Part shown: positions 1-64,000 of the stretch, piece after piece
How positions within the stretch are numbered: position 1 is the first letter of the stretch
Layout of the letters: each line of letters begins with the position of its first letter
From: Mycetocola zhujimingii
GTDB taxonomy: Bacteria > Actinomycetota > Actinomycetes > Actinomycetales > Microbacteriaceae
NCBI RefSeq assembly: GCF_003065425.1
Contig: NZ_CP026949.1
Coordinates: 2,604,001 to 2,668,000 of the forward strand
Direction of reading: 5' to 3'
DNA: 64,000 nt
Translations under genes and position numbers: made by a program
The notes under the pieces: generated by a model
What the model was told of the DNA's origin: nothing
Database searches by the model: none
What the model saw: the letters and a program-made list of their open reading frames with translations, nothing else

Positions 1-121
1 TGACCACCGAGAGAACGCCTGTTGCGCTTGCCAGGGTCATCAAAACCTGGTCGCGGGCGGCCTCGCGCACCTCGGTAAAAGGGCTGTGCAGCCGTCCGGT
101 GTTGCGGTGTGTAATGCTCAT
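1..121 (-). CDS. 5' end of an unrecognised gene, cut by the window edge
   Basis: An ATG at 121 opens a frame that runs off the left edge; only 40 codons are visible. A good ribosome binding site (GGGAGAGAG) lies just upstream. The visible residues include AARDQVLMTLASATG, an amphipathic stretch that would fit the first helix of a winged-helix or ArsR/MarR-like regulator, but it is too short to name a family. It points away from purF, so it is a separate transcription unit. Being a gene start is fairly likely; the product is unknown. Confidence 0.5.
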   Translation of the reverse strand, partial: MSITHRNTGRLHSPFTEVREAARDQVLMTLASATGVLSVV

Positions 122-268
122 GTGCTCTCTCCCGTCGTTAGAAAAACTCTCTCACGAAGTAAGATTTTTACGGAAGAACATTGTCTGCTATTGACATAGT
201 TTGCACGATGTGCGAGTTAATCACGGGCCGCTTAAATAGCGGTCAGCAAGGGCCGCGGCGGCGGTCAG
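122..268. other. Intergenic region between purF end and the partial gene
   Basis: AT-rich for this genome. It contains the sequence ACATTGTCTGCTATTGACAT with TGTC/GACA half-sites, and GCACgatGTGC, either of which could be an operator for the partial gene on the minus strand. A small CCGCT/AGCGG hairpin near 229-243 is the only terminator-like structure behind purF, and it is weak. No coding sequence is seen. Confidence 0.35.
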
Positions 269-1726
269 CTAGGAGAGCTGGTTACGCTCGACCCACTCGA
301 GGTACTCGGGGGTGACGGTACCCGTGACGTACTCCCCCGTGAAGCAGCTCATCTCAAGTTCGGTCACATTCGAGCCCTGGATGATGGCATCCTTCATGTC
401 AGCGACCTCCTGGTAGATGAGGTGGTCGGCACCCAGCTCTCGCGCGATCTCGGGGATCTTGCGGTTGTGTGCAATGAGCTCGGAGCGGGACGGCATGTTG
501 ATGCCGTAGACGTGCGGATAACGAACGGGCGGAGCTGCTGACGTGAAGGTGACTTTGTTGGCACCTGCCGCGCGTGCCATGTCGACGATTTCCTTCGACG
601 TGGTTCCCCGCACAATCGAGTCGTCGACGATGAGAATGTTCTTTCCCTTGAACTCCATCGACATCGCGTTGAGCTTCTGACGGACACTCTTCTTGCGCTG
701 CGCCTGCCCCGGCATGATGAAGGTGCGGCCGACGTACCGGTTCTTGTAGAAGCCCTCGCGGTACTCGATGCCGAGTTTCTGGGCGACCTGCATCGCAGCG
801 GGGCGCGATGAGTCGGGGATGGGCATGACAACGTCGATGTCTCCCGTTGGCGCGTACTCGGCGATGGTCGTCGCCAGGCGGTCACCGAGCCGCAGCCGGG
901 CCTCGTAGACGGAGATTCCGTTCATGACGGAGTCCGGGCGGGCGAGATAGACATACTCGAAACTGCAGGGGACGAGCCGCGGGTTTTTCGCGCACTGCCG
1001 CGAGTACATCTCCCCGGAGGTCGTGATGAAGATCGCCTCGCCGGGCGCAACCTCGCGCACGACCTCATAGCCAGCGCTCTCGAGCACGAGCGACTCGCTC
1101 GTGACGATCCACTCGTCACCGACGAGTCCGGCGGAACGTCGGCCAAGAATGAGCGGGCGGATCCCATACGGGTCACGGAATGCAAGCAGGCCGTGTCCCG
1201 CAATCATGGCGATTGCGGCATACGAGCCCTCTACCCGCTCGTGTACCTGGGACACGGCGGTGAACACCTGGTCCGGGTCGAGTTCAAGACCGGTGATCTG
1301 CGCCTGAAGTTCGGTGGCGAGGACGTTGAGCAGCATCTCGGTGTCGCTCGTCGAGTTCACGTGGCGACGATCGATGTGGAACAGGTCATCGGCGAGCTCG
1401 CGGGTGTTCGTGAGGTTGCCGTTGTGGACAAGGATGATGCCGTACGGCGCGTTGACGTAGAACGGCTGCGCCTCCTGCTCGTTATCCGCGATTCCCTTCG
1501 TCGCGTATCGAACGTGGCCGAGGCCCATCTTGCCGAGGAGGGACCTCATGTCGCGAGTGCGGAACGCCTCGCGCACCTGGCCCTTGGCCTTGTGCATGTG
1601 GAAGGTCGGACCGTCGGCCGTTGCGATACCGGTCGAGTCCTGCCCGCGATGCTGCAGCAGCAGCAGCGCGTCGTAAACCTGCTGGTTGACCGGCTCAGGG
1701 GAAACGATGCCGACGATGCCGCACAT
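269..1726 (-). CDS. purF: Amidophosphoribosyltransferase PurF
   Basis: Catalyses the first committed step of purine synthesis, PRPP plus glutamine to 5-phosphoribosylamine. The protein has 485 residues. It starts MCGIVGIV, so removal of Met exposes the N-terminal nucleophile cysteine directly, with no propeptide. The glutaminase domain (about 1-230) is followed by a phosphoribosyltransferase domain with VMPIPDSSRPA and the PRPP loop ILIVDDSIVRGTTS. Compared with the Bacillus-type enzyme, two of the four iron-sulfur cysteine positions look replaced (PPVRYPHVYG and LEMSCFTGEY), so a 4Fe-4S cluster is unlikely; this is inference from family knowledge. It is the last gene of a minus-strand unit, 41 bp after purM. 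Confidence 0.97.
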   Translation of the reverse strand: MCGIVGIVSPEPVNQQVYDALLLLQHRGQDSTGIATADGPTFHMHKAKGQVREAFRTRDMRSLLGKMGLGHVRYATKGIADNEQEAQPFYVNAPYGIILVHNGNLTNTRELADDLFHIDRRHVNSTSDTEMLLNVLATELQAQITGLELDPDQVFTAVSQVHERVEGSYAAIAMIAGHGLLAFRDPYGIRPLILGRRSAGLVGDEWIVTSESLVLESAGYEVVREVAPGEAIFITTSGEMYSRQCAKNPRLVPCSFEYVYLARPDSVMNGISVYEARLRLGDRLATTIAEYAPTGDIDVVMPIPDSSRPAAMQVAQKLGIEYREGFYKNRYVGRTFIMPGQAQRKKSVRQKLNAMSMEFKGKNILIVDDSIVRGTTSKEIVDMARAAGANKVTFTSAAPPVRYPHVYGINMPSRSELIAHNRKIPEIARELGADHLIYQEVADMKDAIIQGSNVTELEMSCFTGEYVTGTVTPEYLEWVERNQLS

Positions 1727-1767
1727 ACCTAGCGGGCTCCTTGCGTTGCGGTGGTCTTGTGGGGGTA

Positions 1768-2889
1768 TTAGTGCGAGTAGCTTCCGACGAGTCGGACGGC
1801 GCCGCCGTCGACGCCCTTGGCGCCCTGTTCAAACCCGCTGAAGTCCCGTGCTCCCGTGTGCACGGTTCCGGTCTGCCAGGCCGGGATGCCGCCAGCGGCC
1901 AGGTCCGCGATGACCGCGTTTACGGCATCCGCCTTGACGATCGCGAAGAAGCCAATGCCCAGGTTCCACGTTCCCTCTGCGCTCTCGAGGGACGAACCGG
2001 CCATGTCACTGAGCGTCCGGAAAACGGGGGCGGGCGACCACGTGCTTCGGTCGACCTCGGCCCAGCTGCCAGCCGGGAGCACGCGCGCGAGGTTGGCGGC
2101 GATGCCACCGCCCGTGACGTGCGAGAGGGAGTGGATGGCGCCCGGGTGGCGGCCGATCAGGTCGAGAAGCGGCGCGGTGTAGAGGCGGGTTGGCTCGAGG
2201 AGCACTTCGCCGACGAGACCGCCGAGTTCGGATGATGTGTCGGTGAACGCGACGCCGCGCTGAGCGAGAATGTGCCGCACGAGCGAGAAACCGTTGGAGT
2301 GGAGCCCCGACGACTCGAGGGCGATCACGGCGTCACCGTCTTCGACGAGGTGGGCACCGAGCAGGGCGTCTGCCTCGATTACGCCGGTGGCGGCTCCCGC
2401 GACGTCATAGTCGTCGGGGCCGAGGAGGCCGGGGTGCTCTGCCGTCTCGCCGCCGACGAGCGCGGTTCCGGTTGCGGAGCAGGCGCGGGCGATGCCCGCA
2501 ACGATGTCGGCGATGCGCTCGGGCACCACCTTGCCGCACGCGATGTAGTCGGTCATGAAGAGCGGCTTCGCTCCGACGACGACGATGTCATCGACCACCA
2601 TGCCGACGAGGTCCTGTCCGATGGTGTCGTGCTTGTCGATCGCCTGGGCGATCGCGACCTTGGTACCGACGCCGTCGGTGGATGTTGCGAGCAGCGGCCG
2701 TGTGTATGACGTGAGGAACGACACGTCGTAGAGTCCCGCAAACCCGCCGAAACCGCCGAGTACTTCGGGGCCGTGGGTGGCGGAAACCGCCTGCTTCATC
2801 AGCGAGACGGCGAGATCTCCCGCCGCGGTATCGACGCCGGCTGCACGATAGCTCGTTGAGCCGTCGTGGATCGTGGAGTTCATGCTCAC
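1768..2889 (-). CDS. purM: Phosphoribosylformylglycinamidine cyclo-ligase (AIR synthetase) PurM
   Basis: Closes the imidazole ring, converting FGAM plus ATP to AIR, after the PurLQS step. The 373-residue protein has the family hallmarks STDGVGTK near residue 70, GGETAEHPG near 145 and the glycine-rich THVTGGG loop near 260. The start is taken as GTG at 2889, giving MSMNSTIHDG; an ATG two codons in is an alternative. It lies 8 bp after the membrane protein gene upstream and 41 bp before purF, so the three probably form one transcript. Confidence 0.96.
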   Translation of the reverse strand: MSMNSTIHDGSTSYRAAGVDTAAGDLAVSLMKQAVSATHGPEVLGGFGGFAGLYDVSFLTSYTRPLLATSTDGVGTKVAIAQAIDKHDTIGQDLVGMVVDDIVVVGAKPLFMTDYIACGKVVPERIADIVAGIARACSATGTALVGGETAEHPGLLGPDDYDVAGAATGVIEADALLGAHLVEDGDAVIALESSGLHSNGFSLVRHILAQRGVAFTDTSSELGGLVGEVLLEPTRLYTAPLLDLIGRHPGAIHSLSHVTGGGIAANLARVLPAGSWAEVDRSTWSPAPVFRTLSDMAGSSLESAEGTWNLGIGFFAIVKADAVNAVIADLAAGGIPAWQTGTVHTGARDFSGFEQGAKGVDGGAVRLVGSYSH

Positions 2890-2897
2890 GCGTTGCC

Positions 2898-3311
2898 CTA
2901 AGTGGTGGGGGGAAGTTGCGGGGGATGCTGCTCGGTTGACGCGTCGGAAACCGGAACTTCGGCATCCGTCCGAGCATCGATTTCCTCAGCTCGGGCCGCG
3001 TGCACCTCTACCCTATCGGCTCGCACGCTGTGCACCTTCCGTCCGACAAGGCGCTCGAGCAGGATCGCGAGCAGACCGAAGAGAGCGACGCCGACAGCCA
3101 CTCCGATGAGGAGGAGGAAGCCGAAGACCTGGAGGCGACCGAAGTCGGGGTTCTCGGGGAAGGCGAGGGTGAGCACGAACGCGACGATGGCTCCCAGGAG
3201 CGCGCCGAGCAGCATGAAGTTTGCGTATCGCGGTGAACGTCGGACCTGCACTGTCGTGGGCTCTTCGGAGAAGCGTTCGGGGGCAGCGGGCCGCTCTGGC
3301 TCAGAATTCAT
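2898..3311 (-). CDS. Small two-helix membrane protein upstream of purM
   Basis: Function not recognised. From the ATG at 3311 it encodes 137 residues. A polar N-terminus is followed by two hydrophobic segments, roughly residues 33-52 (FMLLGALLGAIVAFVLTLAF) and 63-84, and then a charged tail rich in Arg, Glu and Ala. An in-frame ATG at 3332 would add seven residues. It ends 8 bp before purM, which suggests cotranscription with purM-purF, but nothing in the sequence shows a purine role. Confidence 0.8.
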   Translation of the reverse strand: MNSEPERPAAPERFSEEPTTVQVRRSPRYANFMLLGALLGAIVAFVLTLAFPENPDFGRLQVFGFLLLIGVAVGVALFGLLAILLERLVGRKVHSVRADRVEVHAARAEEIDARTDAEVPVSDASTEQHPPQLPPTT

Positions 3312-3386
3312 GCTTCTATTCTCGCCCATCAATCTGAGCCGCCGCCCGGCATACCGGATTGCCGGGCTGGGTGCGGGCCGGACCGC

Positions 3387-3398
3387 TAGCCTGATGCC
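3387..3398 (+). promoter_or_regulatory. Leaderless -10 box of the EI24-like gene
   Basis: TAGCCT at 3387-3392 is followed by 6 bp and then the ATG at 3399. There is no Shine-Dalgarno sequence, so a leaderless transcript starting at or next to the A of ATG is the simplest reading. Confidence 0.6.
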
Positions 3399-4187
3399 AT
3401 GACTGATCAGAAGACGAAGACCGGGTTCGTGTCGGGATTCGCCATGGGCATCCGTTTGCTTGGTCGAGGGTTTCGCCTGTGGGCCACCTCACCGCGGCTG
3501 ATGCTCATCGGGGCGATTCCCGGACTGATCACGCTGGTTCTCATCGTCGCCGCCGCCGTGGTGCTCGCGCTCAACCTTGAGAACATCGCAACCTTTGTCA
3601 CCCCGTTCGCCGAGAACTGGGACGAGGTGTACCGAACAGGGGTTCGCATCCTCGTGATGGCTGCTCTCGTCGGCGCCGGGCTGATGATCTTCGTCTACAG
3701 CTATGCCGCCATCACCCTGCTGATCGGCCAGCCGTTCTTCGAGAGAATCTCCGAGCGCGTTGAACAGTCACTCGGGGGCGTTCCGCACGAGGTCGAGGCT
3801 CCGATTCTCGCGTCGATCGCGCGGGGCATCGGCGAATCGATCCGGATTCTCGCGGTCACCATTGGCATCGGTATCGGATTGTTCCTGCTCGGCTTCGTTC
3901 CCGTGATCGGCACGCTGCTCGCGTGGCTGCTCGGCGCGGTTACCGGTGGCTGGTTTCTCGCGCTCGAATTGTCGACCGTGGCGTTCGAGCGGCGCGGACT
4001 CGCGCTGGCGCAGCGCCGGGCTGCCCTCCGTGCGCAGCGTTCGACCACGCTCGGCTTCGGTGTCGCCGTCTTCCTGCTCTTCCTCGTGCCATTCGGTGCG
4101 CTCGTCACCATGCCGGCGGCAGCGGCGGGGGCGACGCTCCTGGCGCGCCGGTCACTCGGCGAATCCGACGTCCTCCCCCTGCGCTGA
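3399..4187 (+). CDS. EI24/CysZ-like integral membrane protein
   Basis: The 262-residue protein is of the EI24 domain type. It has a short cytoplasmic N-terminus and at least four hydrophobic segments: LMLIGAIPGLITLVLIVAAA near residue 35, ILVMAALVGAGLMIFVYSYA near 88, the ILAVTIGIGIGLFLLGFVPV region near 150, and VAVFLLFLVPFGALVTM near 225. The central GQPFFERISE stretch and the amphipathic region before the third helix are typical of the CysZ/EI24 family. CysZ transports sulfate in enterobacteria; the actinobacterial role is not established. It diverges from the purM unit. Confidence 0.85.
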   Translation: MTDQKTKTGFVSGFAMGIRLLGRGFRLWATSPRLMLIGAIPGLITLVLIVAAAVVLALNLENIATFVTPFAENWDEVYRTGVRILVMAALVGAGLMIFVYSYAAITLLIGQPFFERISERVEQSLGGVPHEVEAPILASIARGIGESIRILAVTIGIGIGLFLLGFVPVIGTLLAWLLGAVTGGWFLALELSTVAFERRGLALAQRRAALRAQRSTTLGFGVAVFLLFLVPFGALVTMPAAAAGATLLARRSLGESDVLPLR

Positions 4188-4222
4188 GTGCCGCTCGCCC
4201 GCGCCGAGCGGGCCGGCACTCA
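4185..4222 (+). terminator. Hairpin overlapping the stop codon of the EI24-like gene
   Basis: TGAGTGCC (4185-4192, including the stop codon) pairs with GGCACTCA (4215-4222), with further internal GC pairing (CGCTC/GAGCG). No T-run follows, so it is a terminator-like or RNA-stabilising hairpin rather than a classical intrinsic terminator. Confidence 0.5.
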
Positions 4223-4244
4223 CCGGGTAGCCGGGCACGGCTCG

Positions 4245-4600
4245 CTTCGTCGAGCGCGCCACACTAACCGGGAGCTGGGGCCGGGGCCGCTTCGCCGAGC
4301 GCGCCACATCCATGGTTGCGCTGCAGAAGTATGTGCAGCGCAAGCCATCCATCTGTAGCGCTCAGCGTTTGAGCGCGGGCGAGTGGGCGCGGGCGCGCAG
4401 CAGGTGCGAGCGAGCCGGCGCGAGCTCACCGCAGCTTGCGTCCGGCGTACTTCGTCGAGCGCGCCCGCACTCACTGGCAGCTCGCACTCGCCCCACTTCG
4501 CCGAGCGCGCCACATCCATGGTTGCGCTGCAGAAGTATGTGCAGCGCGGGCGTGCATCTGCAGCGCTCGGCGTTTCGAGCGCGACGGGCGGGACGAGCGA
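4245..4600. repeat. Two-unit 205-bp intergenic repeat with conserved hairpins
   Basis: This gene-free stretch carries two diverged units about 205 bp apart. CTTCGYCGAGCGCGCC occurs at 4245, 4290, 4450 and 4496. Each unit contains a near-identical block of about 52 bp (4290-4341 and 4496-4547) ending in a perfect hairpin GCGCTGCA-8 nt-TGCAGCGC (4318-4341 and 4524-4547). About 15 bp later comes a second hairpin: GCGCTCA/TGAGCGC in unit 1 and GCGCTCG/CGAGCGC in unit 2, a compensatory base-pair change. No open frame is credible. It may be a REP- or MITE-like element. Confidence 0.75.
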
Positions 4601-4610
4601 GGTGCGCGCG

Positions 4611-4976
4611 CTACCTCGGCAGGCGCAGCACCGGAATGTGGCCCGTGAGGTCGGCGCGCTGCCCCGAGGCGAGCACCGCTCCGGATGCCGCAGCCTCGGC
4701 CCACGACATCCGTCCCGTCGCGAGTTCCAGCCAGGTGTCGGCGCCCATCTCGATCACGTTCGGCGGAGTGCCACGGGTGTGCCGCGGCCCCTCGATGCAC
4801 TGAACGGCCCCGAACGGCGGCACACGAACCTCGAGGGTGTTGCCCTCCGAGCGTTCCGCGAGCAACTGAAGCGTGTAGCGCACCGCCGTGGCGATGTCAT
4901 CGCGGAGGGCTGCCTCACGGACCGCCCTGTCGACGGCCTCACGCCCGATATCGTCAGCAATCCGTGCACGTGCCAT
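4611..4976 (-). CDS. Sterol carrier family (SCP2-like) protein
   Basis: A 121-residue protein, residues [13 protein letters not shown] to VLRLPR. The second half has the SCP2-like pattern with [20 protein letters not shown] followed by a short beta-rich end. Such small actinobacterial proteins are annotated as sterol carrier family; the true ligand is unknown. The frame is open further upstream, but that part overlaps purD on the other strand, and the ATG at 4976 has a -10 box exactly 7 bp upstream, so the short form is chosen. It diverges from purD with only 19 bp between the two start codons. Confidence 0.85.
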
Positions 4977-4995
4977 GCGCTCTAGGCTAGTACGC
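4977..4995. promoter_or_regulatory. Overlapping divergent leaderless promoters for purD and the SCP2-like gene
   Basis: The 19 bp between the start codons hold the near-palindrome CTAGGCTAG. Plus strand: TAGGCT (4983-4988), 7 bp, then GTG of purD at 4996. Minus strand: TAGCCT (complement of 4984-4989), 7 bp, then ATG of the SCP2-like gene at 4976. The two -10 hexamers share five base pairs and both transcripts would be leaderless. Confidence 0.7.
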
Positions 4996-6285
4996 GTGAA
5001 GATACTTGTCCTCGGTTCCGGCGCCCGCGAGCACGCCATCATCCTGTCCCTCGTCGGAGAGAATGCCGCACACAGCATCATCGCCGCCCCGGGAAACGCT
5101 GGCATCGCTGGCGCCGTGCCCACCGTCGACCTCGACCCGAACGACCCGGTCGCCGTCACGAACTTCGCGATCGCCGAGGCCATCGAGCTCGTCATCATCG
5201 GGCCGGAAGCACCGCTCGTCGCCGGTGTCGCCGATGAGCTTCGCGAACAAGGCATCCCCGTCTTCGGACCGGGCAAGGCCGCCGCCCAGCTCGAGGGCTC
5301 CAAGACCTTCGCCAAGCGCATCATGGACATCGCCGGTGTTCCGACCGGCCGCGCCAGCCGCGCAGCGACACTCGCCGAAGCCGAAGCCGCCATCGACACG
5401 TTCGGCGCACCCTACGTCGTGAAGGCCGACGGCCTCGCCGCCGGCAAGGGAGTGCTCGTCACCACCGATCGGGATGCCGCGCTCGCGCACGCGAGCACCT
5501 ATCTCGAGCTTGGCAGCGTACTCGTCGAGGAGTTCCTCGACGGCCAGGAGGTCTCGCTCTTCTTCGTGAGCGACGGGCACACGGTCGTGCCGCTCTCCCC
5601 CGCCCAGGATTACAAGCGCCTCGGCGACAATGACGAGGGCCCGAACACCGGCGGAATGGGCGCATACTCCCCGCTCCCCTGGCTCGATGAGTCGTTCGGC
5701 AGCGAGAGCGCGTTCGTCGCCGAAGTGCTCGAGACGATCGCCGTCCCCGTGGTGAGGCAACTTGCCGAGGAGCAGACCCCGTTCATCGGGCTGCTGTACG
5801 CGGGCCTCATCCTCACCTCGAAGCGCGACAACGAGTCTGATCGCGGCATCCGGGTGATCGAGTTCAATGCCAGGTTCGGCGACCCCGAAACCCAGGTGGT
5901 GCTGCCCCGCCTCGAGTTCCCGCTGTCTGAGCTGCTGTATGCAGCCGCAACCGGAACCCTCAGCACCATCGATCCACCGACGTTCGCGCCAGCATCCGCC
6001 GTCACCGTCGTCCTCGCCAGCGAGAACTATCCGGCATCGCCCGTCACCGGTCTGCCGATTTCAGGACTTGAGCAAGCGGATGCCGTTCCCGGCGTTCACA
6101 TCGCACACGCCGCAACCGCGAAACAGGGTGCCGACCTCGTGTCGACGGGCGGTCGGGTGCTCAGCGTCGTGGCGCTCGGAGACGACTTCACCGAGGCGCG
6201 TGCCCGCGCATACGACGCGCTCAGCCACATCTTGCTTGAGGGCGCACAGTTCCGAACGGATATCGCCGCCAGAGTCGCCGACTGA
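4996..6285 (+). CDS. purD: Phosphoribosylamine--glycine ligase PurD (GAR synthetase)
   Basis: Joins phosphoribosylamine and glycine using ATP, the second step of the purine pathway. The 429-residue protein starts at the GTG at 4996 ([14 protein letters not shown]), the conserved family N-terminus. The ATP-grasp domain has LAAGKGVLV near residue 145, [10 protein letters not shown] near 178, [14 protein letters not shown] near 215 and [12 protein letters not shown] near 290. The frame is open upstream, but that part overlaps the SCP2-like gene and lacks homology. The transcript is probably leaderless. Confidence 0.97.
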
Positions 6286-6314
6286 ATCGGCCGACCCCGG
6301 CTGGCCAGCGCGCC

Positions 6315-8441
6315 CTACTCGAGCCAGGTGATCTCATCACCGAGCTCGTTGGCGTAAGCGATCGAGGGAGTGAACACTTCCGGGCTCTCGAAGACCAGCT
6401 CGCCCGTCGTGCACTCGTCGCGATCGAGGGTGACCTTCGTGAGCTGGTCATCGCTGTCGATGAGCCGCCCCTCCTGCCCGTCCTTGTTCACCATCACGAA
6501 GTCTTCGGGCGAAACGGTGCGCTGGGTCTCCGGCGGCAGATCATTCACCTCGGTGTCGCCACCCGCGCAGAATTCGATGGTCGCACTGACGAGGTACTCC
6601 GTTTGATCGGCGCCGGGAACCACCACGTCGAAGTCGCGCGCGGTGATCTCAGTCTCATTGGCGAGTCGCACGGTGTCACCGAACGTCGCGTTTTTCATGA
6701 CGGCGGGGCCATCGATAACGCCACGGAGGAGCATGAACGCGGTGACGAGCGCAGCAGCGGTCAGCGATCCGAGGACCCGTGGGAGCCAGTGCCGCGAAGG
6801 CTTACTCGATGCAGGCCTGGGACGTCGGCGTGATCGAGCGCCTGCCGCCGCGGCCGTGGCGGCGACAGAGAGCCCGCCCGGCGCCCATCCGCCACCCGGC
6901 GCAGACGATCCGCCCGGAGCCGATCCCCCGCCCGGCGCTGGCGGCGGATCGTTTGGCAGCCGAACCGCGCCGAGGAACGAGAGCTGGACGACACCGGCCA
7001 GGTGGTAGCCAACGATCTGCATGAGCTGATCAGGGTCAGGGAACTGGGCCGGCGCAAACGAGACGGTCTCCATCGACTCATCGATGAAGGTGATTGTGCC
7101 TGCCCCGTCATTCACGACAGCGAGGAGTCGAGACGCATCGACGCCCTCCCACTGAGTCGCCGGGCCCGGCATGTTCTCGGGCCGCCGCGCTGGGAGAAGG
7201 ATGCTGTTGGGTGTGACCGCGACAGTGGTGACCGGCGTCCCGTTCGCGCCGGTGCTGCGGAACTCGTGCGCGCCGTCCAGCTGAGGTTCCCAGAAGCCGA
7301 CGAGCGGCTCAAGGTCTCCGGGAATCGAGCCGAGGTTGAGCCTCGAACCTGTGTCGAGTTCGGCGGGGCTGAGGCCGAGCGCAAGGTGGATGGTCTCGGC
7401 GGCGCAGGCGACTGCCTGCCGGATGTCGGCGCTCGTTGCCTCGAGCACCGGATCGAGGCCGAAGACCCGGCGTTCCCGGTCCAGGCGCCGCGACGGCTGA
7501 CGGCTCACCTCGGCGGCTGCGATATCGAACCAGGGATCGGGCACCATGCCGAGGTTTCGGCTGAACTCACCGAGGAGCATCCGCCTGGTCGCCTCGTCCG
7601 GAACCCGGTCGGCGACAAGGAAAACGCAATAGCTCGCGCCGAGGCCGACGACGATCCCGCGGATCGTCAGGCCCGCCCTGCTGTTCGCGGGCATCGCCTG
7701 CAGCTGCGCCCTCAGCACATCTGCTGCCGCAGCGCCAGCGGGAGTGCGGGGCACGAGGGCGGAGCACAGGACGTCCTCCTCGGGACGCGGCAGAAGGCCG
7801 GCCCGGTTGTTCGCGAGCGCGGTCGGATCAGCGCCATGGGTCAGGTCCGGTTGCGCCGTACCATCGGCCCAGGTGACCGGTGTGGGGGCTGCCGCGCCCT
7901 CACTGACCGGGAACCCCATACCCACGAGCGATTCATCGGTCGTGAAGAACACAGCGGGTACGTTCCCCGCTGCGGGATCGAGTCGAACCAGAAGCGTCCT
8001 CGCACGCTCGTGGACATCGGGAGCGGTGAGTTGCCAGCGCGAGAGCACTGCGGCGTTGCGGCCGGTTCGAACAAGCAGGTCAGCGGGCCATATCTGCTGC
8101 TCGGGACGCACAGGTGCAGCATCGTCGGGAATCGTATCGGCGGTGAAAAGTGTCGGCAACCTCCGCCAGGCGGCTGTGACACCCTCGAGACTTCCACGGA
8201 TGGCAATGGAAGCGGTGTCCGAGCTGAGATCGACGAGTCCCTCGGGGACGTAGGTCCTGCCGTCGCCCAGCTCCACGGGACGGGTCAGCTCGGCCTTGAG
8301 AGCGGCGAGCGCGATCGACAGGGACCCCACCGCTTCGAGCGGCTCGTTGAGCGTTCCGATTCCGAAGGTGACACCGACCATGGTCAGTGAGTCCTTCGGG
8401 TCGATCAGCTGCCAGTTGTGTCCCGTCCACTGCGTCGACAT
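6315..8441 (-). CDS. M16-peptidase-like protein without active site, with TM helix and C-terminal extracellular domain
   Basis: A 708-residue protein. The N-terminal 480 residues resemble the insulinase (M16) fold: VTFGIGTLNEPLEAVGSLSI corresponds to the region that normally holds HxxEH, but neither histidine nor glutamate is present, so it should not be a peptidase. A Pro/Gly-rich linker with APGG repeats (about 500-525) leads to an Arg-rich stretch and one membrane helix (about 552-575). An outside domain of some 130 residues follows, with the pattern of DUF4352-type domains (ending SIAYANELGDEITWLE). ATG at 8441 with GAGGG upstream. Convergent with purD. Domain assignments are by eye and moderately sure. 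Confidence 0.7.
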   Translation of the reverse strand: MSTQWTGHNWQLIDPKDSLTMVGVTFGIGTLNEPLEAVGSLSIALAALKAELTRPVELGDGRTYVPEGLVDLSSDTASIAIRGSLEGVTAAWRRLPTLFTADTIPDDAAPVRPEQQIWPADLLVRTGRNAAVLSRWQLTAPDVHERARTLLVRLDPAAGNVPAVFFTTDESLVGMGFPVSEGAAAPTPVTWADGTAQPDLTHGADPTALANNRAGLLPRPEEDVLCSALVPRTPAGAAAADVLRAQLQAMPANSRAGLTIRGIVVGLGASYCVFLVADRVPDEATRRMLLGEFSRNLGMVPDPWFDIAAAEVSRQPSRRLDRERRVFGLDPVLEATSADIRQAVACAAETIHLALGLSPAELDTGSRLNLGSIPGDLEPLVGFWEPQLDGAHEFRSTGANGTPVTTVAVTPNSILLPARRPENMPGPATQWEGVDASRLLAVVNDGAGTITFIDESMETVSFAPAQFPDPDQLMQIVGYHLAGVVQLSFLGAVRLPNDPPPAPGGGSAPGGSSAPGGGWAPGGLSVAATAAAAGARSRRRPRPASSKPSRHWLPRVLGSLTAAALVTAFMLLRGVIDGPAVMKNATFGDTVRLANETEITARDFDVVVPGADQTEYLVSATIEFCAGGDTEVNDLPPETQRTVSPEDFVMVNKDGQEGRLIDSDDQLTKVTLDRDECTTGELVFESPEVFTPSIAYANELGDEITWLE

Positions 8442-8503
8442 TCGCCCTCACATTTCGCTCGTTGGCTCGCCACCTCACGAGCAATTCGACGCCCATAGTA
8501 TCG

Positions 8504-9565
8504 TCAGCCGCGCGCGTCTCCGGCGGTGCTCGCTCTCTCGAACAACTCGGGGGCAAGCGTGACGGTCCTGTGCTCATGTGCTCCCCCTGCGATCTCTTCG
8601 AGAAGCAGCCCGGCAGCGATCCGACCCATCTCGTGACCGGGTTGCCCGACCGTGGAGATGGGGATAATCGAGTCGGCAGCGAAGTGGTTGTTGTCATACC
8701 CGATGATGGCGATATCCTCGGGAACCCGAATTCTCTCTGCCACCAATGCTTGTACGCATCCCGCCGCAAGCGCGTCCGCTGCCGACACGATTGCGTCCGG
8801 TCGCTCGGATAATTTGCGAGCGGCGATTTCTTTGCCGAACTCTCGCCCGGTGCGAATTGTCAGTCGCGCTGTTTCCGCGACCTCCAGCCTCGTACCACTT
8901 CCCCACTCAGCTACGGCACGTCGCGCCCCCGAAAGCCGCTCGGCGACAGCATGAAGGCTGAGCGGGCCGCCAGCGAAGATGAGACGAGTTCGACCGCGCT
9001 CGAGCAAGTGGGTTGCTGCCAGATAGCCGCCGTGCTCTTCATCGACAGTTACCCCGCAGGAGTGACCAGGGTTACCCGGCCAGTTCACCGTCACTACGGG
9101 TCGCCCGTGGTTCCGCACGCGCTGCGCAGCTTCAAGCGGACCATCAAGCGGGGCCAGGAGCACGCCGCCAACACGAGCCTCATCGAACCAGTCCAGGAAG
9201 TCGTTCTGGCTTTCGAAATTGACGTCGCTGTTGGCGAGCAAAAGCTTCATTCCGGCTTCCGCTGAGGCCGCCTGAGCCCCACGCGCGATGTCCACGAAGA
9301 GCGAGTTGCCGATATCAACGATGACAAAGCCCAGGGTGTCCGCCCTCCCATTCGCGAGGGTCCGCGCCAGATTGTTGCGCACGAACCCGAGCTCATCAAT
9401 GGCGGCGAGAACTCGGGCCCGGGTCGCTGGCGCCACAATCGATGGCCGGTTAAGGACGTTGGAGACCGTGCCCAGGGCGACGCCGGCACGCCGAGCGACG
9501 TCGGACATGCTCGCCGCCCCGGGCTGGGTCGACGCTGGTCGATCACTGAGGGGCGTGTCAACCAT
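8504..9565 (-). CDS. LacI-family transcriptional repressor of the rhamnoside module
   Basis: The HTH begins at MSDVARRAGVALGTVSNVLN and is followed by the hinge helix region and a periplasmic-binding-protein-like sensor domain (LGFVIVDIGNSLFVDIARGA, IIGYDNNHFAADSIIPISTV). From the ATG at 9565 the protein has 353 residues; AGGAG lies directly against this ATG, and an ATG at 9508 just before the HTH is an alternative. It diverges from the sugar-binding protein gene, with a perfect LacI-type operator between them, so it very probably represses the ABC transporter and rhamnosidase genes. The inducer is inferred to be rhamnose or a rhamnoside. Confidence 0.92.
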   Translation of the reverse strand: MVDTPLSDRPASTQPGAASMSDVARRAGVALGTVSNVLNRPSIVAPATRARVLAAIDELGFVRNNLARTLANGRADTLGFVIVDIGNSLFVDIARGAQAASAEAGMKLLLANSDVNFESQNDFLDWFDEARVGGVLLAPLDGPLEAAQRVRNHGRPVVTVNWPGNPGHSCGVTVDEEHGGYLAATHLLERGRTRLIFAGGPLSLHAVAERLSGARRAVAEWGSGTRLEVAETARLTIRTGREFGKEIAARKLSERPDAIVSAADALAAGCVQALVAERIRVPEDIAIIGYDNNHFAADSIIPISTVGQPGHEMGRIAAGLLLEEIAGGAHEHRTVTLAPELFERASTAGDARG

Positions 9566-9612
9566 CTCCTGGCACCATTCTCCCGCTTGTTGAATCGTTA
9601 TAAATCTCGCTC

Positions 9613-9641
9613 TTGCAGATTCGATCCTCACACATTACCTT
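9613..9641 (+). promoter_or_regulatory. Promoter of the rhamnoside uptake operon
   Basis: TTGCAG (9613-9618), a 17-bp spacer and TACCTT (9636-9641) form a sigma-70-like promoter reading into the sugar-binding protein gene. The predicted start of transcription falls inside the operator that follows. Confidence 0.65.
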
Positions 9642-9644
9642 GTG

Positions 9645-9658
9645 TTGAAGCGCTTCAA
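9645..9658. promoter_or_regulatory. LacI-family operator
   Basis: TTGAAGCGCTTCAA is a perfect 14-bp palindrome with the central CG typical of LacI/CcpA-type sites. It lies 3 bp downstream of the -10 box, an ideal position for repression. Confidence 0.85.
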
Positions 9659-9687
9659 TATGTCCGAGCGCGCCCATTCAAGGAGGA

Positions 9688-10989
9688 ATGATGATTACCC
9701 TGACCACGCGAAGCCGGCGCATGCTGGCGGTTACTGCTGGAGCGGGCATTGCCGCTCTGGTCCTTTCGGGCTGCGGAGGGGGAGGCGGAGGCGCAAGTTC
9801 CTCTCCGGACAAGTTCGGTGTCTTAATCAACGCAGAAAACACCGAAATCCCCGACGTGCTGGCGGTGCTTGCCGACAAGCAGTGCTCGACTGAGAACGAG
9901 ACACTGCCGATCGACTTCGAGTCTGTGCCACAGACCAACCTCGATCAGCGGCTGCAGTTGCTCGCTGGCCAGAACGCTCTCCCCGTCCTCTTCTCCGCCG
10001 GTAACGCACCAGCACTGACGAAGACCCTTGCCGAATCCGGAAACGTCCTCGACTTCGAGAAGGCGTTGACCGATCTGGACGCACTCGACAACATCGAGCC
10101 GGCAGCAATATCGACAATTGAGTCGCTCTACGGCGGCTTCAACGCACTTCCCTTTGAATACAACGTCGAAGGGATCTGGTACAACAAGCAGCTGTTCGCA
10201 GACAACGGCGTGACCGCGCCGGAGACCTGGGACGACCTGGTCTCCGCAGCGGAAACGTTCAACGCAGCGGGCCTCACGCCCTTCTCCGCCAGCGGTGACC
10301 AGGGATGGCCCATCACTCGACTCATCGGGAACTACATCTTCCGCACGCTCGGTCCTGACGCACTACAGAAGGTCGCCGATGGCGATGCGAAGCTGACCGA
10401 TCCTGAGTACGTGGAGGCTGCTCAGGCAATCGCCGACCTGGGAGCGGCCGGATACTTCGGTCAGGGCGTTGGGTCGATCGACGCGGATACCGCAGCGAAC
10501 CAGTTCATGAATGGCAGTGCAGCGATGTACTACATGGGCAGTTGGACGCTCAGCGATTTCGCTGACGCTGAGCGCAATCAAATCGGTGAAGAAAACATCG
10601 GTTTCATGCCATTCCCCTCCGTCGAGGGAGGCGAAGGGGACAGCTCTCAGCTCGCAGCCAACGTCGGACTCCCCGCCACGTTCAACGCCAAGAGCTATGA
10701 CGAGAACGTCGGCTCCTGGCTGAGCTGCATCTCCGAGAACTATGGAAGCACCGCTCTCGCGGACAAGCAGCGAGTATCGGGCTTCAAGCTCAACACTCCG
10801 GTCGAGGACGTTCCGCCCCTGACAGCCGAGGTGCAGGAGCGAATCAGTGCTACCGACGAGACGGTCCTCTGGTTCGAAGCGTTGTTCTCGACCAAGGCCA
10901 CGACAACGAGTCAGACGAACGCCGCACAGCTGGTCACCGGGGACATCTCCGCTGAAGAATTCATGTCTCTCGTTCAGAACGACCTGTAA
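9688..10989 (+). CDS. ABC transporter sugar-binding lipoprotein
   Basis: A 433-residue extracellular solute-binding protein of family 1. The signal peptide ends in the lipobox LSGC (cysteine near residue 29), followed by a glycine-rich linker. The body has typical carbohydrate-binding features (EGIWYNKQLFADNGVTAPETWDDLVSAA split over two lobes, AAMYYMGSW). AGGAGG at 9681-9686 precedes two adjacent ATGs (9688 and 9691); the second has the better spacing. First gene of the uptake operon, followed by two permeases and a GH78 enzyme; no ATPase is encoded here, so a shared MsiK-like ATPase elsewhere is likely. Confidence 0.95.
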   Translation: MMITLTTRSRRMLAVTAGAGIAALVLSGCGGGGGGASSSPDKFGVLINAENTEIPDVLAVLADKQCSTENETLPIDFESVPQTNLDQRLQLLAGQNALPVLFSAGNAPALTKTLAESGNVLDFEKALTDLDALDNIEPAAISTIESLYGGFNALPFEYNVEGIWYNKQLFADNGVTAPETWDDLVSAAETFNAAGLTPFSASGDQGWPITRLIGNYIFRTLGPDALQKVADGDAKLTDPEYVEAAQAIADLGAAGYFGQGVGSIDADTAANQFMNGSAAMYYMGSWTLSDFADAERNQIGEENIGFMPFPSVEGGEGDSSQLAANVGLPATFNAKSYDENVGSWLSCISENYGSTALADKQRVSGFKLNTPVEDVPPLTAEVQERISATDETVLWFEALFSTKATTTSQTNAAQLVTGDISAEEFMSLVQNDL

Positions 10990-10999
10990 AAACTCTTCC

Positions 11000-11029
11000 G
11001 GGAAGGGGTGCGCTTCCGTACCCCTTCCC
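11000..11029 (+). promoter_or_regulatory. Intercistronic hairpin between binding protein and permease genes
   Basis: GGGAAGGGGT (11000-11009) and ACCCCTTCCC (11020-11029) form a perfect 10-bp stem with a 10-nt loop. No T-run follows. Such hairpins commonly protect the binding-protein mRNA and lower permease expression. Confidence 0.65.
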
Positions 11030-11055
11030 CAAACTCTCTCTTTCTAAGGGTCACC

Positions 11056-11940
11056 ATGAAACAGGTTCTGGGCGACAGAAAGTCCATCCTCATCCTCATC
11101 GGTCCGGCTTTGCTGGTCTACACACTCGTCATGCTGGTTCCCGTCGTCTGGTCACTCGGCTACACCCTCTTCGAGGGCAACGCCATCATCGGTTTCCAGT
11201 TCGTCGGTCTGGACAACTTCGCGCGCATGCTCACGGATGCTCGCGTGCACGAAGCCCTCTGGTTCACGATCCGCTACGCGATTGTCATCACGATTGGCCA
11301 GGTCTTCTTCGGCTACCTGCTGTCGCTGCTGTACGTGTTTGTGCTGAAAAAGTCGTCGGGGATCATCCGCACCCTGGCGTTCTTCCCCGTGGTACTCCCC
11401 ACTGTCGCAGTCGCGTTGATGTTCCAAAAAATGTTCGAGGTAGCTCCGCAGAACGGACTCGTCAACGAATTCCTCAACCTGTTGGGACTTGAGTCGGTCG
11501 ACTGGTTCGGAAACTCCGGGTCGGCATTTCTCGTGATCGCCATCATGGACATCTGGCGATCGATGGGGTTCTACGGCGTCCTTCTCTACGCCGGACTCGT
11601 CGACATCCCCGAGGACGTTCTGGAATCAGCGCGAATCGACGGTGCGAGTGGTTGGCGACTGGTGCGGCACATTGTCCTGCCCCTCTCGCTTCCGGTCCTG
11701 CTCTCGTCCATCATCTTCAGCATCAACGGCACGCTCAAGGTGTTCGACAGCATCCTGGCCCTGACCAATGGCGGACCCGGGACCAGTACCAGCCCACTGA
11801 CGATCTACATGTTCCAAACCTCGTTTACCTACGGCGAATACGGGTACGGCAGTTCCATCGCCCTCTTGCTTACCCTGCTCTGTCTCGTCGTCACGGTTTT
11901 CATTTTCCGTTCCTCGCGTCGCGACCTTACGAAGGGCTGA
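11056..11940 (+). CDS. Carbohydrate ABC transporter permease (MalF/UgpA type)
   Basis: From the ATG at 11056 (MKQVLGDRKSILILIGPALL) the protein has 294 residues and six predicted membrane helices. The EAA loop is visible as ESARIDGASGWRLVRHIVLPL near residue 200, the docking site for the ATPase. It pairs with the next gene, which starts 3 bp after its stop codon. It imports the sugar delivered by the upstream lipoprotein. Confidence 0.94.
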   Translation: MKQVLGDRKSILILIGPALLVYTLVMLVPVVWSLGYTLFEGNAIIGFQFVGLDNFARMLTDARVHEALWFTIRYAIVITIGQVFFGYLLSLLYVFVLKKSSGIIRTLAFFPVVLPTVAVALMFQKMFEVAPQNGLVNEFLNLLGLESVDWFGNSGSAFLVIAIMDIWRSMGFYGVLLYAGLVDIPEDVLESARIDGASGWRLVRHIVLPLSLPVLLSSIIFSINGTLKVFDSILALTNGGPGTSTSPLTIYMFQTSFTYGEYGYGSSIALLLTLLCLVVTVFIFRSSRRDLTKG

Positions 11941-11943
11941 CCC

Positions 11944-12837
11944 ATGTCTACCTCGACGCTCACCGCGCCCGCTCGGCCACAAGCCCCGGCTGCGCGCCGT
12001 CGCTCGCGGCCACGGTGGATGAGGAAGCTGCCAACGACGATCATTGTGGCGTTGCTCCTCATCATTGAGATTTACCCACTCGTGTGGCTTCTTCTCGGCT
12101 CGTTCAAGACAAACCGCGAGTTCCTGGAAGAGCCCGTCTGGTCGCTTCCGTCTTCCTTTAATTTCGACAACTACGTCGACGCATGGACCACGGGAAACAT
12201 CGCGCAGTACGCGACGAACAGCATCATCGCTGTTTTCCCTGCCCTCTTCTTCATGTTGGTCATGGGAACAGCGGCCGGGTTCGCTCTGGAAGTGATGGTG
12301 TGGAAGGGACGCAACGGCGTCCTTCTCGCTTTCCTCACCGGAATCATGGTGCCAGGACAGATGATCCTGCTGCCCTTGTTCACCGTGTATTTTCAGACCG
12401 GCTTGTCGGGAACGCTCTGGCCGCTGATCATCACCTATACGGCGACAGGTCTCCCCCTGACCGTATTCATGATGGCCACCTACTTCCGATCGGTGCCCAG
12501 GGAAGTCTTCGAGGCGTCCACTCTCGACGGCGCAACCATCCTGCGTTCATTCTTCTCGGTCGGACTTCCCATGATCAAGAATGCGATCTTCACGGTCGCG
12601 CTCGTTCAGTTCTTTTTCATCTGGAACGACCTCCTGATCGCCCTGACCTTCACCAACTCGACGGATCTCAGAACGATCCAGGTCGGACTCCTGAACTTCA
12701 ACGGAGAATACGGGAGCACCAATTACGGTCCCCTGTTTGCGGCGATCTGCATCAATGTTTTCGGAACACTGGCGATCTATCTTTTCCTCAATCAACGCGT
12801 ACAAAAGGGCCTTACCGCCGGCTCCGTGAAAGGCTAA
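11944..12837 (+). CDS. Carbohydrate ABC transporter permease (MalG/UgpE type)
   Basis: A 297-residue permease with an Arg/Pro/Ala-rich cytoplasmic N-terminus and six membrane helices. The EAA loop is EASTLDGATILRSFFSVGLP near residue 185. It closes the importer and lies 8 bp before the rhamnosidase gene, so transport and hydrolysis are coupled in one operon. Confidence 0.94.
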   Translation: MSTSTLTAPARPQAPAARRRSRPRWMRKLPTTIIVALLLIIEIYPLVWLLLGSFKTNREFLEEPVWSLPSSFNFDNYVDAWTTGNIAQYATNSIIAVFPALFFMLVMGTAAGFALEVMVWKGRNGVLLAFLTGIMVPGQMILLPLFTVYFQTGLSGTLWPLIITYTATGLPLTVFMMATYFRSVPREVFEASTLDGATILRSFFSVGLPMIKNAIFTVALVQFFFIWNDLLIALTFTNSTDLRTIQVGLLNFNGEYGSTNYGPLFAAICINVFGTLAIYLFLNQRVQKGLTAGSVKG

Positions 12838-12845
12838 CCAGCTCC

Positions 12846-15524
12846 ATGACCGCTCAGATCAGCAGGACCATCCGGTTCGAACACCTCCGCGATGCGCTCG
12901 GAATCGGGACTCCCTCACCCCGCCTCTCCTGGCAAACACAGGCGGAAGCAGGCTGGACTCAGGCGGCATACGAGGTCGAGGTGGAACGCGCCGGTCAGGT
13001 CGAACTGAGCGGCCGAATCGAGTCGCCAGAGCAGGTCCTCGTCCCCTGGCCGACTCACCCGTTGAACTCGCGGGAGCGGGCGTCACTACGGGTGCGGGTG
13101 TTCGGCGCCGACGGGTCAGCCTCCGATTGGAGTTCCCCCTCCGAGGTCGAAGCAGGCCTGCTCAACGCGTCGGACTGGACCGCCCGGCCGGTGTCCGCCG
13201 CGTGGGACGAGGATAGCGACAGTGATCGCCGTCCCCCGCTGGTGCGCTCAGAGTTCTCGGTCACCGCGCCAATCGCTCGAGCCCGACTCTACGTCTCCGC
13301 CCACGGCCTGCACGAGACCGAGATCAACGGCCGTCGCGTCGGCGATAACATTTTGTCGCCCGGGTGGACTGTCTACGGTTCTCGACTCCGCTATTACACA
13401 CACGATGTCACGGACCTCGTGCAGGCAGGCCAGAACGCGATTGGAGCCTATCTGGCTGACGGCTGGTACCGCGGGAGGATCGGTTTCAATGGTGGCGCGC
13501 GCAACCTTTACGGCGACGACCTTTCATTCATCGCTCAGCTGGAAATCGATCACGTCGATGGAACGCGCCAGACAATCGTGACGGATGCCGACTGGAAAGC
13601 GTCATTCGGTCCGCTTCTGTTTTCGGGTTTGTACGACGGTGAGCACTACGACGCGACGCAAGAGCAATCGGGGTGGTCCCAGCCAGAATTCGATGACGTT
13701 GGGTGGACACGGGTCGCCGTCGGCGAGCGCGACCCCGGGACGCTTGTAGCGCCAGAAGGACCGCCCGTGCGGTGCACCGAGGTAGTACCTCCCGTGTCAG
13801 TCTCGCGAACCGCCGACGGCCGGTACCTGCTCGACTTCGGGCAGAATCTGGTGGGGCGCCTGAGCGTGCGCGCCGATGGACCGAACGGCACCACCATCCG
13901 ACTCCGGCACGCTGAGGTGATGCAGGACGGCGAGCTCTACACGCGCCCTCTCAGGCAGGCGGCAGCCACCGACGTGCTGGTTCTGAACGGGGAAGGTCCA
14001 CGCGAGTGGGAGCCACGGTTCACTATCCACGGGTTCCGTTACGCGGAGATTTCTGGTTGGCCGGGTGAACTGAAGGGTGACGACGTCGTCGCCAGGGTTT
14101 ACCACTCGGACATGGAGCGCACCGGCTGGTTTGAGACCTCCGATCCACTCGTGAATCGCCTCCACGACAATGTGCTGTGGAGTATGCGCGGCAACTTTGT
14201 CGATATACCGACTGATTGCCCACAGCGCGATGAAAGGCTGGGATGGACCGGCGACCTTCAGGTATTCGCGCCGACGGCGTCATTCCTCTACGACGTGACC
14301 GGCATGCTCAGTTCCTGGCTGAAGGATGTCGCCGTCGAACAACTCGAGGACGGAACTGTGCCGTGGTACGTCCCCGTCATCCCTGGTGGCGATCATTGGA
14401 CGCCGATCCAACCGGGCGCTGTGTGGGGCGATGTCGCTGTGCTGACGCCCTGGACGCTCTTCGAGCGTTTCGGTGACACTCAGATCCTGGAGAACCAGTA
14501 CCACAGTGCAAAAGCGTGGGTCGAACTCATAGATCGACTAGCGGGTCCAGACCATCTCTGGAATGAGGGCTTTCAGCTCGGCGACTGGCTGGATCCTGCG
14601 GCACCGCCACACGACCCGGCCGATGCCCTCACCGACCGCCACCTCGTAGCGACCGCGTACTTCGCTCATTCCTCACAGCGACTCTCGCAGATCGCGGACG
14701 TGCTCGGCCGCGGCAATGATGCTGACCGATTCCGGGCCCTCGCTGACGACATCCGGGAGGCATTCATCGCCGCATACGTCGAGCCGTCCGGGCGGATGTC
14801 GAGTGACGCTCAGACTGCGTACGCGCTTGCGATTTCATTCGGTCTTCTCCCCACTGACGAACGGAAGCAAGTCGCGCACCACCGCCTGGCGGAACTCGTG
14901 TCGGAAGCAGGCAACCGCATCGCGACGGGGTTTGCAGGCACTCCGGTGATTTCAGACGCGTTGACCATCGCTGGTGAGACCGAAACCGCCTACTCCCTGC
15001 TCCTGGAGCGCGAGTGCCCTTCGTGGTTGTATACGGTGCTGCAGGGAGGCACGACCATCTGGGAGCGTTGGGACAGCCTGCTTCCCGACGGAAGCGTAAA
15101 TCCAGGCGAGATGACGTCATTCAACCACTACGCCCTCGGCGCCGTGGCCGACTGGATGCATCGCGTCGTCGGGGGGCTTTCTGCCGTCGAACCGGGATAT
15201 CGGCGCGCTCGCATTCAACCGCAACCCGGCGGGGGTCTTACCTCCGCGTCAGCGCGTCACCTCACGCCTTACGGCGAGCTGTCCTCCGCGTGGGTGATCG
15301 ACGAGGGGACGTTCACCCTGAATCTGACCGTTCCGACCGGCACGAGCGCTGAGGTGGCCCTGCCGGACGGTACAGAACGCCTGGTCTCGTCGGGCTCCCA
15401 CCGGTTCAGCTGCGCGTCCATTGCCCCTCGTCCCGACGACTTGCGCCTCCCGCCGCGAGATCGAGCTGCCGAAAATGGCTCCGTAGAACCGCGGATGCCG
15501 ACCGTCGCGCGCCCTTTTTGGTAA
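12846..15524 (+). CDS. Alpha-L-rhamnosidase, glycoside hydrolase family 78
   Basis: Hydrolyses terminal alpha-L-rhamnose from glycosides. From the ATG at 12846 it has 892 residues. The frame is open far upstream, but that part overlaps the permease. Domains in order: N-terminal Bac_rhamnosid_N-like beta domains, the carbohydrate-binding region, then the (alpha/alpha)6 catalytic domain with the hallmark DCPQRDERLGWTGD near residue 457 and PGEMTSFNHYALGA near 752, and a C-terminal beta domain. No signal peptide is present, so it acts inside the cell on imported oligosaccharides. About 30 residues beyond the usual domain end (rich in Arg, Pro) look added. Confidence 0.95.
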   Translation: MTAQISRTIRFEHLRDALGIGTPSPRLSWQTQAEAGWTQAAYEVEVERAGQVELSGRIESPEQVLVPWPTHPLNSRERASLRVRVFGADGSASDWSSPSEVEAGLLNASDWTARPVSAAWDEDSDSDRRPPLVRSEFSVTAPIARARLYVSAHGLHETEINGRRVGDNILSPGWTVYGSRLRYYTHDVTDLVQAGQNAIGAYLADGWYRGRIGFNGGARNLYGDDLSFIAQLEIDHVDGTRQTIVTDADWKASFGPLLFSGLYDGEHYDATQEQSGWSQPEFDDVGWTRVAVGERDPGTLVAPEGPPVRCTEVVPPVSVSRTADGRYLLDFGQNLVGRLSVRADGPNGTTIRLRHAEVMQDGELYTRPLRQAAATDVLVLNGEGPREWEPRFTIHGFRYAEISGWPGELKGDDVVARVYHSDMERTGWFETSDPLVNRLHDNVLWSMRGNFVDIPTDCPQRDERLGWTGDLQVFAPTASFLYDVTGMLSSWLKDVAVEQLEDGTVPWYVPVIPGGDHWTPIQPGAVWGDVAVLTPWTLFERFGDTQILENQYHSAKAWVELIDRLAGPDHLWNEGFQLGDWLDPAAPPHDPADALTDRHLVATAYFAHSSQRLSQIADVLGRGNDADRFRALADDIREAFIAAYVEPSGRMSSDAQTAYALAISFGLLPTDERKQVAHHRLAELVSEAGNRIATGFAGTPVISDALTIAGETETAYSLLLERECPSWLYTVLQGGTTIWERWDSLLPDGSVNPGEMTSFNHYALGAVADWMHRVVGGLSAVEPGYRRARIQPQPGGGLTSASARHLTPYGELSSAWVIDEGTFTLNLTVPTGTSAEVALPDGTERLVSSGSHRFSCASIAPRPDDLRLPPRDRAAENGSVEPRMPTVARPFW

Positions 15525-15525
15525 A

Positions 15526-15555
15526 CGGAGGTCGAGCCGGGGATCGAACCCCGCG
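15526..15555 (-). other. tRNA T-arm-like fragment
   Basis: Read on the minus strand the sequence has a TTCGATC loop flanked by CGGGG and CCCGG (one mismatched pair) and a seven-base acceptor-like tail. It resembles the 3' end of a tRNA but no D-arm or anticodon arm exists beside it, because purC begins there. It marks the right edge of the rhamnoside module. Confidence 0.3.
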
Positions 15556-15566
15556 ATAATGGGTCC
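15555..15566 (+). promoter_or_regulatory. Leaderless -10 box of purC
   Basis: GATAAT at 15555-15560 stands 6 bp before the GTG start at 15567, with no ribosome binding site between. Confidence 0.55.
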
Positions 15567-16466
15567 GTGAGCGAATCGACAGACCTGGCCGGCTGGAAAC
15601 ACGTCTACTCCGGCAAGGTCCGTGACCTCTACGAACGCGCAGACGGCACGGCATCCGACTCACTGCTCGTGGTCGCGAGCGACCGGGTCAGCGCCTTCGA
15701 CCACGTGCTCTCCCCCGGCATCCCCGGCAAGGGTGAACTCCTCACCACGCTGAGCCTGTGGTGGTTCGACCAGCTGAGCGTGCCCAACCACCTCCTGCCA
15801 GACCACGAGCTGACCGACGACGGTACTGTCGCCGAGATCATCCCCCGTGAGGTCGCCGGCCGCGCAATGCTCGTCAAGAAACTCGACATGTTTCCCGTCG
15901 AGTGCGTCGTCCGCGGCTACCTGACGGGCTCCGGCTGGAAGGAGTACGTCGCGTCGCAGAGCGTGTGCGGAATCCCGTTGCCCGCCGGCCTGTCCAATGG
16001 TGACCGGCTGCCGGAGCCCCTCTATACCCCCGCGTACAAGGCGCCGATGGGCGAGCACGACGAGAACATCTCGTTCGAGCAGAGCGTCGAGCTCGTTGGT
16101 GAAACGGATGCCACAGCACTTCGCGACCTGTCCCTCGCGATCTACGCCGAGGCATCCGCCCTCGCTGAAAAGCGCGGCGTGATCCTCGCCGACACCAAGT
16201 TCGAGTTCGGTCGCGACCGCGCGACGGGCCTCATCACCCTCGGCGATGAGGTACTCACCTCCGACTCGTCGAGGTACTGGGATGCCGCGGTGTACGCGAC
16301 GGCGGACACTCCCGAAGCCCGCATGGCCAGCTTCGACAAGCAGATCGTGCGGGACTGGCTCGCCGCCAACTGGGACCAGACCGGAACGCCGCCCGAGCTG
16401 CCGCAGGCCATAGTCGAGAAAACGGCAGACCGCTACCGGGAATTGCTCCTTCGCCTCACCGCGTAG
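15567..16466 (+). CDS. purC: Phosphoribosylaminoimidazole-succinocarboxamide synthase PurC
   Basis: Condenses CAIR with aspartate to SAICAR using ATP. The 299-residue protein shows HVYSGKVRDLY near residue 11, LVVASDRVSAFDHVL near 31, VVRGYLTGSGWKEY near 113 and the C-terminal LADTKFEFGRD and DEVLTSDSSRYW motifs. The GTG at 15567 is chosen from homology and the -10 box position. It is separated from purD by the M16-like gene and the rhamnoside module. Confidence 0.97.
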   Translation: MSESTDLAGWKHVYSGKVRDLYERADGTASDSLLVVASDRVSAFDHVLSPGIPGKGELLTTLSLWWFDQLSVPNHLLPDHELTDDGTVAEIIPREVAGRAMLVKKLDMFPVECVVRGYLTGSGWKEYVASQSVCGIPLPAGLSNGDRLPEPLYTPAYKAPMGEHDENISFEQSVELVGETDATALRDLSLAIYAEASALAEKRGVILADTKFEFGRDRATGLITLGDEVLTSDSSRYWDAAVYATADTPEARMASFDKQIVRDWLAANWDQTGTPPELPQAIVEKTADRYRELLLRLTA

Positions 16467-16476
16467 AGTGCGAAGT
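16464..16476 (+). promoter_or_regulatory. Leaderless -10 box of the MFS transporter gene
   Basis: TAGAGT (16464-16469) overlaps the purC stop codon and is followed by 7 bp and GTG at 16477. This spacing decides the start codon. Confidence 0.55.
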
Positions 16477-17934
16477 GTGGCTGATACCTCCAAAACCGAT
16501 GCACACAGCGAACGCGTTAAATGGCAGAGTTTCTGGGTCTGCGCTGGGGTTGCCTGCCTGACGATCCTCGACCTCTCGAAGGTCAACGTCGGCCTGCCGT
16601 CGATTGAAGAATCGCTCGGCGGCGGCGCGACGGAACTGCAGCTCATCGTTGCCGGCTACGCGCTCGCCTTCGGACTCGCGCTCGTGCCGTCCGGGCGACT
16701 GGGTGACCTCAAGTCGCGCCGCAACATGTTCCTGATCGGGCTCACCTCGTTCATGCTCGCGAGCCTGCTGTGCGCGCTCGCACCGAGCATCGAGATCCTC
16801 GTTCTCGGTCGCATCCTGCAGGGGGTCGCGGCAGGAATCCAGATGCCGCAGGTGCTCGGACTGATCCAGCAGCTGTTCCAGGGCGCCGAACGCGGGAGGG
16901 CGTTCGGACTGTTCGGCGCCACGATCGGCCTGTCAACGGCCTTCGGCCCGACTGTCGGCGGCCTGCTCATCGCGGTCGGTGGGTTGGAGAACGGCTGGCG
17001 ACTCCTGTTCTGGATGAACATCCCGCTCGGCCTCCTCGCCATCTGGTTCGCGTGGCGGCTGCTGCCCAAACGACAAATCCACGAGGGTGGGGCATCGAGC
17101 CTCGACGTCACGGGCATCCTGTTGCTCGGACTCGCCACCTTCAGCCTGATGTTGCCATTCGTCCTGACAACAGGCGGCCCGGATGACGACCCCCGCCGCT
17201 GGCTCTGGCTCATCGGGTTTGTGGTTGCCGGTGCCGCGTTCGTCTGGTGGGAACGCCGCTACCTCCGCATCGGCAAGTCACCGGTGGTGCACTTCGGTTT
17301 GCTTCGCCTCTCGTCGTACCGCAACGGCATCCTGATCGCGACCGCATATTTCGCCGCGATCCCCGCCATGTTCCTGATCGTCACCCTGTTCCTGCAGCAG
17401 GGCCTCGGGCTCGAGGCTGTTTTCGCGGGAATGGTCTCGATTCCGTTTGCTCTCGCGTCGGCTGTGACGTCGTGGCTCGGCGGGCGCCTCGTCAACACGC
17501 AGGGCAGGAAGATCGTCGTGATCGGCGTCGCGCTCGCGGCGACCGGCATCGGCGCCACCCTGCCGATCGTCGCCTTCACACCGGAAGAGTTGACGCCCTG
17601 GCTTCTCGCCGCTGTGCTCACCATCGCCGGAGCTGGTGGTGGTTTCGTCATCTCACCGAACCAGACGCTCACCCTCCAGGAGGTTCCCGTCACCCAGGGC
17701 GGCGTTGCCGGGTCGGTGGCGCAGGTGGGCCAGCGCGTCGGAACGGCGATCGGAGTCGCCGTCGCATCGAGCACGTTCTTCGCCACGCTGTACGCCGAGC
17801 AGGGACTCGAGACGACAGAGGCGATCTATCGGGATGCCTACGGCCGCGGAACGCTCATCATTGTCGGGTTGCTCGTGGTTGCACTCGTACTCAGCCTGCT
17901 CGACCTGCGCAAGCGCACCGTCGCGGCCGCCTGA
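16477..17934 (+). CDS. MFS transporter, DHA2 (EmrB/QacA) drug-efflux type
   Basis: A 485-residue membrane protein with about 14 hydrophobic segments. Motif A appears as SGRLGDLKSRRNMFLIG near residue 70, and LGRILQGVAAGIQMPQVLG near 110 fits the DHA2 pattern. It probably exports hydrophobic compounds by proton antiport; the substrate cannot be read from sequence. The GTG at 16477 is chosen because a -10 box lies 7 bp upstream; a GTG at 16468 would add three residues. It follows purC immediately and precedes an acetyltransferase gene by 18 bp. Confidence 0.9.
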   Translation: MADTSKTDAHSERVKWQSFWVCAGVACLTILDLSKVNVGLPSIEESLGGGATELQLIVAGYALAFGLALVPSGRLGDLKSRRNMFLIGLTSFMLASLLCALAPSIEILVLGRILQGVAAGIQMPQVLGLIQQLFQGAERGRAFGLFGATIGLSTAFGPTVGGLLIAVGGLENGWRLLFWMNIPLGLLAIWFAWRLLPKRQIHEGGASSLDVTGILLLGLATFSLMLPFVLTTGGPDDDPRRWLWLIGFVVAGAAFVWWERRYLRIGKSPVVHFGLLRLSSYRNGILIATAYFAAIPAMFLIVTLFLQQGLGLEAVFAGMVSIPFALASAVTSWLGGRLVNTQGRKIVVIGVALAATGIGATLPIVAFTPEELTPWLLAAVLTIAGAGGGFVISPNQTLTLQEVPVTQGGVAGSVAQVGQRVGTAIGVAVASSTFFATLYAEQGLETTEAIYRDAYGRGTLIIVGLLVVALVLSLLDLRKRTVAAA

Positions 17935-17952
17935 GTACGTCGGAGGCGGCCC

Positions 17953-18453
17953 ATGCAGCACGACGAGCCCGTTCTCGCCATTGAACGGCGCGAGTACTCG
18001 CACCCCGATGTTCGCCGACTCATCGGACAGCTTCAGGACCTGTACGTCAGCATCTATGGCGGATCCGACGAGAGCCCCATCGACGATGCTGACTTCCAGC
18101 CGCCGCGCGGAGTCTTCGCCGTGGGCTATATCGATGACGAACCGGTCGCGATGGGCGCCTGGCGCAGCGTCGAAAGCGCCGGCGGCAGTGGCAGAGGCAG
18201 AGGAGAACTCAAACGGATGTTCGTCGACGAGCGTTATCGGGGCCGCAGCTACTCCCGCGCCATCCTGTCCTGGCTCGAGAACTCGGCTCGTGAGCACGGG
18301 GTGACGTTCATGATCCTCGAAACCAACCTCAACCATCCGACGGCAATCGCGCTGTACCGCTCGGCCGGATACCGCGACATCCCGAACTACGGCCACTATG
18401 CCGACAACCCGAGAACCGTGTCGCTCGGCCGGGAGCTTCTGCCGGCATCCTGA
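17953..18453 (+). CDS. GNAT family N-acetyltransferase
   Basis: A 166-residue GNAT protein. The acetyl-CoA binding motif A is MFVDERYRGRSYSRAIL near residue 95, followed by ILETNLNHPTAIALYRSAGY, the usual C-terminal motif B region. The substrate is unknown. It lies 18 bp downstream of the MFS gene and is likely cotranscribed. Confidence 0.9.
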   Translation: MQHDEPVLAIERREYSHPDVRRLIGQLQDLYVSIYGGSDESPIDDADFQPPRGVFAVGYIDDEPVAMGAWRSVESAGGSGRGRGELKRMFVDERYRGRSYSRAILSWLENSAREHGVTFMILETNLNHPTAIALYRSAGYRDIPNYGHYADNPRTVSLGRELLPAS

Positions 18454-18495
18454 GGTTTGCGGAATGTTGTCGCTACAACTATCGTTACACTCATC

Positions 18496-19386
18496 ATGAA
18501 CGCGCTCACCACCCCAGACAAGCTCGCCGCCGACACCGCGATGGGCCCCGTCACCCTGCTGGTTGCCGACCTCGATGCAATGACGACGTACTACACGGAT
18601 GCCGTTCCCCTGCGGATCCTGTCGGCCACCGACCGAACGGTGACGCTCGGTCGAGGCGGAGTGCCGACGGTCATTCTCGAGCACGCTCCGGAACTCACCC
18701 ACGCCGCGGCGGGCTCGGCCGGACTGTTTCACACGGCGATCCTCTTCGAGTCGAAAGCGGCGCTCGCAGCCGCACTGTATTCGGTCGCGCGCAAGGCGCC
18801 CGGAACCTTCACCGGAAGCGCCGACCACCTCGTGAGCATCGCCTTCTACTTCACGGACCCTGAGTGCAATGGCGTCGAACTGTACTGGGACCGCGACCGC
18901 ACCGAGTGGAGCTGGGTGCACGGTTCCGTTGAGATGGCGACGCTCTACGTCGACCCGAACGAGTTCCTCTCCGAGCACCTCACGATCGAGGGACAGTCGA
19001 CACCGGGCGACGAGTCGGTTTTCGGCCGCACCCAGGTCGGCCACGTCCACCTCTCCGTCGGCGACGTCGCCACGGCACGCCAGTTCTACGTCGACACCCT
19101 GGGCTTCGACGCAACGACGTCGCTCGGAAACCAGGCGCTCTTCGTCTCCGCGGGCGGGTACCACCACCACATGGCCATGAACGTCTGGAATTCCCGAGGC
19201 GCCGGCCCGCGGATGCCGGCACTCGGCCTTGGCCGCATCGACATCCGGGTACCGGAGGCGGATTCGCTCGGCGAACTCACCGAGCGGCTCACGCACCACA
19301 AGGTTCAGGTGCGCGACGACGGCAGGACCGTGAGCTTTGACGACCCGTGGGCGAACCTCATCCGGGTCGAGATCTCCGCTTCCTGA
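18496..19386 (+). CDS. VOC-family (glyoxalase/ring-cleavage dioxygenase-like) protein
   Basis: A 296-residue protein of the vicinal oxygen chelate superfamily, similar in layout to CatE-type catechol-2,3-dioxygenases. It contains two VOC modules. Probable metal ligands are His in GLFHTAILFE, Glu in NGVELYWDRDR and His in VGHVHLSVGD. The ATG at 18496 (MNALTTPDK) begins the conserved region. TACACT and TATCGT -10-like boxes lie 4-15 bp upstream. The actual substrate is not known. Confidence 0.85.
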   Translation: MNALTTPDKLAADTAMGPVTLLVADLDAMTTYYTDAVPLRILSATDRTVTLGRGGVPTVILEHAPELTHAAAGSAGLFHTAILFESKAALAAALYSVARKAPGTFTGSADHLVSIAFYFTDPECNGVELYWDRDRTEWSWVHGSVEMATLYVDPNEFLSEHLTIEGQSTPGDESVFGRTQVGHVHLSVGDVATARQFYVDTLGFDATTSLGNQALFVSAGGYHHHMAMNVWNSRGAGPRMPALGLGRIDIRVPEADSLGELTERLTHHKVQVRDDGRTVSFDDPWANLIRVEISAS

Positions 19387-19477
19387 GCGGGCCTGCCAGA
19401 ACCCTTTCCGGGTCGCAAGGCCCGGGTGTCCGGCCACGGAAGTTGATAGCCTCGTGCGACTGAGCAAGGGGAAATTA

Positions 19478-20698
19478 ATGCCACTCGATCCGTACTTCCA
19501 GAAGCTGTACCTGGAGCGCCGCCGCGACATGGTCGCCGAAATGCGCGGCATCGTCACTGGCTTCGTCACGAGCGCTCTGTCAAAGGTGGTCCCCTGGCGA
19601 CGGTTCGCCGCGTTCAGGGCCCTGCGTGAGTCGCCGGCCGGAACCGTCGGCACGAAAGCCGCCGGGACCGCGGTCGCCGGCCGGGAGGCATCCCACGACA
19701 AAACGACCGCGGCAGCGAAATCGGTCTCCCGCGCCCCGAAGCCCGCCCTCTCGCCCGCGGAGGTCGCTAAACGGAAGACACCGGCGTGGAAGCGCCGGAA
19801 TGCCCAGAAGTGGGACACCAAACTCTTCGGACGGGTCGGGATCGAGCCCCCGGAGGTCGACATCACCGATTATCTGGTCGATGTCACCGGTTTCCCGACG
19901 GTTCGAGTTCGGGTCTACCGTCCCCTCGGAACGTCGCCGACGGATGGACCAGCCCTCCCCGCCGTGCTCGCGTTTTTCGGCGGATCGTTCCAACTCGGCA
20001 GCGTAGAGGACACGAGCGTCGACGCGGCGTTCCGCTCACGGACCGCCGATGCCGGCGTCATCCACGTCGCCGTCGACTACGCGCTCGCGCCGGAACATCG
20101 CTATCCGACGCAGGTCGAACAGGGGTACGCGGCTCTTCGCTGGCTGATCGAGAAAGCCGAGGAACTCGGCATCGACCCCGAGCGGCTCGCCCTCAACGGC
20201 ACCTCGTCCGGGGGAAACATCGCGGCGAGCGTCGCCCTGCTCAACCGCGACAGGCTCGGACACCCCCTCAGGCTTCAGGTACTCGAGGTACCGGTGACCG
20301 ACCTCACCGGCAAGAGCATCGACATGGCTCCGATCCGGGAGATGCGCATCCCGAGCTTCCTGGCCAGGCGTGAGCTTGTCCAGGTCGCCGAGGCCTACCT
20401 CGGTGACCGGTCGCGGGCAAGCGAGCCGTACGCCTCACCCGCGCGAGCGCTGACCCACCGAGGCCTTCCGCCCGCGGTCATCCTCACGGCCGAGTACGAC
20501 GCACTCCGCCTCGACGGCGAAGGCTACGCGATGATCCTGCGCGCGTCGGGCGTCGCCGCGAGCGCGGTTCGCTATTTGGGCGCCACGCACGAGGCAGCGA
20601 TGTACCGCAAGGTCGTTCCCCTCGCCCGCCGGTGGCACACCGATGTCGTCACAGCGCTTCGGACCCTGCACGATCCCGTCGATTCGCCCGCGCTCTGA
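19478..20698 (+). CDS. Alpha/beta hydrolase of the hormone-sensitive-lipase type with altered oxyanion motif
   Basis: From the ATG at 19478, with AAGGGGA 6 bp upstream, the protein has 406 residues. The first 120 are basic and Ala/Lys-rich and are not part of the usual fold. The catalytic region has the nucleophile elbow GTSSGGN near residue 247, acid AEYDAL near 338 and histidine GATHEAA near 369. The HGGGF oxyanion motif of this family is replaced by FFGGSFQLG near 165. A carboxylesterase role is likely, substrate unknown. Convergent with the NarL regulator. Confidence 0.87.
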   Translation: MPLDPYFQKLYLERRRDMVAEMRGIVTGFVTSALSKVVPWRRFAAFRALRESPAGTVGTKAAGTAVAGREASHDKTTAAAKSVSRAPKPALSPAEVAKRKTPAWKRRNAQKWDTKLFGRVGIEPPEVDITDYLVDVTGFPTVRVRVYRPLGTSPTDGPALPAVLAFFGGSFQLGSVEDTSVDAAFRSRTADAGVIHVAVDYALAPEHRYPTQVEQGYAALRWLIEKAEELGIDPERLALNGTSSGGNIAASVALLNRDRLGHPLRLQVLEVPVTDLTGKSIDMAPIREMRIPSFLARRELVQVAEAYLGDRSRASEPYASPARALTHRGLPPAVILTAEYDALRLDGEGYAMILRASGVAASAVRYLGATHEAAMYRKVVPLARRWHTDVVTALRTLHDPVDSPAL

Positions 20699-20730
20699 GC
20701 ACAGCGCGACCGTAAACTCCGAGCAGCAGC

Positions 20731-21354
20731 TCAGCCCAAACGGATCGCTCCGCGTTCCCGGGCGGATGCCACGGCTGCGGTTCGGGACGAGACCTGCAGC
20801 TTGGTGAAAATGTGCACGAGGTGGCTCTTCACCGTTGCCTCTGAGAGGAAGAGCCGCCTGGCAATCTCGCGGTTGGACATGCCGTCGGCAACGAGGGTGA
20901 GCACCTCGGTTTCGCGTGCACTCAGCGCATCGTCCGGAGCATTCTGGCGGGCTTCGAGCCGACCGGCGACGGTGGGAGCGAGGGCGCTCTCACCACGCGC
21001 TGCTGCACGCACCGCGGCAATGAGTTCCTCGGGCGGCGCGTCCTTGAGCAGGTAGCCGGCGGCTCCCGCTTCGACGGCACCGAGGATGTCGGCATCCGTG
21101 TCGTAATTGGTGAGAACGAGAACGTGCGGAGCCCCAGGACGTTCGCGGATGCGCCTCGTCGCGTCAGCGCCCTGCATACCGCCGCCGAACTGCAGGTCCA
21201 TGAGCACGATGTCGACGCCGGCGTAACTGCGCGCGACCGCCTCCTCGCCGGATGCCGCCTCACCGACAACAATCAGGTCGGGCTCGGTCGCGAAGAGGGC
21301 ACCGAGACCGGCGCGCACAACGGGATGATCGTCGGCAATGAGGAGGCGGATCAT
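20731..21354 (-). CDS. NarL/FixJ-type response regulator
   Basis: A 207-residue regulator: receiver domain with the acidic pocket (IADDHPVV), phospho-acceptor Asp in DIVLMDLQF and conserved Lys in YLLKDAP, then a LuxR-type HTH (LSARETEVLTLVADGMSNRE, LFLSEATVKSHLVHIFTKL). Its ATG overlaps the stop codon of the histidine kinase gene (ATGA), so the two are translated together. The target genes are not visible. Confidence 0.95.
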   Translation of the reverse strand: MIRLLIADDHPVVRAGLGALFATEPDLIVVGEAASGEEAVARSYAGVDIVLMDLQFGGGMQGADATRRIRERPGAPHVLVLTNYDTDADILGAVEAGAAGYLLKDAPPEELIAAVRAAARGESALAPTVAGRLEARQNAPDDALSARETEVLTLVADGMSNREIARRLFLSEATVKSHLVHIFTKLQVSSRTAAVASARERGAIRLG

Positions 21355-22601
21355 GTGCTGACCTTCGGCTGCGACTCGGACGGGATGGCGGAACTGGACT
21401 GCAGGATAGGCAGGGTCACGGCGAGCGCTGTTCCCTCCCCCGGCCTCGATTCGATACTCAGCACCCCGCCGAGGGCGTCGACGCGCTGACGGATGGCGGT
21501 GAGTCCGAACGAACCGTCGTCTGCGGCTGCGGACGCCGCGAGCTCGGGGTCGAATCCCCGGCCGTCATCGACGACATCGAGGGAAACGCCGTCGGACTGG
21601 TAGGTGAGGGTGAGGTCGGCGCGGGTCGCCCGAGCGTGCCGCGCCACGTTTGCGATGGCCCCCTGGGCGATCCGGAGCAGGGTGGCGTCGACGGTCATCG
21701 GAAGGGGAACAGCGTCTCCCTCAACGGAGAAGTTCACCGCTGTGCCTGCCCCGCCGGCACGGAGAGTCTGCTCGGTGGATGCTGCCAGTCGCTTGAGCGC
21801 GGCGGGAAGCGTCCTGTCGTCGAGCGCTGGCGGCGTCAGCTCGCGGATGATCCGCCGGGTGTCGACGAGGGAGTCCGCCGCGGTCTCACGAGCCAGCCGG
21901 AGTTGCTTGAGACCGGGCCGTTCCGCGTCGAGGCGTTCGGCCGCGTGCAGGAGCAATTGAATGCTCGACAGCGATTGCGCCACCGTGTCGTGGATCTCGC
22001 GCGCCAGCCGTTCGCGCTCGGCGAGCATCCCCGCCGAGCGCTCGGCAATGGCGAGCTCACCGCGGGTCTCAAGCAGTTCGGTGATGAGCTGCTGGCGTTC
22101 CTCGGCCTCGCGATAGAGCGCGCGGTAGCCGAATCCGATGGTGAGGGCGACGCCGGCACCGATGAGCGGGCCGATAACGCCGCCGATCGAGAGCCCCGAA
22201 TCCAGGCCGAGGGCGAGGATGGTGACCCCCGTCGTCGCCGCGACCACGGTTACCGCCACCTTCGGTGGAAGTACCTGCAGGTAGAGGAAGAACAGCGGGA
22301 AGACGATAAATGCGGCATCCGGCGTGACGGAAAGAAGCGCGGCCCAGACGCCGGTGAGCAGGGTGACCCACAGCACCGGGACCCAGCGGGACGATGCCAC
22401 GAACTCCGGTTTGAGGTGGGCGACGAGCGCACCGCCGAGGTAGGTCGCGAGCATGAGCACCGCGAGACCGTGGATGAGCCCGGTCATGGGCGACTCGGCG
22501 ATCACCGACCGAACGATGACGACGACGATGAGCGCGATCAGCAGCGAATGCAGCGACCAGCGCAATACGGCGAACACCGGGGTGAGGGCGGAGTGATTCA
22601 T
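21351..22601 (-). CDS. Sensor histidine kinase of the NarL/DesK type
   Basis: From the ATG at 22601 the protein has 416 residues. The first 160 residues contain five or six membrane helices without a large extracellular loop, so it probably senses a membrane signal. The dimerisation box LAREIHDTVAQSLSSIQLLL holds the phospho-histidine. The ATPase domain has QGAIANVARHARA (N box) and VVDDGRGFDP (G box). A GAAAGAGAG ribosome binding site lies upstream. Divergent from purS. Confidence 0.94.
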   Translation of the reverse strand: MNHSALTPVFAVLRWSLHSLLIALIVVVIVRSVIAESPMTGLIHGLAVLMLATYLGGALVAHLKPEFVASSRWVPVLWVTLLTGVWAALLSVTPDAAFIVFPLFFLYLQVLPPKVAVTVVAATTGVTILALGLDSGLSIGGVIGPLIGAGVALTIGFGYRALYREAEERQQLITELLETRGELAIAERSAGMLAERERLAREIHDTVAQSLSSIQLLLHAAERLDAERPGLKQLRLARETAADSLVDTRRIIRELTPPALDDRTLPAALKRLAASTEQTLRAGGAGTAVNFSVEGDAVPLPMTVDATLLRIAQGAIANVARHARATRADLTLTYQSDGVSLDVVDDGRGFDPELAASAAADDGSFGLTAIRQRVDALGGVLSIESRPGEGTALAVTLPILQSSSAIPSESQPKVST

Positions 22602-22714
22602 CGTCTCTCTTTCGTTCGAAATCCTACTTCGGCCACCTGTTAAGGGCATCATTCGAAAGTTCGAGGTGCCGATAGGATGAAAGCTCGCCCACCTCTGACA
22701 GCGGGGAGACATCC

Positions 22715-22969
22715 GTGCCCACAATCGTCGTTGACGTCATGCCGAAGGCCGAACTGCTTGATCCGCAAGGCAAGGCAGTCGCAGGAGCGCTCGCCCGACT
22801 CGGCAAGACCGAGTTCAGCGGAGTTCGCATCGGCAAGCGATTCGAGCTCACCGTCGATGGTCCGGTGACGGATGCCGTCCGCGCGGACGTCGAGAAGATC
22901 GCTGACGAAATCCTCTCAAACGGGGTCATCGAAGACGTCGTCGCCATCACATACCCCGAGGCGGAGTAA
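22715..22969 (+). CDS. purS: FGAM synthase subunit PurS
   Basis: The 84-residue subunit bridges PurQ and PurL in the formylglycinamidine ribonucleotide synthase complex. Family features are [14 protein letters not shown] near residue 9 and [10 protein letters not shown] near 36. GTG start at 22715 with GGGGAGA upstream. purQ starts 2 bp after its stop codon. Confidence 0.96.
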
Positions 22970-22971
22970 CC

Positions 22972-23667
22972 GTGCGCATCGGCGTCATCACCTTTCCCGG
23001 GTCGCTCGACGAGCGTGACGCTCAGCGCGCGATCCGCATCGCCGGCGCTGAGCCTGTAGCGCTCTGGCACGGCGAACACGACCTTCACGGCGTCGATGCC
23101 CTCGTTCTTCCCGGCGGATTCAGCTACGGGGATTACCTGCGCGCCGGAGCGATCGCATCCGTCTCTCCGATCATGGCCGAGGTCATCGACGCGGCGAACT
23201 CAGGAATGCCCGTGCTCGGAATCTGCAACGGATTCCAGATGCTCACCGAAGCTCACCTCCTGCCCGGCGGACTCATCCGCAACGATCACGGTCTGTTCAT
23301 CCGCCGCGACCAGGCACTCCGCGTGGAGAACACCGACACCGCGTGGTCCACGGGTTTTGAGCTGAACGACGAGATCGTCATCCCGCTGAAGAACGGCGAA
23401 GGCGGATTCATCGCCTCCGAAGACGAACTCGATCGACTCGAGGGCGAAGGACGCGTCGTCTTCCGCTACCTCGGCGTCAACCCGAACGGTTCGCTGCGCG
23501 ACATCGCTGGCATCACCAACGAGCGCGGCAACGTCGTCGGCCTCATGCCGCACCCCGAGCACGCCGTTGAGCCCGGCTTCGGTCCTGACATGACGGATGC
23601 CATGCGGTCCGGCGTCGACGGACTCACCCTGTTCACGAGCGCGATCCAGGCGCTGCAGGCGGTCTGA
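22972..23667 (+). CDS. purQ: FGAM synthase glutaminase subunit PurQ
   Basis: A 231-residue class I glutamine amidotransferase that feeds ammonia to PurL. The nucleophile lies in [10 protein letters not shown] near residue 84 and the His/Glu pair in [10 protein letters not shown] near 195. GTG start at 22972. A strong terminator follows, separating purSQ from purL, which lies 3.2 kb downstream behind three unrelated units. Confidence 0.97.
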
Positions 23668-23691
23668 CCCCGCCACATCCCTACCAAAAAC

Positions 23692-23733
23692 GGCTCCCTG
23701 CCGCGGATTTTTCCGCGGCAGGGAGCCTTTTTT
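23692..23733. terminator. Strong intrinsic terminator behind purQ
   Basis: GGCTCCCTGCCGCGGA (23692-23707), TTTT loop, TCCGCGGCAGGGAGCC (23712-23727): a perfect 16-bp stem followed by TTTTTT and preceded by AAAAA. It can serve both purQ and the convergent GyrI-like gene. Confidence 0.93.
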
Positions 23734-23747
23734 GGTTGATCGGGACG

Positions 23748-24236
23748 CTACGCGCGCACCACCGGCTGCTGCAGCTCGGTCACCCACTCCTCCTGCGGCA
23801 GTGGCTCAGACACCAGGTACACCTCGCGGCACATCCCCACCGGCGTGTAGCCGTTCGCCTCGATCCAGCCGAACAGTGCTTCCCAGACGTCACCGATGGT
23901 TGCCATCACCCCGTGATGGACCCAGGTGACGGCGAGATCCGTACCCGGAACTTCGGTGACCGTGTACCCCGGCGCGGATACCGTGGCGGCGGGAACCGGG
24001 AACGCCGCGTACGCACGCGCGCCGGCTCCGTCGGTGTCAGGGTCGAGCTCCTCGTACATCGCGAGGGCTTCTTCGCCCGGCGTCACCCCGGCGGACGTGA
24101 GGTCGTCGAACAGCCTGTCGAACAACGGCCCGATCACCGGGCTCATGTTCTCGGGCCCGAGACCGGGCGCCGTCGCACTGACCTGGGCAACGACCTGGGG
24201 TGGCAGCGGCTTGAGTTCTGGAGACAGGACGGTCAT
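23748..24236 (-). CDS. GyrI-like / effector-binding-domain protein
   Basis: A 162-residue protein with the small-molecule-binding (SHS2/GyrI-like) fold and no HTH: GPLFDRLFDDLTSAG near residue 38 and the C-terminal WEALFGWIEANGYTPVGMCREVYL. This is the pattern of stand-alone AraC effector-binding domains. It may bind a drug or metabolite; the role is not known. It stands alone between the purSQ terminator and an ABC transporter pair. Confidence 0.85.
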   Translation of the reverse strand: MTVLSPELKPLPPQVVAQVSATAPGLGPENMSPVIGPLFDRLFDDLTSAGVTPGEEALAMYEELDPDTDGAGARAYAAFPVPAATVSAPGYTVTEVPGTDLAVTWVHHGVMATIGDVWEALFGWIEANGYTPVGMCREVYLVSEPLPQEEWVTELQQPVVRA

Positions 24237-24330
24237 GATCGGCTCTCTTCCGATAGCGAACGTTTGCCCCGATCATCCGCTTCGCCCCTCAGAGGGTCAA
24301 GGGGGCGACCGCCGGGTTCTGCCCGGCTCG

Positions 24331-25146
24331 CTAGGTAACGTCCCGCTTCCACGACACGAAATACCCAACGATCGTGAGCACGAGCGCGAGGGCGGCGAGG
24401 AGCAGCCCGCCCTGCCACCACTCGAGGGCCTCCCCCGTCACCCCCATGTTGAAGAAGCTCGGCGCACCCACGAGGGCATCGCTCGCCGCCCCCGGGAGGA
24501 ACTTGCCGACAGCCGCTGCCCAGTCCGCGAACATGACGATCGCTCGGAGGGTCGGTTCGACCAGCTGGGTGAATACGAGAATGACGACGATCGCGGCCAG
24601 CTGGTTGGGGATGAGCGCGCCGAGACCGACCCCGATAACCGCCCACAGGCCGAGGGCGAGCACGCCGCGAGCCATGAGTGCCCAGGTGTCGCTGTCGCCC
24701 AACTGGGTTTCCATGCCGAACAGCGCGAGGGTCGCAGCCCCTGCGCCGACGGACGCCAGCACGCCGATCACGCCGTAGACCAGACCGAAGATCAGCAGAG
24801 CGACAGTCTTCGCGCCGAGCACGATGCCGCGCTTGGGCGTCGCGAGGAACGTGGGGGTGAGCATCTGGTGCCGATACTCACCGGTGACGGCGAGCGCCCC
24901 GAGCAGCACCGGGAAGACGTAGCCGAACGTCGAGACCGAACCGTAGAGCATCGGTGCGAGCACATCGGTCGGTGGCGCCGCGGCTGACTCGACTCCCGCC
25001 GCACGGGAGACGAACCCGAACACGACGCCGAGTCCGCCTGAGACGGTACCGATGTAGAGGAACAGGATAATGGCGAGGATCCACCAGATCCGGGTGGTGA
25101 GCAGCTTGGTGATCTCGGAGCGGAGTGCCGGCATGAACATGTTCAC
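24331..25146 (-). CDS. ABC-2 type transporter permease
   Basis: A 271-residue permease with six hydrophobic segments; the MPALRSEITKLLTTRIWW start is typical of ABC-2 permeases. GTG at 25146 overlaps the stop codon of the ATPase gene by 4 bp (GTGA). With the upstream ATPase it forms an exporter of unknown substrate. Confidence 0.9.
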   Translation of the reverse strand: MNMFMPALRSEITKLLTTRIWWILAIILFLYIGTVSGGLGVVFGFVSRAAGVESAAAPPTDVLAPMLYGSVSTFGYVFPVLLGALAVTGEYRHQMLTPTFLATPKRGIVLGAKTVALLIFGLVYGVIGVLASVGAGAATLALFGMETQLGDSDTWALMARGVLALGLWAVIGVGLGALIPNQLAAIVVILVFTQLVEPTLRAIVMFADWAAAVGKFLPGAASDALVGAPSFFNMGVTGEALEWWQGGLLLAALALVLTIVGYFVSWKRDVT

Positions 25147-26048
25147 AGCGATCCCCCCTCTCCGACAAGCGCGAGGAATGAATCCTCGAGTCCCGACTTC
25201 TGTCGATGCAGCGAACTCACCTCCACTCCGGCGAGGTAAGCAATATGCCCGACCTCACCGGGTTCGAGGCCGGAAACGAGCACACCGGCCCGTGCGATTT
25301 CGAACGTGGCGGATGCCGCGGCGAGCGCCGCCGTCAGGGCATCCCGGTTCGGAGAATCAACGATCACCTTCGTCGCCGCTCCTTCGATCTCGAGACTGGA
25401 CAGTGGACCACGGTGAACAAGAGCACCCTTGGCGATGATGACGACCTCGTCGACCGACTGCTGCACCTCGCTGAGCAGGTGCGACGACACGAGGACCGTG
25501 CGCCCCTCGGCGGCGAGGGTGCGAAGGAATCCGCGGATCCACTTGATGCCCTCGGGGTCGAGGCCGTTGATCGGCTCATCGAGAACGAGAACGCCCGGGT
25601 CACCGAGGAGCGCGAACGCCAGTCCGAGCCGTTGCCGCATTCCGAGCGAGTATCCGCCGACCCTGCGCGTCGCATATTCCGCGAGGCCGACGGTCTCGAG
25701 CACGATGTCGACGCGCTCCGGCGCGATCCGGCCGGCCTGCGCGTACACCCGCAGGTGGTCACGTGCTGACCGCCCCGGGTGGAAGCTCGCTGCCTCAAGT
25801 GCCGCACCAACGGTGGTCAGCGGTGAGGGAAGATCCGGGTACCGGACCCCGCCGATCGTCGCGGAGCCGGATGTCGGAGCAACGAGACCGAGCAGCATCC
25901 GGAGTGACGTCGTCTTGCCTGCGCCGTTTGGCCCGAGGAAGCCGGTGACCCGGCCGGGCTCGACGGTGAAGGTCAGGTCGGAAACAGCTGCGACAGGTCC
26001 GAACCTCTTGGTGAGGCCGGCGAATTCGATGGGGACTCCCGTTGGCAT
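25143..26048 (-). CDS. ABC transporter ATPase (ABC-2 exporter type)
   Basis: A 301-residue ATPase with Walker A GPNGAGKTT near residue 39, the signature GYSLGMRQRLGLA and Walker B VLVLDEPINGLDP. The C-terminal 80 residues form the usual short regulatory extension of exporter ATPases. The ribosome binding site AGGAGCAG lies upstream of the ATG at 26048. It is translationally coupled to the permease. Palindromes upstream (26107-26138) may be its operator. Confidence 0.94.
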   Translation of the reverse strand: MPTGVPIEFAGLTKRFGPVAAVSDLTFTVEPGRVTGFLGPNGAGKTTSLRMLLGLVAPTSGSATIGGVRYPDLPSPLTTVGAALEAASFHPGRSARDHLRVYAQAGRIAPERVDIVLETVGLAEYATRRVGGYSLGMRQRLGLAFALLGDPGVLVLDEPINGLDPEGIKWIRGFLRTLAAEGRTVLVSSHLLSEVQQSVDEVVIIAKGALVHRGPLSSLEIEGAATKVIVDSPNRDALTAALAAASATFEIARAGVLVSGLEPGEVGHIAYLAGVEVSSLHRQKSGLEDSFLALVGEGGSL

Positions 26049-26106
26049 TCTGCTCCTGAAGTAGATGGGCGGGGGTACATCCCTACTCTGGCAGTTGCGC
26101 GCCAGC

Positions 26107-26138
26107 GGGGATATCCCCCGTGCGGTGGAGATGTCCCC
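26107..26138. promoter_or_regulatory. Two operator-like palindromes upstream of the ABC-2 exporter genes
   Basis: GGGGATATCCCC (26107-26118) is a perfect 12-bp palindrome, and a variant GGAGATGTCCCC (26127-26138) follows exactly 20 bp later. A third, weaker version GGGGTACATCCC lies at 26072-26083. Spacing near two helical turns suggests a dimeric repressor. The regulator is not in the neighbourhood. Confidence 0.4.
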
Positions 26139-26278
26139 GGATGCTCTCGCTTACGCCGTTCGGACGACGCGCGTTCAGGTTTGCCCTGACAGGATGGAGG
26201 CGTCCCTCATCACCCGGCCACTGGCATCCGTCCCCCGGAACGTCCGCTGCGTGCGCCGTCAAACCCTGGAGTGTCTCT

Positions 26279-26749
26279 GTGTCTCCCCGCCTGTTCTACC
26301 GCACCCTCGCGTTCGCCGAAGCGGTGACCTGGACCCTGCTCATTCTCGGCCTGCTCATGAAGTACGTCTGGGTGCCAGGTGAGGTTGGCGATCTCGGGGT
26401 TCGGGTCGGGGGCACGATCCACGGGTTCGTGTTCCTCGCGTACGCGATGACCGCCGTTCTCGTCGGGCTGAATCAGCGCTGGAGCATCGGCCTCATCGCC
26501 CTCGGCGTGGTCACTGCCGTTGTGCCGTACGCGACCATCCCGTTCGACCTGTGGGCCGACCGCACAGGAAAGCTCAACGGTTCCTGGCGCCGCACCGAGA
26601 CCGACCACCCCGGCGACAAGACCTGGGTCGACCGTCTGCTGCGCTGGTTCCTCAACCACCCGGTCATCCTCATCGTGCTGTTCGTCGTTGCGCTCGTCGT
26701 GATCTTCGCCACACTGCTCCTGGTCGGCCCTCCCGGCGGGGATCGTTAG
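26279..26749 (+). CDS. DUF3817 family membrane protein
   Basis: From the GTG at 26279 it has 156 residues, with GGAG 8 bp upstream. Helices: LAFAEAVTWTLLILGLLMKY, then GTIHGFVFLAYAMTAVLVGL, then a third around residue 75 and a C-terminal anchor VILIVLFVVALVVIFATLLL. The HG motif in the second helix and the order of helices match DUF3817. Function unknown. It lies 83 bp before purL. Confidence 0.85.
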   Translation: MSPRLFYRTLAFAEAVTWTLLILGLLMKYVWVPGEVGDLGVRVGGTIHGFVFLAYAMTAVLVGLNQRWSIGLIALGVVTAVVPYATIPFDLWADRTGKLNGSWRRTETDHPGDKTWVDRLLRWFLNHPVILIVLFVVALVVIFATLLLVGPPGGDR

Positions 26750-26787
26750 TCGCGAAACGACCGGGCTGGAGGCATCCGCGCGCCCGA

Positions 26788-26823
26788 TAGAATGGCCCCA
26801 TCCGGCATCCCTCGATCTAGGAG
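26788..26823 (+). promoter_or_regulatory. purL promoter -10 and ribosome binding site
   Basis: TAGAAT at 26788-26793 is a good -10 box, and AGGAG at 26819-26823 lies 9 bp before the GTG start at 26833, so purL has its own leader. Confidence 0.55.
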
Positions 26824-26832
26824 CCTCCCCTC

Positions 26833-29139
26833 GTGAGCATCCCCGCAACGTCTGTCGCCGACACTGTCTCGAACGCAATAGCCACTCCCGAGAAAGAGCA
26901 GCCGTACGCGGCTCTCGGGCTCAAGCCTGACGAGTACGAGAAGATCAAGGAGATCCTCGGCCGTCGTCCGACGTCGGGTGAGCTCGCGATGTACTCCGTG
27001 ATGTGGAGCGAGCACTGCTCATACAAGTCGAGCAAGATCTACCTGAAGCAGTTCGGCCAGAAGGTCACCCCCGCCATGAAGAAGAACCTCATGGTCGGCA
27101 TGGGCGAGAACGCCGGTGTCGTTGACGTCGGCGAGGGCTGGGCCGTCACCTTCAAGGTGGAGAGCCATAACCACCCGAGCTACATCGAGCCGTTCCAGGG
27201 CGCTGCGACGGGTGTCGGCGGAATCGTCCGCGACATCATCTCGATGGGAGCCCGCCCCGTCGCCATCATGGACCAGCTGCGGTTCGGCGCGATCGATGAC
27301 CCTGACACCGCGCGTGTCGTGCACGGCGTCACGAGCGGCATCTCCTTCTACGGCAACTGCCTGGGCCTGCCCAACATCGGCGGCGAGACCTACTTCGACA
27401 AGGTGTACCAGGGCAACCCGCTCGTCAACGCGCTCTCGGTCGGTGTGCTCCGCCACGAAGACCTGCACCTCGCCAACGCCTCGGGCGTCGGCAACAAGAT
27501 CGTCCTGTTCGGTGCGCGCACGGGCGGCGACGGGATCGGTGGTGCGTCGATTCTCGCGTCAGACTCCTTCGACGCTGCAGGCCCGACCAAGCGTCCGGCC
27601 GTCCAGGTCGGCGACCCCTTCGCCGAGAAGGTGCTTATCGAGTGCTGCCTCGAGCTCTACAAGGAGAAGCTCGTCGAGGGCATCCAGGACCTCGGCGCCG
27701 CCGGAATTTCCTGCGCGACCAGCGAGCTCGCGGCGAACGGCGACGGTGGCATGTTCATCGAGCTGTCGCACACGCTCCTCCGCGACCCCTCGCTTACGCC
27801 AGAGGAAATCCTCATGTCTGAGTCGCAGGAACGCATGATGGCCGTCGTCGAGCCCGACAAGCTCGAGGGCTTCCTCGCGGTCACCGCGAAGTGGGATGTC
27901 GAAACGAGCGTGATGGGTGAGGTTACCGACACCGGGCGGCTCATCATCAACTGGCACGGCGAGGAGATCGTCAACGTCGACCCGTCGACCGTTGCCGTCG
28001 ATGGACCCGTGTACGAGCGCCCCGTTGCCTACCCGGCCTGGCTCGACGCGCTGCAGGCCGACACGGCATCCGCCCTCGAACGCCCGACGGATGCCGAGAC
28101 GCTGCGTTCGCAGTTCTTCGCGCTGCTCGGTTCGGCGAACCTTGCCGACAAGAGCTGGATCACCAACCAGTACGACTACTACGTGATGGGCAACACCGCG
28201 CTGGCGTTCCCCGACGACGCCGGGATGATCCGCGTCGATGAGGAGTCCGGCCTTGGTTTCGCCATCGCGACGGATGCCAACGGTCGCTACTGCCAGCTCG
28301 ACCCGTCGCTCGGCGCGAAGCTTGCCCTCGCTGAGGCGTACCGCAACGTCGCGTGCACCGGTGCAGTGCCCGCTGCCGTCACCGACTGCCTCAACTTCGG
28401 TTCGCCCGAGAACCCCGAGGTGATGTGGCAGTTCTCGCAGGCCGTCGAGGGCCTGTCTGACGGCTGCCTCGAGCTCGAGGTGCCCGTCACCGGCGGAAAC
28501 GTGTCGTTCTACAACCAGACCGGCGACACCCCGATCTTCCCGACCCCGGTCGTCGGTGTGCTCGGCGTGATCGACGACGTCGCCCGTCGCGTTCCGAGCG
28601 GCTGGCAGGACGAGGGCGACAACATCTACCTGCTCGGCATCACCCGTGAGGAGCTCTCGGGCTCGGCGTGGGCCGGCACGATCCACGACCACCTCGGTGG
28701 CCTTCCGCCCGAGGTCGACTTCGACCGCGAGAAGGACCTCGCAGCGCTGCTGCACGCCGGTTCGCAGTCGTCGATCATCGCGTCGGCGCACGACCTCTCC
28801 GACGGCGGACTCGCCCAGGCACTCGCCGAGAGCGTGCTGCGCTTCGGCGTCGGTGCGCGCGTCTGGCTCAGCGAGATCGTCGAGCGCGATGGCGTCGACG
28901 TTGCGACCGCACTGTTCTCCGAGTCGACCGGGCGTGTGCTCGTGTCCGTTCCGCGCGAGGACGACGTCAAGTTCCGCGGACTCTGCGAGGGCCGCGACTA
29001 CCCGGTGCTGCGCATCGGCGTCACCGACAAGGCGTCACCAGCGCTCGAGATCCAGGACCTCTTCACCGCGACGGTCGATGAGCTGCGTTCGGTGCACACG
29101 GCGACACTCCCGGCGGCGTTCGGCCCGACCGTCGGCTAG
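26833..29139 (+). CDS. purL: FGAM synthase large subunit PurL
   Basis: A 768-residue small-type PurL, which needs PurS and PurQ. Features: [20 protein letters not shown] near residue 38, [14 protein letters not shown] near 106, [12 protein letters not shown] near 125 and the second AIRS-type half with [15 protein letters not shown] near 520 and [17 protein letters not shown] near 550. GTG start with AGGAG upstream. It is closed by a long hairpin at 29157-29204. Confidence 0.97.
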
Positions 29140-29156
29140 CGCTCCCTCGCTTTACC

Positions 29157-29204
29157 GACAATGGCTCCCTGAACCGGGTTTTCCCGGCACAGGGAGCCAT
29201 TGTC
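29157..29204. terminator. Terminator-like hairpin behind purL
   Basis: GACAATGGCTCCCTG (29157-29171) pairs perfectly with CAGGGAGCCATTGTC (29190-29204), with an inner CCGGG/CCCGG stem and TTTT loop. The same GGCTCCCTG core is used in the purQ terminator. No T-run follows the outer stem. Confidence 0.75.
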
Positions 29205-29284
29205 GTTCCCAGACGTGCGGTCGGCACAGGGGTGCGACGATGTGACGAACGGATGCCGACAAACATCCGTTCACCCCGCCCCGC

Positions 29285-29799
29285 TGCTCGGTCACAAACG
29301 GTCGCTGACCGGGCCCATCCCACGCTGCTCGGCCAGAAACGGTCGCGATCCCCAAGAAACTCCAGCCGTTTATGGCCGAGCAAGAAGCATCCAGCCATTT
29401 CTGGCCGAGCAGTGCTCACGGGCATCCGCTCACCCCGCCTCCTTACTCGGCCAGAAACGGTCGCTGCCCGGGCCCATCCCACGCTGCTCGGCCAGAAACG
29501 GTCGCTGCTCGGGCCTATTCCACGCTGCTCGGCCAGAAACGGTCGTGATCCCCAAGAAACTCCAGCCAATTTTGGCCGAGGAAGAAGCATCCAGCCATTT
29601 CTGGCCGAGCAGTGCTCACGGGCATCCGCTCAGCCCGCCCCGCTGCTCGGTCACAAACGGTCGCTGCCCGGGCGCATTCCACGCTGCTCGGCCAGAAACG
29701 GTCGTGATCCCCAAGAAACTCCAGCCATTTCTGACCGAGCAAGAAGCATCCAGCCATTTCTGGCCGAGCAAGAAGCATCCAGCCATTTCTGGCCGAGCA
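29285..29799. repeat. Array of 14 phased direct and inverted copies of a GCTCGGCCAGAAA motif
   Basis: Forward copies (TGCTCGGCCAGAAACGGTCG and variants) start at 29285, 29326, 29444, 29485, 29526, 29644 and 29685. Inverted copies (CCATTTCTGGCCGAGCA and variants) start at 29366, 29395, 29566, 29595, 29725, 29754 and 29783. Forward-to-forward spacing is always 41 bp, inverted-to-inverted always 29 bp, last forward to first inverted always 40 bp, and unit to unit always 49 bp. The array is three units of composition 2+2, 3+2 and 2+3. The spacers are conserved too. Spacings are not multiples of three, so it is not coding. Confidence 0.9.
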
Positions 29800-29823
29800 A
29801 CCGCGGCGGGTACGGATGCCGCG

Positions 29824-30489
29824 CTACAGCGCGCGGGTCAGCGACTGGATCAGAGGTGGGAGGGTGCCGAGCACGATGGGCGACCTCGCCATGTTGAGGT
29901 CGCCGCTTCCCTCGAGGATGGACTCCTGCATCGCTGCTTCGTAGACGTTGAGGATGAGCCGCGTGACGTCGACGGGATCGATGATGAACTCGAGCCCGAC
30001 CGACCGAACGGCGTCGTCGAGCCTGGCGGCGAGCTGCGACTGGAAGTTGCGCTGGAACTCGAGGTACGACGAGGCAACGCTCGAGTCGCGCATGGCCAGC
30101 AGCCGGAACTCGGACTGCACGAGGCACCACCGCCGGTCGTCGCCCTGCAGCTCGAGGAACTGCATCACGATCTGGCTGAGCGTGCCCTCGGTCACCGCGG
30201 CGGCAACGTCGACGCCGGGCAGAATCGAGTCGACGCCCTCCTGCAGGCGCTCGAACCGCAGCCGGTTCTCCCGCTCCGCGAGCGCGAAGAAGAGTTCTTC
30301 CTTCGACTCGAAGTTCGAGTAGAAGGCACCCCGCGTGAAATTCGCGCGCTCGGTGATCATTTCCACTGATGCCGCGTGGATCCCGGTTTCGGCGAACACC
30401 TCGTATGCGGCGTCGATCAAACGATCCCGGGTTTTGCGACGGCGCGTGGATTCGCCCTGCGCTTCCGATTGTTCGACTGAAAGAGACAC
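29824..30489 (-). CDS. TetR-family repressor of the MMPL-YhgE operon
   Basis: A 221-residue regulator. The N-terminal HTH is RDRLIDAAYEVFAETGIHAA, then VEMITERANFTRGAFYSNFE and SKEELFFAL; the helical C-terminal ligand domain is unremarkable. GTG start at 30489. It diverges from the MMPL gene, and three 16-bp palindromes lie between, so it very likely represses both itself and the transporter genes. The ligand is unknown. Confidence 0.93.
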   Translation of the reverse strand: MSLSVEQSEAQGESTRRRKTRDRLIDAAYEVFAETGIHAASVEMITERANFTRGAFYSNFESKEELFFALAERENRLRFERLQEGVDSILPGVDVAAAVTEGTLSQIVMQFLELQGDDRRWCLVQSEFRLLAMRDSSVASSYLEFQRNFQSQLAARLDDAVRSVGLEFIIDPVDVTRLILNVYEAAMQESILEGSGDLNMARSPIVLGTLPPLIQSLTRAL

Positions 30490-30516
30490 CCTGACACCTT
30501 ACTGAGAGAGTTTTGC

Positions 30517-30566
30517 GATACACCAGTGTATCGGATACATTCGTGTATTGAATACGCCGGTGTATC
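30517..30566. promoter_or_regulatory. Three TetR-type operators phased by 17 bp
   Basis: GATACACCAGTGTATC (30517-30532, GATACAC/GTGTATC arms), GATACATTCGTGTATT (30534-30549) and AATACGCCGGTGTATC (30551-30566). Starts are exactly 17 bp apart. The first is a perfect palindrome, the other two are degenerate. They lie between the divergent tetR and MMPL genes and cover the likely -10 regions (for example TACACT on the minus strand). Confidence 0.8.
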
Positions 30567-30606
30567 TCACGCGTAACCCCACACACCCCGCCCTCCTAGG
30601 AGACCC

Positions 30607-33447
30607 GTGTCCTCACTGCTCTACTCACTCGGCCGCTGGGCGTTCCGCGCGCGCGGCATCGTCGTCGGTGCCTGGATCCTCATCCTTGCCCTCGTCGGCG
30701 GTGGCGCCCTCCTGTTCAACCAGGGACTCGACAACTCGATCTCCATCCCCGGCACCGAGTCACAGGAAGCACTCGACTCGCTGTCGACGACCTTCCCGCA
30801 GGTGAGTGGTGCATCGGCCCAGCTCGCGGTCGTGGCACCAGAGGGCGACAAGGTCACCGACGAGGAGATCGAGAAGGTCATTACCGAGGGGGTCGACGCC
30901 CTCAGCGAGATCGAGGGCATCGAGAGCGTCGTGTCTCCCTTCGATGAGAACATCACCGGCGCCGTCAGCGACGACGAGCGCGCGGCTCTCATCAGCATCC
31001 AGCTCGACGGCCCGCAGTACGAGGTCACCGAGGCGACCAAGGATGCCATGATCGCAGAAGCGGATGCCATCGCTGACGCACTCCCGGAAGGCTCCGAATC
31101 CGCGCTCGGCGGCCAGCTGTTCAGCGCGAGCTTCCCCGTCCTCACGGCGACCGAGCTCATCGGTGTCGGCGTTGCGCTGGTGGTTCTCCTCCTCACGCTC
31201 GGCTCGTTCCTCGCGGCGGGCATGCCCCTGATCACGGCGCTTCTCGGTGTCGGCATCTCTGTTGCGCTCATCTTTGTGGCAACGGCGTTCGGCTCGATCA
31301 CGTCAACGACGCCGATGCTCGCCCTCATGCTCGGACTGGCGGTCGGCATCGACTACGCCCTGTTCATCATCTCGAGATACCAGGAGCAACTCAGGGACGG
31401 TCTGGAGACCGAGGAGTCTGCCGCACGAAGCGTCGCGACGGCGGGAAGCGCCGTCATCTTCGCGGGCCTCACGGTCATCATCGCGCTTGTCGGACTCGGC
31501 GTTGCCGGCATCCCCTTCCTCACGATCATGGGTGTTTCAGCGGCGGCCGGAGTCGCCATCGCCGTGCTCATCTCGATCACGCTCATCCCCGCGTTCCTCG
31601 GCTTCGCCGGCGAGCGACTGCGTCCAAAGCCCGCCAAGGCGTCGCGCAAGGCGCGCCGCGCGCACGCTGCCGCCCACGCTGAGGGCGGGGCTGCCCACGC
31701 AGAGGGTCGTACCGGTGCAACCGATGGGGCCGCGGGCGAACTGGAGCCGCAGGCATCCGCTCACCGTCCCAACCGATTCTTCTCGGGCTGGGTGAAGACC
31801 GCGACGCGATTCCCGATTGTCACGGTCCTCGCCGTTGTCGCCGTCCTCGGCCTGCTCTCGGCGCCGGCACTTGGCCTGCGCCTCGCGCTGCCGGATGCCG
31901 GTGGCCTGCCAGAGGGCGACCCGGCTCGCGTGACCTACGACATCGTCTCCGACAACTTTGGTGAGGGCTTCAACGGCCCGCTCATCGTCACGGGCAGCAT
32001 CGTCACGTCGACTGACCCGCTCGGCCTCATGGACGACCTCAAGAGCGAGATCGAAAAGCTCGACGGCGTCGAAGCTGTTCCTCTGGCGACACCGAACGAG
32101 ACGGCTGACACCGGCATCGTCCAGGTGATCCCGACCGGCGGCCCTGACTCCCCGGAGACCAAGGCTCTCGTCGCCGAGATCCGTGAGATGCACGACTACT
32201 TCCTCGATGAGTATGACGTCGACCTCTCGGTCACGGGCTTCACCGCCGTCGGTATCGACGTGTCGGACAAGCTCGGTGGAGCGCTGCTGCCGTTCGGTGC
32301 GATCGTCGTCGGCCTCTCCCTCATCCTGCTCACCATGGTGTTCCGCTCGATCTGGGTACCGATCAAGGCGACCCTCGGCTACTTGCTCAGCGTCTGCGCC
32401 TCGTTCGGTGTCGTCGCCCTGGTATTCGAGTACGGATGGTTCGCCGAGGCTCTCCACATCCAGCCGGGCAGCCCCGTGATCAGCTTCATGCCGATCATCC
32501 TGATGGGTGTGCTGTTCGGTCTCGCCATGGACTACGAGGTCTTCCTCGTCGCCCGCATGCGCGAGGACTACGTCCACTCGGGCAAGGCACGCGAGTCGGT
32601 CACGACCGGGTTCATCGGCTCAGCAAAGGTGGTCACTGCGGCCGCGATCATCATGTTCGCCGTGTTCGCTGCCTTCGTGCCTGAGGGTGACACCAACATC
32701 AAGCCCATCGCGCTCGGCCTCGCCGTCGGCGTGTTCGTCGACGCGTTCATCGTGCGGATGACCCTCGTCCCCGCCGTACTCGCCCTGCTCGGCGAGAAGG
32801 CGTGGTGGATCCCGAAGTGGCTCGACCGTGCGCTGCCGTCGTTCGACGTCGAGGGCGAGGGTGTCGCCAAGGAGATCGAGCTGCGCACCTGGCCGAGCCC
32901 GGAGTCGACGGATGTCGCAACGGCTGAGGGCCTGTCCCTCGACGCCGACAAGACCACCCTGTTCGAGAACGTCTCGTTCTCGCTGCCGCAGGACGGCACG
33001 CTCGTGGTCTCCTCCAGTCGCGACGCGAGCGTCACCGCGCTGCTGCTGACCCTGTCGGGTCGCATGACGGCGGACTCAGGCATTCTCAAGGTCGCCGGCT
33101 ACGTAGCCGGCGTTCGTGGGGCATCCATTCGGTCGCGCGTCGCATTCGTTTCGCTCGGTGATGCAACCGACCCGGTCCGCGACCTCACCGATGCGCTCGG
33201 GGAGAACCCGCGCCTCGTGGTGATCGACGGCATTGACCAGGTGACGGATGCCGTTGCGCGCCGCAACATCTACGACGCTCTCGTCTCAGCACAGGGTGCG
33301 GCCACGAGGAGCGAAACCACTCTCGCGGTTGCCGTCGGCACCGCATTCCCCGAAGCGCTGGCAGACGCCGTTCCTGGCGTCGGAACAGCCGTTCGGGTCG
33401 ACTTGACACACTCAGAACTCACGCACGAAGCAGAGGTATCCGCATGA
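30607..33447 (+). CDS. MMPL/RND-family transporter fused to a degenerate ABC ATPase domain
   Basis: A 946-residue protein starting at the GTG at 30607 with AGGAG upstream. Residues 1-760 are an MMPL transporter: two repeats, each with a large extracytoplasmic loop and five to six helices, including the family signature LGLAVGIDYALFIISRYQEQ and GLAMDYEVFLVARMREDY. Residues about 765-940 look like an ABC nucleotide-binding domain (TTLFENVSFSLPQDGTLVV, TLSGRMTADSGILKVAG), but the Walker A loop is replaced by SSSRDASVT and the Walker B region reads LVVIDGIDQ. ATP hydrolysis there is unlikely. It overlaps the YhgE gene by 4 bp. A lipid or drug export role is inferred. Confidence 0.88.
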   Translation: MSSLLYSLGRWAFRARGIVVGAWILILALVGGGALLFNQGLDNSISIPGTESQEALDSLSTTFPQVSGASAQLAVVAPEGDKVTDEEIEKVITEGVDALSEIEGIESVVSPFDENITGAVSDDERAALISIQLDGPQYEVTEATKDAMIAEADAIADALPEGSESALGGQLFSASFPVLTATELIGVGVALVVLLLTLGSFLAAGMPLITALLGVGISVALIFVATAFGSITSTTPMLALMLGLAVGIDYALFIISRYQEQLRDGLETEESAARSVATAGSAVIFAGLTVIIALVGLGVAGIPFLTIMGVSAAAGVAIAVLISITLIPAFLGFAGERLRPKPAKASRKARRAHAAAHAEGGAAHAEGRTGATDGAAGELEPQASAHRPNRFFSGWVKTATRFPIVTVLAVVAVLGLLSAPALGLRLALPDAGGLPEGDPARVTYDIVSDNFGEGFNGPLIVTGSIVTSTDPLGLMDDLKSEIEKLDGVEAVPLATPNETADTGIVQVIPTGGPDSPETKALVAEIREMHDYFLDEYDVDLSVTGFTAVGIDVSDKLGGALLPFGAIVVGLSLILLTMVFRSIWVPIKATLGYLLSVCASFGVVALVFEYGWFAEALHIQPGSPVISFMPIILMGVLFGLAMDYEVFLVARMREDYVHSGKARESVTTGFIGSAKVVTAAAIIMFAVFAAFVPEGDTNIKPIALGLAVGVFVDAFIVRMTLVPAVLALLGEKAWWIPKWLDRALPSFDVEGEGVAKEIELRTWPSPESTDVATAEGLSLDADKTTLFENVSFSLPQDGTLVVSSSRDASVTALLLTLSGRMTADSGILKVAGYVAGVRGASIRSRVAFVSLGDATDPVRDLTDALGENPRLVVIDGIDQVTDAVARRNIYDALVSAQGAATRSETTLAVAVGTAFPEALADAVPGVGTAVRVDLTHSELTHEAEVSA

Positions 33448-35399
33448 GCACCCCACTCGCACGTTTCACGGCCTCACGCGCCACCGGTCGCATCACCTGG
33501 CGCTCGGTCCTCGGCATCCTTCTCGTCCCGCTCGTGGTGGCCGGAGTGCTCGTCTGGGCGTTCTGGAACCCGCAGGAGCGACTCGACACCGTGACCGCTG
33601 CCATCGTCAACCTCGATGAGCCGGTCGAACTCGACGGCCAGACCGTGCCGCTCGGCCGGCAGCTCGCTGCCGGACTCGTGGGTGGAGGCTCGAGTGACTC
33701 CTCGGCAAGTGCCGCCGGTGCTGACCTCGAAGACACCAACTACGACTGGGTTCTCACCGACGAGAAAGATGCCGAGGACGGGCTCAACTCGGGCCGGTTC
33801 ACGGCTGTTGTGACGATTCCCGAGAACTTCTCCGCGGCGGCCACCTCGTTCTCCGGCGATGCCGCTGAGGCCGAGAAGGCCACCATCGACGTTGAGACGA
33901 GCGACAAGAGCCGCCTCGTGGATGACGCCATCAGCTCCGTCATCACGACCACGGCCGCGAGCGTCGTGGGAAACGAGCTGACGACCAGCTACCTCGAGAA
34001 CATCTACATCGGTTTCAACACGCTCGGCGACCAGCTGGGGACGGCTGCCGATGGCGCGAGGGAACTGGCTACCGGCGCAACCTCGCTCGCCGATGGTGCG
34101 GCACAGCTCGCGGCGGGAACCACCGAGTTCTCCGGCGGAGTGTCGAGCCTGTCCACGGGAATCAACGAGTACACCGACGGTGTGTCGCAACTCTCGAGCG
34201 GGCTCGCAACGCTGCAGCAGCAGACCAGCGCGCTTCCTGGCGCGACGAGCCAGCTCGCCACCGGTGCAAGCGGAGTCGCTGACGGCATCGACGCACTCGT
34301 CGCCGGCATGGGCCAGCAGGGACAAGCGCTAGCTGCGCTCTCCAGCCAGTGCGCGTCAGCGGCCCTTCCAATGCCAGACGGTTCGGAAAATCCTTTCTGC
34401 ACCAACCTCGCCGCCCTCGCGGCTGGCTCAACGGACCCGGCCGCCGCTGCACAGACGGCGCAGCTCCAGTCCGGCGCTCGTCAGGTCGCGGATGGCGCCA
34501 CCCAGCTCTCCAGCAACATGCCAGCCCTCGTCTCCGGAATCGACACGATCGCATCCGGCGCGAGCGAACTCGCCGCGGGTGGAACCACCCTCAACGCCGG
34601 CGCACTCGAACTCGCTACCGGTGCAGCAGACCTCGCGACCGGTGCCACCGGAGTATCCGACGGCACTGCCGGCCTGGCCGGCGGTGTCGACTCCCTGGCG
34701 TCAGGGCTGGGAGAGGCGACCGAGGCCATCCCGAGCTACACCGAGACTGAGCGCGAGACGCTTGCCGATGTCGTCGCGACGCCGATCGTCGCTGAGGGCG
34801 AAAGCGGCGGCATCTCCTTCGGCGCGAGCGGTGTTCCGTTCTTCGCTGCTCTCGCCCTGTGGCTCGGCGCGTTCGCGAGCTTCCTGGTGCTCCGTGCTGT
34901 GCCGCAGCGCGTACTCGGTTCGACCCGCCCGTCGGCACTCCTCGCGTTCAAGGCGTGGCTGCCGGGAGCGATCGTCGGTGCTGTGCAGGGTCTGCTCGTT
35001 GCTGCGATCCTCCAGCCCCTGATGGAGCTCGATGCCGCCGGCTGGTTCGGTTTCGCCGCCATCGCCGCCCTGGCCGGTATCGCGTTCGCGTCGACGAACC
35101 AGGCCCTCAACGCCGTACTCGGCGGAGCCGGACGGTTTGTCTCGATGATCGTCGCGCTCGTCCTAATCGCCACGAGTATCATCGCGACGGCACCGGCAGC
35201 GCTCGATTCGGCGGTCGGCTTCATGCCGCTGCAGCCTGCGCTGAACGCGTTCCAGTCCATCGTGACGGGTGGCGGTGGCCTCCCGGCCGCGATCACCGGT
35301 CTCGTCCTGTGGACGCTTGCCGCCTTCGCAGCCACCACCCTGGCCGTGGTCAAGTCGCGGTCGGTAACCGCGAGGCAACTGGTGCCGCGCCTGGCCTAG
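33444..35399 (+). CDS. YhgE/Pip-domain membrane protein
   Basis: A 651-residue protein. One N-terminal helix (GILLVPLVVAGVLVWAFW) is followed by an extracellular domain. Residues about 190-420 consist of repeated alpha-helical segments of 7-11 residues (LATGATSLADGAAQLAAGT and similar), as in YhgE and the phage infection protein Pip. Five or six C-terminal helices resemble ABC-2 permeases. The ATG overlaps the MMPL stop codon (ATGA), so the two work together; the MMPL protein carries a dead ABC domain and this one an ABC-2-like membrane part. Confidence 0.9.
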   Translation: MSTPLARFTASRATGRITWRSVLGILLVPLVVAGVLVWAFWNPQERLDTVTAAIVNLDEPVELDGQTVPLGRQLAAGLVGGGSSDSSASAAGADLEDTNYDWVLTDEKDAEDGLNSGRFTAVVTIPENFSAAATSFSGDAAEAEKATIDVETSDKSRLVDDAISSVITTTAASVVGNELTTSYLENIYIGFNTLGDQLGTAADGARELATGATSLADGAAQLAAGTTEFSGGVSSLSTGINEYTDGVSQLSSGLATLQQQTSALPGATSQLATGASGVADGIDALVAGMGQQGQALAALSSQCASAALPMPDGSENPFCTNLAALAAGSTDPAAAAQTAQLQSGARQVADGATQLSSNMPALVSGIDTIASGASELAAGGTTLNAGALELATGAADLATGATGVSDGTAGLAGGVDSLASGLGEATEAIPSYTETERETLADVVATPIVAEGESGGISFGASGVPFFAALALWLGAFASFLVLRAVPQRVLGSTRPSALLAFKAWLPGAIVGAVQGLLVAAILQPLMELDAAGWFGFAAIAALAGIAFASTNQALNAVLGGAGRFVSMIVALVLIATSIIATAPAALDSAVGFMPLQPALNAFQSIVTGGGGLPAAITGLVLWTLAAFAATTLAVVKSRSVTARQLVPRLA

Positions 35400-35413
35400 C
35401 ACTGGCGCCGTGT

Positions 35414-35440
35414 CGGCCCGGCGGTACCCCCGCCGGGCCG
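35414..35440. terminator. GC-rich hairpin behind the YhgE gene
   Basis: CGGCCCGGCGG (35414-35424) and CCGCCGGGCCG (35430-35440) form a perfect 11-bp stem with a 5-nt loop, without a T-run. Probably a transcription-end or RNA-stabilising structure. Confidence 0.6.
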
Positions 35441-35451
35441 CGCACGCAGGA

Positions 35452-35516
35452 CAGGAGATCGCACGGTTTTCAGGACGGCATCAGCACTATCGTCCTGACA
35501 ATCGTGCGATTTCCTG
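35452..35516. repeat. 65-nt near-perfect long hairpin
   Basis: A 26-bp stem: CAGGAG, ATCGCACG, GTTT and TCAGGACG pair in order with CGTCCTGA, CAAT, CGTGCGAT and TTCCTG around a 13-nt loop (35478-35490). There is one mismatch and two G-T pairs. It lies in the gap between the YhgE gene and the convergent DUF4440-like gene. No T-run; could be a mobile-element remnant or a bidirectional terminator. Confidence 0.7.
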
Positions 35517-35573
35517 TTAACCGGATTCGAAGGGCCCAGTGCTGCGACTCGAATGCCGTGAGCCGGATGCCGG

Positions 35574-35924
35574 TTACCGGCCCGCGACGACGGTCCCCTG
35601 GTGAAACCGCATCACCGGTGCGCCGGTCGAGGTATCCCACAGTGACGAGTGGCGACTGTCGCGCTCGTCTCCCCGAATGAGATAGGTGACGAGAGTGAGC
35701 CCGTCGGCCAGGTCGGTGAACTGCCAGTCGTCGACGGGCGGGGTCTCGCTCGATTCCTCGTTCACGAGCGCGCCGAGGATCTCTTCGCGGGTCCACCGCC
35801 GACCCGAGCGGCCGATCTCGACGAACTCCGGATGCAGCAGAGCGCGCAGCCGATCGGCGTCGCCGCGCACCGCGGGTGACAGAAGAGCGAGTTCGGCGTC
35901 ACGAATCGCTGAGTAGGTATCCAC
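35574..35924 (-). CDS. DUF4440 / NTF2-like small protein
   Basis: A 116-residue protein with the SnoaL/NTF2-like pattern IRDAELALLSPAVRGDADRL and LLHPEFVEIGRSGRRWTREE, then a beta-rich half with DLADGLTLVTYLI and ending MRFHQGTVVAGR. Proteins of this type are enzymes or binding proteins of unknown substrate. ATG at 35924. Convergent with the YhgE gene. Confidence 0.85.
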   Translation of the reverse strand: MDTYSAIRDAELALLSPAVRGDADRLRALLHPEFVEIGRSGRRWTREEILGALVNEESSETPPVDDWQFTDLADGLTLVTYLIRGDERDSRHSSLWDTSTGAPVMRFHQGTVVAGR

Positions 35925-35972
35925 GGCACCAGTGTGCCAGTGCTGACACGATCAGGCCCGCACAACAGCTCA

Positions 35973-36890
35973 CTACAGCAGCGGCATCCCCGTGGCGACC
36001 TCGGCCTCAGCCCAGATGGCGGAGGCGATGCGCGGGTTCGTCGTCACCTTTGCCGGCCGAGCCACAACCGGCTCGCCCCTGACGAGGAACCGCGGTGCGT
36101 AGAACGAACCGCCAACGGCATCCGGATCGATCGCAGCCCGAACGATCGGCCACGCACCGGCCTCCTTGCTCTGGGTGAACGGCGTCTGCAGCGTATCGAC
36201 AAAGCGATCGAACCTCGACGGCTCGTTCACGCCTGGGACCGTTCGAGTCCGACCCGAGATCGAATAACCGGGGTGAGCGACGAGCGAGCGAGTCGTGCTT
36301 CCTCGCGCCCTCAGCCGCCGGTCGAGTTCGAAGGCGAATGAGGTGAGCATGATCTTCGACGTGGCGTACGCGGCCCAGGCCGAATAGCGCCGCTCGAGCT
36401 GCAGGTCGTCAGTGTCGAGCCGAACGAGCAGGGTCGCGAGGCTGCCGAGCGAGACCACGCGCGAGCCCGCTGTCCGTTCGAGGGCGGGCATGGCCGCCGC
36501 CGTCAGCGCAAACGAACCGAAGAAGTTCGTCCCCGTCACGAGTTCGAGGCCGTCCACGGTCTGCTCGCGGTGCCGCGGGGCATGGATGACCCCCGCGTTG
36601 TTCACGAGCACATCGAGCCGCGGCAACTCCGCGAGCCGGGCGCCGGCATCGCGCACGCTCGACAGGTCGGCGACGTCGAGGGGCACAACCGTGAGGTCCG
36701 CGGCTGGGACGTGTGCGCGGATCGCCCGCACCGCGGCATCCGCTCGCTCGGCGTTTCGGGTGAGAAGAAGAACGGATGCCCCTGCTCCGGCAAGTTGGTA
36801 TGCCGTCCAGAACCCGATCCCCGCGTTCGCACCACTGACGGCGACGACCGTGCGCGTTGAATCCGGCAGGTCGGCGGGGTTCCAGGTCAT
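35973..36890 (-). CDS. Short-chain dehydrogenase/reductase (WWOX/retinol dehydrogenase-like)
   Basis: A 305-residue SDR. The cofactor motif is VSGANAGIGFWTAYQLA near residue 20, the NNAG-type motif is LDVLVNNAGVIHAP near 95, and the active site Tyr and Lys are in WAAYATSKIML near 175. The starting ATG at 36890 overlaps the chorismate mutase stop codon (ATGA), so it is coupled to that gene; whether they share a pathway is not clear. The substrate is unknown. Confidence 0.92.
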   Translation of the reverse strand: MTWNPADLPDSTRTVVAVSGANAGIGFWTAYQLAGAGASVLLLTRNAERADAAVRAIRAHVPAADLTVVPLDVADLSSVRDAGARLAELPRLDVLVNNAGVIHAPRHREQTVDGLELVTGTNFFGSFALTAAAMPALERTAGSRVVSLGSLATLLVRLDTDDLQLERRYSAWAAYATSKIMLTSFAFELDRRLRARGSTTRSLVAHPGYSISGRTRTVPGVNEPSRFDRFVDTLQTPFTQSKEAGAWPIVRAAIDPDAVGGSFYAPRFLVRGEPVVARPAKVTTNPRIASAIWAEAEVATGMPLL

Positions 36891-37198
36891 CGCTCGCCGT
36901 TCGCGATCTGCTCGTGGTGGTGGATGACCTCGGCGACGACGAAGTTGAACCACTTTTCGGCGAACGCAGGGTCGAGGTGCGCGTCTTCGGCGAGCGCACG
37001 GAGCCGGGTGATCTGGCGCTTCTCCCGATCGGGATCCGCGGCGGGGAGGTCGTGCTCGGCCTTGAGCCTGCCGACCTGCTGGGTGGCCTTGAAGCGCTCG
37101 GCGAGCATGTGGATGAGAGCGGCATCGATGTTGTCGATGGTGGATCTCAGGCTGAGGAGCTCTGCGGTTGCTTCGGTTGTTGCTTCAGTGTCACCCAT
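36887..37198 (-). CDS. Chorismate mutase, AroQ class
   Basis: A 103-residue all-helical enzyme that turns chorismate into prephenate for Phe/Tyr synthesis. Visible active-site features: LRSTIDNIDAALIHMLAERF near residue 16, then KATQQVGRLKAEHDLPAADP with the conserved Arg and Lys, and DREKRQITRLRALAE. No signal peptide, so it is cytoplasmic. The start is at 37198, with a -10 box 6 bp upstream. Confidence 0.93.
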   Translation of the reverse strand: MGDTEATTEATAELLSLRSTIDNIDAALIHMLAERFKATQQVGRLKAEHDLPAADPDREKRQITRLRALAEDAHLDPAFAEKWFNFVVAEVIHHHEQIANGER

Positions 37199-37204
37199 GA
37201 ACTC

Positions 37205-37210
37205 AATCTA
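37205..37210 (-). promoter_or_regulatory. Leaderless -10 box of chorismate mutase
   Basis: TAGATT on the minus strand, 6 bp before the ATG at 37198; no ribosome binding site is visible. Confidence 0.55.
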
Positions 37211-37334
37211 TCGTGCAGCCCGGCAGTGCCAGCCTCGTCGGCCCACCCAGCGGCCCGCCCCGCTGTGCCCGCCCGAATTGCCTCCCCGCAGTGCTGCCCC
37301 GCGCCGACCCGAACAGCGCGGAGCAACACCGGTC

Positions 37335-38735
37335 TTAGAGCCGCTCGGGCTGGCTGAGCACCCTCGTGAGCACCGGGCTTGTGGCCTTGAGCGAAAGCCA
37401 GACCAGCAGAACGCCACCGATGAGGCAGCCGGCGATCACAAGGAGAGACGCCGGCGCGATCACGATGGTGATCCCGACGAGCGGCAGAACGAGCACAGCG
37501 CCGATGAGCGCAGATCCGAAGGCGACGAACCGCAGCGGACCCATGACGGTGCGAGAACGGGAACTCTCGATTACCTCGCGCGGCATCCCGAGCCGGTCGA
37601 GGCTGACGTAGAGGTCGCGGCGGTCGAGGACCGTCGCTGCCTGGTTCACGCCGACCGAACAGGCCACCATGAGGAAGCTCATGACGACGGTGATGATGAT
37701 GCCGGTGCGCACGTCGGCGAGCAGCAGCATCGTGGCGTCGTCGTAGTCCCCGGTGAGCGTATTGACGAAGGCGACCCCGGTGCCGGCAACGACAGCGATG
37801 AAGCTCGTCATGGCGACGCCAGACACCTGCCTCCACGCGGCCTTGGGAGATTCCAGGATGCCGCGGGAGGCGATCAGTTGCGCTGCCGTCTTCGCGCGGC
37901 GCAGCGACAGCTTCGCGGCGATGCCCAGCGCCCATGGGCCGATGAGGTTCAGCACTCCGATGCCGATCCCGATGCCGGTACCGAGAACGAGGATGGTGAG
38001 CGCCATGTCCGCGATCCCGGCCATCGAACTCAGGAGGAGATAGGCGACGAGGATCGCAACGACTCCGATCACGAGGCGCATCCAGTGCATCTTCGGAGCG
38101 GACTGGCGGGTGCGAACGCCGAGCGGCGAGATCGTCACCTGGCGGAGTCCGATGGCCGCGCTGATCGCGGCGAGCGCGGCAACGGCGACGACGACGAGTG
38201 CGAGAACTCCTGGGCCGACCCAGAGCTCCCCAGCACCGATGGCAGCGCCACCGAACGGGATGAGACCCACAAACGGCATCGCGACCAGGTAGAGGACGAT
38301 TCCGGCAACGGAACCGAGCACGGCAATCGCCGTTGACTCGAGGACGGTCATCTGCGTCACCACACCCGGCGTCGCGCCGAGCAGTCGGAGCGTGGCAAGG
38401 CGGTCATCCCGTCGTCGAGCAGACAACCGCGCCGCGGCGCCACCGAGGGAGGCAAGCGGCACGAGGAGCAGGACAAGCGCGAGCACACTGAGCATCTGGT
38501 ACACCGCTGCGTCAGCGTTGTCCGCGAGAGTCCAGCGCGAGAACATGAGTCCCCCGCCGAGCACAATCAGCATGAGGGCTGTTGTGACCGCGAAAGCAAT
38601 GCCGGGCAACACGAGCACGGCAGCGCTCTGTGCGCTCGGTCGTGCGAGCAGCCAGGTCAGGCGGGCGATCGGTGCACGTCCCGAAGAACGAGAGGCGGAT
38701 GCCGTTGGCGGCGAGAACGCGGTGGTTGCGGTCAT
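37335..38735 (-). CDS. FtsX-like ABC transporter permease
   Basis: A 466-residue permease with two FtsX-type units: hydrophobic segments near residues 40, 85, 130 and 180 and again from 220 to 450. The sequence RLSARRRDDRLATLRLLGATPG after the second helix is the typical FtsX coupling region. The start overlaps the ATPase stop codon (ATGA). With that ATPase it forms a MacB/LolCDE-like mechanotransmission or lipoprotein/peptide export module. Confidence 0.88.
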   Translation of the reverse strand: MTATTAFSPPTASASRSSGRAPIARLTWLLARPSAQSAAVLVLPGIAFAVTTALMLIVLGGGLMFSRWTLADNADAAVYQMLSVLALVLLLVPLASLGGAAARLSARRRDDRLATLRLLGATPGVVTQMTVLESTAIAVLGSVAGIVLYLVAMPFVGLIPFGGAAIGAGELWVGPGVLALVVVAVAALAAISAAIGLRQVTISPLGVRTRQSAPKMHWMRLVIGVVAILVAYLLLSSMAGIADMALTILVLGTGIGIGIGVLNLIGPWALGIAAKLSLRRAKTAAQLIASRGILESPKAAWRQVSGVAMTSFIAVVAGTGVAFVNTLTGDYDDATMLLLADVRTGIIITVVMSFLMVACSVGVNQAATVLDRRDLYVSLDRLGMPREVIESSRSRTVMGPLRFVAFGSALIGAVLVLPLVGITIVIAPASLLVIAGCLIGGVLLVWLSLKATSPVLTRVLSQPERL

Positions 38736-39565
38736 GCCGACACCCCGGTCGTTCCTGTCGTCGAGCCAGCCGCACCAGCACCGGGGGCACCGGCGACGAC
38801 CCCGCTCTCATCCGGGAGCACCCGACCGTCGCGAACCCTGACGATCCGCGAGCAGCGTGCGGCAACAGTCTGATCGTGCGTGACGACGACGAGTGCGTGG
38901 CCCTGTCCAACCGTTGATCCGAGCAGGGCGCTCATCACGTCATCGCTCGTTGCCGAATCAAGTGCCCCTGTGGGTTCGTCGGCGAACACGACCGTCGCAC
39001 CGGTCACCTGTGCACGGGCGATGGCGACGCGCTGCGCCTGCCCGCCGGAGAGTTCGCCGATCCTGCGGGTCTCCATGCCGGCGAGGCCGAGGGCGGCGAG
39101 CCAGTGCTGCGCTCGCCCCTCTGCTTCACGCCGCGGGTACCCGGCGAGCATGAGCGGGAGGGCCGTGTTCTCGATGGCGGTGAGCTCCGGGATCAGGAGC
39201 CCCTGCTGGAAGACGAAACCGAAAGCCTCGCGACGCAGCTTCGAGCGCTCACGCTCATTCATCGCTGTGACGTCGACGGCTCCACCCGGCGACTGGAATT
39301 CGACGCGGCCCGAGTCCGGGGAGGTGATTCCCGCGAGGGTGTGCAGGAGGGTGGTCTTGCCTGATCCTGACGCGCCCATGATGGCCACGGATTCCCCGGC
39401 CCTGATCTGGATGTCCACTCCGGCGAGCGCGGTGCTCGGACCGTAGGTCTTCACGAGCGCTGAACCGGACAGGATGGCGGGTGCGGAGAACGAGGTGGTC
39501 GGGGGTGTTGCGTACTGGCCGGACGGGTATTGGTTAGTCGGGTGCTGTGGCGTCGAAAAAGTCAT
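38732..39565 (-). CDS. ABC transporter ATPase (LolD/MacB type)
   Basis: From the ATG at 39565 it has 277 residues. A 35-residue Pro/Thr/Tyr-rich N-terminal tail precedes the ATPase domain. Walker A is GASGSGKTT, the signature is LSGGQAQRVAIAR and Walker B is VVFADEPTGALDS, all typical of the LolD/MacB group. It ends with a 40-residue Ala/Gly-rich tail. Coupled to the FtsX-like permease. Confidence 0.94.
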   Translation of the reverse strand: MTFSTPQHPTNQYPSGQYATPPTTSFSAPAILSGSALVKTYGPSTALAGVDIQIRAGESVAIMGASGSGKTTLLHTLAGITSPDSGRVEFQSPGGAVDVTAMNERERSKLRREAFGFVFQQGLLIPELTAIENTALPLMLAGYPRREAEGRAQHWLAALGLAGMETRRIGELSGGQAQRVAIARAQVTGATVVFADEPTGALDSATSDDVMSALLGSTVGQGHALVVVTHDQTVAARCSRIVRVRDGRVLPDESGVVAGAPGAGAAGSTTGTTGVSA

Positions 39566-39645
39566 GGTTCCAGACTCGCCGCCAGCTGGCATCCGCACAT
39601 CGTGCCCGAGGTTGACCCACGGTCATCCTCGAGGGTGACCTTGGG

Positions 39646-40602
39646 TCAGGCGGGCCGGCGGGACAGCCGGATTCGCTTCTGGGTCAGCAGGATGCCGACG
39701 AAGACGATGACCGCGCCGAGGGGTTCGTTGAAGCCGAGCGTCTCGGAGAGCAGGAGAACACCGAGGATCACTCCGACAACAGGGGTGATGTATGTGACGC
39801 TCGAGGTGGCCGTCGGCCCCCACGCCGCGAGAACATTCATGTTCCAGATATAGACGATGCCCGTTCCGAACGCGCCGAGCGCGGCGAGGCTGAGTACGAC
39901 CCAGATGTCGAGATCGACGCTCTGCCACGCGATGACGGGGGTGAGCAGGAGCATGATCACCCCGGCGATGCCGATGTACATGAATGCCGCGGTGATCGAC
40001 GGTACGCGATAGGGAGCAAGGAACTTCTTGAGGTAGCCGAAACTGAAGCCGTAGGAGGCGACGGCGCCGATGCAGGCGAGCTGGCCCTGCCAGTTGCCGA
40101 TCAGGGCACCGGCCTGCCACGGTGCGACGATGATGACCACACCGAGGATGCCAACGGCTACGCCGAGCACCTGACCGGCGCTGAGCTTCTCGACCCGGAA
40201 GAGGAGCGTCGCCATGAGCGCCGTCATGATCGGGGTGACAGCGTTGAGAATCGACGCGAGGCTCGAGGAGATGTATTGCTCGCTCCACGCAAAGAGCGTG
40301 TACGGGATGACGCAGTAGGTGATGGCGATCACCGTGAAGTGCAGCCAGATCTTCGGGTTGCGCGGGAGCCTCGCACGGGTGGCCAGCGCGATGATGCCGA
40401 GGGTGATCGCGCCGAGCAGGATTCTGGTCCACGCGACCTGGCCGAAGGAGACCCCGGTCAGCGCTACCTTCATGAAGAGGAAACTCGCGCCCCAGACCAG
40501 GCCCATGCCGATGAACTGGAGGGTGATTCTGCTGGACGCTTGAGGGCCGGTGGACGGATCCTGCGTTACCGGAACTGAGGCGCTGGGAGAGGTGCGTGAC
40601 AC
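39646..40602 (-). CDS. EamA/DMT-family transporter
   Basis: A ten-helix drug/metabolite transporter of 318 residues. Two EamA halves: LQFIGMGLVWGASFLFMKVA near residue 28 and GQLACIGAVASYGFSFGYLK near 175; the end of each half has the typical PVVGVILGVLLLSETL-like motif. GTG at 40602 is taken as the start because TAGATT lies 6 bp upstream; a GTG at 40608 would add two residues. It probably exports metabolites; the substrate is unknown. Confidence 0.92.
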   Translation of the reverse strand: MSRTSPSASVPVTQDPSTGPQASSRITLQFIGMGLVWGASFLFMKVALTGVSFGQVAWTRILLGAITLGIIALATRARLPRNPKIWLHFTVIAITYCVIPYTLFAWSEQYISSSLASILNAVTPIMTALMATLLFRVEKLSAGQVLGVAVGILGVVIIVAPWQAGALIGNWQGQLACIGAVASYGFSFGYLKKFLAPYRVPSITAAFMYIGIAGVIMLLLTPVIAWQSVDLDIWVVLSLAALGAFGTGIVYIWNMNVLAAWGPTATSSVTYITPVVGVILGVLLLSETLGFNEPLGAVIVFVGILLTQKRIRLSRRPA

Positions 40603-40608
40603 CCACAC

Positions 40609-40614
40609 AATCTA
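40609..40614 (-). promoter_or_regulatory. Leaderless -10 box of the EamA transporter
   Basis: TAGATT on the minus strand, 6 bp upstream of the GTG at 40602; the same hexamer and spacing as for the chorismate mutase gene. Confidence 0.5.
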
Positions 40615-40705
40615 CTCTGGCCGACCCGCGTCGACTGGCGGAAATCCGCCATGGAACTTCGACTTCCTGCCCGGTGTTGGCACTACGTCGCCGGACCGGC
40701 TGCTG

Positions 40706-41353
40706 CTACTCCACCCCAGCCTCCCGCGCCAGGATCGCGGCCTGCATACGGGAGGAGCTGTTGAGTTTTGCGAGGACTCGGGAGACATGGGTCTTTGCTG
40801 TCGCCGCTGAGATTGTCAGCGCCTCGGCAATGTCCGCGTTGGACATGCCCCTGCCGAGGCACCTCAACACGTCCTTTTCCCGTTCGGTAAGTTCGTCGAG
40901 CCAGGCGGGGGCGGTCGCGGCGCGCGCTGGTGGGACCGCAGCAAAGGCTTCGAGCATTCGTCGGGTGACCTCGGGAGCGAGAACGCCTTCGCCGGCGGCG
41001 ACCCGGCGCACCGCGTCGATGAGGGCGGCGGCCCCCACGGTCTTCAGAAGGAACCCGGCGGCGCCCGCGCGCAGAGCGCCAAACACATAGTCATCGAGAT
41101 CAAAGCTCGTGAGAACGAGGACCTCCGCCAGATTTTCGGCCCGCACGGCGCGCGTCGCCTCGATTCCGTCAAGTCCCGGCATCCGGATATCCATGAGGAT
41201 CACGTCGGGAGTCAGCGCCCGCGCGTTACTCACCGCCGTCGACCCGCTGCCGGCTTCGCCGACAACCGTGATGTCATCGGCCGCCTGAAGGAGCAGCCTG
41301 AGACCGGAACGGATGGCGGGGTGATCGTCGGCCAGCAACACCCTGATGCTCAT
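40706..41353 (-). CDS. NarL/FixJ-type response regulator
   Basis: A 215-residue regulator from the ATG at 41353 ([18 protein letters not shown]). Phospho-acceptor Asp lies in [11 protein letters not shown] and the conserved Lys in GFLLKTVG. The LuxR-type HTH is [20 protein letters not shown] and [17 protein letters not shown]. The start overlaps the kinase stop codon. Its targets are not visible nearby. Confidence 0.95.
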
Positions 41354-42639
41354 GCCATCGCTCCCGGAAGCGGAAGCGTTGCCGTCACCGTCCACTCGTC
41401 ACTCCCGTCCGTCCAGCCAGCCTCAAATCGGCCGCCGAGCGCTTCGGCGCGTTCGCGCATTGTGGTCAGCCCCATTCCTCCGCTGTGCGTTGAACTCGCC
41501 GGCGATACATCCACGGCAGCCCCGCTGGCCGTTCGGGCTGTACTGGTTGTGCTGGCTCGCTCGGCCCGGTCTGCCCAGTCGCCCCGGTCGGCCCGGGGAT
41601 TGGTTATCCGCAGCGTGAGGGTCGCCGGCGTCGCGCCGATATCGACGCGCACTGTCGTGCCCTGGGCGTGACGGGCCGCGTTTCCGAGCGCTTCCTGTGC
41701 AATCCGGTACGCCGCCTGGTCGACGGCGGCCGGCAGCGTCGGCACGCCGGTGAGGCCGTTCACCGAGACGCTCGTCCCCCTCGACCCAAAAGACTCGGCG
41801 AGAGCCCCGAGCTCGGCCAACCGCGGTGGAGAGGTCACGGAGTCCGGCCCCGCTCTCAGGAGAAGCACCATCGACCGCATTTCCCGAAGGGACGCGACGC
41901 TGGCCGAACGCACAACCCCGAGTGCTTCCCGTTGAAGAGCATCGTCCCCGCCACCGGTCGACGCGAGCGCCGCTTCCGAGTTGATCGCGATGGCCGAGAG
42001 ATTGCCCGCGAGCGCATCGTGAAGGTCGCGCGCCATTCGCATCCGTTCCTCGCGAATCGCTTCAGACTCGCGAAGTTCCGTCAGCCTCTGCAGGTCGGCC
42101 GCGCGCGCCGAGGCCATTTCGGCGATCTCCTTCTGTTGCCGCACCGAAATTCCCCACCAGAGCGGTGTTCCCAGAATGGCAAAGGCCTGCAGGGCGTTGA
42201 CGACGGCCGCCTGCACCCCGCCTCCAACGATCACTGTGGCCGTCGCTGCACCGGTGACCGCGACCACCACGGCGATGGCAAGCCGGCGAGGCACTTTCGG
42301 AGCGGTGAAGAGTGTGGCCGAGTACATCAGGTCGATGAAGCCGAGAAGCACACCGATGCTCCCGCCCGCCGCAGCATCGGCGACGAAGACCAGGCCGCCG
42401 GCCAAGAGGGCAAGAAGCGGATGCCTCCGCTTGACGAGCATGACCGCGCAGATTGCCGTAAGAGAGACCACGTGCCACCACGGGCTTACAGACGTTCCGG
42501 GAAACGGGGTCCAGGCTCCGGTGACGCCAACCGCAATGAGGAGCAGACCAACGGCGGCGACGAGGCACGCATCACTGACGTCCCTGGCGCGTTCGGTTCC
42601 CCGCACCCTCCCTCGCCAGAATTCGATCAACCAGCTCAC
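41350..42639 (-). CDS. Sensor histidine kinase of the NarL type
   Basis: A 429-residue kinase starting at the GTG at 42639. About five membrane helices in the first 150 residues are followed by a coiled-coil, then the histidine box MARDLHDALAGNLSAIAI, and an ATPase domain with EALGNAARHAQG. The glycine-rich end of the ATPase domain (THSGGMGLTTMRERAEALGG) is preceded by an unusual Ala/Arg/Thr-rich insert (DRADRAERASTTSTARTASG) that replaces the usual DNGxG motif. Coupled to the response regulator by ATGA. Confidence 0.92.
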   Translation of the reverse strand: MSWLIEFWRGRVRGTERARDVSDACLVAAVGLLLIAVGVTGAWTPFPGTSVSPWWHVVSLTAICAVMLVKRRHPLLALLAGGLVFVADAAAGGSIGVLLGFIDLMYSATLFTAPKVPRRLAIAVVVAVTGAATATVIVGGGVQAAVVNALQAFAILGTPLWWGISVRQQKEIAEMASARAADLQRLTELRESEAIREERMRMARDLHDALAGNLSAIAINSEAALASTGGGDDALQREALGVVRSASVASLREMRSMVLLLRAGPDSVTSPPRLAELGALAESFGSRGTSVSVNGLTGVPTLPAAVDQAAYRIAQEALGNAARHAQGTTVRVDIGATPATLTLRITNPRADRGDWADRAERASTTSTARTASGAAVDVSPASSTHSGGMGLTTMRERAEALGGRFEAGWTDGSDEWTVTATLPLPGAMA

Positions 42640-42755
42640 GCCGCCATTTCAGCACAGCCTGCACTGCGACGGATCGGCCAAACGATGTACAACCCCGCGC
42701 AAAGATCGCCCGGAGCGGCGACGAGGGTTCGGTCTTTGCCCAGGAAGCTGGGTTC

Positions 42756-43490
42756 ATGACGACCACCCTCGCCGTTTCTCTCCTCGTACTCGCACTCGTG
42801 GACTCGACAAGTTTCGGAACTCTCCTGATTCCGATCTGGCTGATGCTCGTGCCCGGGCGGCTGAGCGCCACTCGCGTCCTCGTCTTCCTCCTGACCGTCG
42901 CCGGCTTTTACTTTGTGGTCGGTCTGCTGCTGAGCGCCGGGCTCGGTGTTGTCCTGTCGGATGCCGCGTGGCTGCAGAATCCCGTCGTCTCGCGGGTTCA
43001 GGTGGTGGCGGGCATCGGTCTCGTGATCTGGAGCTTCTTTCTCGGGAAGAAGAAGCTCGCCGAGGATGGCACGCCAGTCCAGGGACGGCTGATGCGCTGG
43101 CGGGATCGGGCCATGAATGATGACGGCGGGCGCGGGGCGATCACAAGCCTTATCGCGCTCGCGCTCGGTGCCGCGGTGATCGAGGCCGCGAGCATGCTGC
43201 CCTATCTTGCGGCGATCGGGCTTCTTTCGTCGGCCGGGCTCGGCGGCGCCGAGCGAGCGCTCACCCTGGCCGTCTACTGCCTCGTGATGATCGCACCGGC
43301 GCTCGTCCTGCTCGCCGGTCGGCTCGGTGCGCGGCGCATCATCGAGCCGCTGCTGAGACGAATCGCACGGTGGATGGAAAAGGCAGGAGGCGAGACGACA
43401 GCCTGGATCGTCGGGATCCTTGGTTTCCTCATCGCGAGGGATGCCTTTACCCGCTCCCCCGAGATTCTGGCCTTCCTCGACAACCTCTAG
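42756..43490 (+). CDS. GAP-family (Sap/SfLAP-type) membrane protein
   Basis: A 244-residue protein with six hydrophobic segments, starting MTTTLAVSLLVLALVDSTSF. The pattern of short helices, the GKKKLAEDG cytoplasmic loop and ALGAAVIEAASMLPYLAAIG match the GAP (GPL-addressing) family, which in mycobacteria helps translocate glycolipids. Here the cargo is unknown. It diverges from the kinase gene and may be its target. Confidence 0.87.
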   Translation: MTTTLAVSLLVLALVDSTSFGTLLIPIWLMLVPGRLSATRVLVFLLTVAGFYFVVGLLLSAGLGVVLSDAAWLQNPVVSRVQVVAGIGLVIWSFFLGKKKLAEDGTPVQGRLMRWRDRAMNDDGGRGAITSLIALALGAAVIEAASMLPYLAAIGLLSSAGLGGAERALTLAVYCLVMIAPALVLLAGRLGARRIIEPLLRRIARWMEKAGGETTAWIVGILGFLIARDAFTRSPEILAFLDNL

Positions 43491-43542
43491 AACCGGAGCG
43501 CCCGCTCGGCGCCGTGATGTCGGGTCAGCGCAGCGGTCCCCG

Positions 43543-44172
43543 TCAGCGCAGTACTACCGGGCCGTCGAAGGCGGCAAGCTTCGATTCGAGACCGGCGCGC
43601 ACCTCCGGCCACTCCTCCACGATCACCGAAAACACCGCCGTGGTCCGCCAGCTGCCGTCTGCACGGCGCTTGTCACGACGGATGAGACCCTCGAATGTTG
43701 CACCGATTTTGGCGATCGCGGCGCGGGACCGTTCGTTGCGCTCATCGGCCTGGATGGTGACCCGGCCGAATCCGTTGTCGAACGCGAGTCCAAGCAACAG
43801 CAGCTTGGCTTCGGGGTTCACCGCGGTTCCCCAGACCCGCGGGTCGTAGGCCGTCCAGCCGATTTGGGTGTGTTCGCTCGCCTCGTTGAAGTCGCCGAGG
43901 GTCGACGTGCCAACGATGACGCCGTCAGACTCACCGCCGACGAGCCGGATGGTGAACGACTGGTTGCTTCCGAGAGCAAAGTACGACCCGGCGAAGCTCC
44001 GGAAGGCGGCGAAGTCTTCCGGCAGTCCGTGTGGTCCGCCGCCATACCCGCCGGCGAAGACCTCCGGGTGTGCGATCGCGGAGAACAGGCCGGGATAGTC
44101 GTCTGCGGTCATCGGGTCGAGCCGGATGAACCGCCCGACGAGTGGCGCGGGAGCTGGAATGCGTGCGGTCAC
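43543..44172 (-). CDS. GNAT acetyltransferase, RimJ/RimL type
   Basis: A 209-residue protein: LVGRFIRLDPMTADDYPGLF at the start, GTSTLGDFNEASEHTQIGWT near residue 90, and the acetyl-CoA region NGFGRVTIQADERNERSRAA with IAKIGATFEGLIRRDKRRAD. This is the layout of RimJ/RimL ribosomal-protein and antibiotic acetyltransferases. GTG start at 44172 overlaps the lactonase stop codon. Confidence 0.92.
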   Translation of the reverse strand: MTARIPAPAPLVGRFIRLDPMTADDYPGLFSAIAHPEVFAGGYGGGPHGLPEDFAAFRSFAGSYFALGSNQSFTIRLVGGESDGVIVGTSTLGDFNEASEHTQIGWTAYDPRVWGTAVNPEAKLLLLGLAFDNGFGRVTIQADERNERSRAAIAKIGATFEGLIRRDKRRADGSWRTTAVFSVIVEEWPEVRAGLESKLAAFDGPVVLR

Positions 44173-45299
44173 AATGCCCTCACCAGGCAGGTCGGCGAGC
44201 CCGCTTCGACCGAGCCGAGCAGTTTCGACGGGATGCCACGCGAATCGAGAACGAAGGACGACACCTCGTTCGACAGCTGGTTGGCGACATGCAGGAACCG
44301 GCCCGACTCCACGTGGTGCCGTGGACCGACGCCACCGGACTCGACATCCGAAATCGCGCGCACGGTTGAACCGTCGCCGCCGATGGAGAGGGTCGATACC
44401 CGGTTGGTGCCGCGAATCGACACGTGCAGTTGTTCCCGTGATGCGGCAACGCTGATCTCAGAGGCACTGTCGCCGTCTTCGAGGGAATCTGCTGTTGCCC
44501 GCACGGACGACACGACCCGCCAGGCGCCGTCATCGCCCCGCCCGAGGGTGAAGACCTCGTTGGAATACTCGGTGACGACGTGAACGTGTCCTGACGGGTG
44601 AGAGACGAGGTGCCGCGGTCCGACGCCGAACGGCAGGACGACCTCCTGGCTCAGGATGGGGCGGGTGCCGGAGCGACGCCAGATCCGCACTGTGTCGTGG
44701 CCGAGGTCCGTCGTTGCGAAGCGGCCATCCGGCAGTACCAGCGACGCGTGTGCGCGGGACGGGCGGTCCACTGCGGCGTCATCGACCGCCTTTCGGAGGG
44801 CAAGCTCCGCGAATGGGTCATCGCCGAAGTCGGTGTTCTCCAGCTCGGCGGCACGGGCGGCGAGCGGGTCTCCGTATGGATCGTTGGATGCCGGAGCGAC
44901 GACGCCCTCTCCGGCGAGCGCGCCATTGGCGGCGAGGGGAAAGAGCAGAACACGGCCGTCGCCGTAGCAGCTCGCGATGAGGGTCGAGCCGTCGGGCGTC
45001 ACGGTAAGGTGGCACACCGAATCTCCCGCTTCGAGGGGCCGGCCGAGCGGGACGAGTCCGGCCTCACCGCGTCTGGCAAGCGCTTCGACCTGGCCGGAGG
45101 CCTCGAGCGCGGCGTAGATCACGGGCAGTGCTGGGTGGTTCGCGAGGAACGACGGGGACTCGACCTGCGAGTGCGACAGCGGCTTGAGTGTGCCCGTTTC
45201 TTCCTGCCGAAGTGCGCTGATTCCGTCGCCGGAGCCGCCGGCATCCGCTGTATTTGAACCGAGCCAGAAGAGCGGGGTGGGGTCGTCGAGCTGAGCCAT
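44169..45299 (-). CDS. Lactonase-family (YbhE-like) beta-propeller protein
   Basis: A 376-residue protein from the ATG at 45299. Seven-bladed propeller repeats end in patterns such as LTVTPDGSTLIASCYGDGRV, LVLPDGRFATTDLGHDTVRI and HLVSHPSGHVHVVTEYSNEV. It resembles 6-phosphogluconolactonase YbhE/Pgl, though many relatives have unknown substrates. The next gene overlaps by 4 bp. Divergent from the isomerase-like gene. Confidence 0.88.
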   Translation of the reverse strand: MAQLDDPTPLFWLGSNTADAGGSGDGISALRQEETGTLKPLSHSQVESPSFLANHPALPVIYAALEASGQVEALARRGEAGLVPLGRPLEAGDSVCHLTVTPDGSTLIASCYGDGRVLLFPLAANGALAGEGVVAPASNDPYGDPLAARAAELENTDFGDDPFAELALRKAVDDAAVDRPSRAHASLVLPDGRFATTDLGHDTVRIWRRSGTRPILSQEVVLPFGVGPRHLVSHPSGHVHVVTEYSNEVFTLGRGDDGAWRVVSSVRATADSLEDGDSASEISVAASREQLHVSIRGTNRVSTLSIGGDGSTVRAISDVESGGVGPRHHVESGRFLHVANQLSNEVSSFVLDSRGIPSKLLGSVEAGSPTCLVRAL

Positions 45300-45337
45300 G
45301 TCTTTCAGTCTGGCAGCAGTTCGTGCGAGCATGAACC

Positions 45338-45946
45338 ATGGCTACGGCGGAGAAGTTTTCGAGGGCGGCTGATGCGTTTGTCGACGTGGTGCGCGGCATC
45401 AAGATCGACCAGTGGGAGACGCTCGGACTCGGCGTCTGGAGCGTCCGATCGCTCGTCGGGCATGCGGCTCGGGCACTCATCACGGTGGGCGACTATCTCG
45501 AGCTCGACCCGGCAACGCAGGTCGACATGGAGACCGCCGGCGACTACTACGGGCAGATCTACCTCGTCTACACGAACCCCGAGGCGATCGCGCAGCGCGG
45601 TGTACAGGCAGGAATAGCGCTCGGAGATCACCCGATCGACCGGATCCAGTCACTCACGAAGCGCGCGCTCGACCTCATTTCCGCGCAGGATGCCGGTCGG
45701 CTGGTGTCGCTCGGCGGCATGGGCATCCCGTTGGATGAGTACCTCAAGACGCGGGTCTTCGAGCTGGTCGTCCACTCCATCGACATCGCGCGGGCAACGG
45801 GCCAGGTTGCACACTTCGCTCCTGACCTCATCGAGGAGACGGCGTCTCTCGCCGCCGGGATCGCAGCGAGGAAGGGTGACGGCGAACTCGTGCTGATGGC
45901 GCTGACCGGTCGGGAGCAACTGCCCGAGCGGTTCAGCGTGGTGTGA
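45338..45946 (+). CDS. Maleylpyruvate isomerase N-terminal-domain (mycothiol-dependent/DinB-like) protein
   Basis: A 202-residue protein of the actinobacterial TIGR03083 type. The metal site is suggested by His in LVGHAARALITVGDYL near residue 47 and His in VVHSIDIARA near 146. Such proteins depend on mycothiol in known cases; the reaction here is not known. ATG at 45338. Confidence 0.87.
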   Translation: MATAEKFSRAADAFVDVVRGIKIDQWETLGLGVWSVRSLVGHAARALITVGDYLELDPATQVDMETAGDYYGQIYLVYTNPEAIAQRGVQAGIALGDHPIDRIQSLTKRALDLISAQDAGRLVSLGGMGIPLDEYLKTRVFELVVHSIDIARATGQVAHFAPDLIEETASLAAGIAARKGDGELVLMALTGREQLPERFSVV

Positions 45947-45989
45947 AAACCAGCTGGAATTGGTTCTTTTCCGGGAGAGCCGTGCGGGG

Positions 45990-45995
45990 TATCGT
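45990..45995 (+). promoter_or_regulatory. Leaderless -10 box of the drrA-like gene
   Basis: TATCGT lies 6 bp before the ATG at 46002; no ribosome binding site is present in between. Confidence 0.5.
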
Positions 45996-46001
45996 CGAAC
46001 G

Positions 46002-47015
46002 ATGAGTTTCATCGAAGCTCGCGAGCTTCGGAAGACATACACCCCCAAGGGAGCCGAGCCGGTCCACGCGCTGGACGGGCTGGACCTCTCTGTGCCACAG
46101 GGCACGATCACCGCGATTCTCGGTCCGAATGGTGCCGGGAAGACGACAGCGGTGAAGGTGCTCACGACGCTCATCGTTCCCGACAGCGGTTCAGCGACGA
46201 TCGGCGGCATCGATGTTGTCGCACGCCCGGAGGCCATCCGTCCGATCATCGGTGTCTCTGGCCAGTACGCCGCGGTCGACGAGAACCTCACCGGATTCGA
46301 GAACCTCGATATGGTCGGCCGGCTCTATCACCTCGGCGCGAAGGCCTCCCGTGCGCGAGCGCGGGAACTCATAGAACTGTTCGAGCTTTCCGAGGCACAG
46401 AACCGTCCGGTGAAGGGATTCTCCGGAGGAATGCGCCGCCGGATCGACCTTGCCGGTGCGCTCGTGACAAGACCGAGTGTGCTGTTCCTCGACGAACCGA
46501 CCACCGGTCTCGACCCGCGCAGCCGGCTGGGAATGTGGGACATCATCAGGTCGCTCGTCGACGGCGGTACGACGGTACTTCTCACCACCCAGTACCTCGA
46601 GGAGGCCGATCAGCTTGCCGACGACATCAGCGTGATCGACACGGGCAAGGTGATCGCGAAGGGAACGGCCGACGAGCTCAAGGCATCCGTCGGTGGACAG
46701 CGGGTAGAACTCAACCTGGTGACAGCAGACGACGTCGTGGACGCCGTTGAGGTCCTCCGTCGCTTCGGCACGGTTGAACCAGCGATATCGAACGATTCCC
46801 GCACGGTCACCGTCAGTGTTGAGAGTGGGCCGGAAGCCCTGCAGCTCGTCCTCGGTGAACTCAACGTCAGGAACGTCGCACTCTTTGACGCGGGGATGCG
46901 ACGACCGACGCTCGACGATGTGTTCCTCCGGCTCACCGGTCACATAGCCACGACAGAGCCGGGCGAGGACCCCGACGAAGCGGATGCCGGCGCTCGGAAG
47001 AAGACGTCGGCATGA
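46002..47015 (+). CDS. DrrA-like ABC exporter ATPase
   Basis: From the ATG at 46002 (MSFIEARELRKTYTPKG) it has 337 residues. Walker A GPNGAGKTTA, signature FSGGMRRRIDLA and Walker B VLFLDEPTTGLDP, then the Drr-type C-terminal domain (ELNLVTADDVVDAVEVLRRF) and PTLDDVFLRLTGH near the end. It resembles daunorubicin-resistance ATPases, which pair with DrrB to export amphipathic antibiotics or lipids. Coupled to the next gene by a 4-bp overlap. Confidence 0.94.
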   Translation: MSFIEARELRKTYTPKGAEPVHALDGLDLSVPQGTITAILGPNGAGKTTAVKVLTTLIVPDSGSATIGGIDVVARPEAIRPIIGVSGQYAAVDENLTGFENLDMVGRLYHLGAKASRARARELIELFELSEAQNRPVKGFSGGMRRRIDLAGALVTRPSVLFLDEPTTGLDPRSRLGMWDIIRSLVDGGTTVLLTTQYLEEADQLADDISVIDTGKVIAKGTADELKASVGGQRVELNLVTADDVVDAVEVLRRFGTVEPAISNDSRTVTVSVESGPEALQLVLGELNVRNVALFDAGMRRPTLDDVFLRLTGHIATTEPGEDPDEADAGARKKTSA

Positions 47016-47857
47016 CCGAAACACGCACCCCTGGAGTCGACGTCCCGCATCAGCCGGGAGCGATCGCCGGCTGGCTCAATGACGGCTGGATCACGACGAG
47101 GCGCAACCTCATCAAGATCAAGCGGGTGCCGGACATCCTCGTCTTCACGACCCTGCAGCCGATCATGTTCGTCCTTCTCTTCACCTATGTGTATGCGGGA
47201 GTGATCGAGATCCCCGGCAGCACATACGCCGACTTCATCATGGCCGGAATCTTTGCGCAGACCGTCGTCTTCGGGTCGACCTACTCGGGTTCGGCGATGG
47301 CCCAGGATTTGAAGGACGGCATCATCGACAGGTTCCGCACCCTGCCCATGAGTCCGTCGGCGGTGCTTGTCGGACGGACGAACGGGGACCTGCTGATCAA
47401 CACAATCTCGATGGTCGTGATGATGGCGACAGGCTTCATTGTCGGCTGGCGGATTCACTCGAGTTTCCTCGAGGCCGTTGCCGCCGTAGCACTCCTTCTC
47501 CTCTTCGCCTACGCGCTGTCCTGGGTGATGGCGTATCTCGGCATGACCGTGCGGAGTCCCGAGGTGATCAACAATGTGTCGTTCCTCGTCTTGTTTCCGC
47601 TCACCTTCATCTCGAACGCTTTTGTTCCCGCCGAGACTCTTCCCGGCCCGCTCAGGGCGTTTGCGGAATGGAACCCGGTGACATCGCTCGTACAGGCGGC
47701 GCGGGAGCTGTTCGGGAATGTTCCACCCGGCACTCCTGTCGGTGACAGCTGGGTGCAGCAGAACCCTGCAATTGCGGTCCTGATCGGGGTTGCCGTGATT
47801 CTTCTCATCTTCGTACCGCTGAGCGTGCGGCGGTTCTCGCAGGTCACCTCGCGGTAA
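47012..47857 (+). CDS. DrrB-like ABC-2 permease
   Basis: A 281-residue permease with six helices. The N-terminal segment DGWITTRRNLIKIKRVPDIL and FADFIMAGIFAQTVV-type region (YADFIMAGIFAQTVVFGSTY) are typical of the DrrB family. With the preceding ATPase it forms an exporter of unknown cargo. Confidence 0.92.
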   Translation: MTETRTPGVDVPHQPGAIAGWLNDGWITTRRNLIKIKRVPDILVFTTLQPIMFVLLFTYVYAGVIEIPGSTYADFIMAGIFAQTVVFGSTYSGSAMAQDLKDGIIDRFRTLPMSPSAVLVGRTNGDLLINTISMVVMMATGFIVGWRIHSSFLEAVAAVALLLLFAYALSWVMAYLGMTVRSPEVINNVSFLVLFPLTFISNAFVPAETLPGPLRAFAEWNPVTSLVQAARELFGNVPPGTPVGDSWVQQNPAIAVLIGVAVILLIFVPLSVRRFSQVTSR

Positions 47858-47924
47858 GACGGGACACCCCCGGGCGAGGGGTATTGTTCCAATCTTGACG
47901 AAGCCCCGCAATCTTGCTGAAAAC

Positions 47925-47945
47925 TTGACGGTGAGCATCCGTCAA
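47925..47945. promoter_or_regulatory. Inverted repeat upstream of the HPt-like gene
   Basis: TTGACGG (47925-47931) and CCGTCAA (47939-47945) are perfect arms around a 7-nt loop. A further TTGACG lies at 47895-47900. It could be an operator or a terminator for the drrB-like gene; 198 bp without a gene surround it. Confidence 0.35.
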
Positions 47946-48055
47946 TCCTGCGTCGAGGTGGTGAGAATCAAACCAGTGGCCATTCACGGCCACACCCGGG
48001 TGGTTCTCCTGAACGCCCTTCGGGCAGTCGCCCGGTTACACAGAGAGTTGGTGCG

Positions 48056-48484
48056 GTGCTCTTTCCGCCAAACGACCATCGCGCTCAGTCGCCACACGCC
48101 GTCTCTCTCGCCAGCCACCTGCCACTCATCGACGAGGGCCCGCTGAACGACCTGCTGGCAGCGCTCGAGAGCGACATGGCCGCGGTCGTGTCATTCGTGA
48201 CCGCCTTCATCGAACAGTGGCCCGAGCGCTTCCGACGAATCGTCGAGACTATCGGGGCATGCGACAGCATCGGGGCTGTCACCGCGGTTCTGAGCTTGAA
48301 CGTGTCGAGCCGGATCATCGGCGCGACGGCCCTCACGGCCATGTCGACCGAGCTCGAGACGGTCGTTCGTCAGGGTGACTTCGACGCTGGACGCTGCCAT
48401 CTTGGAGCGCTCGAGGTGATGGGATCGCAGACATTGCGTGCCCTGTCGTCGCTCCGGTATGGGACAGAGCTGGCTGTCGCCTGA
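48056..48484 (+). CDS. HPt-like protein lacking the phospho-accepting histidine
   Basis: A 142-residue mostly helical protein. Its outline (LNDLLAALESDMAAVVSFVT, AFIEQWPERFRRIVETIG, then LSLNVSSRIIGATALTAMST and LETVVRQGDFDAG) follows the four-helix HPt bundle. The usual AHTLKGSS segment, however, reads LSLNVSSRIIG and has no histidine. GTG at 48056 with AGAGAG upstream. It converges on an OmpR-type response regulator gene. Assignment by eye, moderately sure. Confidence 0.6.
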   Translation: MLFPPNDHRAQSPHAVSLASHLPLIDEGPLNDLLAALESDMAAVVSFVTAFIEQWPERFRRIVETIGACDSIGAVTAVLSLNVSSRIIGATALTAMSTELETVVRQGDFDAGRCHLGALEVMGSQTLRALSSLRYGTELAVA

Positions 48485-48523
48485 CTCTGCTCAAGCGGAT
48501 CCACGCTGAGACACGGTGTCAGC

Positions 48524-49390
48524 TCAGATGGCGTCTTGAGGGTCCTGCGCAGGCGGCAACCGGTATCCGATGCCGCGAACCGTCTCGACCCAGCGTGGAC
48601 GCTTGGGGTCATCAGAGAGTTTGCGACGCAGGTTGGCGAAGTGAACCTCGATGGTCCGTTCCTCTGATTCACTGACGAAGTCATTGGCGACGTATTCTTC
48701 GTCGCGAAGTTCTCGAACCAGGTCTGCCTTGGAGCGGACGCGGCGTTTGCTGCTGAGAAGCGACCTGAGCAGATCGAACTCTGTGCGGGTGAGGTCGAGT
48801 GGACTATCGTGCAGTTCCACCGTCCTGGTGTCTGCATTGAGGGTGACCCCGTTGTGATGGAAGATCAATTCACCTGAGTCCGGCTCTGCTGCCTGCGTCG
48901 CAGTAGACGGCGGGACCGCGACCGTCGTCTGTGGCGCTTGCGGTGTCGCTGACGCTTCTGAAACCGGCGACGTCGCCGGCCCTCCTCCCACGGCATCTGT
49001 CCGGGCAGGAGCGTTGCGTGGACGACGCATCATGGCGCCGATGCGAGCGCGGAGTTCGCGGGGCCGGAACGGTTTGAGAATGTAGTCATCCGCACCGGAT
49101 TCGAGACCGAAGAGCAGGTCTGCTTCGTCGCCCTGAGCGGTGATCATGACGATGTAGCAGTCGCTGAACAGCCTGATGCGTCTGGCAACCTCGAGGCCAT
49201 CGATGTCGATGAGGCCGATGTCGAGGGTGACAACGCTTGGCGACAGCGTGCGGACGAGCTCGACGCCCTCGACGCCACTGGCCGTCGACGTTACGTCAAA
49301 GCCAGCCTGGCGGAGCACGGTCTCCAGGAGACCACGGATGTCGGAATCATCCTCAATGACAACAGCGGTGCGAGTAGATCGTTCAGACAT
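48524..49390 (-). CDS. OmpR/PhoB-type response regulator with long linker
   Basis: A 288-residue regulator. The receiver domain has VIEDDSDIRG, phospho-acceptor Asp in VVTLDIGLIDIDG and Lys in YILKPFRP. A disordered Ala/Pro/Thr-rich linker of about 60 residues joins it to a winged-helix DNA-binding domain (DLTRTEFDLLRSLLSSKRRV, RTIEVHFANLRRKLSDDPKR, ETVRGIGYRL). No kinase gene is next to it; the HPt-like protein converges on it. Upstream of the secretion locus. Confidence 0.93.
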   Translation of the reverse strand: MSERSTRTAVVIEDDSDIRGLLETVLRQAGFDVTSTASGVEGVELVRTLSPSVVTLDIGLIDIDGLEVARRIRLFSDCYIVMITAQGDEADLLFGLESGADDYILKPFRPRELRARIGAMMRRPRNAPARTDAVGGGPATSPVSEASATPQAPQTTVAVPPSTATQAAEPDSGELIFHHNGVTLNADTRTVELHDSPLDLTRTEFDLLRSLLSSKRRVRSKADLVRELRDEEYVANDFVSESEERTIEVHFANLRRKLSDDPKRPRWVETVRGIGYRLPPAQDPQDAI

Positions 49391-49472
49391 TTTTATTTTT
49401 CCCAGACAGACACACCAACTGACCCAGAAACTGTCCTGATGTGAGGCGTGAACCCCTCACGCCCCCTAAACC

Positions 49473-50237
49473 TTAGTGGGACTCGGAGGGGCTGTGACTT
49501 TTTCGCCTACCCCCCAGAAAGAGGAGGCCAATTGTGCTAGCGACAATCGCGACGATCAGAAGGTTACGGGGCGATGCGCCGGTGGTCGAAAGGAACGGCA
49601 CGTCAGTGGTGGAGCCGTCGGCGATCGACCCGCCCACGGCCGGCTGCGTTTCCGCGGCGGCGCCGGCCGTGGGGGCCGGGGTCGTGACAGCGGACTCGTC
49701 CGGCGTTGCTTGCAGGATGTCTGCGGCTCTGACGATGAGGGAGAGATCGAGGGTTTGCAACATCGTGCTGTTGCTCGAAGAGAAGGGCAGCTCGAGGGTC
49801 ACCTCGATAGGAACGTCTGTCGGTGCGCTTCGCCCAAGGTCGAACACGGCACCACCCGTCATCAGCTCGCTCGCTGTTGCGGTGAAGTCAGCGCCGATCG
49901 TGTGGATGCTGATCAGCACGTCTTCTTCCACCGCGGTGGGGGGTAGCACTATCCCGCCGCTCAACGCGGCGAGGGTAATGAAAAGGGTGGAGTCGTCCTG
50001 GCCGGATCTGTGGGCAATGACTGTGGTGCTGACCTTGTCGCCGGGAACCATGACCCAGTCATCGAACAGCGGGTCGACGGTGCCACCATCGAGCCTGGAA
50101 AGGTGGATCGTGCGGTCTTCGTTCTCGGCGTATCCTGGCGCTGCCTCGGAGAGGGCGAACAATGTGGCCATTGCGACCACAACGAGACCAGCGACCACTC
50201 GGGCGCGGGCGCGTTCGCTCGGGAAAAATCGAGTCAA
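49473..50237 (-). CDS. Secreted protein with sortase-like C-terminal anchor, last gene of the surface operon
   Basis: Starting at the TTG at 50237, which overlaps the previous stop codon (TTGA), it has 254 residues. The signal peptide VVAGLVVVAMATLFALSEAAPG leads to a beta-rich domain (SRLDGGTVDPLFDDWVMVPG and on). Residues near 216-220 read LSTTG, followed by a hydrophobic helix and a basic tail, the layout of an LPXTG-type sorting signal. The motif is a variant, so attachment by a sortase is inferred. No sortase gene is in the window. Confidence 0.7.
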   Translation of the reverse strand: MTRFFPSERARARVVAGLVVVAMATLFALSEAAPGYAENEDRTIHLSRLDGGTVDPLFDDWVMVPGDKVSTTVIAHRSGQDDSTLFITLAALSGGIVLPPTAVEEDVLISIHTIGADFTATASELMTGGAVFDLGRSAPTDVPIEVTLELPFSSSNSTMLQTLDLSLIVRAADILQATPDESAVTTPAPTAGAAAETQPAVGGSIADGSTTDVPFLSTTGASPRNLLIVAIVASTIGLLFLGGRRKSHSPSESH

Positions 50238-51253
50238 TTGACGAACACCTCTACCTCGAGGTCCGCCGGAGGTTGGGTTGTTCCGCCCCACCATTCGAGC
50301 ACGACGTACTGGATCTTCGATCCGGTTGTGTCCTGGAGCAGAGTATTGGTCGCCGCTCCGTTCGCCGGGGTGATGAGTGTGCGCTGTGGGGCAATGGTTG
50401 ACGGCCAGACCCCCGAACCCACGTAATACTTTTCGGCGAGGTACGTCGCGGAGTTGCCGGTCACGGCGTTGGCGGTCGGCGCGGATTCAACACCCGAGAA
50501 CACCGTGTTCAGGTTCCTGACTCCGTCGGCACCGTCGATGTGGCACGACTTCACCTGACATACGGGATCTGCCGTCGACGTGGCATCCTTGGCGCGACCG
50601 GTGCTGAGCAGCCAGCTGTAACGCATGGTCACTGGATCGACGTTGGACACGGGACCGCCGAGCTTGTTGTACTTGCGGTGAAGGTCACGGAGTTCAGTTC
50701 CGGCCTTCGTCGTCCTCGTCGTCGCCTGGCTGAGCGCCGTCTCCGAGCGGGCATTCAGGCGCGCGCCTGCGAATGCATTGGTAGCGGGCGCGACATCCCA
50801 CTCGAACTGCGTGGAAGGGGTCCCCGTGTAGTTGCCGCGCCAGGCGGTGAACCTGACGCTCTGCACAGTGCTCATGTCCTTCGTGCAACTCCACAGCCGC
50901 ACGCCGAGCTGGTCGGCTGCTGCGCCAGGAACGCTATCCGGGCCGGTTACAGGTGCGAAGCTGGCGTCGTTGACGACCGCGAGAACCAGCATCCGTACCG
51001 CTGCTTTGGGTCCGCGCGGGTCACCGCTTTCGGGAGCGCTGATGGCGGTGAAGTCGGACAGCCGGTACACATTCTTTGACACGGCGGGGTTCGGGACCGA
51101 GCACCAGTTGCCCACTCCTGCCGAACTGCGAGCAGAGCCGGCCGCAGTGAGGTACGCGCCGGTGGTCGACCCAGGCAGCAGGATAAGAAGCGTGGCCAGC
51201 GCTGCGAGAGCGGCGAAGACAACGCGCGGGGGACGGATTGTTGTGCGTGCCAT
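50234..51253 (-). CDS. Secreted protein of the TasA-like operon
   Basis: A 339-residue protein from the ATG at 51253. A signal peptide (RVVFAALAALATLLILLPGS) is followed by TGAYLTAAGSARSSAG, then a large domain of unknown type with two pairs of cysteines (GNWCSVPN, LWSCTKD, DPVCQVKSCHID). No known family recognised. It starts 1 bp after the previous gene and ends overlapping the anchored protein gene. Confidence 0.75.
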   Translation of the reverse strand: MARTTIRPPRVVFAALAALATLLILLPGSTTGAYLTAAGSARSSAGVGNWCSVPNPAVSKNVYRLSDFTAISAPESGDPRGPKAAVRMLVLAVVNDASFAPVTGPDSVPGAAADQLGVRLWSCTKDMSTVQSVRFTAWRGNYTGTPSTQFEWDVAPATNAFAGARLNARSETALSQATTRTTKAGTELRDLHRKYNKLGGPVSNVDPVTMRYSWLLSTGRAKDATSTADPVCQVKSCHIDGADGVRNLNTVFSGVESAPTANAVTGNSATYLAEKYYVGSGVWPSTIAPQRTLITPANGAATNTLLQDTTGSKIQYVVLEWWGGTTQPPADLEVEVFVN

Positions 51254-51254
51254 G

Positions 51255-51932
51255 CTATTTCTCATCCGCCCGCGCAACCTGCGTGACAACGGCATCGGCG
51301 ATAAAGTCGGCGAGGGGATTGGGGGTGGCGTCGCTGCCACGGCTCGTCTTAAGCGCTCGGGACACATCGACAGCACCCTTCACCGCTGGGACTGAAAGGT
51401 CGAGAACGACCGAGCATGACTCCCCCGGTTTGAGCGTCTGACCGCTTGGCGTTGCGAACGTCCAGGTCAGAGCGTTGGCGACCATCGCCGGCGTGGGCTG
51501 GACAACACAGCCGCCACTCGAGCTGACGACGGCCGTGAGGTAGCCCGCCGAGTAGATGGCCGGCCACGCAGTTCGGGCGGCAGCTGTAATGGTGCCCGCG
51601 ATCTTTCCCTGCACGCCGTCGGTTGCACCGGTGGTCATCGTGTAGGTGATCCGGACCCCACGGATGCCGGGGACGAGGCCGCCGGTGGAGGTTGCCTTTG
51701 TCGACGTGGGGCGCGTTGTCTGGTCGAGTTCGTAGGCGGCGGAGCTTGACGACATCGCGAGCGAGAGGCCGGTCTGGGAGCTGACCGACTGGACGTCCTG
51801 GTTAGACGTGTCGGTCCACGCGGCGAGGGTTGCCTGTCCGCTGAGGAGCGCCACCAGGATAAGAACTGCGAGACCGGCCATCGCGAGCGGCGCAAACGGG
51901 AAAGCGCGACGCTTGCGGGACGTGGCCGTCAT
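51255..51932 (-). CDS. Secreted protein with SipW-type signal peptide
   Basis: A 225-residue protein. The N-terminus is basic (TATSRKRRAFPF), then a hydrophobic stretch and the SipW-type end SGQATLAAWTDTSNQDVQSV. The mature part is beta-rich with two cysteines (SSSGGCVVQ and PGESCSVVLDL). ATG at 51932 lies 2 bp after the previous gene. Related in layout to the two genes upstream but longer, and without the ITAGNLDLG-like motif. Confidence 0.75.
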   Translation of the reverse strand: MTATSRKRRAFPFAPLAMAGLAVLILVALLSGQATLAAWTDTSNQDVQSVSSQTGLSLAMSSSSAAYELDQTTRPTSTKATSTGGLVPGIRGVRITYTMTTGATDGVQGKIAGTITAAARTAWPAIYSAGYLTAVVSSSGGCVVQPTPAMVANALTWTFATPSGQTLKPGESCSVVLDLSVPAVKGAVDVSRALKTSRGSDATPNPLADFIADAVVTQVARADEK

Positions 51933-51934
51933 GC

Positions 51935-52531
51935 TCAACCCGCGGCGATCTGCGTCAGTGTGTATGCGGCCGCGAGCGAGACCCGTCCGCCCATTGCGCC
52001 GTTGTACTGGCCGGGGGTTCCCCACGGGAACTTGACCTCAACGACGACCGGGACGGTTTTCGCGGTTCCCATCGTCGACGGGGTCAGCGTCACTGCTGGG
52101 GCCGTTGTCTGCTGCACGCCCTTGATCGATGTGACCGAGATGGAGACGGCGTCGCGAAGCGCGATGTCGGCTGCGGTCGGGTTCGCGGGCGCGGCCTTCG
52201 ATGGCTGGACCGAGAACTGCGCCTTCATGTTGCTGCCGACGAGCGTCACCGGCACGTTGACTGTGAGGGAGAGGGTGTCTCCGGGGACAATCGCACCGCC
52301 GGTGTAGGCGGTCGGAGCCGAACAGACCGGCGTGCACTGGGTGATCGTGGTTGCCGAGAAGTCGGAGAGTCCGACGGTTCCGAGGTCAAGGTTGCCTGAC
52401 TGAATCTGCTCGGTCGACGTGACGGCGGTGTCGCTCCACCGAGCCATGGTACCGGTGCCGCCCAGGAGGAGGACTGCACCGAGTGTGGCGGCGACGGAGG
52501 CCCCGACGAGAGTGCGGATCGACTTCTTCAC
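51935..52531 (-). CDS. TasA/CalY-like protein with SipW-type signal peptide
   Basis: A 198-residue protein. Signal peptide KKSIRTLVGASVAATLGAVL, then LLLGGTGTMARWSDTAV, and the mature start with EQIQSGNLDLGTVG. This matches the alternate-type signal peptides that SipW-like peptidases cut. The mature domain is beta-rich (DTLSLTVNVPVTLVGSNMKA). GTG at 52531 with AAAGGAG upstream. Probably a fibre subunit. Confidence 0.82.
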   Translation of the reverse strand: MKKSIRTLVGASVAATLGAVLLLGGTGTMARWSDTAVTSTEQIQSGNLDLGTVGLSDFSATTITQCTPVCSAPTAYTGGAIVPGDTLSLTVNVPVTLVGSNMKAQFSVQPSKAAPANPTAADIALRDAVSISVTSIKGVQQTTAPAVTLTPSTMGTAKTVPVVVEVKFPWGTPGQYNGAMGGRVSLAAAYTLTQIAAG

Positions 52532-52682
52532 GGTGGGCTCCTTTCGCCGGCGGGGGTGGTCTTGCAAGTCTTTATGGGTGGAACTGGGTGGATCGGGCGG
52601 AAATCAGGCCCTGCCGTGTCAGTACACGACAGGGCCTGTGGGATCAGTCAGTCCTGATCCCGCCTCCGCTGCGGGTGAAGCT

Positions 52683-53252
52683 CTACGGGGTGACGGTGCC
52701 CTTGGCGACCTGCGTCAGGGTGTAGTCGGCTCCGAAGTTGTAGTTCGAGATCAACTTGGTCGTGTTGGCCGCGGCCCAGTTGAATGTGACGACGATCTTG
52801 ACCTTCGCGTCGGTGGTGACCGCTACCGGTCCTGTCACCTTGGCGTCATTCACGAAGACTTCCTGGGTGAATGCAGAGGTCAGGCTCTCGGGTACAGCAG
52901 CGGGCGTAACGGTCAGCTCGGCTGCAACGTTCTGGCCGGTGAGGGTTACGGGAAGAGTGATCTCGCGGGTCAGCACGTCTCCTGGAACGACGGCCATCGT
53001 CTTCGCGTTGAAGGCGACCGAAGCGGTCTTCTTGGTCGTGGCGGGAGTACCGCTCGTGACGACCTGCTGGAGGTTCCATGTGTCGGTCGTGATGGTGCCG
53101 AGGTCCAGGTTTCCTGCCGTGATGGACTGTGATGCCGTGGTCGCGTTGTCAGACCAGTAAGCCAGCGTGCCAGCACCACCGAGGAGCAGGACCGCTCCAA
53201 CAGCCGCGGCGGCCGCTGCTGCGGTGGTCTTCTTCATGCTGAACTTCTTCAT
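52683..53252 (-). CDS. TasA/CalY-like protein with SipW-type signal peptide, first gene of the operon
   Basis: A 189-residue protein, about 25-30% similar by eye to the next gene product and probably a paralogue. The N-terminus is KKTTAAAAAAAVGAVLLLGG, then AGTLAYWSDNATTASQ and ITAGNLDLGTITTD. The ATG at 53237 is an alternative start. The body repeats the pattern GDVLTREITLPVTLTGQNVA. Five such genes follow in one orientation. A matrix or fibre role is inferred from TasA. Confidence 0.83.
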   Translation of the reverse strand: MKKFSMKKTTAAAAAAAVGAVLLLGGAGTLAYWSDNATTASQSITAGNLDLGTITTDTWNLQQVVTSGTPATTKKTASVAFNAKTMAVVPGDVLTREITLPVTLTGQNVAAELTVTPAAVPESLTSAFTQEVFVNDAKVTGPVAVTTDAKVKIVVTFNWAAANTTKLISNYNFGADYTLTQVAKGTVTP

Positions 53253-53650
53253 GCTGTGCTTCTCTCTTCGGGCCAGGCAGCGGAGGGGCTACCGGAGTGT
53301 GTGGGGTGTTTTCCGCTTTCGCTTCCAACAAGATCGATAATCCTCGTCCTCGATCAAGAAAACCCTGACTCATCCGCAAGGTTCGGGCAGTTCTTCGATC
53401 AACACGCAAGGTTTCCGAAAGATTTGGAAAATGCGGCCGTGAGAGCGTGATCATTGCTTCTTTCGGATCGCTTGAGGAAGGGCCGCGGAGTAGCGGGGGC
53501 ACGAGAAAGAGGCACCGAACCCGGTATGCGCCGAGCAAGCAGCGTTCCCGCGCAAGGGGTCTCGCGCCGTAGAATGTAACTTCGACATTGGGAGCACTGG
53601 GTGCTCTTCCAAGTCGAAGCAATGTCTGTGGTGTCGTGTTGACTTGTGAC
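53253..53650. other. 398-bp gene-free region between the TasA-like operon and the HNH gene
   Basis: Upstream region of two divergent units. For the minus-strand operon a TATCGAT box (around 53332-53338) is the best -10 candidate. CGCAAGGTT occurs twice (near 53378 and 53405). For the plus-strand gene there is a TAGAAT -10 box and a hairpin (listed separately). Nothing coding is seen. Confidence 0.5.
53570..53618 (+). promoter_or_regulatory. Promoter and leader hairpin of the HNH gene
   Basis: TAGAAT (53570-53575) would start transcription about 53582, directly at a hairpin: TTCGAC (53581-53586), TTGG (53588-53591) and GAGCAC (53592-53597) pair with GTGCTC (53601-53606), CCAA (53609-53612) and GTCGAA (53613-53618). 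The stem has 16 bp with small bulges and a 3-nt loop. Confidence 0.55.
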
Positions 53651-55661
53651 ATGGAAAACAACGACAGAGCAGTCGGTCCTCCAGGCGAGGAGCCGGAGGC
53701 CGAGGCCGACGCGGAGCAGGAGCCCGATTCCGTACCGGAGTCTGGGTCCGATCCCCAGCCGCAATCCGACGTCGCGTCCATGCCGGAGAGCGACGCCGAT
53801 TCCGATGCGGATGCCGATGCCGATGCCGATGCCGATGCCGAACCTGAGCCCGATTCTGATTCCGATTCCGATTCCGAGCCTGAACCTGAGGCTGAGCCGA
53901 CGTTGTTTGCGCGGATCGCTGACACGTGTACGGCGTTGGTTGACGCGGTCGGCCAGGTGGAACGGTTGGAGGCGCGTCAGGCGGCGTGGAAGGCGGAGTT
54001 CATCGACCGGGCCAGGACGCTCGCGCTGACCGCGGAGGAAGGGGTGCTCGACGCCCGGCCACACTCCGCGGCGCAGACCGTGGCGCAGCGCGTGGCGGAG
54101 CGTCGGGATGTGGCGTTGCGGTCGTTCACGGCGGAGTTGGCGTGTGTGTTGCGGGTGTCTGAACGCACCGCGACCGCGCTGATCGATGACAGCGAAGCGT
54201 TGATGCACCGGCTGCCGGCGACTCTGGCGGCGTTGCGGGAGGGAGAGATCAGTTACCGGCACGCCCAGCAACTGGTCGACCAAATCCAGCACCCTCACCG
54301 ATGGTGCGGCGGCGGAACTGGAGGAGAAGGCGTTGCCGTTTGCCCGGACGATGCCGGTGGCGAGGTTCCGGCAGAAGACGAGGATGTTGCGGGAACGGTT
54401 GTGTCCGGAGTCCGCGGTCGCCCGGTGTGTGAAGTCCGTACAAGATCGTCGGGTGGAGCTGCTGCCGGCGGCGGACGGGATGGCGTGGCTGAACCTGTTC
54501 ACCACCGCGCCGGCCGCGGAGACGATCTTCGACACGATCCGGGCGCAGTCGATGAAACTGCAATCACCGGCCGAACCACGGACCCTGTCCCAACTCGACG
54601 CCGACGTGATCTTCGCGGCGATGATGGAGGCGTTCACCGGCGAGTTCACCCTGTCCGATCCCACCGGAACCCGCCTCTTTGGCACCGGACTCGGCACCCG
54701 CAACCCCTACACCGAAACACACAACGGCAACGGCACCAGCAACGGCACCAGCAACCGCAACGGCACCAGTGAGGATGGCGTGACAGCCATCACGTTCACT
54801 GGCCGTGACGGTGGCTCGGGTACCGCACCCGCCGACAGTGACAGCGGTAGCGCCACCAACACCGGTGACCGGCCCGGCCCAAGCCGGTCGGGGCCTGGTC
54901 GTGACCCGGCGACCGCGTTCCGGAAGATCGTGCCCACCGTGATGGTCACCGTCCCGGCCCTCACCCTCCTCGGTAAAAGTGTCGAACCGGGCAACCTCGA
55001 CGGATACGGCCCCATCGACCCGGACACCGCCAGGGAACTGGCCTCCCAGGCGCCGGAGTTCAGCCGGATCCTGACCCACCCCGAAACCGGAGTCGCCCTG
55101 TCCCTCGGCCACACCAAATACACCCCATCGAAGGCGATGCGACGGTTCCTTCGCTACCGCGACGGATACTGCCGGTTTCCCGGCTGCACCCGCAAAGCGG
55201 TGTCGAGTGATATCGACCACACCGAGCCATACGACACCGGCGGAAACACCGACTTCGACAACCTCGCCAGCCTTTGCCCCAAACACCACAAGCTGAAACA
55301 CGAAACCAACTGGCTGGTCGAGCAACTCGGTGACGGGATCCTGAAATGGACCTCACCCCACGGGCGGCAATACACGACCCACCCCGAGAACCCCGTTCGA
55401 AACCCGATCCCACCGGCGAAACCGGCACCACCGAGAGCGGCAGCACGGAAACCCGCCGGGGTTACTGAACCGGGCGACACCCCCGCAACCCAGGCACAGG
55501 AGGAAGACGCCCGGCTGAACAACGTCTACACCCGACTCCTCGACGCCCAGAGAGAAAAACGCGAGAGGGAAACAAACCAAAGAAGGAAAGCGGATGCCAC
55601 TAATGAAGGGGATGCTTCGCAAGATGGCGAACCGCGGGACAACGACAGTCCGCCGTTCTGA
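53651..55661 (+). pseudogene. DUF222/13E12-type HNH endonuclease gene with a frameshift
   Basis: The reading frame from the ATG at 53651 (MENNDRAVGPPGEEPEAEAD) runs to about 54290. From there homology continues in the +1 frame to 55661. An extra C in CCAGCACCCTCACC explains it: without it the protein would read QLVDQIQTLTDGAAAELEEK and be about 670 residues. The N-terminus is acidic (DADADADA, 53798-53839), then the DUF222 helical domain. The C-terminal HNH motif is intact (YCRFPGCTRKAVSSDIDHTE, then LCPKHHKLKH). It sits between the TasA-like operon and the peptidase gene, in the opposite orientation. A sequencing error is possible. Confidence 0.82.
53798..53839 (+). repeat. Hexanucleotide repeat inside the HNH gene
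   Basis: Seven tandem hexamers of the type GATGCC (GATTCC, GATGCG, then five GATGCC) encode Asp-Ser-Asp-Ala repeats. Copy-number changes would keep the frame. Confidence 0.8.
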
Positions 55662-55679
55662 CTCGTTCCCGGGCTCTTA

Positions 55680-56747
55680 CTACTCTTGGGCAGGCTCTTC
55701 GGTTCGAGCACGCCTGAGACTGCGGCGGGTGGGTGCATCTCCGGCGGGAACAACCGGCGCGCCGGTGATCCCCTCAGCTGCGACGGCAGAAGCGGTGGCG
55801 GGAGCTGATGCGGATGCGGCTGCGGCTGCGGCTGCGGCTGCGGCTGCGGCTGCGGCTGCGGCTGCGGCGGACCGATTCAGGTCGTCGTCAACCGGCTCGT
55901 TCGCACCAACCGGATTCATGAGAACGGCCCCTGTGGCTGCCGATTCGCGATCACCCTCACCGGTCGGCTCACCCTCGGACGTAACCGCCGACTCGCGAAC
56001 ACCCTCACCGCTCGACTCGCCCTCTGGCGCTCCCGCGGACTCGTGTTCAGCTTCTCCGGTCGACTCGCCCTTCGACCCAACCGCTTCGTCCGTGACGCTC
56101 TTTTTCCGACGAATCACCGCGACCACGAGTGTGACCAGCGCGTAACCGATCAGGGCAACGCCCAACCCCTGAGCGAGCCAGGTACGAGTGTCGTTCGTGA
56201 CGCCGTTGCTGAAATATCCGATGATCGGGAGCCAGTACCAGACCTTGCCGCGAATTTGTTCCTCACGGACCAGTCCCGGATCGGGAGCCGGGTTCGCGTC
56301 GCCCTGAGTTTCGAGCCGTACGCCCTCGCCACTCACGTTGACGCCGATCACACGGTGCGTCACAACCTCCGGCTCGCCGGAGGAAATCTGGTAGGTGATG
56401 ACATCACCGACCGCAATGTCGCCAAAATCGACAGGCTTTACCACGACCGTTGTGCCCGGTGGCATCGACGGACGCATTGAGCCGGTCAGCACCGTGTATG
56501 GCGTCGAGCCGGTCAGACGCGGCACGAGCACAAAGGCAACGAGGAGCAACCCGCAGACAAGGAGCACAGCCCAACTCACGACGCGAACCAGGTTGCCAGG
56601 AAGCCGCGTCAGCAGAGAACCCCTGGATTCTGTGGCAGAGGTATCCGGCAGAGCGGTGTCGGGAGCAGAACCGGACCCATCCGCAGAAGTGCCCGCAGCA
56701 CCGTTAACAGACGGATGCACCGTTGCATCCGCCACAGGTTCGCCCAT
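55680..56747 (-). CDS. Signal peptidase I of the SipW (ER/archaeal) type
   Basis: A 355-residue peptidase. Helix 1 spans about residues 58-76. The nucleophile Ser90 lies in LTGSMRPSMPPGT, and His131 in EVVTHRVIG replaces the bacterial catalytic lysine, the mark of SipW/ER-type enzymes. GDVITYQIS near 114 and GDANPAPDP are also typical. A second helix is at about 185-207. The last 145 residues are low-complexity: Glu/Ser/Gly-rich, then 16 or more alanines (hexamer repeat 55807-55866). It follows purA by 4 bp and very probably cuts the TasA-like precursors 3 kb away. Confidence 0.9.
   Translation of the reverse strand: MGEPVADATVHPSVNGAAGTSADGSGSAPDTALPDTSATESRGSLLTRLPGNLVRVVSWAVLLVCGLLLVAFVLVPRLTGSTPYTVLTGSMRPSMPPGTTVVVKPVDFGDIAVGDVITYQISSGEPEVVTHRVIGVNVSGEGVRLETQGDANPAPDPGLVREEQIRGKVWYWLPIIGYFSNGVTNDTRTWLAQGLGVALIGYALVTLVVAVIRRKKSVTDEAVGSKGESTGEAEHESAGAPEGESSGEGVRESAVTSEGEPTGEGDRESAATGAVLMNPVGANEPVDDDLNRSAAAAAAAAAAAAAAAAAASASAPATASAVAAEGITGAPVVPAGDAPTRRSLRRARTEEPAQE
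55807..55866 (-). repeat. Poly-alanine hexamer repeat in the signal peptidase tail
   Basis: Ten tandem hexamers (two GATGCG, eight GCTGCG on the plus strand) encode most of the poly-Ala tract. Unit length is a multiple of three, so slippage would change tail length without breaking the gene. Confidence 0.85.
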
Positions 56748-56751
56748 CGAC

Positions 56752-58038
56752 CTAGTCGATCAGGTCGTGACGCACCACGATCGCATCGCGACCGGGGCCG
56801 ACACCGATCGCAGAAATCCGCGAACCGCTCATCGCCTCAAGCGCGAGCACATAGTCCTGCGCGTTCTTCGGCAACTCTTCGAAGGTCCGGCATCCGCTGA
56901 TGTCCTGCTTCCAGCCGGGGAACTCTTCGTAGATGGGCTTCGCGTGGTGGAAGTCCGACTGCGAGACGGGAACTTCCTCGTGCCGAACGCCATCCACGTC
57001 ATACGCGACACAGACCGGAATCGTGTCGAGCTCATCGAGGATGTCGAGCTTCGTCAGCACAAAATCGGTCACACCATTGATCCGCGCCGCATAACGGGCG
57101 ATCGGCGCGTCATACCAGCCGACACGACGCGGACGCCCCGTCGTGGTTCCGAACTCGAAGCCCTTCGACCTCAGGTACTCCCCCGACGCATCGAAGAGTT
57201 CGGTCGGGAAAGGCCCGGCTCCGACACGCGTGGTGTACGCCTTGACGATCGCAATGACGCGATCGATCTTGTTCGGCGCAACACCAGACCCGGTCGCCGC
57301 TCCACCCGATGTGGCGTTCGAGGATGTGACGAAGGGATAGGTGCCGTGGTCGACATCCAGCATCGTCGCCTGTCCGCCCTCAAACAGGACGGTCTCACCC
57401 CGCTCAAGCGCCTGGTGCAGCTCGAGCGCGGTGTCAGCCACCATCGGCCGCAACCGCTCAGTGTAGGAGAGCAGGTCATCCACGATCTCGTCCGGCGAGA
57501 TCGCCCGGCGGTTGTAGATCTTCAGCAGCATGTGGTTCTTGACGTCGAGTGCACCCTCGACCTTTTGCCTCAGGATGTTCTCGTCGAAGAGATCCTGAAT
57601 CCGGATGCCGACACGGTTGATCTTGTCTGCGTACGCCGGCCCGATTCCTCGACCGGTCGTTCCGATCTGACGCTTGCCCAGGAACCGCTCGGTCACCTTG
57701 TCGAGCGTGCGGTGGTAGTGCGTAATGACGTGCGCATTTGCGCTCACCTTGAGCTTCGACACATCGACACCGCGGGCGCTGAGCGCCTCGAGCTCGGAGA
57801 ACAGCACCTCGAGGTCGATGACGACACCGTTCGAGATCACCGGCGTGACGCCCTCGGTCAGGATGCCGGACGGCAACAGGTGCAGAGCGTACTTTTCGTT
57901 GCCGACAACGACGGTGTGACCGGCGTTGTTACCGCCGTTGAACTTCACGACATAGTCGATTCGGCTACCCAAAAGGTCGGTAGCTTTACCCTTGCCTTCG
58001 TCGCCCCACTGGGCGCCGACGATCACGATTGCTGGCAT
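56752..58038 (-). CDS. purA: Adenylosuccinate synthetase PurA
   Basis: Makes adenylosuccinate from IMP, aspartate and GTP, the first AMP-specific step. The 428-residue protein has the GTP loop [18 protein letters not shown] near residue 5, [12 protein letters not shown] near 33 and [15 protein letters not shown] near 300. AAGGGAG 8 bp upstream of the ATG at 58038. The signal peptidase gene follows after 4 bp, so the two are probably cotranscribed. Confidence 0.97.
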
Positions 58039-58104
58039 TACGGATGCTCCCTTGTGGCCTGATGTTTCTTGCTGCGGAAAAAATCTGGTGCGTATGGAAC
58101 GCTT

Positions 58105-58121
58105 CGCGCCGGGTCGGCGCG
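58105..58121. terminator. Small GC hairpin between DUF3151 gene and purA
   Basis: CGCGCCG (58105-58111) and CGGCGCG (58115-58121), 7-bp perfect stem with a 3-nt loop, just behind the DUF3151 stop codon. No T-run directly after it. Could attenuate read-through into purA. Confidence 0.4.
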
Positions 58122-58128
58122 GCTGTGA

Positions 58129-58608
58129 CTAGTCCTGACCGCGGATGAAAAACGCCTCTGTGGGCGGCTGCGGTTCGGACGGCTGGCCTTCGCTCTCGAT
58201 TCGGGCCACAGCCGTCTCGTCGGCGTCACGGAGGAAGTCGGTCAGCCGAGTGACCTCGTCGGTTTCCCCGATGGCATCCGCCGCCTGGCGGAGCGCATAC
58301 AGCGAGCGCAAAACACCCTGGTTCGGCGTGTGGTTCCACGGGATGGGACCCTGCCCACGCCAGCCTGCCTTGCGAAGCGCATCGAGCCCCCGGTGGTAGC
58401 CGACCCGCGCGTAGGCGTATGCGGTGATCGGGTCTGCCCTGTCGAACGTCGCCTCCGCCAGTCGAGCCCATGCCAGCGAGGACTTCGGGTATTTCGCCGC
58501 AACCGCGGCGATCTCATCCCTCGTCGTGGCGCGGTCGAGGGCGTCCACGACCTCCGGTTCAAACGGGAGTCGGGTCTCTGGCATTCCGAGCAGATTGTCT
58601 CCGGTCAC
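58129..58608 (-). CDS. DUF3151 family protein
   Basis: A 159-residue protein of a strictly actinobacterial family. The body is helical and resembles TPR repeats: AAVAAKYPKSSLAWARLAEA near residue 35, AYAYARVGYHRGLDALRKAG near 63 and WRGQGPIPWNHTPNQGVLRS near 83. GTG at 58608, with a -10 box 6 bp upstream. Function unknown; it often sits beside purA-type housekeeping genes, as here. Confidence 0.9.
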   Translation of the reverse strand: MTGDNLLGMPETRLPFEPEVVDALDRATTRDEIAAVAAKYPKSSLAWARLAEATFDRADPITAYAYARVGYHRGLDALRKAGWRGQGPIPWNHTPNQGVLRSLYALRQAADAIGETDEVTRLTDFLRDADETAVARIESEGQPSEPQPPTEAFFIRGQD

Positions 58609-58614
58609 AGAGCT

Positions 58615-58620
58615 AGCCTA
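58615..58620 (-). promoter_or_regulatory. Leaderless -10 box of the DUF3151 gene
   Basis: TAGGCT on the minus strand, 6 bp before the GTG at 58608. Confidence 0.55.
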
Positions 58621-58647
58621 CCGCGCCTCGTTCCGAGGGCCACGTCT

Positions 58648-59991
58648 CTAGATCGAGACACCCTTACCGCGCAGGAACGGAGCCGGGTTTGTGTCGCCGC
58701 CATTGATCTTGAGGTCGAGGTGGCAGCCAGTGGCCACGCCGGTCTTGCCGACGCTCGCGATCACCTGTCCGCCGGAAACCTGTTGTCCAACGCTGACCCG
58801 GAACGAACCGGTGCTGAGGTGGCCGTAGGTCGAAGTGACACCACCGTGATCGATGATGATTCGCTGGCCGAATCCGCTGGCACTGCCAGCCGAGATCACC
58901 CGGCCATCGTGGACGGCCTTGACGGCGCTTCCACACGCGTTGCCGAAGTCGATACCGCCGTGGAACGGTACGGAACATCCGCTACCACCGCAGAGAACCG
59001 GGCGGGGTCCGTACCAGGACGTGATCGCACCGGGCAGCGGGCGCCACCAGCCCTGCGACGAGGCCTGGAAGTAGGTACCGGTCGTGCCCGCGTTGGAGCC
59101 TCCACCGCCACCGGCGCTTCCGCCACCGCCACCGCCGCCGCCACCGCCGCCACCGCCGCCGGTGCTTGGTTTCTTCTTGGCGGCCTCCGCGGCAGCGGCA
59201 GCCGCTGCTTCAGCGGCCTTGCGCTGTTTCTCGGCTTCGATCGCCGCGAGTCTGGCCCGCTCGGCAACGCCGGCTGCGTAACCCTCTTCGACGGATGCCG
59301 TCTGCCCCTTGAGCAACGAAAGCTGACCGAGAAGGGTCTCTTCGTGAGCTTCCTGCTCCGCAACAGCGGCCGCAGCAGCTTCAGCAGCAGCGGTCGCCGC
59401 CTCGAGCTTCTCCTCGGAATCAGCCCTGGCCTCTTCGAGGATCGTGGCCGCTACTTCGCCTTGCGCGCTCAGCGAGGTGACCTGGTTCGCGTCCTGTTCG
59501 GCAGAATCAAGGAGCTGCGTCGACAGGGCTGTGAGCTTCGAAACCGCACCGAGTTTGTACAGGGTGTCGTCAGCTTTGTTCGAGTCGAGCAGCAGACTTG
59601 CCGTCGTGTCGAAGGTGCTCGTGCGACCCATCTGCGCGAACAGGGCACCAGCCTGCTTTGACGAGTCGGCCGCCTTGGCCTGGGCATCCGCGAGCTGCAA
59701 TTTGAGGTCTTCCGACTTGATCAGAGCTTCCTCAGCAACCGCGAGTGCGACCTGGTATTCGTCTGCCGCGGCGACAGCGGCGAGCTGCGCTGTTTCAGCG
59801 TTGCTCCGAAGCGTCGCGATGAGACCCTCGATGCGCGTGATCTCCGCAGCCTTGGCCGACTCGCTCGCGCGCGCGTTCTGAACGTCTTCCCAGGACGGGT
59901 AGCTTGTCGCAGCGGTTGCGGGTGCCGAAACTCCCATGGAGGCGACGACTACCCCGAGGGCGATCGTCGCGATGAGGGTCCGAAGTCGCAT
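58648..59991 (-). CDS. M23-family (LytM-like) peptidoglycan peptidase-like protein with coiled coil
   Basis: A secreted protein of 447 residues from the ATG at 59991; GGAG lies 8 bp upstream, while an ATG at 59997 has poor spacing. Signal peptide, then a long Ala/Glu-rich coiled coil (about residues 33-270), a Gly-rich hinge and the LytM domain. Zinc-site features are HGGIDFGN and TYGHLS, but the usual HLH motif near the end reads GCHLDLKI, so one zinc-ligand His is Asp. The layout resembles EnvC/NlpD-type or mycobacterial RipA-like division factors. MtrA-like boxes precede it. Confidence 0.9.
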   Translation of the reverse strand: MRLRTLIATIALGVVVASMGVSAPATAATSYPSWEDVQNARASESAKAAEITRIEGLIATLRSNAETAQLAAVAAADEYQVALAVAEEALIKSEDLKLQLADAQAKAADSSKQAGALFAQMGRTSTFDTTASLLLDSNKADDTLYKLGAVSKLTALSTQLLDSAEQDANQVTSLSAQGEVAATILEEARADSEEKLEAATAAAEAAAAAVAEQEAHEETLLGQLSLLKGQTASVEEGYAAGVAERARLAAIEAEKQRKAAEAAAAAAAEAAKKKPSTGGGGGGGGGGGGGGSAGGGGGSNAGTTGTYFQASSQGWWRPLPGAITSWYGPRPVLCGGSGCSVPFHGGIDFGNACGSAVKAVHDGRVISAGSASGFGQRIIIDHGGVTSTYGHLSTGSFRVSVGQQVSGGQVIASVGKTGVATGCHLDLKINGGDTNPAPFLRGKGVSI

Positions 59992-60055
59992 GCGCATTGC
60001 TCCATGGTGTCAGAGAACAGCACTTTCGATCGTAGGCAGCGCCGAACTGGGGGTA

Positions 60056-60087
60056 GTCACTCGAGTAACACTCGTCACATCTGTAAC
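60056..60087. promoter_or_regulatory. Four-repeat MtrA-box-like array
   Basis: GTCAC (60056), GTAAC (60065), GTCAC (60074) and GTAAC (60083) are direct repeats with an exact 9-bp period. This matches the GTCACAGCG-type direct repeats bound by MtrA in mycobacteria. A TACGAT -10 box on the minus strand (60029-60034) lies 21 bp beyond the array and reads towards the M23 gene. MtrA controls cell-wall hydrolases in related genera. Binding here is inferred. Confidence 0.7.
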
Positions 60088-60181
60088 AAGGCTCTTGCGC
60101 CCTATGCTACGGACGACCTGGCGCTCTTGGCAATCAATCGGCGTCAACCCGGGCCGTGACAGCTCCCATTCCGAAAACGAC

Positions 60182-60211
60182 ACAGCCCGATGGCCGAAGC
60201 CACCGGGCTGT
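60182..60211 (-). terminator. Terminator-like hairpin behind the osmoprotectant operon
   Basis: ACAGCCCG (60182-60189) and CGGGCTGT (60204-60211) form an 8-bp stem with a 14-nt loop. On the minus strand it lies 15 bp after the stop codon of the binding protein gene and is followed by GTCGTTTT. Confidence 0.65.
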
Positions 60212-60226
60212 TTCGATTCAGTGCTT

Positions 60227-61162
60227 TTAGAAGAGGTCCTTCTCCTCAAGCCAGTCGCGCGCAAGAGCCTCAGGCGACAGCTTCTCATCGCCCTGGTTCA
60301 TGGCGTTGAGCTCGATCAGGTCTTCCGTGGTGAGCTCGGCGGACACGGCGTCGAGCACCTCGACCACCTCATCACTCGCCTTCTCCGCGTTGATGAGCGG
60401 CAGGACGTTCTGCGGCAGGATCAGGTTTTCAGGATCCTCAAGGGTCACGAACCCGAACTCCTCGATCGACGGTGTCGTCGAGTAGATGTCCGCGATGTTC
60501 ACCGTGCCGTCAACGAGCGCCTGGGAGGTCAGCGGCCCACCGGAGTCACTGATCGGAACGAAGGTGATCCGCGCTGCGTCCACCCCGTACACCTCGGTCA
60601 GTCCGGTCGGCCCGTATGGGCGCTCCGCCAGCTCGGGGTTGCCTCCGAGAACGAGAGGAACGTCGATTCCCGCCAGGTCGGCGAGGCTCGTCACCCCGTT
60701 CGTCTCACTGAACTCCTGCGTGACGTTGTAGCTGTCCTTGTCCTCGGCTTCAGCCTGGTTGAGTACCTCGAGGTTGTCCGGAACGACCTCCTGAAGGGCG
60801 GCGAACACCTCGTCGCTTGTCCTGGCATCCGACGAATCGTCAAAGAACTGCAGCAGGTTGCCGCTGTACTCGGGAATCAGGTCGATCGAGCCGTCTTCGA
60901 GCCCCTCGATGTAGACATCGCGCTGACCGATCTGCCCCTTGAAATCGACGGTGATGTCGTTCGCCTCGAGTGCCTGCGCATAGATCTGCGCGATGATCTC
61001 GGATTCGGCGAAGCCGGCGGCACCAATCGAAATGGTGTCGCTCTCGCCGCCCGTCGAGTCGTCGCCGGCGAGCGGGTCGCCGCTCGAGCACGCGGCCAGT
61101 GTCAGGACGGCACCGGCGGCAAAAACACCTGCCGCGGTTCGTCCGCGTCGTGAAGTGAACAT
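60227..61162 (-). CDS. Osmoprotectant (glycine betaine/choline/proline) ABC binding lipoprotein
   Basis: From the ATG at 61162 it has 311 residues. The lipobox is LTLAAC, then a Gly/Asp-rich linker and an OpuAC-type domain: IGAAGFAESEIIAQIYAQAL near residue 47 and LIPEYSGNLLQFF near 90. Belongs to the ProX/OpuCC group. AGGAAG upstream. Last gene of a four-gene minus-strand operon. Confidence 0.94.
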   Translation of the reverse strand: MFTSRRGRTAAGVFAAGAVLTLAACSSGDPLAGDDSTGGESDTISIGAAGFAESEIIAQIYAQALEANDITVDFKGQIGQRDVYIEGLEDGSIDLIPEYSGNLLQFFDDSSDARTSDEVFAALQEVVPDNLEVLNQAEAEDKDSYNVTQEFSETNGVTSLADLAGIDVPLVLGGNPELAERPYGPTGLTEVYGVDAARITFVPISDSGGPLTSQALVDGTVNIADIYSTTPSIEEFGFVTLEDPENLILPQNVLPLINAEKASDEVVEVLDAVSAELTTEDLIELNAMNQGDEKLSPEALARDWLEEKDLF

Positions 61163-61215
61163 CTGTCTTCCTAACTGTGGGTGAAAAAGTGGGGAGAGTC
61201 GTGGCGCAGCGCGTC

Positions 61216-61953
61216 TTACGCCGAAGCTGACACCGTGCGCGCCGACTTCGTTGTGCTTCGTTGCTCCGGTGATTTTCGGATTGCCCTGACCCCTGCGGGA
61301 ACGGTAAGGCGCTGACACACAACGAGGATGCCGTCGAGCACCAGGGCGAGGATCGTCACGAGCAACGCCCCAACGAGCACCTCCGTGTAATTGCGAAGCG
61401 GAAGCGCGTCAATGATGTATCGACCGAGACCTCCCAACGAGATATAGGCGGCAACCGTTGCTGTTGCCACAACCTGCAGCACCGCCGACCGTATTCCCCC
61501 GAGGCTGAGCGGAAGCGCCAGGGGCACCTCGACCTTCCACAGGATCTGCCATTCGGTCATGCCCATCGACCTCGCCGCATCGACGGTTCGCCCATCGACG
61601 GACTCGACTCCTGAATAGGCACCGGCGAGCAATGGCGGAATCGCGAGCACGACGAGCACGATGATGGTCGGCACGAGCGCGAAGGAGATCCCCCCGCCGA
61701 ACAGCACGGCCAGGTAGACGAGCAGTCCGAGAGTGGGCAGGGCACGGAGTGCGCCCGTCACCCCGACAACGAGACCGCGAAACCTGCCGGTGTGGCCGAT
61801 GTAGAGACCGAGCGACACGGCGATGAGAGCGGCAATGACCACGGTGAGTGCCGTATAGCCGAGATGTTCGGCGACCCGGTTCGGGATGCCGTTTGCCCCG
61901 GTCCAGTGCGCCGGATCCATGATCCACCTGATGGCATCGGCAAACAGGTTCAT
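61216..61953 (-). CDS. Osmoprotectant ABC permease (ProW/OpuBB type)
   Basis: A 245-residue permease with five or six helices. The EAA loop is DAARSMGMTEWQILWKVEVP near residue 130. Its ATG overlaps the stop codon of the other permease gene. It and its partner form the membrane channel for the binding protein cargo. Confidence 0.93.
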   Translation of the reverse strand: MNLFADAIRWIMDPAHWTGANGIPNRVAEHLGYTALTVVIAALIAVSLGLYIGHTGRFRGLVVGVTGALRALPTLGLLVYLAVLFGGGISFALVPTIIVLVVLAIPPLLAGAYSGVESVDGRTVDAARSMGMTEWQILWKVEVPLALPLSLGGIRSAVLQVVATATVAAYISLGGLGRYIIDALPLRNYTEVLVGALLVTILALVLDGILVVCQRLTVPAGVRAIRKSPEQRSTTKSARTVSASA

Positions 61954-62636
61954 GCCGTTGCCGCCTTCACTGTGACGCTGCCTGCGCCTCGCCTGGCAGC
62001 CTCATCGACACGGGCCCACGGCAGGAGCACCCGCCCGAGGAGCACGAGGAGCACGTCGAAGACGACGGCGATCAGCACGGTCCCGACGATTCCGGTCAGA
62101 ATTTCGGTCGGAAAGTTGCGCTGGTACCCATCGGTGAAGAGGTACCCGAGTCCGCTCATCCCCACCAGGGCACCGAGCGTCACGAGGCTGACGGTACTCG
62201 TCGACACTACGCGGAGCCCGGCGAGAAGAACCGGACCGGCCAGCGGCAGCTCGACCTGCCAGAACCGGCGCCACGCTCCAAAGCCAACGGCGGTCGACGA
62301 CGAAATGACGTCCCGCGACACCGCCTCGAAGGCATCCGTCGCCGTTCTCACCATCAGGGCAATCGCGTAGATCGTCAGCGTGACGATGAGGTTGAGCGGA
62401 TTGAGAATCTTCGTCCCGAGGAGAGTGGGCATGGCAACGATGAGCGCGAGCGATGGAATCGTGTAGAGCAGGCCGCAGACGGTGAGCACGACACCTCGCG
62501 ACACTCTGAACCGGTAGGCGAACCAGCCGATCGGCACAGCGATCACAAAGCCACAGATGATGGGTGCGATGCTCAGCAGAACGTGGGCAACCGTGAGGCT
62601 CCAGATCTGCTCGAAGTTCGCGAAGACCCACGTCAT
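61950..62636 (-). CDS. Osmoprotectant ABC permease (second subunit)
   Basis: A 228-residue permease. The N-terminal half has hydrophobic segments near residues 15, 45 and 75, and an EAA-type loop DVISSSTAVGFGAWRRFWQV near 130. Coupled by 4-bp overlaps to the genes on both sides. Part of the importer with an ATPase and a binding protein. Confidence 0.93.
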   Translation of the reverse strand: MTWVFANFEQIWSLTVAHVLLSIAPIICGFVIAVPIGWFAYRFRVSRGVVLTVCGLLYTIPSLALIVAMPTLLGTKILNPLNLIVTLTIYAIALMVRTATDAFEAVSRDVISSSTAVGFGAWRRFWQVELPLAGPVLLAGLRVVSTSTVSLVTLGALVGMSGLGYLFTDGYQRNFPTEILTGIVGTVLIAVVFDVLLVLLGRVLLPWARVDEAARRGAGSVTVKAATA

Positions 62637-63472
62637 GCCGGGGTACTCGGCTCTCGCTCAGGACGCTTGAGGACGCCGGCGAGCCTGCCTGTGCCGTCGA
62701 AGACGACGTCCTTTCCGTCCACGGTTCGGATCGAGAGCGACCGACGCCCCCGTTCCGCCCCAATAAACGTGTCAACGAACTCATCGGCCGGGTTGGCCAG
62801 GATCTCGTCGGGCGTCCCCATCTGCGCGATTCGCCCTCCGGCCTTGAGAATGACCACCTGGTCGCCGAGCAGGAACGCCTCGTCGATGTCGTGGGTGACG
62901 AAAACAATGGTCTTCGCGAGGTCGCTTTGAATCCGCAGCAGTTCCTGCTGCAGTTCACTTCGCACCAGCGGGTCGACGGCGCCGAACGGTTCGTCCATCA
63001 GCAGGATGTTCGGGTTGGTGGCGAGGCCCCGCGCCACCCCGACCCGCTGCTGCTGCCCGCCGGAAAGCTGCGATGGGTAGCGGTGAGCAATCGCACGGTC
63101 GAGCCCGACGGTGTCCATGAGCACAAGCGCGGCCTCTCGCGCTGGCCCCTTTTTGACACCGGAGAGCAGCGGAACCGTCGCAACGTTATCGACGACCGTC
63201 CGGTGAGGGAGGAGTCCGGAGTTCTGCATCACGTAACCGATCCGCCGACGAAGGGCGACGGGCTCGAGCGTGGAAATGTCGTCGTTGTCGATATGAATGG
63301 CGCCGCCGCTCGGGTCGACCATCCGATTGATCATGCGGAGCAGCGTGGTTTTTCCGCAACCGGATGACCCGACGAAGACCGTTGTCGTGCGTGACGGAAT
63401 CTCGATGCTGAAGTCATCGACCGCGAGGGTTCCGTCGGGGAACCGCTTCGATACTGCGTCAAAAGTGATCAT
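62633..63472 (-). CDS. Osmoprotectant ABC importer ATPase (ProV/OpuCA type)
   Basis: From the ATG at 63472 it has 279 residues, with AGGGG upstream. Walker A GSSGCGKTT, signature LSGGQQQRVGVAR, Walker B ILLMDEPFGAVDP and the H-loop FVTHDIDEA. The C-terminal CBS domains found in many ProV proteins, which sense ionic strength, are missing. Genes overlap by 4 bp down the operon. Confidence 0.94.
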   Translation of the reverse strand: MITFDAVSKRFPDGTLAVDDFSIEIPSRTTTVFVGSSGCGKTTLLRMINRMVDPSGGAIHIDNDDISTLEPVALRRRIGYVMQNSGLLPHRTVVDNVATVPLLSGVKKGPAREAALVLMDTVGLDRAIAHRYPSQLSGGQQQRVGVARGLATNPNILLMDEPFGAVDPLVRSELQQELLRIQSDLAKTIVFVTHDIDEAFLLGDQVVILKAGGRIAQMGTPDEILANPADEFVDTFIGAERGRRSLSIRTVDGKDVVFDGTGRLAGVLKRPEREPSTPA

Positions 63473-63601
63473 GTCGTTGAACCCCCTGAGCACACTGCTG
63501 TCGGTGACTCCGGTTCAGCGTATCCAGAACTGCCCCGAGCGCACCAGCTACTTATGACTGATGGACCCGGAAACTGCGACAGGCTAGGGTACTTCGCTGG
63601 C

Positions 63602-63970
63602 TCAGGCGGGCGTTTGCTGGTGTGCAGCAACCTGCCACGAACCGTCGCCGTAGAGATAGGTCGTTGTCATGCGCAACTGCACCGTCTCGTCGCCGCGGGT
63701 CGCGACGGCACGATACGCGAGGATCCCGCTGTGCTCCTCCAGCCGGATGAGGGCTGGTTCGTGGATTTCGTAGGAGTCCCACGGCGTGACACCGGCAAAG
63801 GCTTTGGCCACATCGTCGCGACCGAAAACCGCACCTTCAACGATCATGAGCGCATCGCGGGTCATTTCGCGTGCGTAGTGGTGGCCGCCGTGTCCGGCCA
63901 GGATTGCTTTCCAGCCCTCGTGCTCTTCGCGGAGGAGGATGGCGGGCAAATCATCGGTGATCAGAGTCAT
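63602..63970 (-). CDS. SnoaL/NTF2-like protein
   Basis: A 122-residue protein: LLREEHEGWKAILAGHGGHH, then MIVEGAVFGRDDVAKAFAGV and the beta-sheet half MTTTYLYGDGSWQVAAHQQT. The pattern fits DUF4440/SnoaL-like proteins. Possibly a stress-related enzyme; the substrate is unknown. ATG at 63970, 130 bp upstream of the osmoprotectant operon start. Confidence 0.85.
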   Translation of the reverse strand: MTLITDDLPAILLREEHEGWKAILAGHGGHHYAREMTRDALMIVEGAVFGRDDVAKAFAGVTPWDSYEIHEPALIRLEEHSGILAYRAVATRGDETVQLRMTTTYLYGDGSWQVAAHQQTPA

Positions 63971-64000
63971 GGCCTCACGCTACCCCCAGGCACCGCACCC

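Follow-up and report, generated by a model that had tools for sequence, protein, structure and literature searches.

RAYT transposases are commonly held responsible for interspersed palindromic repeats. According to one account of the REPtron, REP and BIME repeats are palindromic and extragenic, lie at gene ends and follow one another in alternating orientation at regular spacing (PMC2817692). A GTAG or CGTC tag at the end of the repeat is given for REP-type repeats in another (PMC3733652). A second system of interest is the operator of the AbiE type IV toxin-antitoxin modules. AbiEi proteins act as autorepressors at pairs of inverted repeats and have an N-terminal DNA-binding winged helix; AbiEi binds to two inverted repeats of 23 bp with 3 bp between them, and Rv2827c to four such repeats arranged as two pairs, with a 13-bp gap inside the pair (PMC7319586). 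By summation of these figures, one Rv2827c pair covers 59 bp.

The array described here lies behind purL in the genome of Mycetocola zhujimingii (G000), and the genomes of five sister species of the same genus (G001 to G005) were used for comparison. The 64-kb stretch of DNA that was analysed is called the window and supplies the coordinates below; the prefix C1 marks coordinates of the G000 chromosome. The features of the locus are as follows.

26833..29139, + strand: purL, the array following its 3' end
29156..29205, + strand: hairpin belonging to purL, with 23-nt arms, distinct from the array
29285..29799, both strands, seven sites on each: array of 14 sites in the order FFRR FFFRR FFRRR
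29287..29301, + strand: outer direct site F, CTCGGTCACAAACGG
29326..29382: dyad 1, an inverted site pair of 57 bp, 38 bp start to start
29395..29409, − strand: outer direct site R, 29 bp from the inner R
29446..29460, + strand: outer direct site F
29487..29501, + strand: outer direct site F, 41 bp apart
29526..29582: dyad 2, 57 bp
29595..29609, − strand: outer direct site R
29646..29660, + strand: outer direct site F
29685..29741: dyad 3, 57 bp
29754..29768, − strand: outer direct site R
29783..29797, − strand: outer direct site R
29824..30489, − strand: convergent TetR-family gene, its stop 26 bp from the array

The sites are of the TGCTCGGNCANAAANGG type and lie between purL and the TetR-family gene. 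A recount on both strands agreed with the preliminary description, which had counted seven forward (F) and seven inverted (R) copies in units of 2+2, 3+2 and 2+3, found here as FFRR, FFFRR and FFRRR. Its fixed start-to-start spacings of 41 (F-F), 40 (F-R), 29 (R-R) and 49 bp (R-F) were reproduced with the 17-mer and read 41, 38, 29 and 51 bp with the 15-mer CTCGGCCAGAAANGG; they are no local peculiarity, the spacing classes being a genus-wide rule. CRISPR, with repeats in one orientation and unique spacers, had been set aside, and rightly so, since the purL array has alternating orientation, two spacing classes and repeated spacers. Eleven of the 14 sites fit CTCGGCCAGAAANGG with at most one mismatch, as does no other place in the window; at up to three mismatches the window holds 19 places against 8.7 expected, a number reached in one of 100 shuffles. 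Between the TetR gene and the next gene there are 2.9 copies of a 17-bp palindromic word (30517-30566), perhaps a TetR operator, and the gene at 30607-33447, beyond the TetR gene, looks transporter-like by eye. Hexamer and 48-bp tandem repeats were seen elsewhere in the window (53791-53877, 55809-55868 and 55939-56084).

A search of the whole G000 genome at up to one mismatch gave 71 matches to the site pattern, against 2 for the reversed control, and the stretches around them contain 142 clustered copies in 28 arrays (29 when one degenerate dyad is counted), none of which lies inside a called gene. The consensus of these sites is TGCTCGGNCR-N5-GG(CT/TC)G. Two inverted sites 38 bp apart make up the unit, a dyad of 57 bp; most of the outer direct copies that accompany it stand at 29-32 or 38-42 bp. 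Among the matches listed for the six genomes, 87 of 102 neighbouring F-R pairs stand at 38 bp (15-mer starts), and the 262 same-strand neighbour pairs include 155 at 29-32 bp, 55 at 38-42 bp and one at 34-37 bp; the two spacing classes are about one helical turn apart. An origin of the site in phages or plasmids was rejected, no match being found among viral contigs, plasmids and phages.

It had been stated that each turn from F to R makes a large cruciform or hairpin, and each F-R pair is indeed able to form a long hairpin; selection for the fold is not supported in G000. There, 28 dyads yielded 497 positions of agreement between their two arms, against 501.7 when arms are exchanged between dyads (p 0.70), and the same test gave 735 against 715.9 (p 0.09) for the sister-species dyads among the matches listed. 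Near-identical dyads were merged for this test, from 110 to 90, and a few chance dyads remain in the set. Arm agreement showed no excess in G000, a weak one over the 90 dyads among the matches listed (motif positions 6-13, 462 against 444.0 in within-genome shuffles, p 0.037) and a clearer one in the g100 dyads (120 against 109.9, p 0.0035). F-R hairpin covariation was positive in a species-pooled test (inner total 208 against 182.1, p 0.008), but was rejected because the signal was lost for G000 in within-genome shuffles and was weak elsewhere. A mini-hairpin within the 15-mer (stem CGGNC/GGYYG) was also discarded; 80 of 142 copies could form it, and changes at positions 4 and 6 are uncompensated. 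Inner arms in other genera differ from locus to locus but by eye still seem complementary, as would be expected if the fold itself were kept by selection; against such a structured RNA or DNA element, which the preliminary description had offered, stand the G000 result, the outer copies that often have no inverted partner, and the Rfam search, which gave no match at gathering score and two sub-threshold ones. It is therefore considered very improbable. Since the arms of a G000 dyad match no better than exchanged ones and outer copies are unpaired, recognition of single sites, presumably by a protein that reads each of them independently, is favoured over a selected hairpin in G000. Of the readings offered earlier, a protein-binding array, in which binding would be by such a protein, is the best supported.

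Dyads with a free middle part, at up to two mismatches, were found 34, 26, 24, 1, 18 and 16 times in G000 to G005, respectively; of 243 other genomes, four had one match each and 239 none, and the reversed control had one match in 12. An AAA-specific dyad at up to three mismatches was present in eight of 398 family genomes, namely the six members of the genus, G125 and G141. Dyads of other letters with the same 38-bp geometry were seen in G168, G219 and G125 and, counted by hand, in Labedella and several Cryobacterium. The outer word CGCGAGAG matched in 47 of 299 genomes, many of them by chance, as the reversed control also gives matches, and these served as examples only. Within the genus, arrays occupy the same gene gap in at least two species at purL, pnp, gdhA/lipid kinase, a MATE transporter gap and others. 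Array content varies widely between the species: the purL array is absent in G002 and G003, G003 has no site behind pnp, and the glnA array occurs in G000 only. The preliminary description held that absence from all related genomes would point to neutral local amplification; dyads are present in all six, at least 16 in five of them and several in shared gaps, and that explanation was rejected. At the pnp 3' end of G001 and G005 (L214, L216), a dyad of another dialect (CGATCGGNCC...) was noted by eye, so that one gap holds different dialects in sister species. In Rathayibacter (L061, L062, 5311-5872), short palindromes around CAGAAGTTGCGG, about 42 nt each, are repeated behind purL in a geometry unlike that of the 57-bp dyad, and in Microbacteriaceae VKM Ac-2855 (L041, 7480-7670) a 46-bp tandem unit occurs four times behind a gene, with a complete hairpin at the end.

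Genes of about 0.9 kb often lie between two dyads of one kind. Eight such genes were compared and six proved to belong to a single protein family, which has 18 members in the loci analysed; L024:6970-7893 and L009:2951-3961 lie outside the family and were dismissed as nuclease genes. The G000 genome has the following copy.

C1:215846-216736, outside the window: AbiEi-like/Vsr-like predicted nuclease gene, between two arrays of the same site

The neighbours of this copy are gdhA and a lipid-kinase gene, and no DUF1814 (AbiEii) toxin gene lies beside it. In PADLOC the family is AbiEi-like (best 1.7e-14, for the G000 copy), AbiEi being the best model in five of 15 members, and weak similarity to DUF559/REase_MTES_1575 appears in 13 of 15 members at E of at most 1. 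In the AlphaFold model of the L096 member (mean pLDDT 85.6), residues 50-192 match residues 55-195 of AbiEi, mainly its C-terminal domain, and residues 195-302 match the homing endonuclease I-Bth0305I and Vsr. The family is thus predicted to have an AbiEi-like antitoxin domain in its middle part and a Vsr-type catalytic fold in its C-terminal part. This assignment comes from a second structure comparison, Foldseek alone giving no match for the model at E of at most 0.001. Residues 1-50 are poorly modelled and lie beyond the AbiEi-matched range; the match leaves out the DNA-binding part of AbiEi, and confidence in the readings built on this nuclease is kept lower for that reason. E181, D214, H231 and D241 are invariant in all 15 rows of alignment A1. 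In a literature search of non-subscription journals, no paper joining DUF559 with AbiEi was found, and none of the titles listed described these repeats.

The link between these genes and the dyads was examined by a flank test on the four 17-nt arms of the left and right dyads (span 50-65), a result being positive when at least 12 positions agree. Nine of the 18 family genes (13 from purL loci, five from whole-genome loci) were positive, against one of 201 control genes. That control, in Leifsonia aquatica (L035, 1832-2908), has matching flanking dyads with GTCACGACRCGCCC words, and no nuclease-family frame was found in its locus. In the genomes of relatives, 17 of 30 best matches and 15 of 40 further copies were positive; the sets of 18, 30 and 40 overlap in part (the G000, G003 and G004 copies, probably also L029 with G012 and L065 with G008). 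A gene's own left and right flanks gave 32 positives in 70, against 25 in 4830 when its left flank was paired with the right flank of another gene. Dyad spans were equal on both sides in 31 of the 32 positive units, 57 being the commonest, and the median gap was 86.5 bp on the upstream side, counted to the first matched residue, and 7 bp past the stop. Left arms of different units agree on average at 5 of 17 positions. The six genus genomes hold 37 copies of the family, of which 27 were examined. The lineage of G000:215846 has one member per genome, with 71-76% identity to the G000 copy, and is flanked by 14, 13, 10, 7, 2 and 1 TGCTCGG-type sites in G000, G004, G001, G005, G002 and G003, respectively; G003 also has just one such dyad in its genome. 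At least two such sites flank five of the six copies of this lineage, against none of the 21 others, seven of which have one. A nuclease gene occupies the purL gap in G003 and in 13 of 80 further loci; in others the gap has an array or dyad instead, such as the lone dyad of Cryobacterium N22.

This architecture is shared with REP/RAYT, where one gene also has the repeat on both sides and each gene lineage has one repeat type; the palindromic, extragenic nature of the repeats, their place at gene ends and their regularly spaced arrays of alternating orientation are common to both as well. Here, the flanked gene is an AbiEi-like/Vsr-like nuclease and the dyad spans 50-64 bp. RAYT (Y1_Tnp, PF01797) was found in none of the six genus genomes at E of at most 0.001, and in five of 14 control genomes, so identity of the arrays with REP/RAYT was rejected; no GTAG or CGTC tag was seen by eye in the site consensus. 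The arrays are therefore filed as interspersed palindromic repeats with an associated enzyme other than RAYT.

The position of the arrays relative to genes was also considered. Genes were called by a codon-score script, and gene starts are rough as a result. Among the matches listed for the six genomes, 64 arrays were classified, leaving out of 73 five inside called genes (none from G000) and four with no neighbour within 800 bp; 23 were convergent, 31 tandem and 10 divergent, against 11, 52 and 40 of 103 comparison gaps of at least 100 bp (convergent excess p 1.3e-4). In the same set stop codons lay at a median distance of 40 bp (77 values) and starts at one of 124 bp (51 values), and copies in the 31 tandem gaps lay more on the side of the upstream gene in 18, equally in eight and less in five. 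Together with neighbours such as purL, gdhA, glnA and pnp, this would suit host terminators or insulators, i.e. bidirectional stops or roadblocks behind genes that the nuclease merely uses. This explanation is nevertheless judged unlikely, because a separate hairpin stands ahead of the array position at purL in G000 and, by eye, at pnp in six species, no T-run was seen by eye after the dyads, 10 of 64 arrays lie between divergent genes, and flanking of one nuclease lineage would be left unexplained.

A domesticated AbiEi-like regulator or nucleoid protein, with the arrays as its functional operators and no mobility, was given a similarly low, marginally higher probability. It would accord with the autorepression described for AbiEi proteins (PMC7319586) and with the several array positions conserved between species. 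The 29 G000 arrays have a median distance of 225 kb to the origin (dnaA at C1:1141), where 790 is expected; this bias (p 6e-5) is not significant for 16 merged clusters (p 0.18), and clustering near the origin is hence not claimed. The arrays lie at stops rather than promoters, their content differs widely between species, and the four invariant residues are as in an active nuclease, all of which speak against functional operators.

The reading preferred here, and rated somewhat probable, is that the purL array is a cluster of recognition sites for the AbiEi-like/Vsr-like fusion nuclease, its dyads having spread as copies or remnants of the sites of that nuclease. The protein would combine an AbiEi-antitoxin-like part with a C-terminal Vsr/homing-endonuclease-like nuclease domain. 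Its middle part has an AbiEi-like predicted fold, and paired inverted repeats are common to the AbiE operators and to the present sites, so that by analogy the family protein may bind paired 23-bp inverted repeats, the geometry being close; here, in contrast to AbiE, there is an extra nuclease domain, and sites flank the gene on either side and occur at many distant loci. The basic site would be a dyad, its two inverted sites measuring about 23 bp each. Each dyad is probably taken by two protein monomers, which is proposed because the 59-bp Rv2827c pair is close to the 57-bp dyad and to the commonest unit span of 57; extra direct sites would follow about three or four helical turns further out. 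Units of dyad, nuclease and dyad of about 1.1-1.2 kb are found repeatedly in relatives and differ from one another in site sequence, and single dyads and arrays at gene 3' ends, the purL array included, are most likely copies or remnants of nuclease sites. The nuclease fold, and the alternation of nuclease gene with dyad or array in the purL gap, suggest cutting and spreading of sites to gene ends; spread may have come about by nuclease-triggered recombination, followed by local multiplication, and any benefit to the host is conjectural. A residue of a mobile element, another earlier proposal, is plausible, its mobility being putative. Vsr-like homing endonucleases such as I-Bth0305I differ, in that the present gene is free-standing between its own palindromes, and homing is putative.

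On a broader and more tentative view, the AbiEi/Vsr-fusion nucleases could be mobile or gene-drive-like elements. They would recognise and cleave the dyads of about 57 bp on either side of their own genes, place copies of themselves and of these sites at gene 3' ends, shift specificity by lineage and yield REP/BIME-like arrays without a transposase. The arrays and the flanked nuclease gene suggest a little-known DNA system that is either selfish or regulatory. In a genus without RAYT in its six genomes, the role of RAYT seems to be filled by an unrelated nuclease family, and otherwise unexplained intergenic repeats gain a concrete candidate partner, consisting of a single gene of about 300 codons with a site of 57 bp. 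The family offers many protein-site pairs for the study of changes in DNA specificity, and a possible function for proteins of the DUF559/MTES_1575 type.
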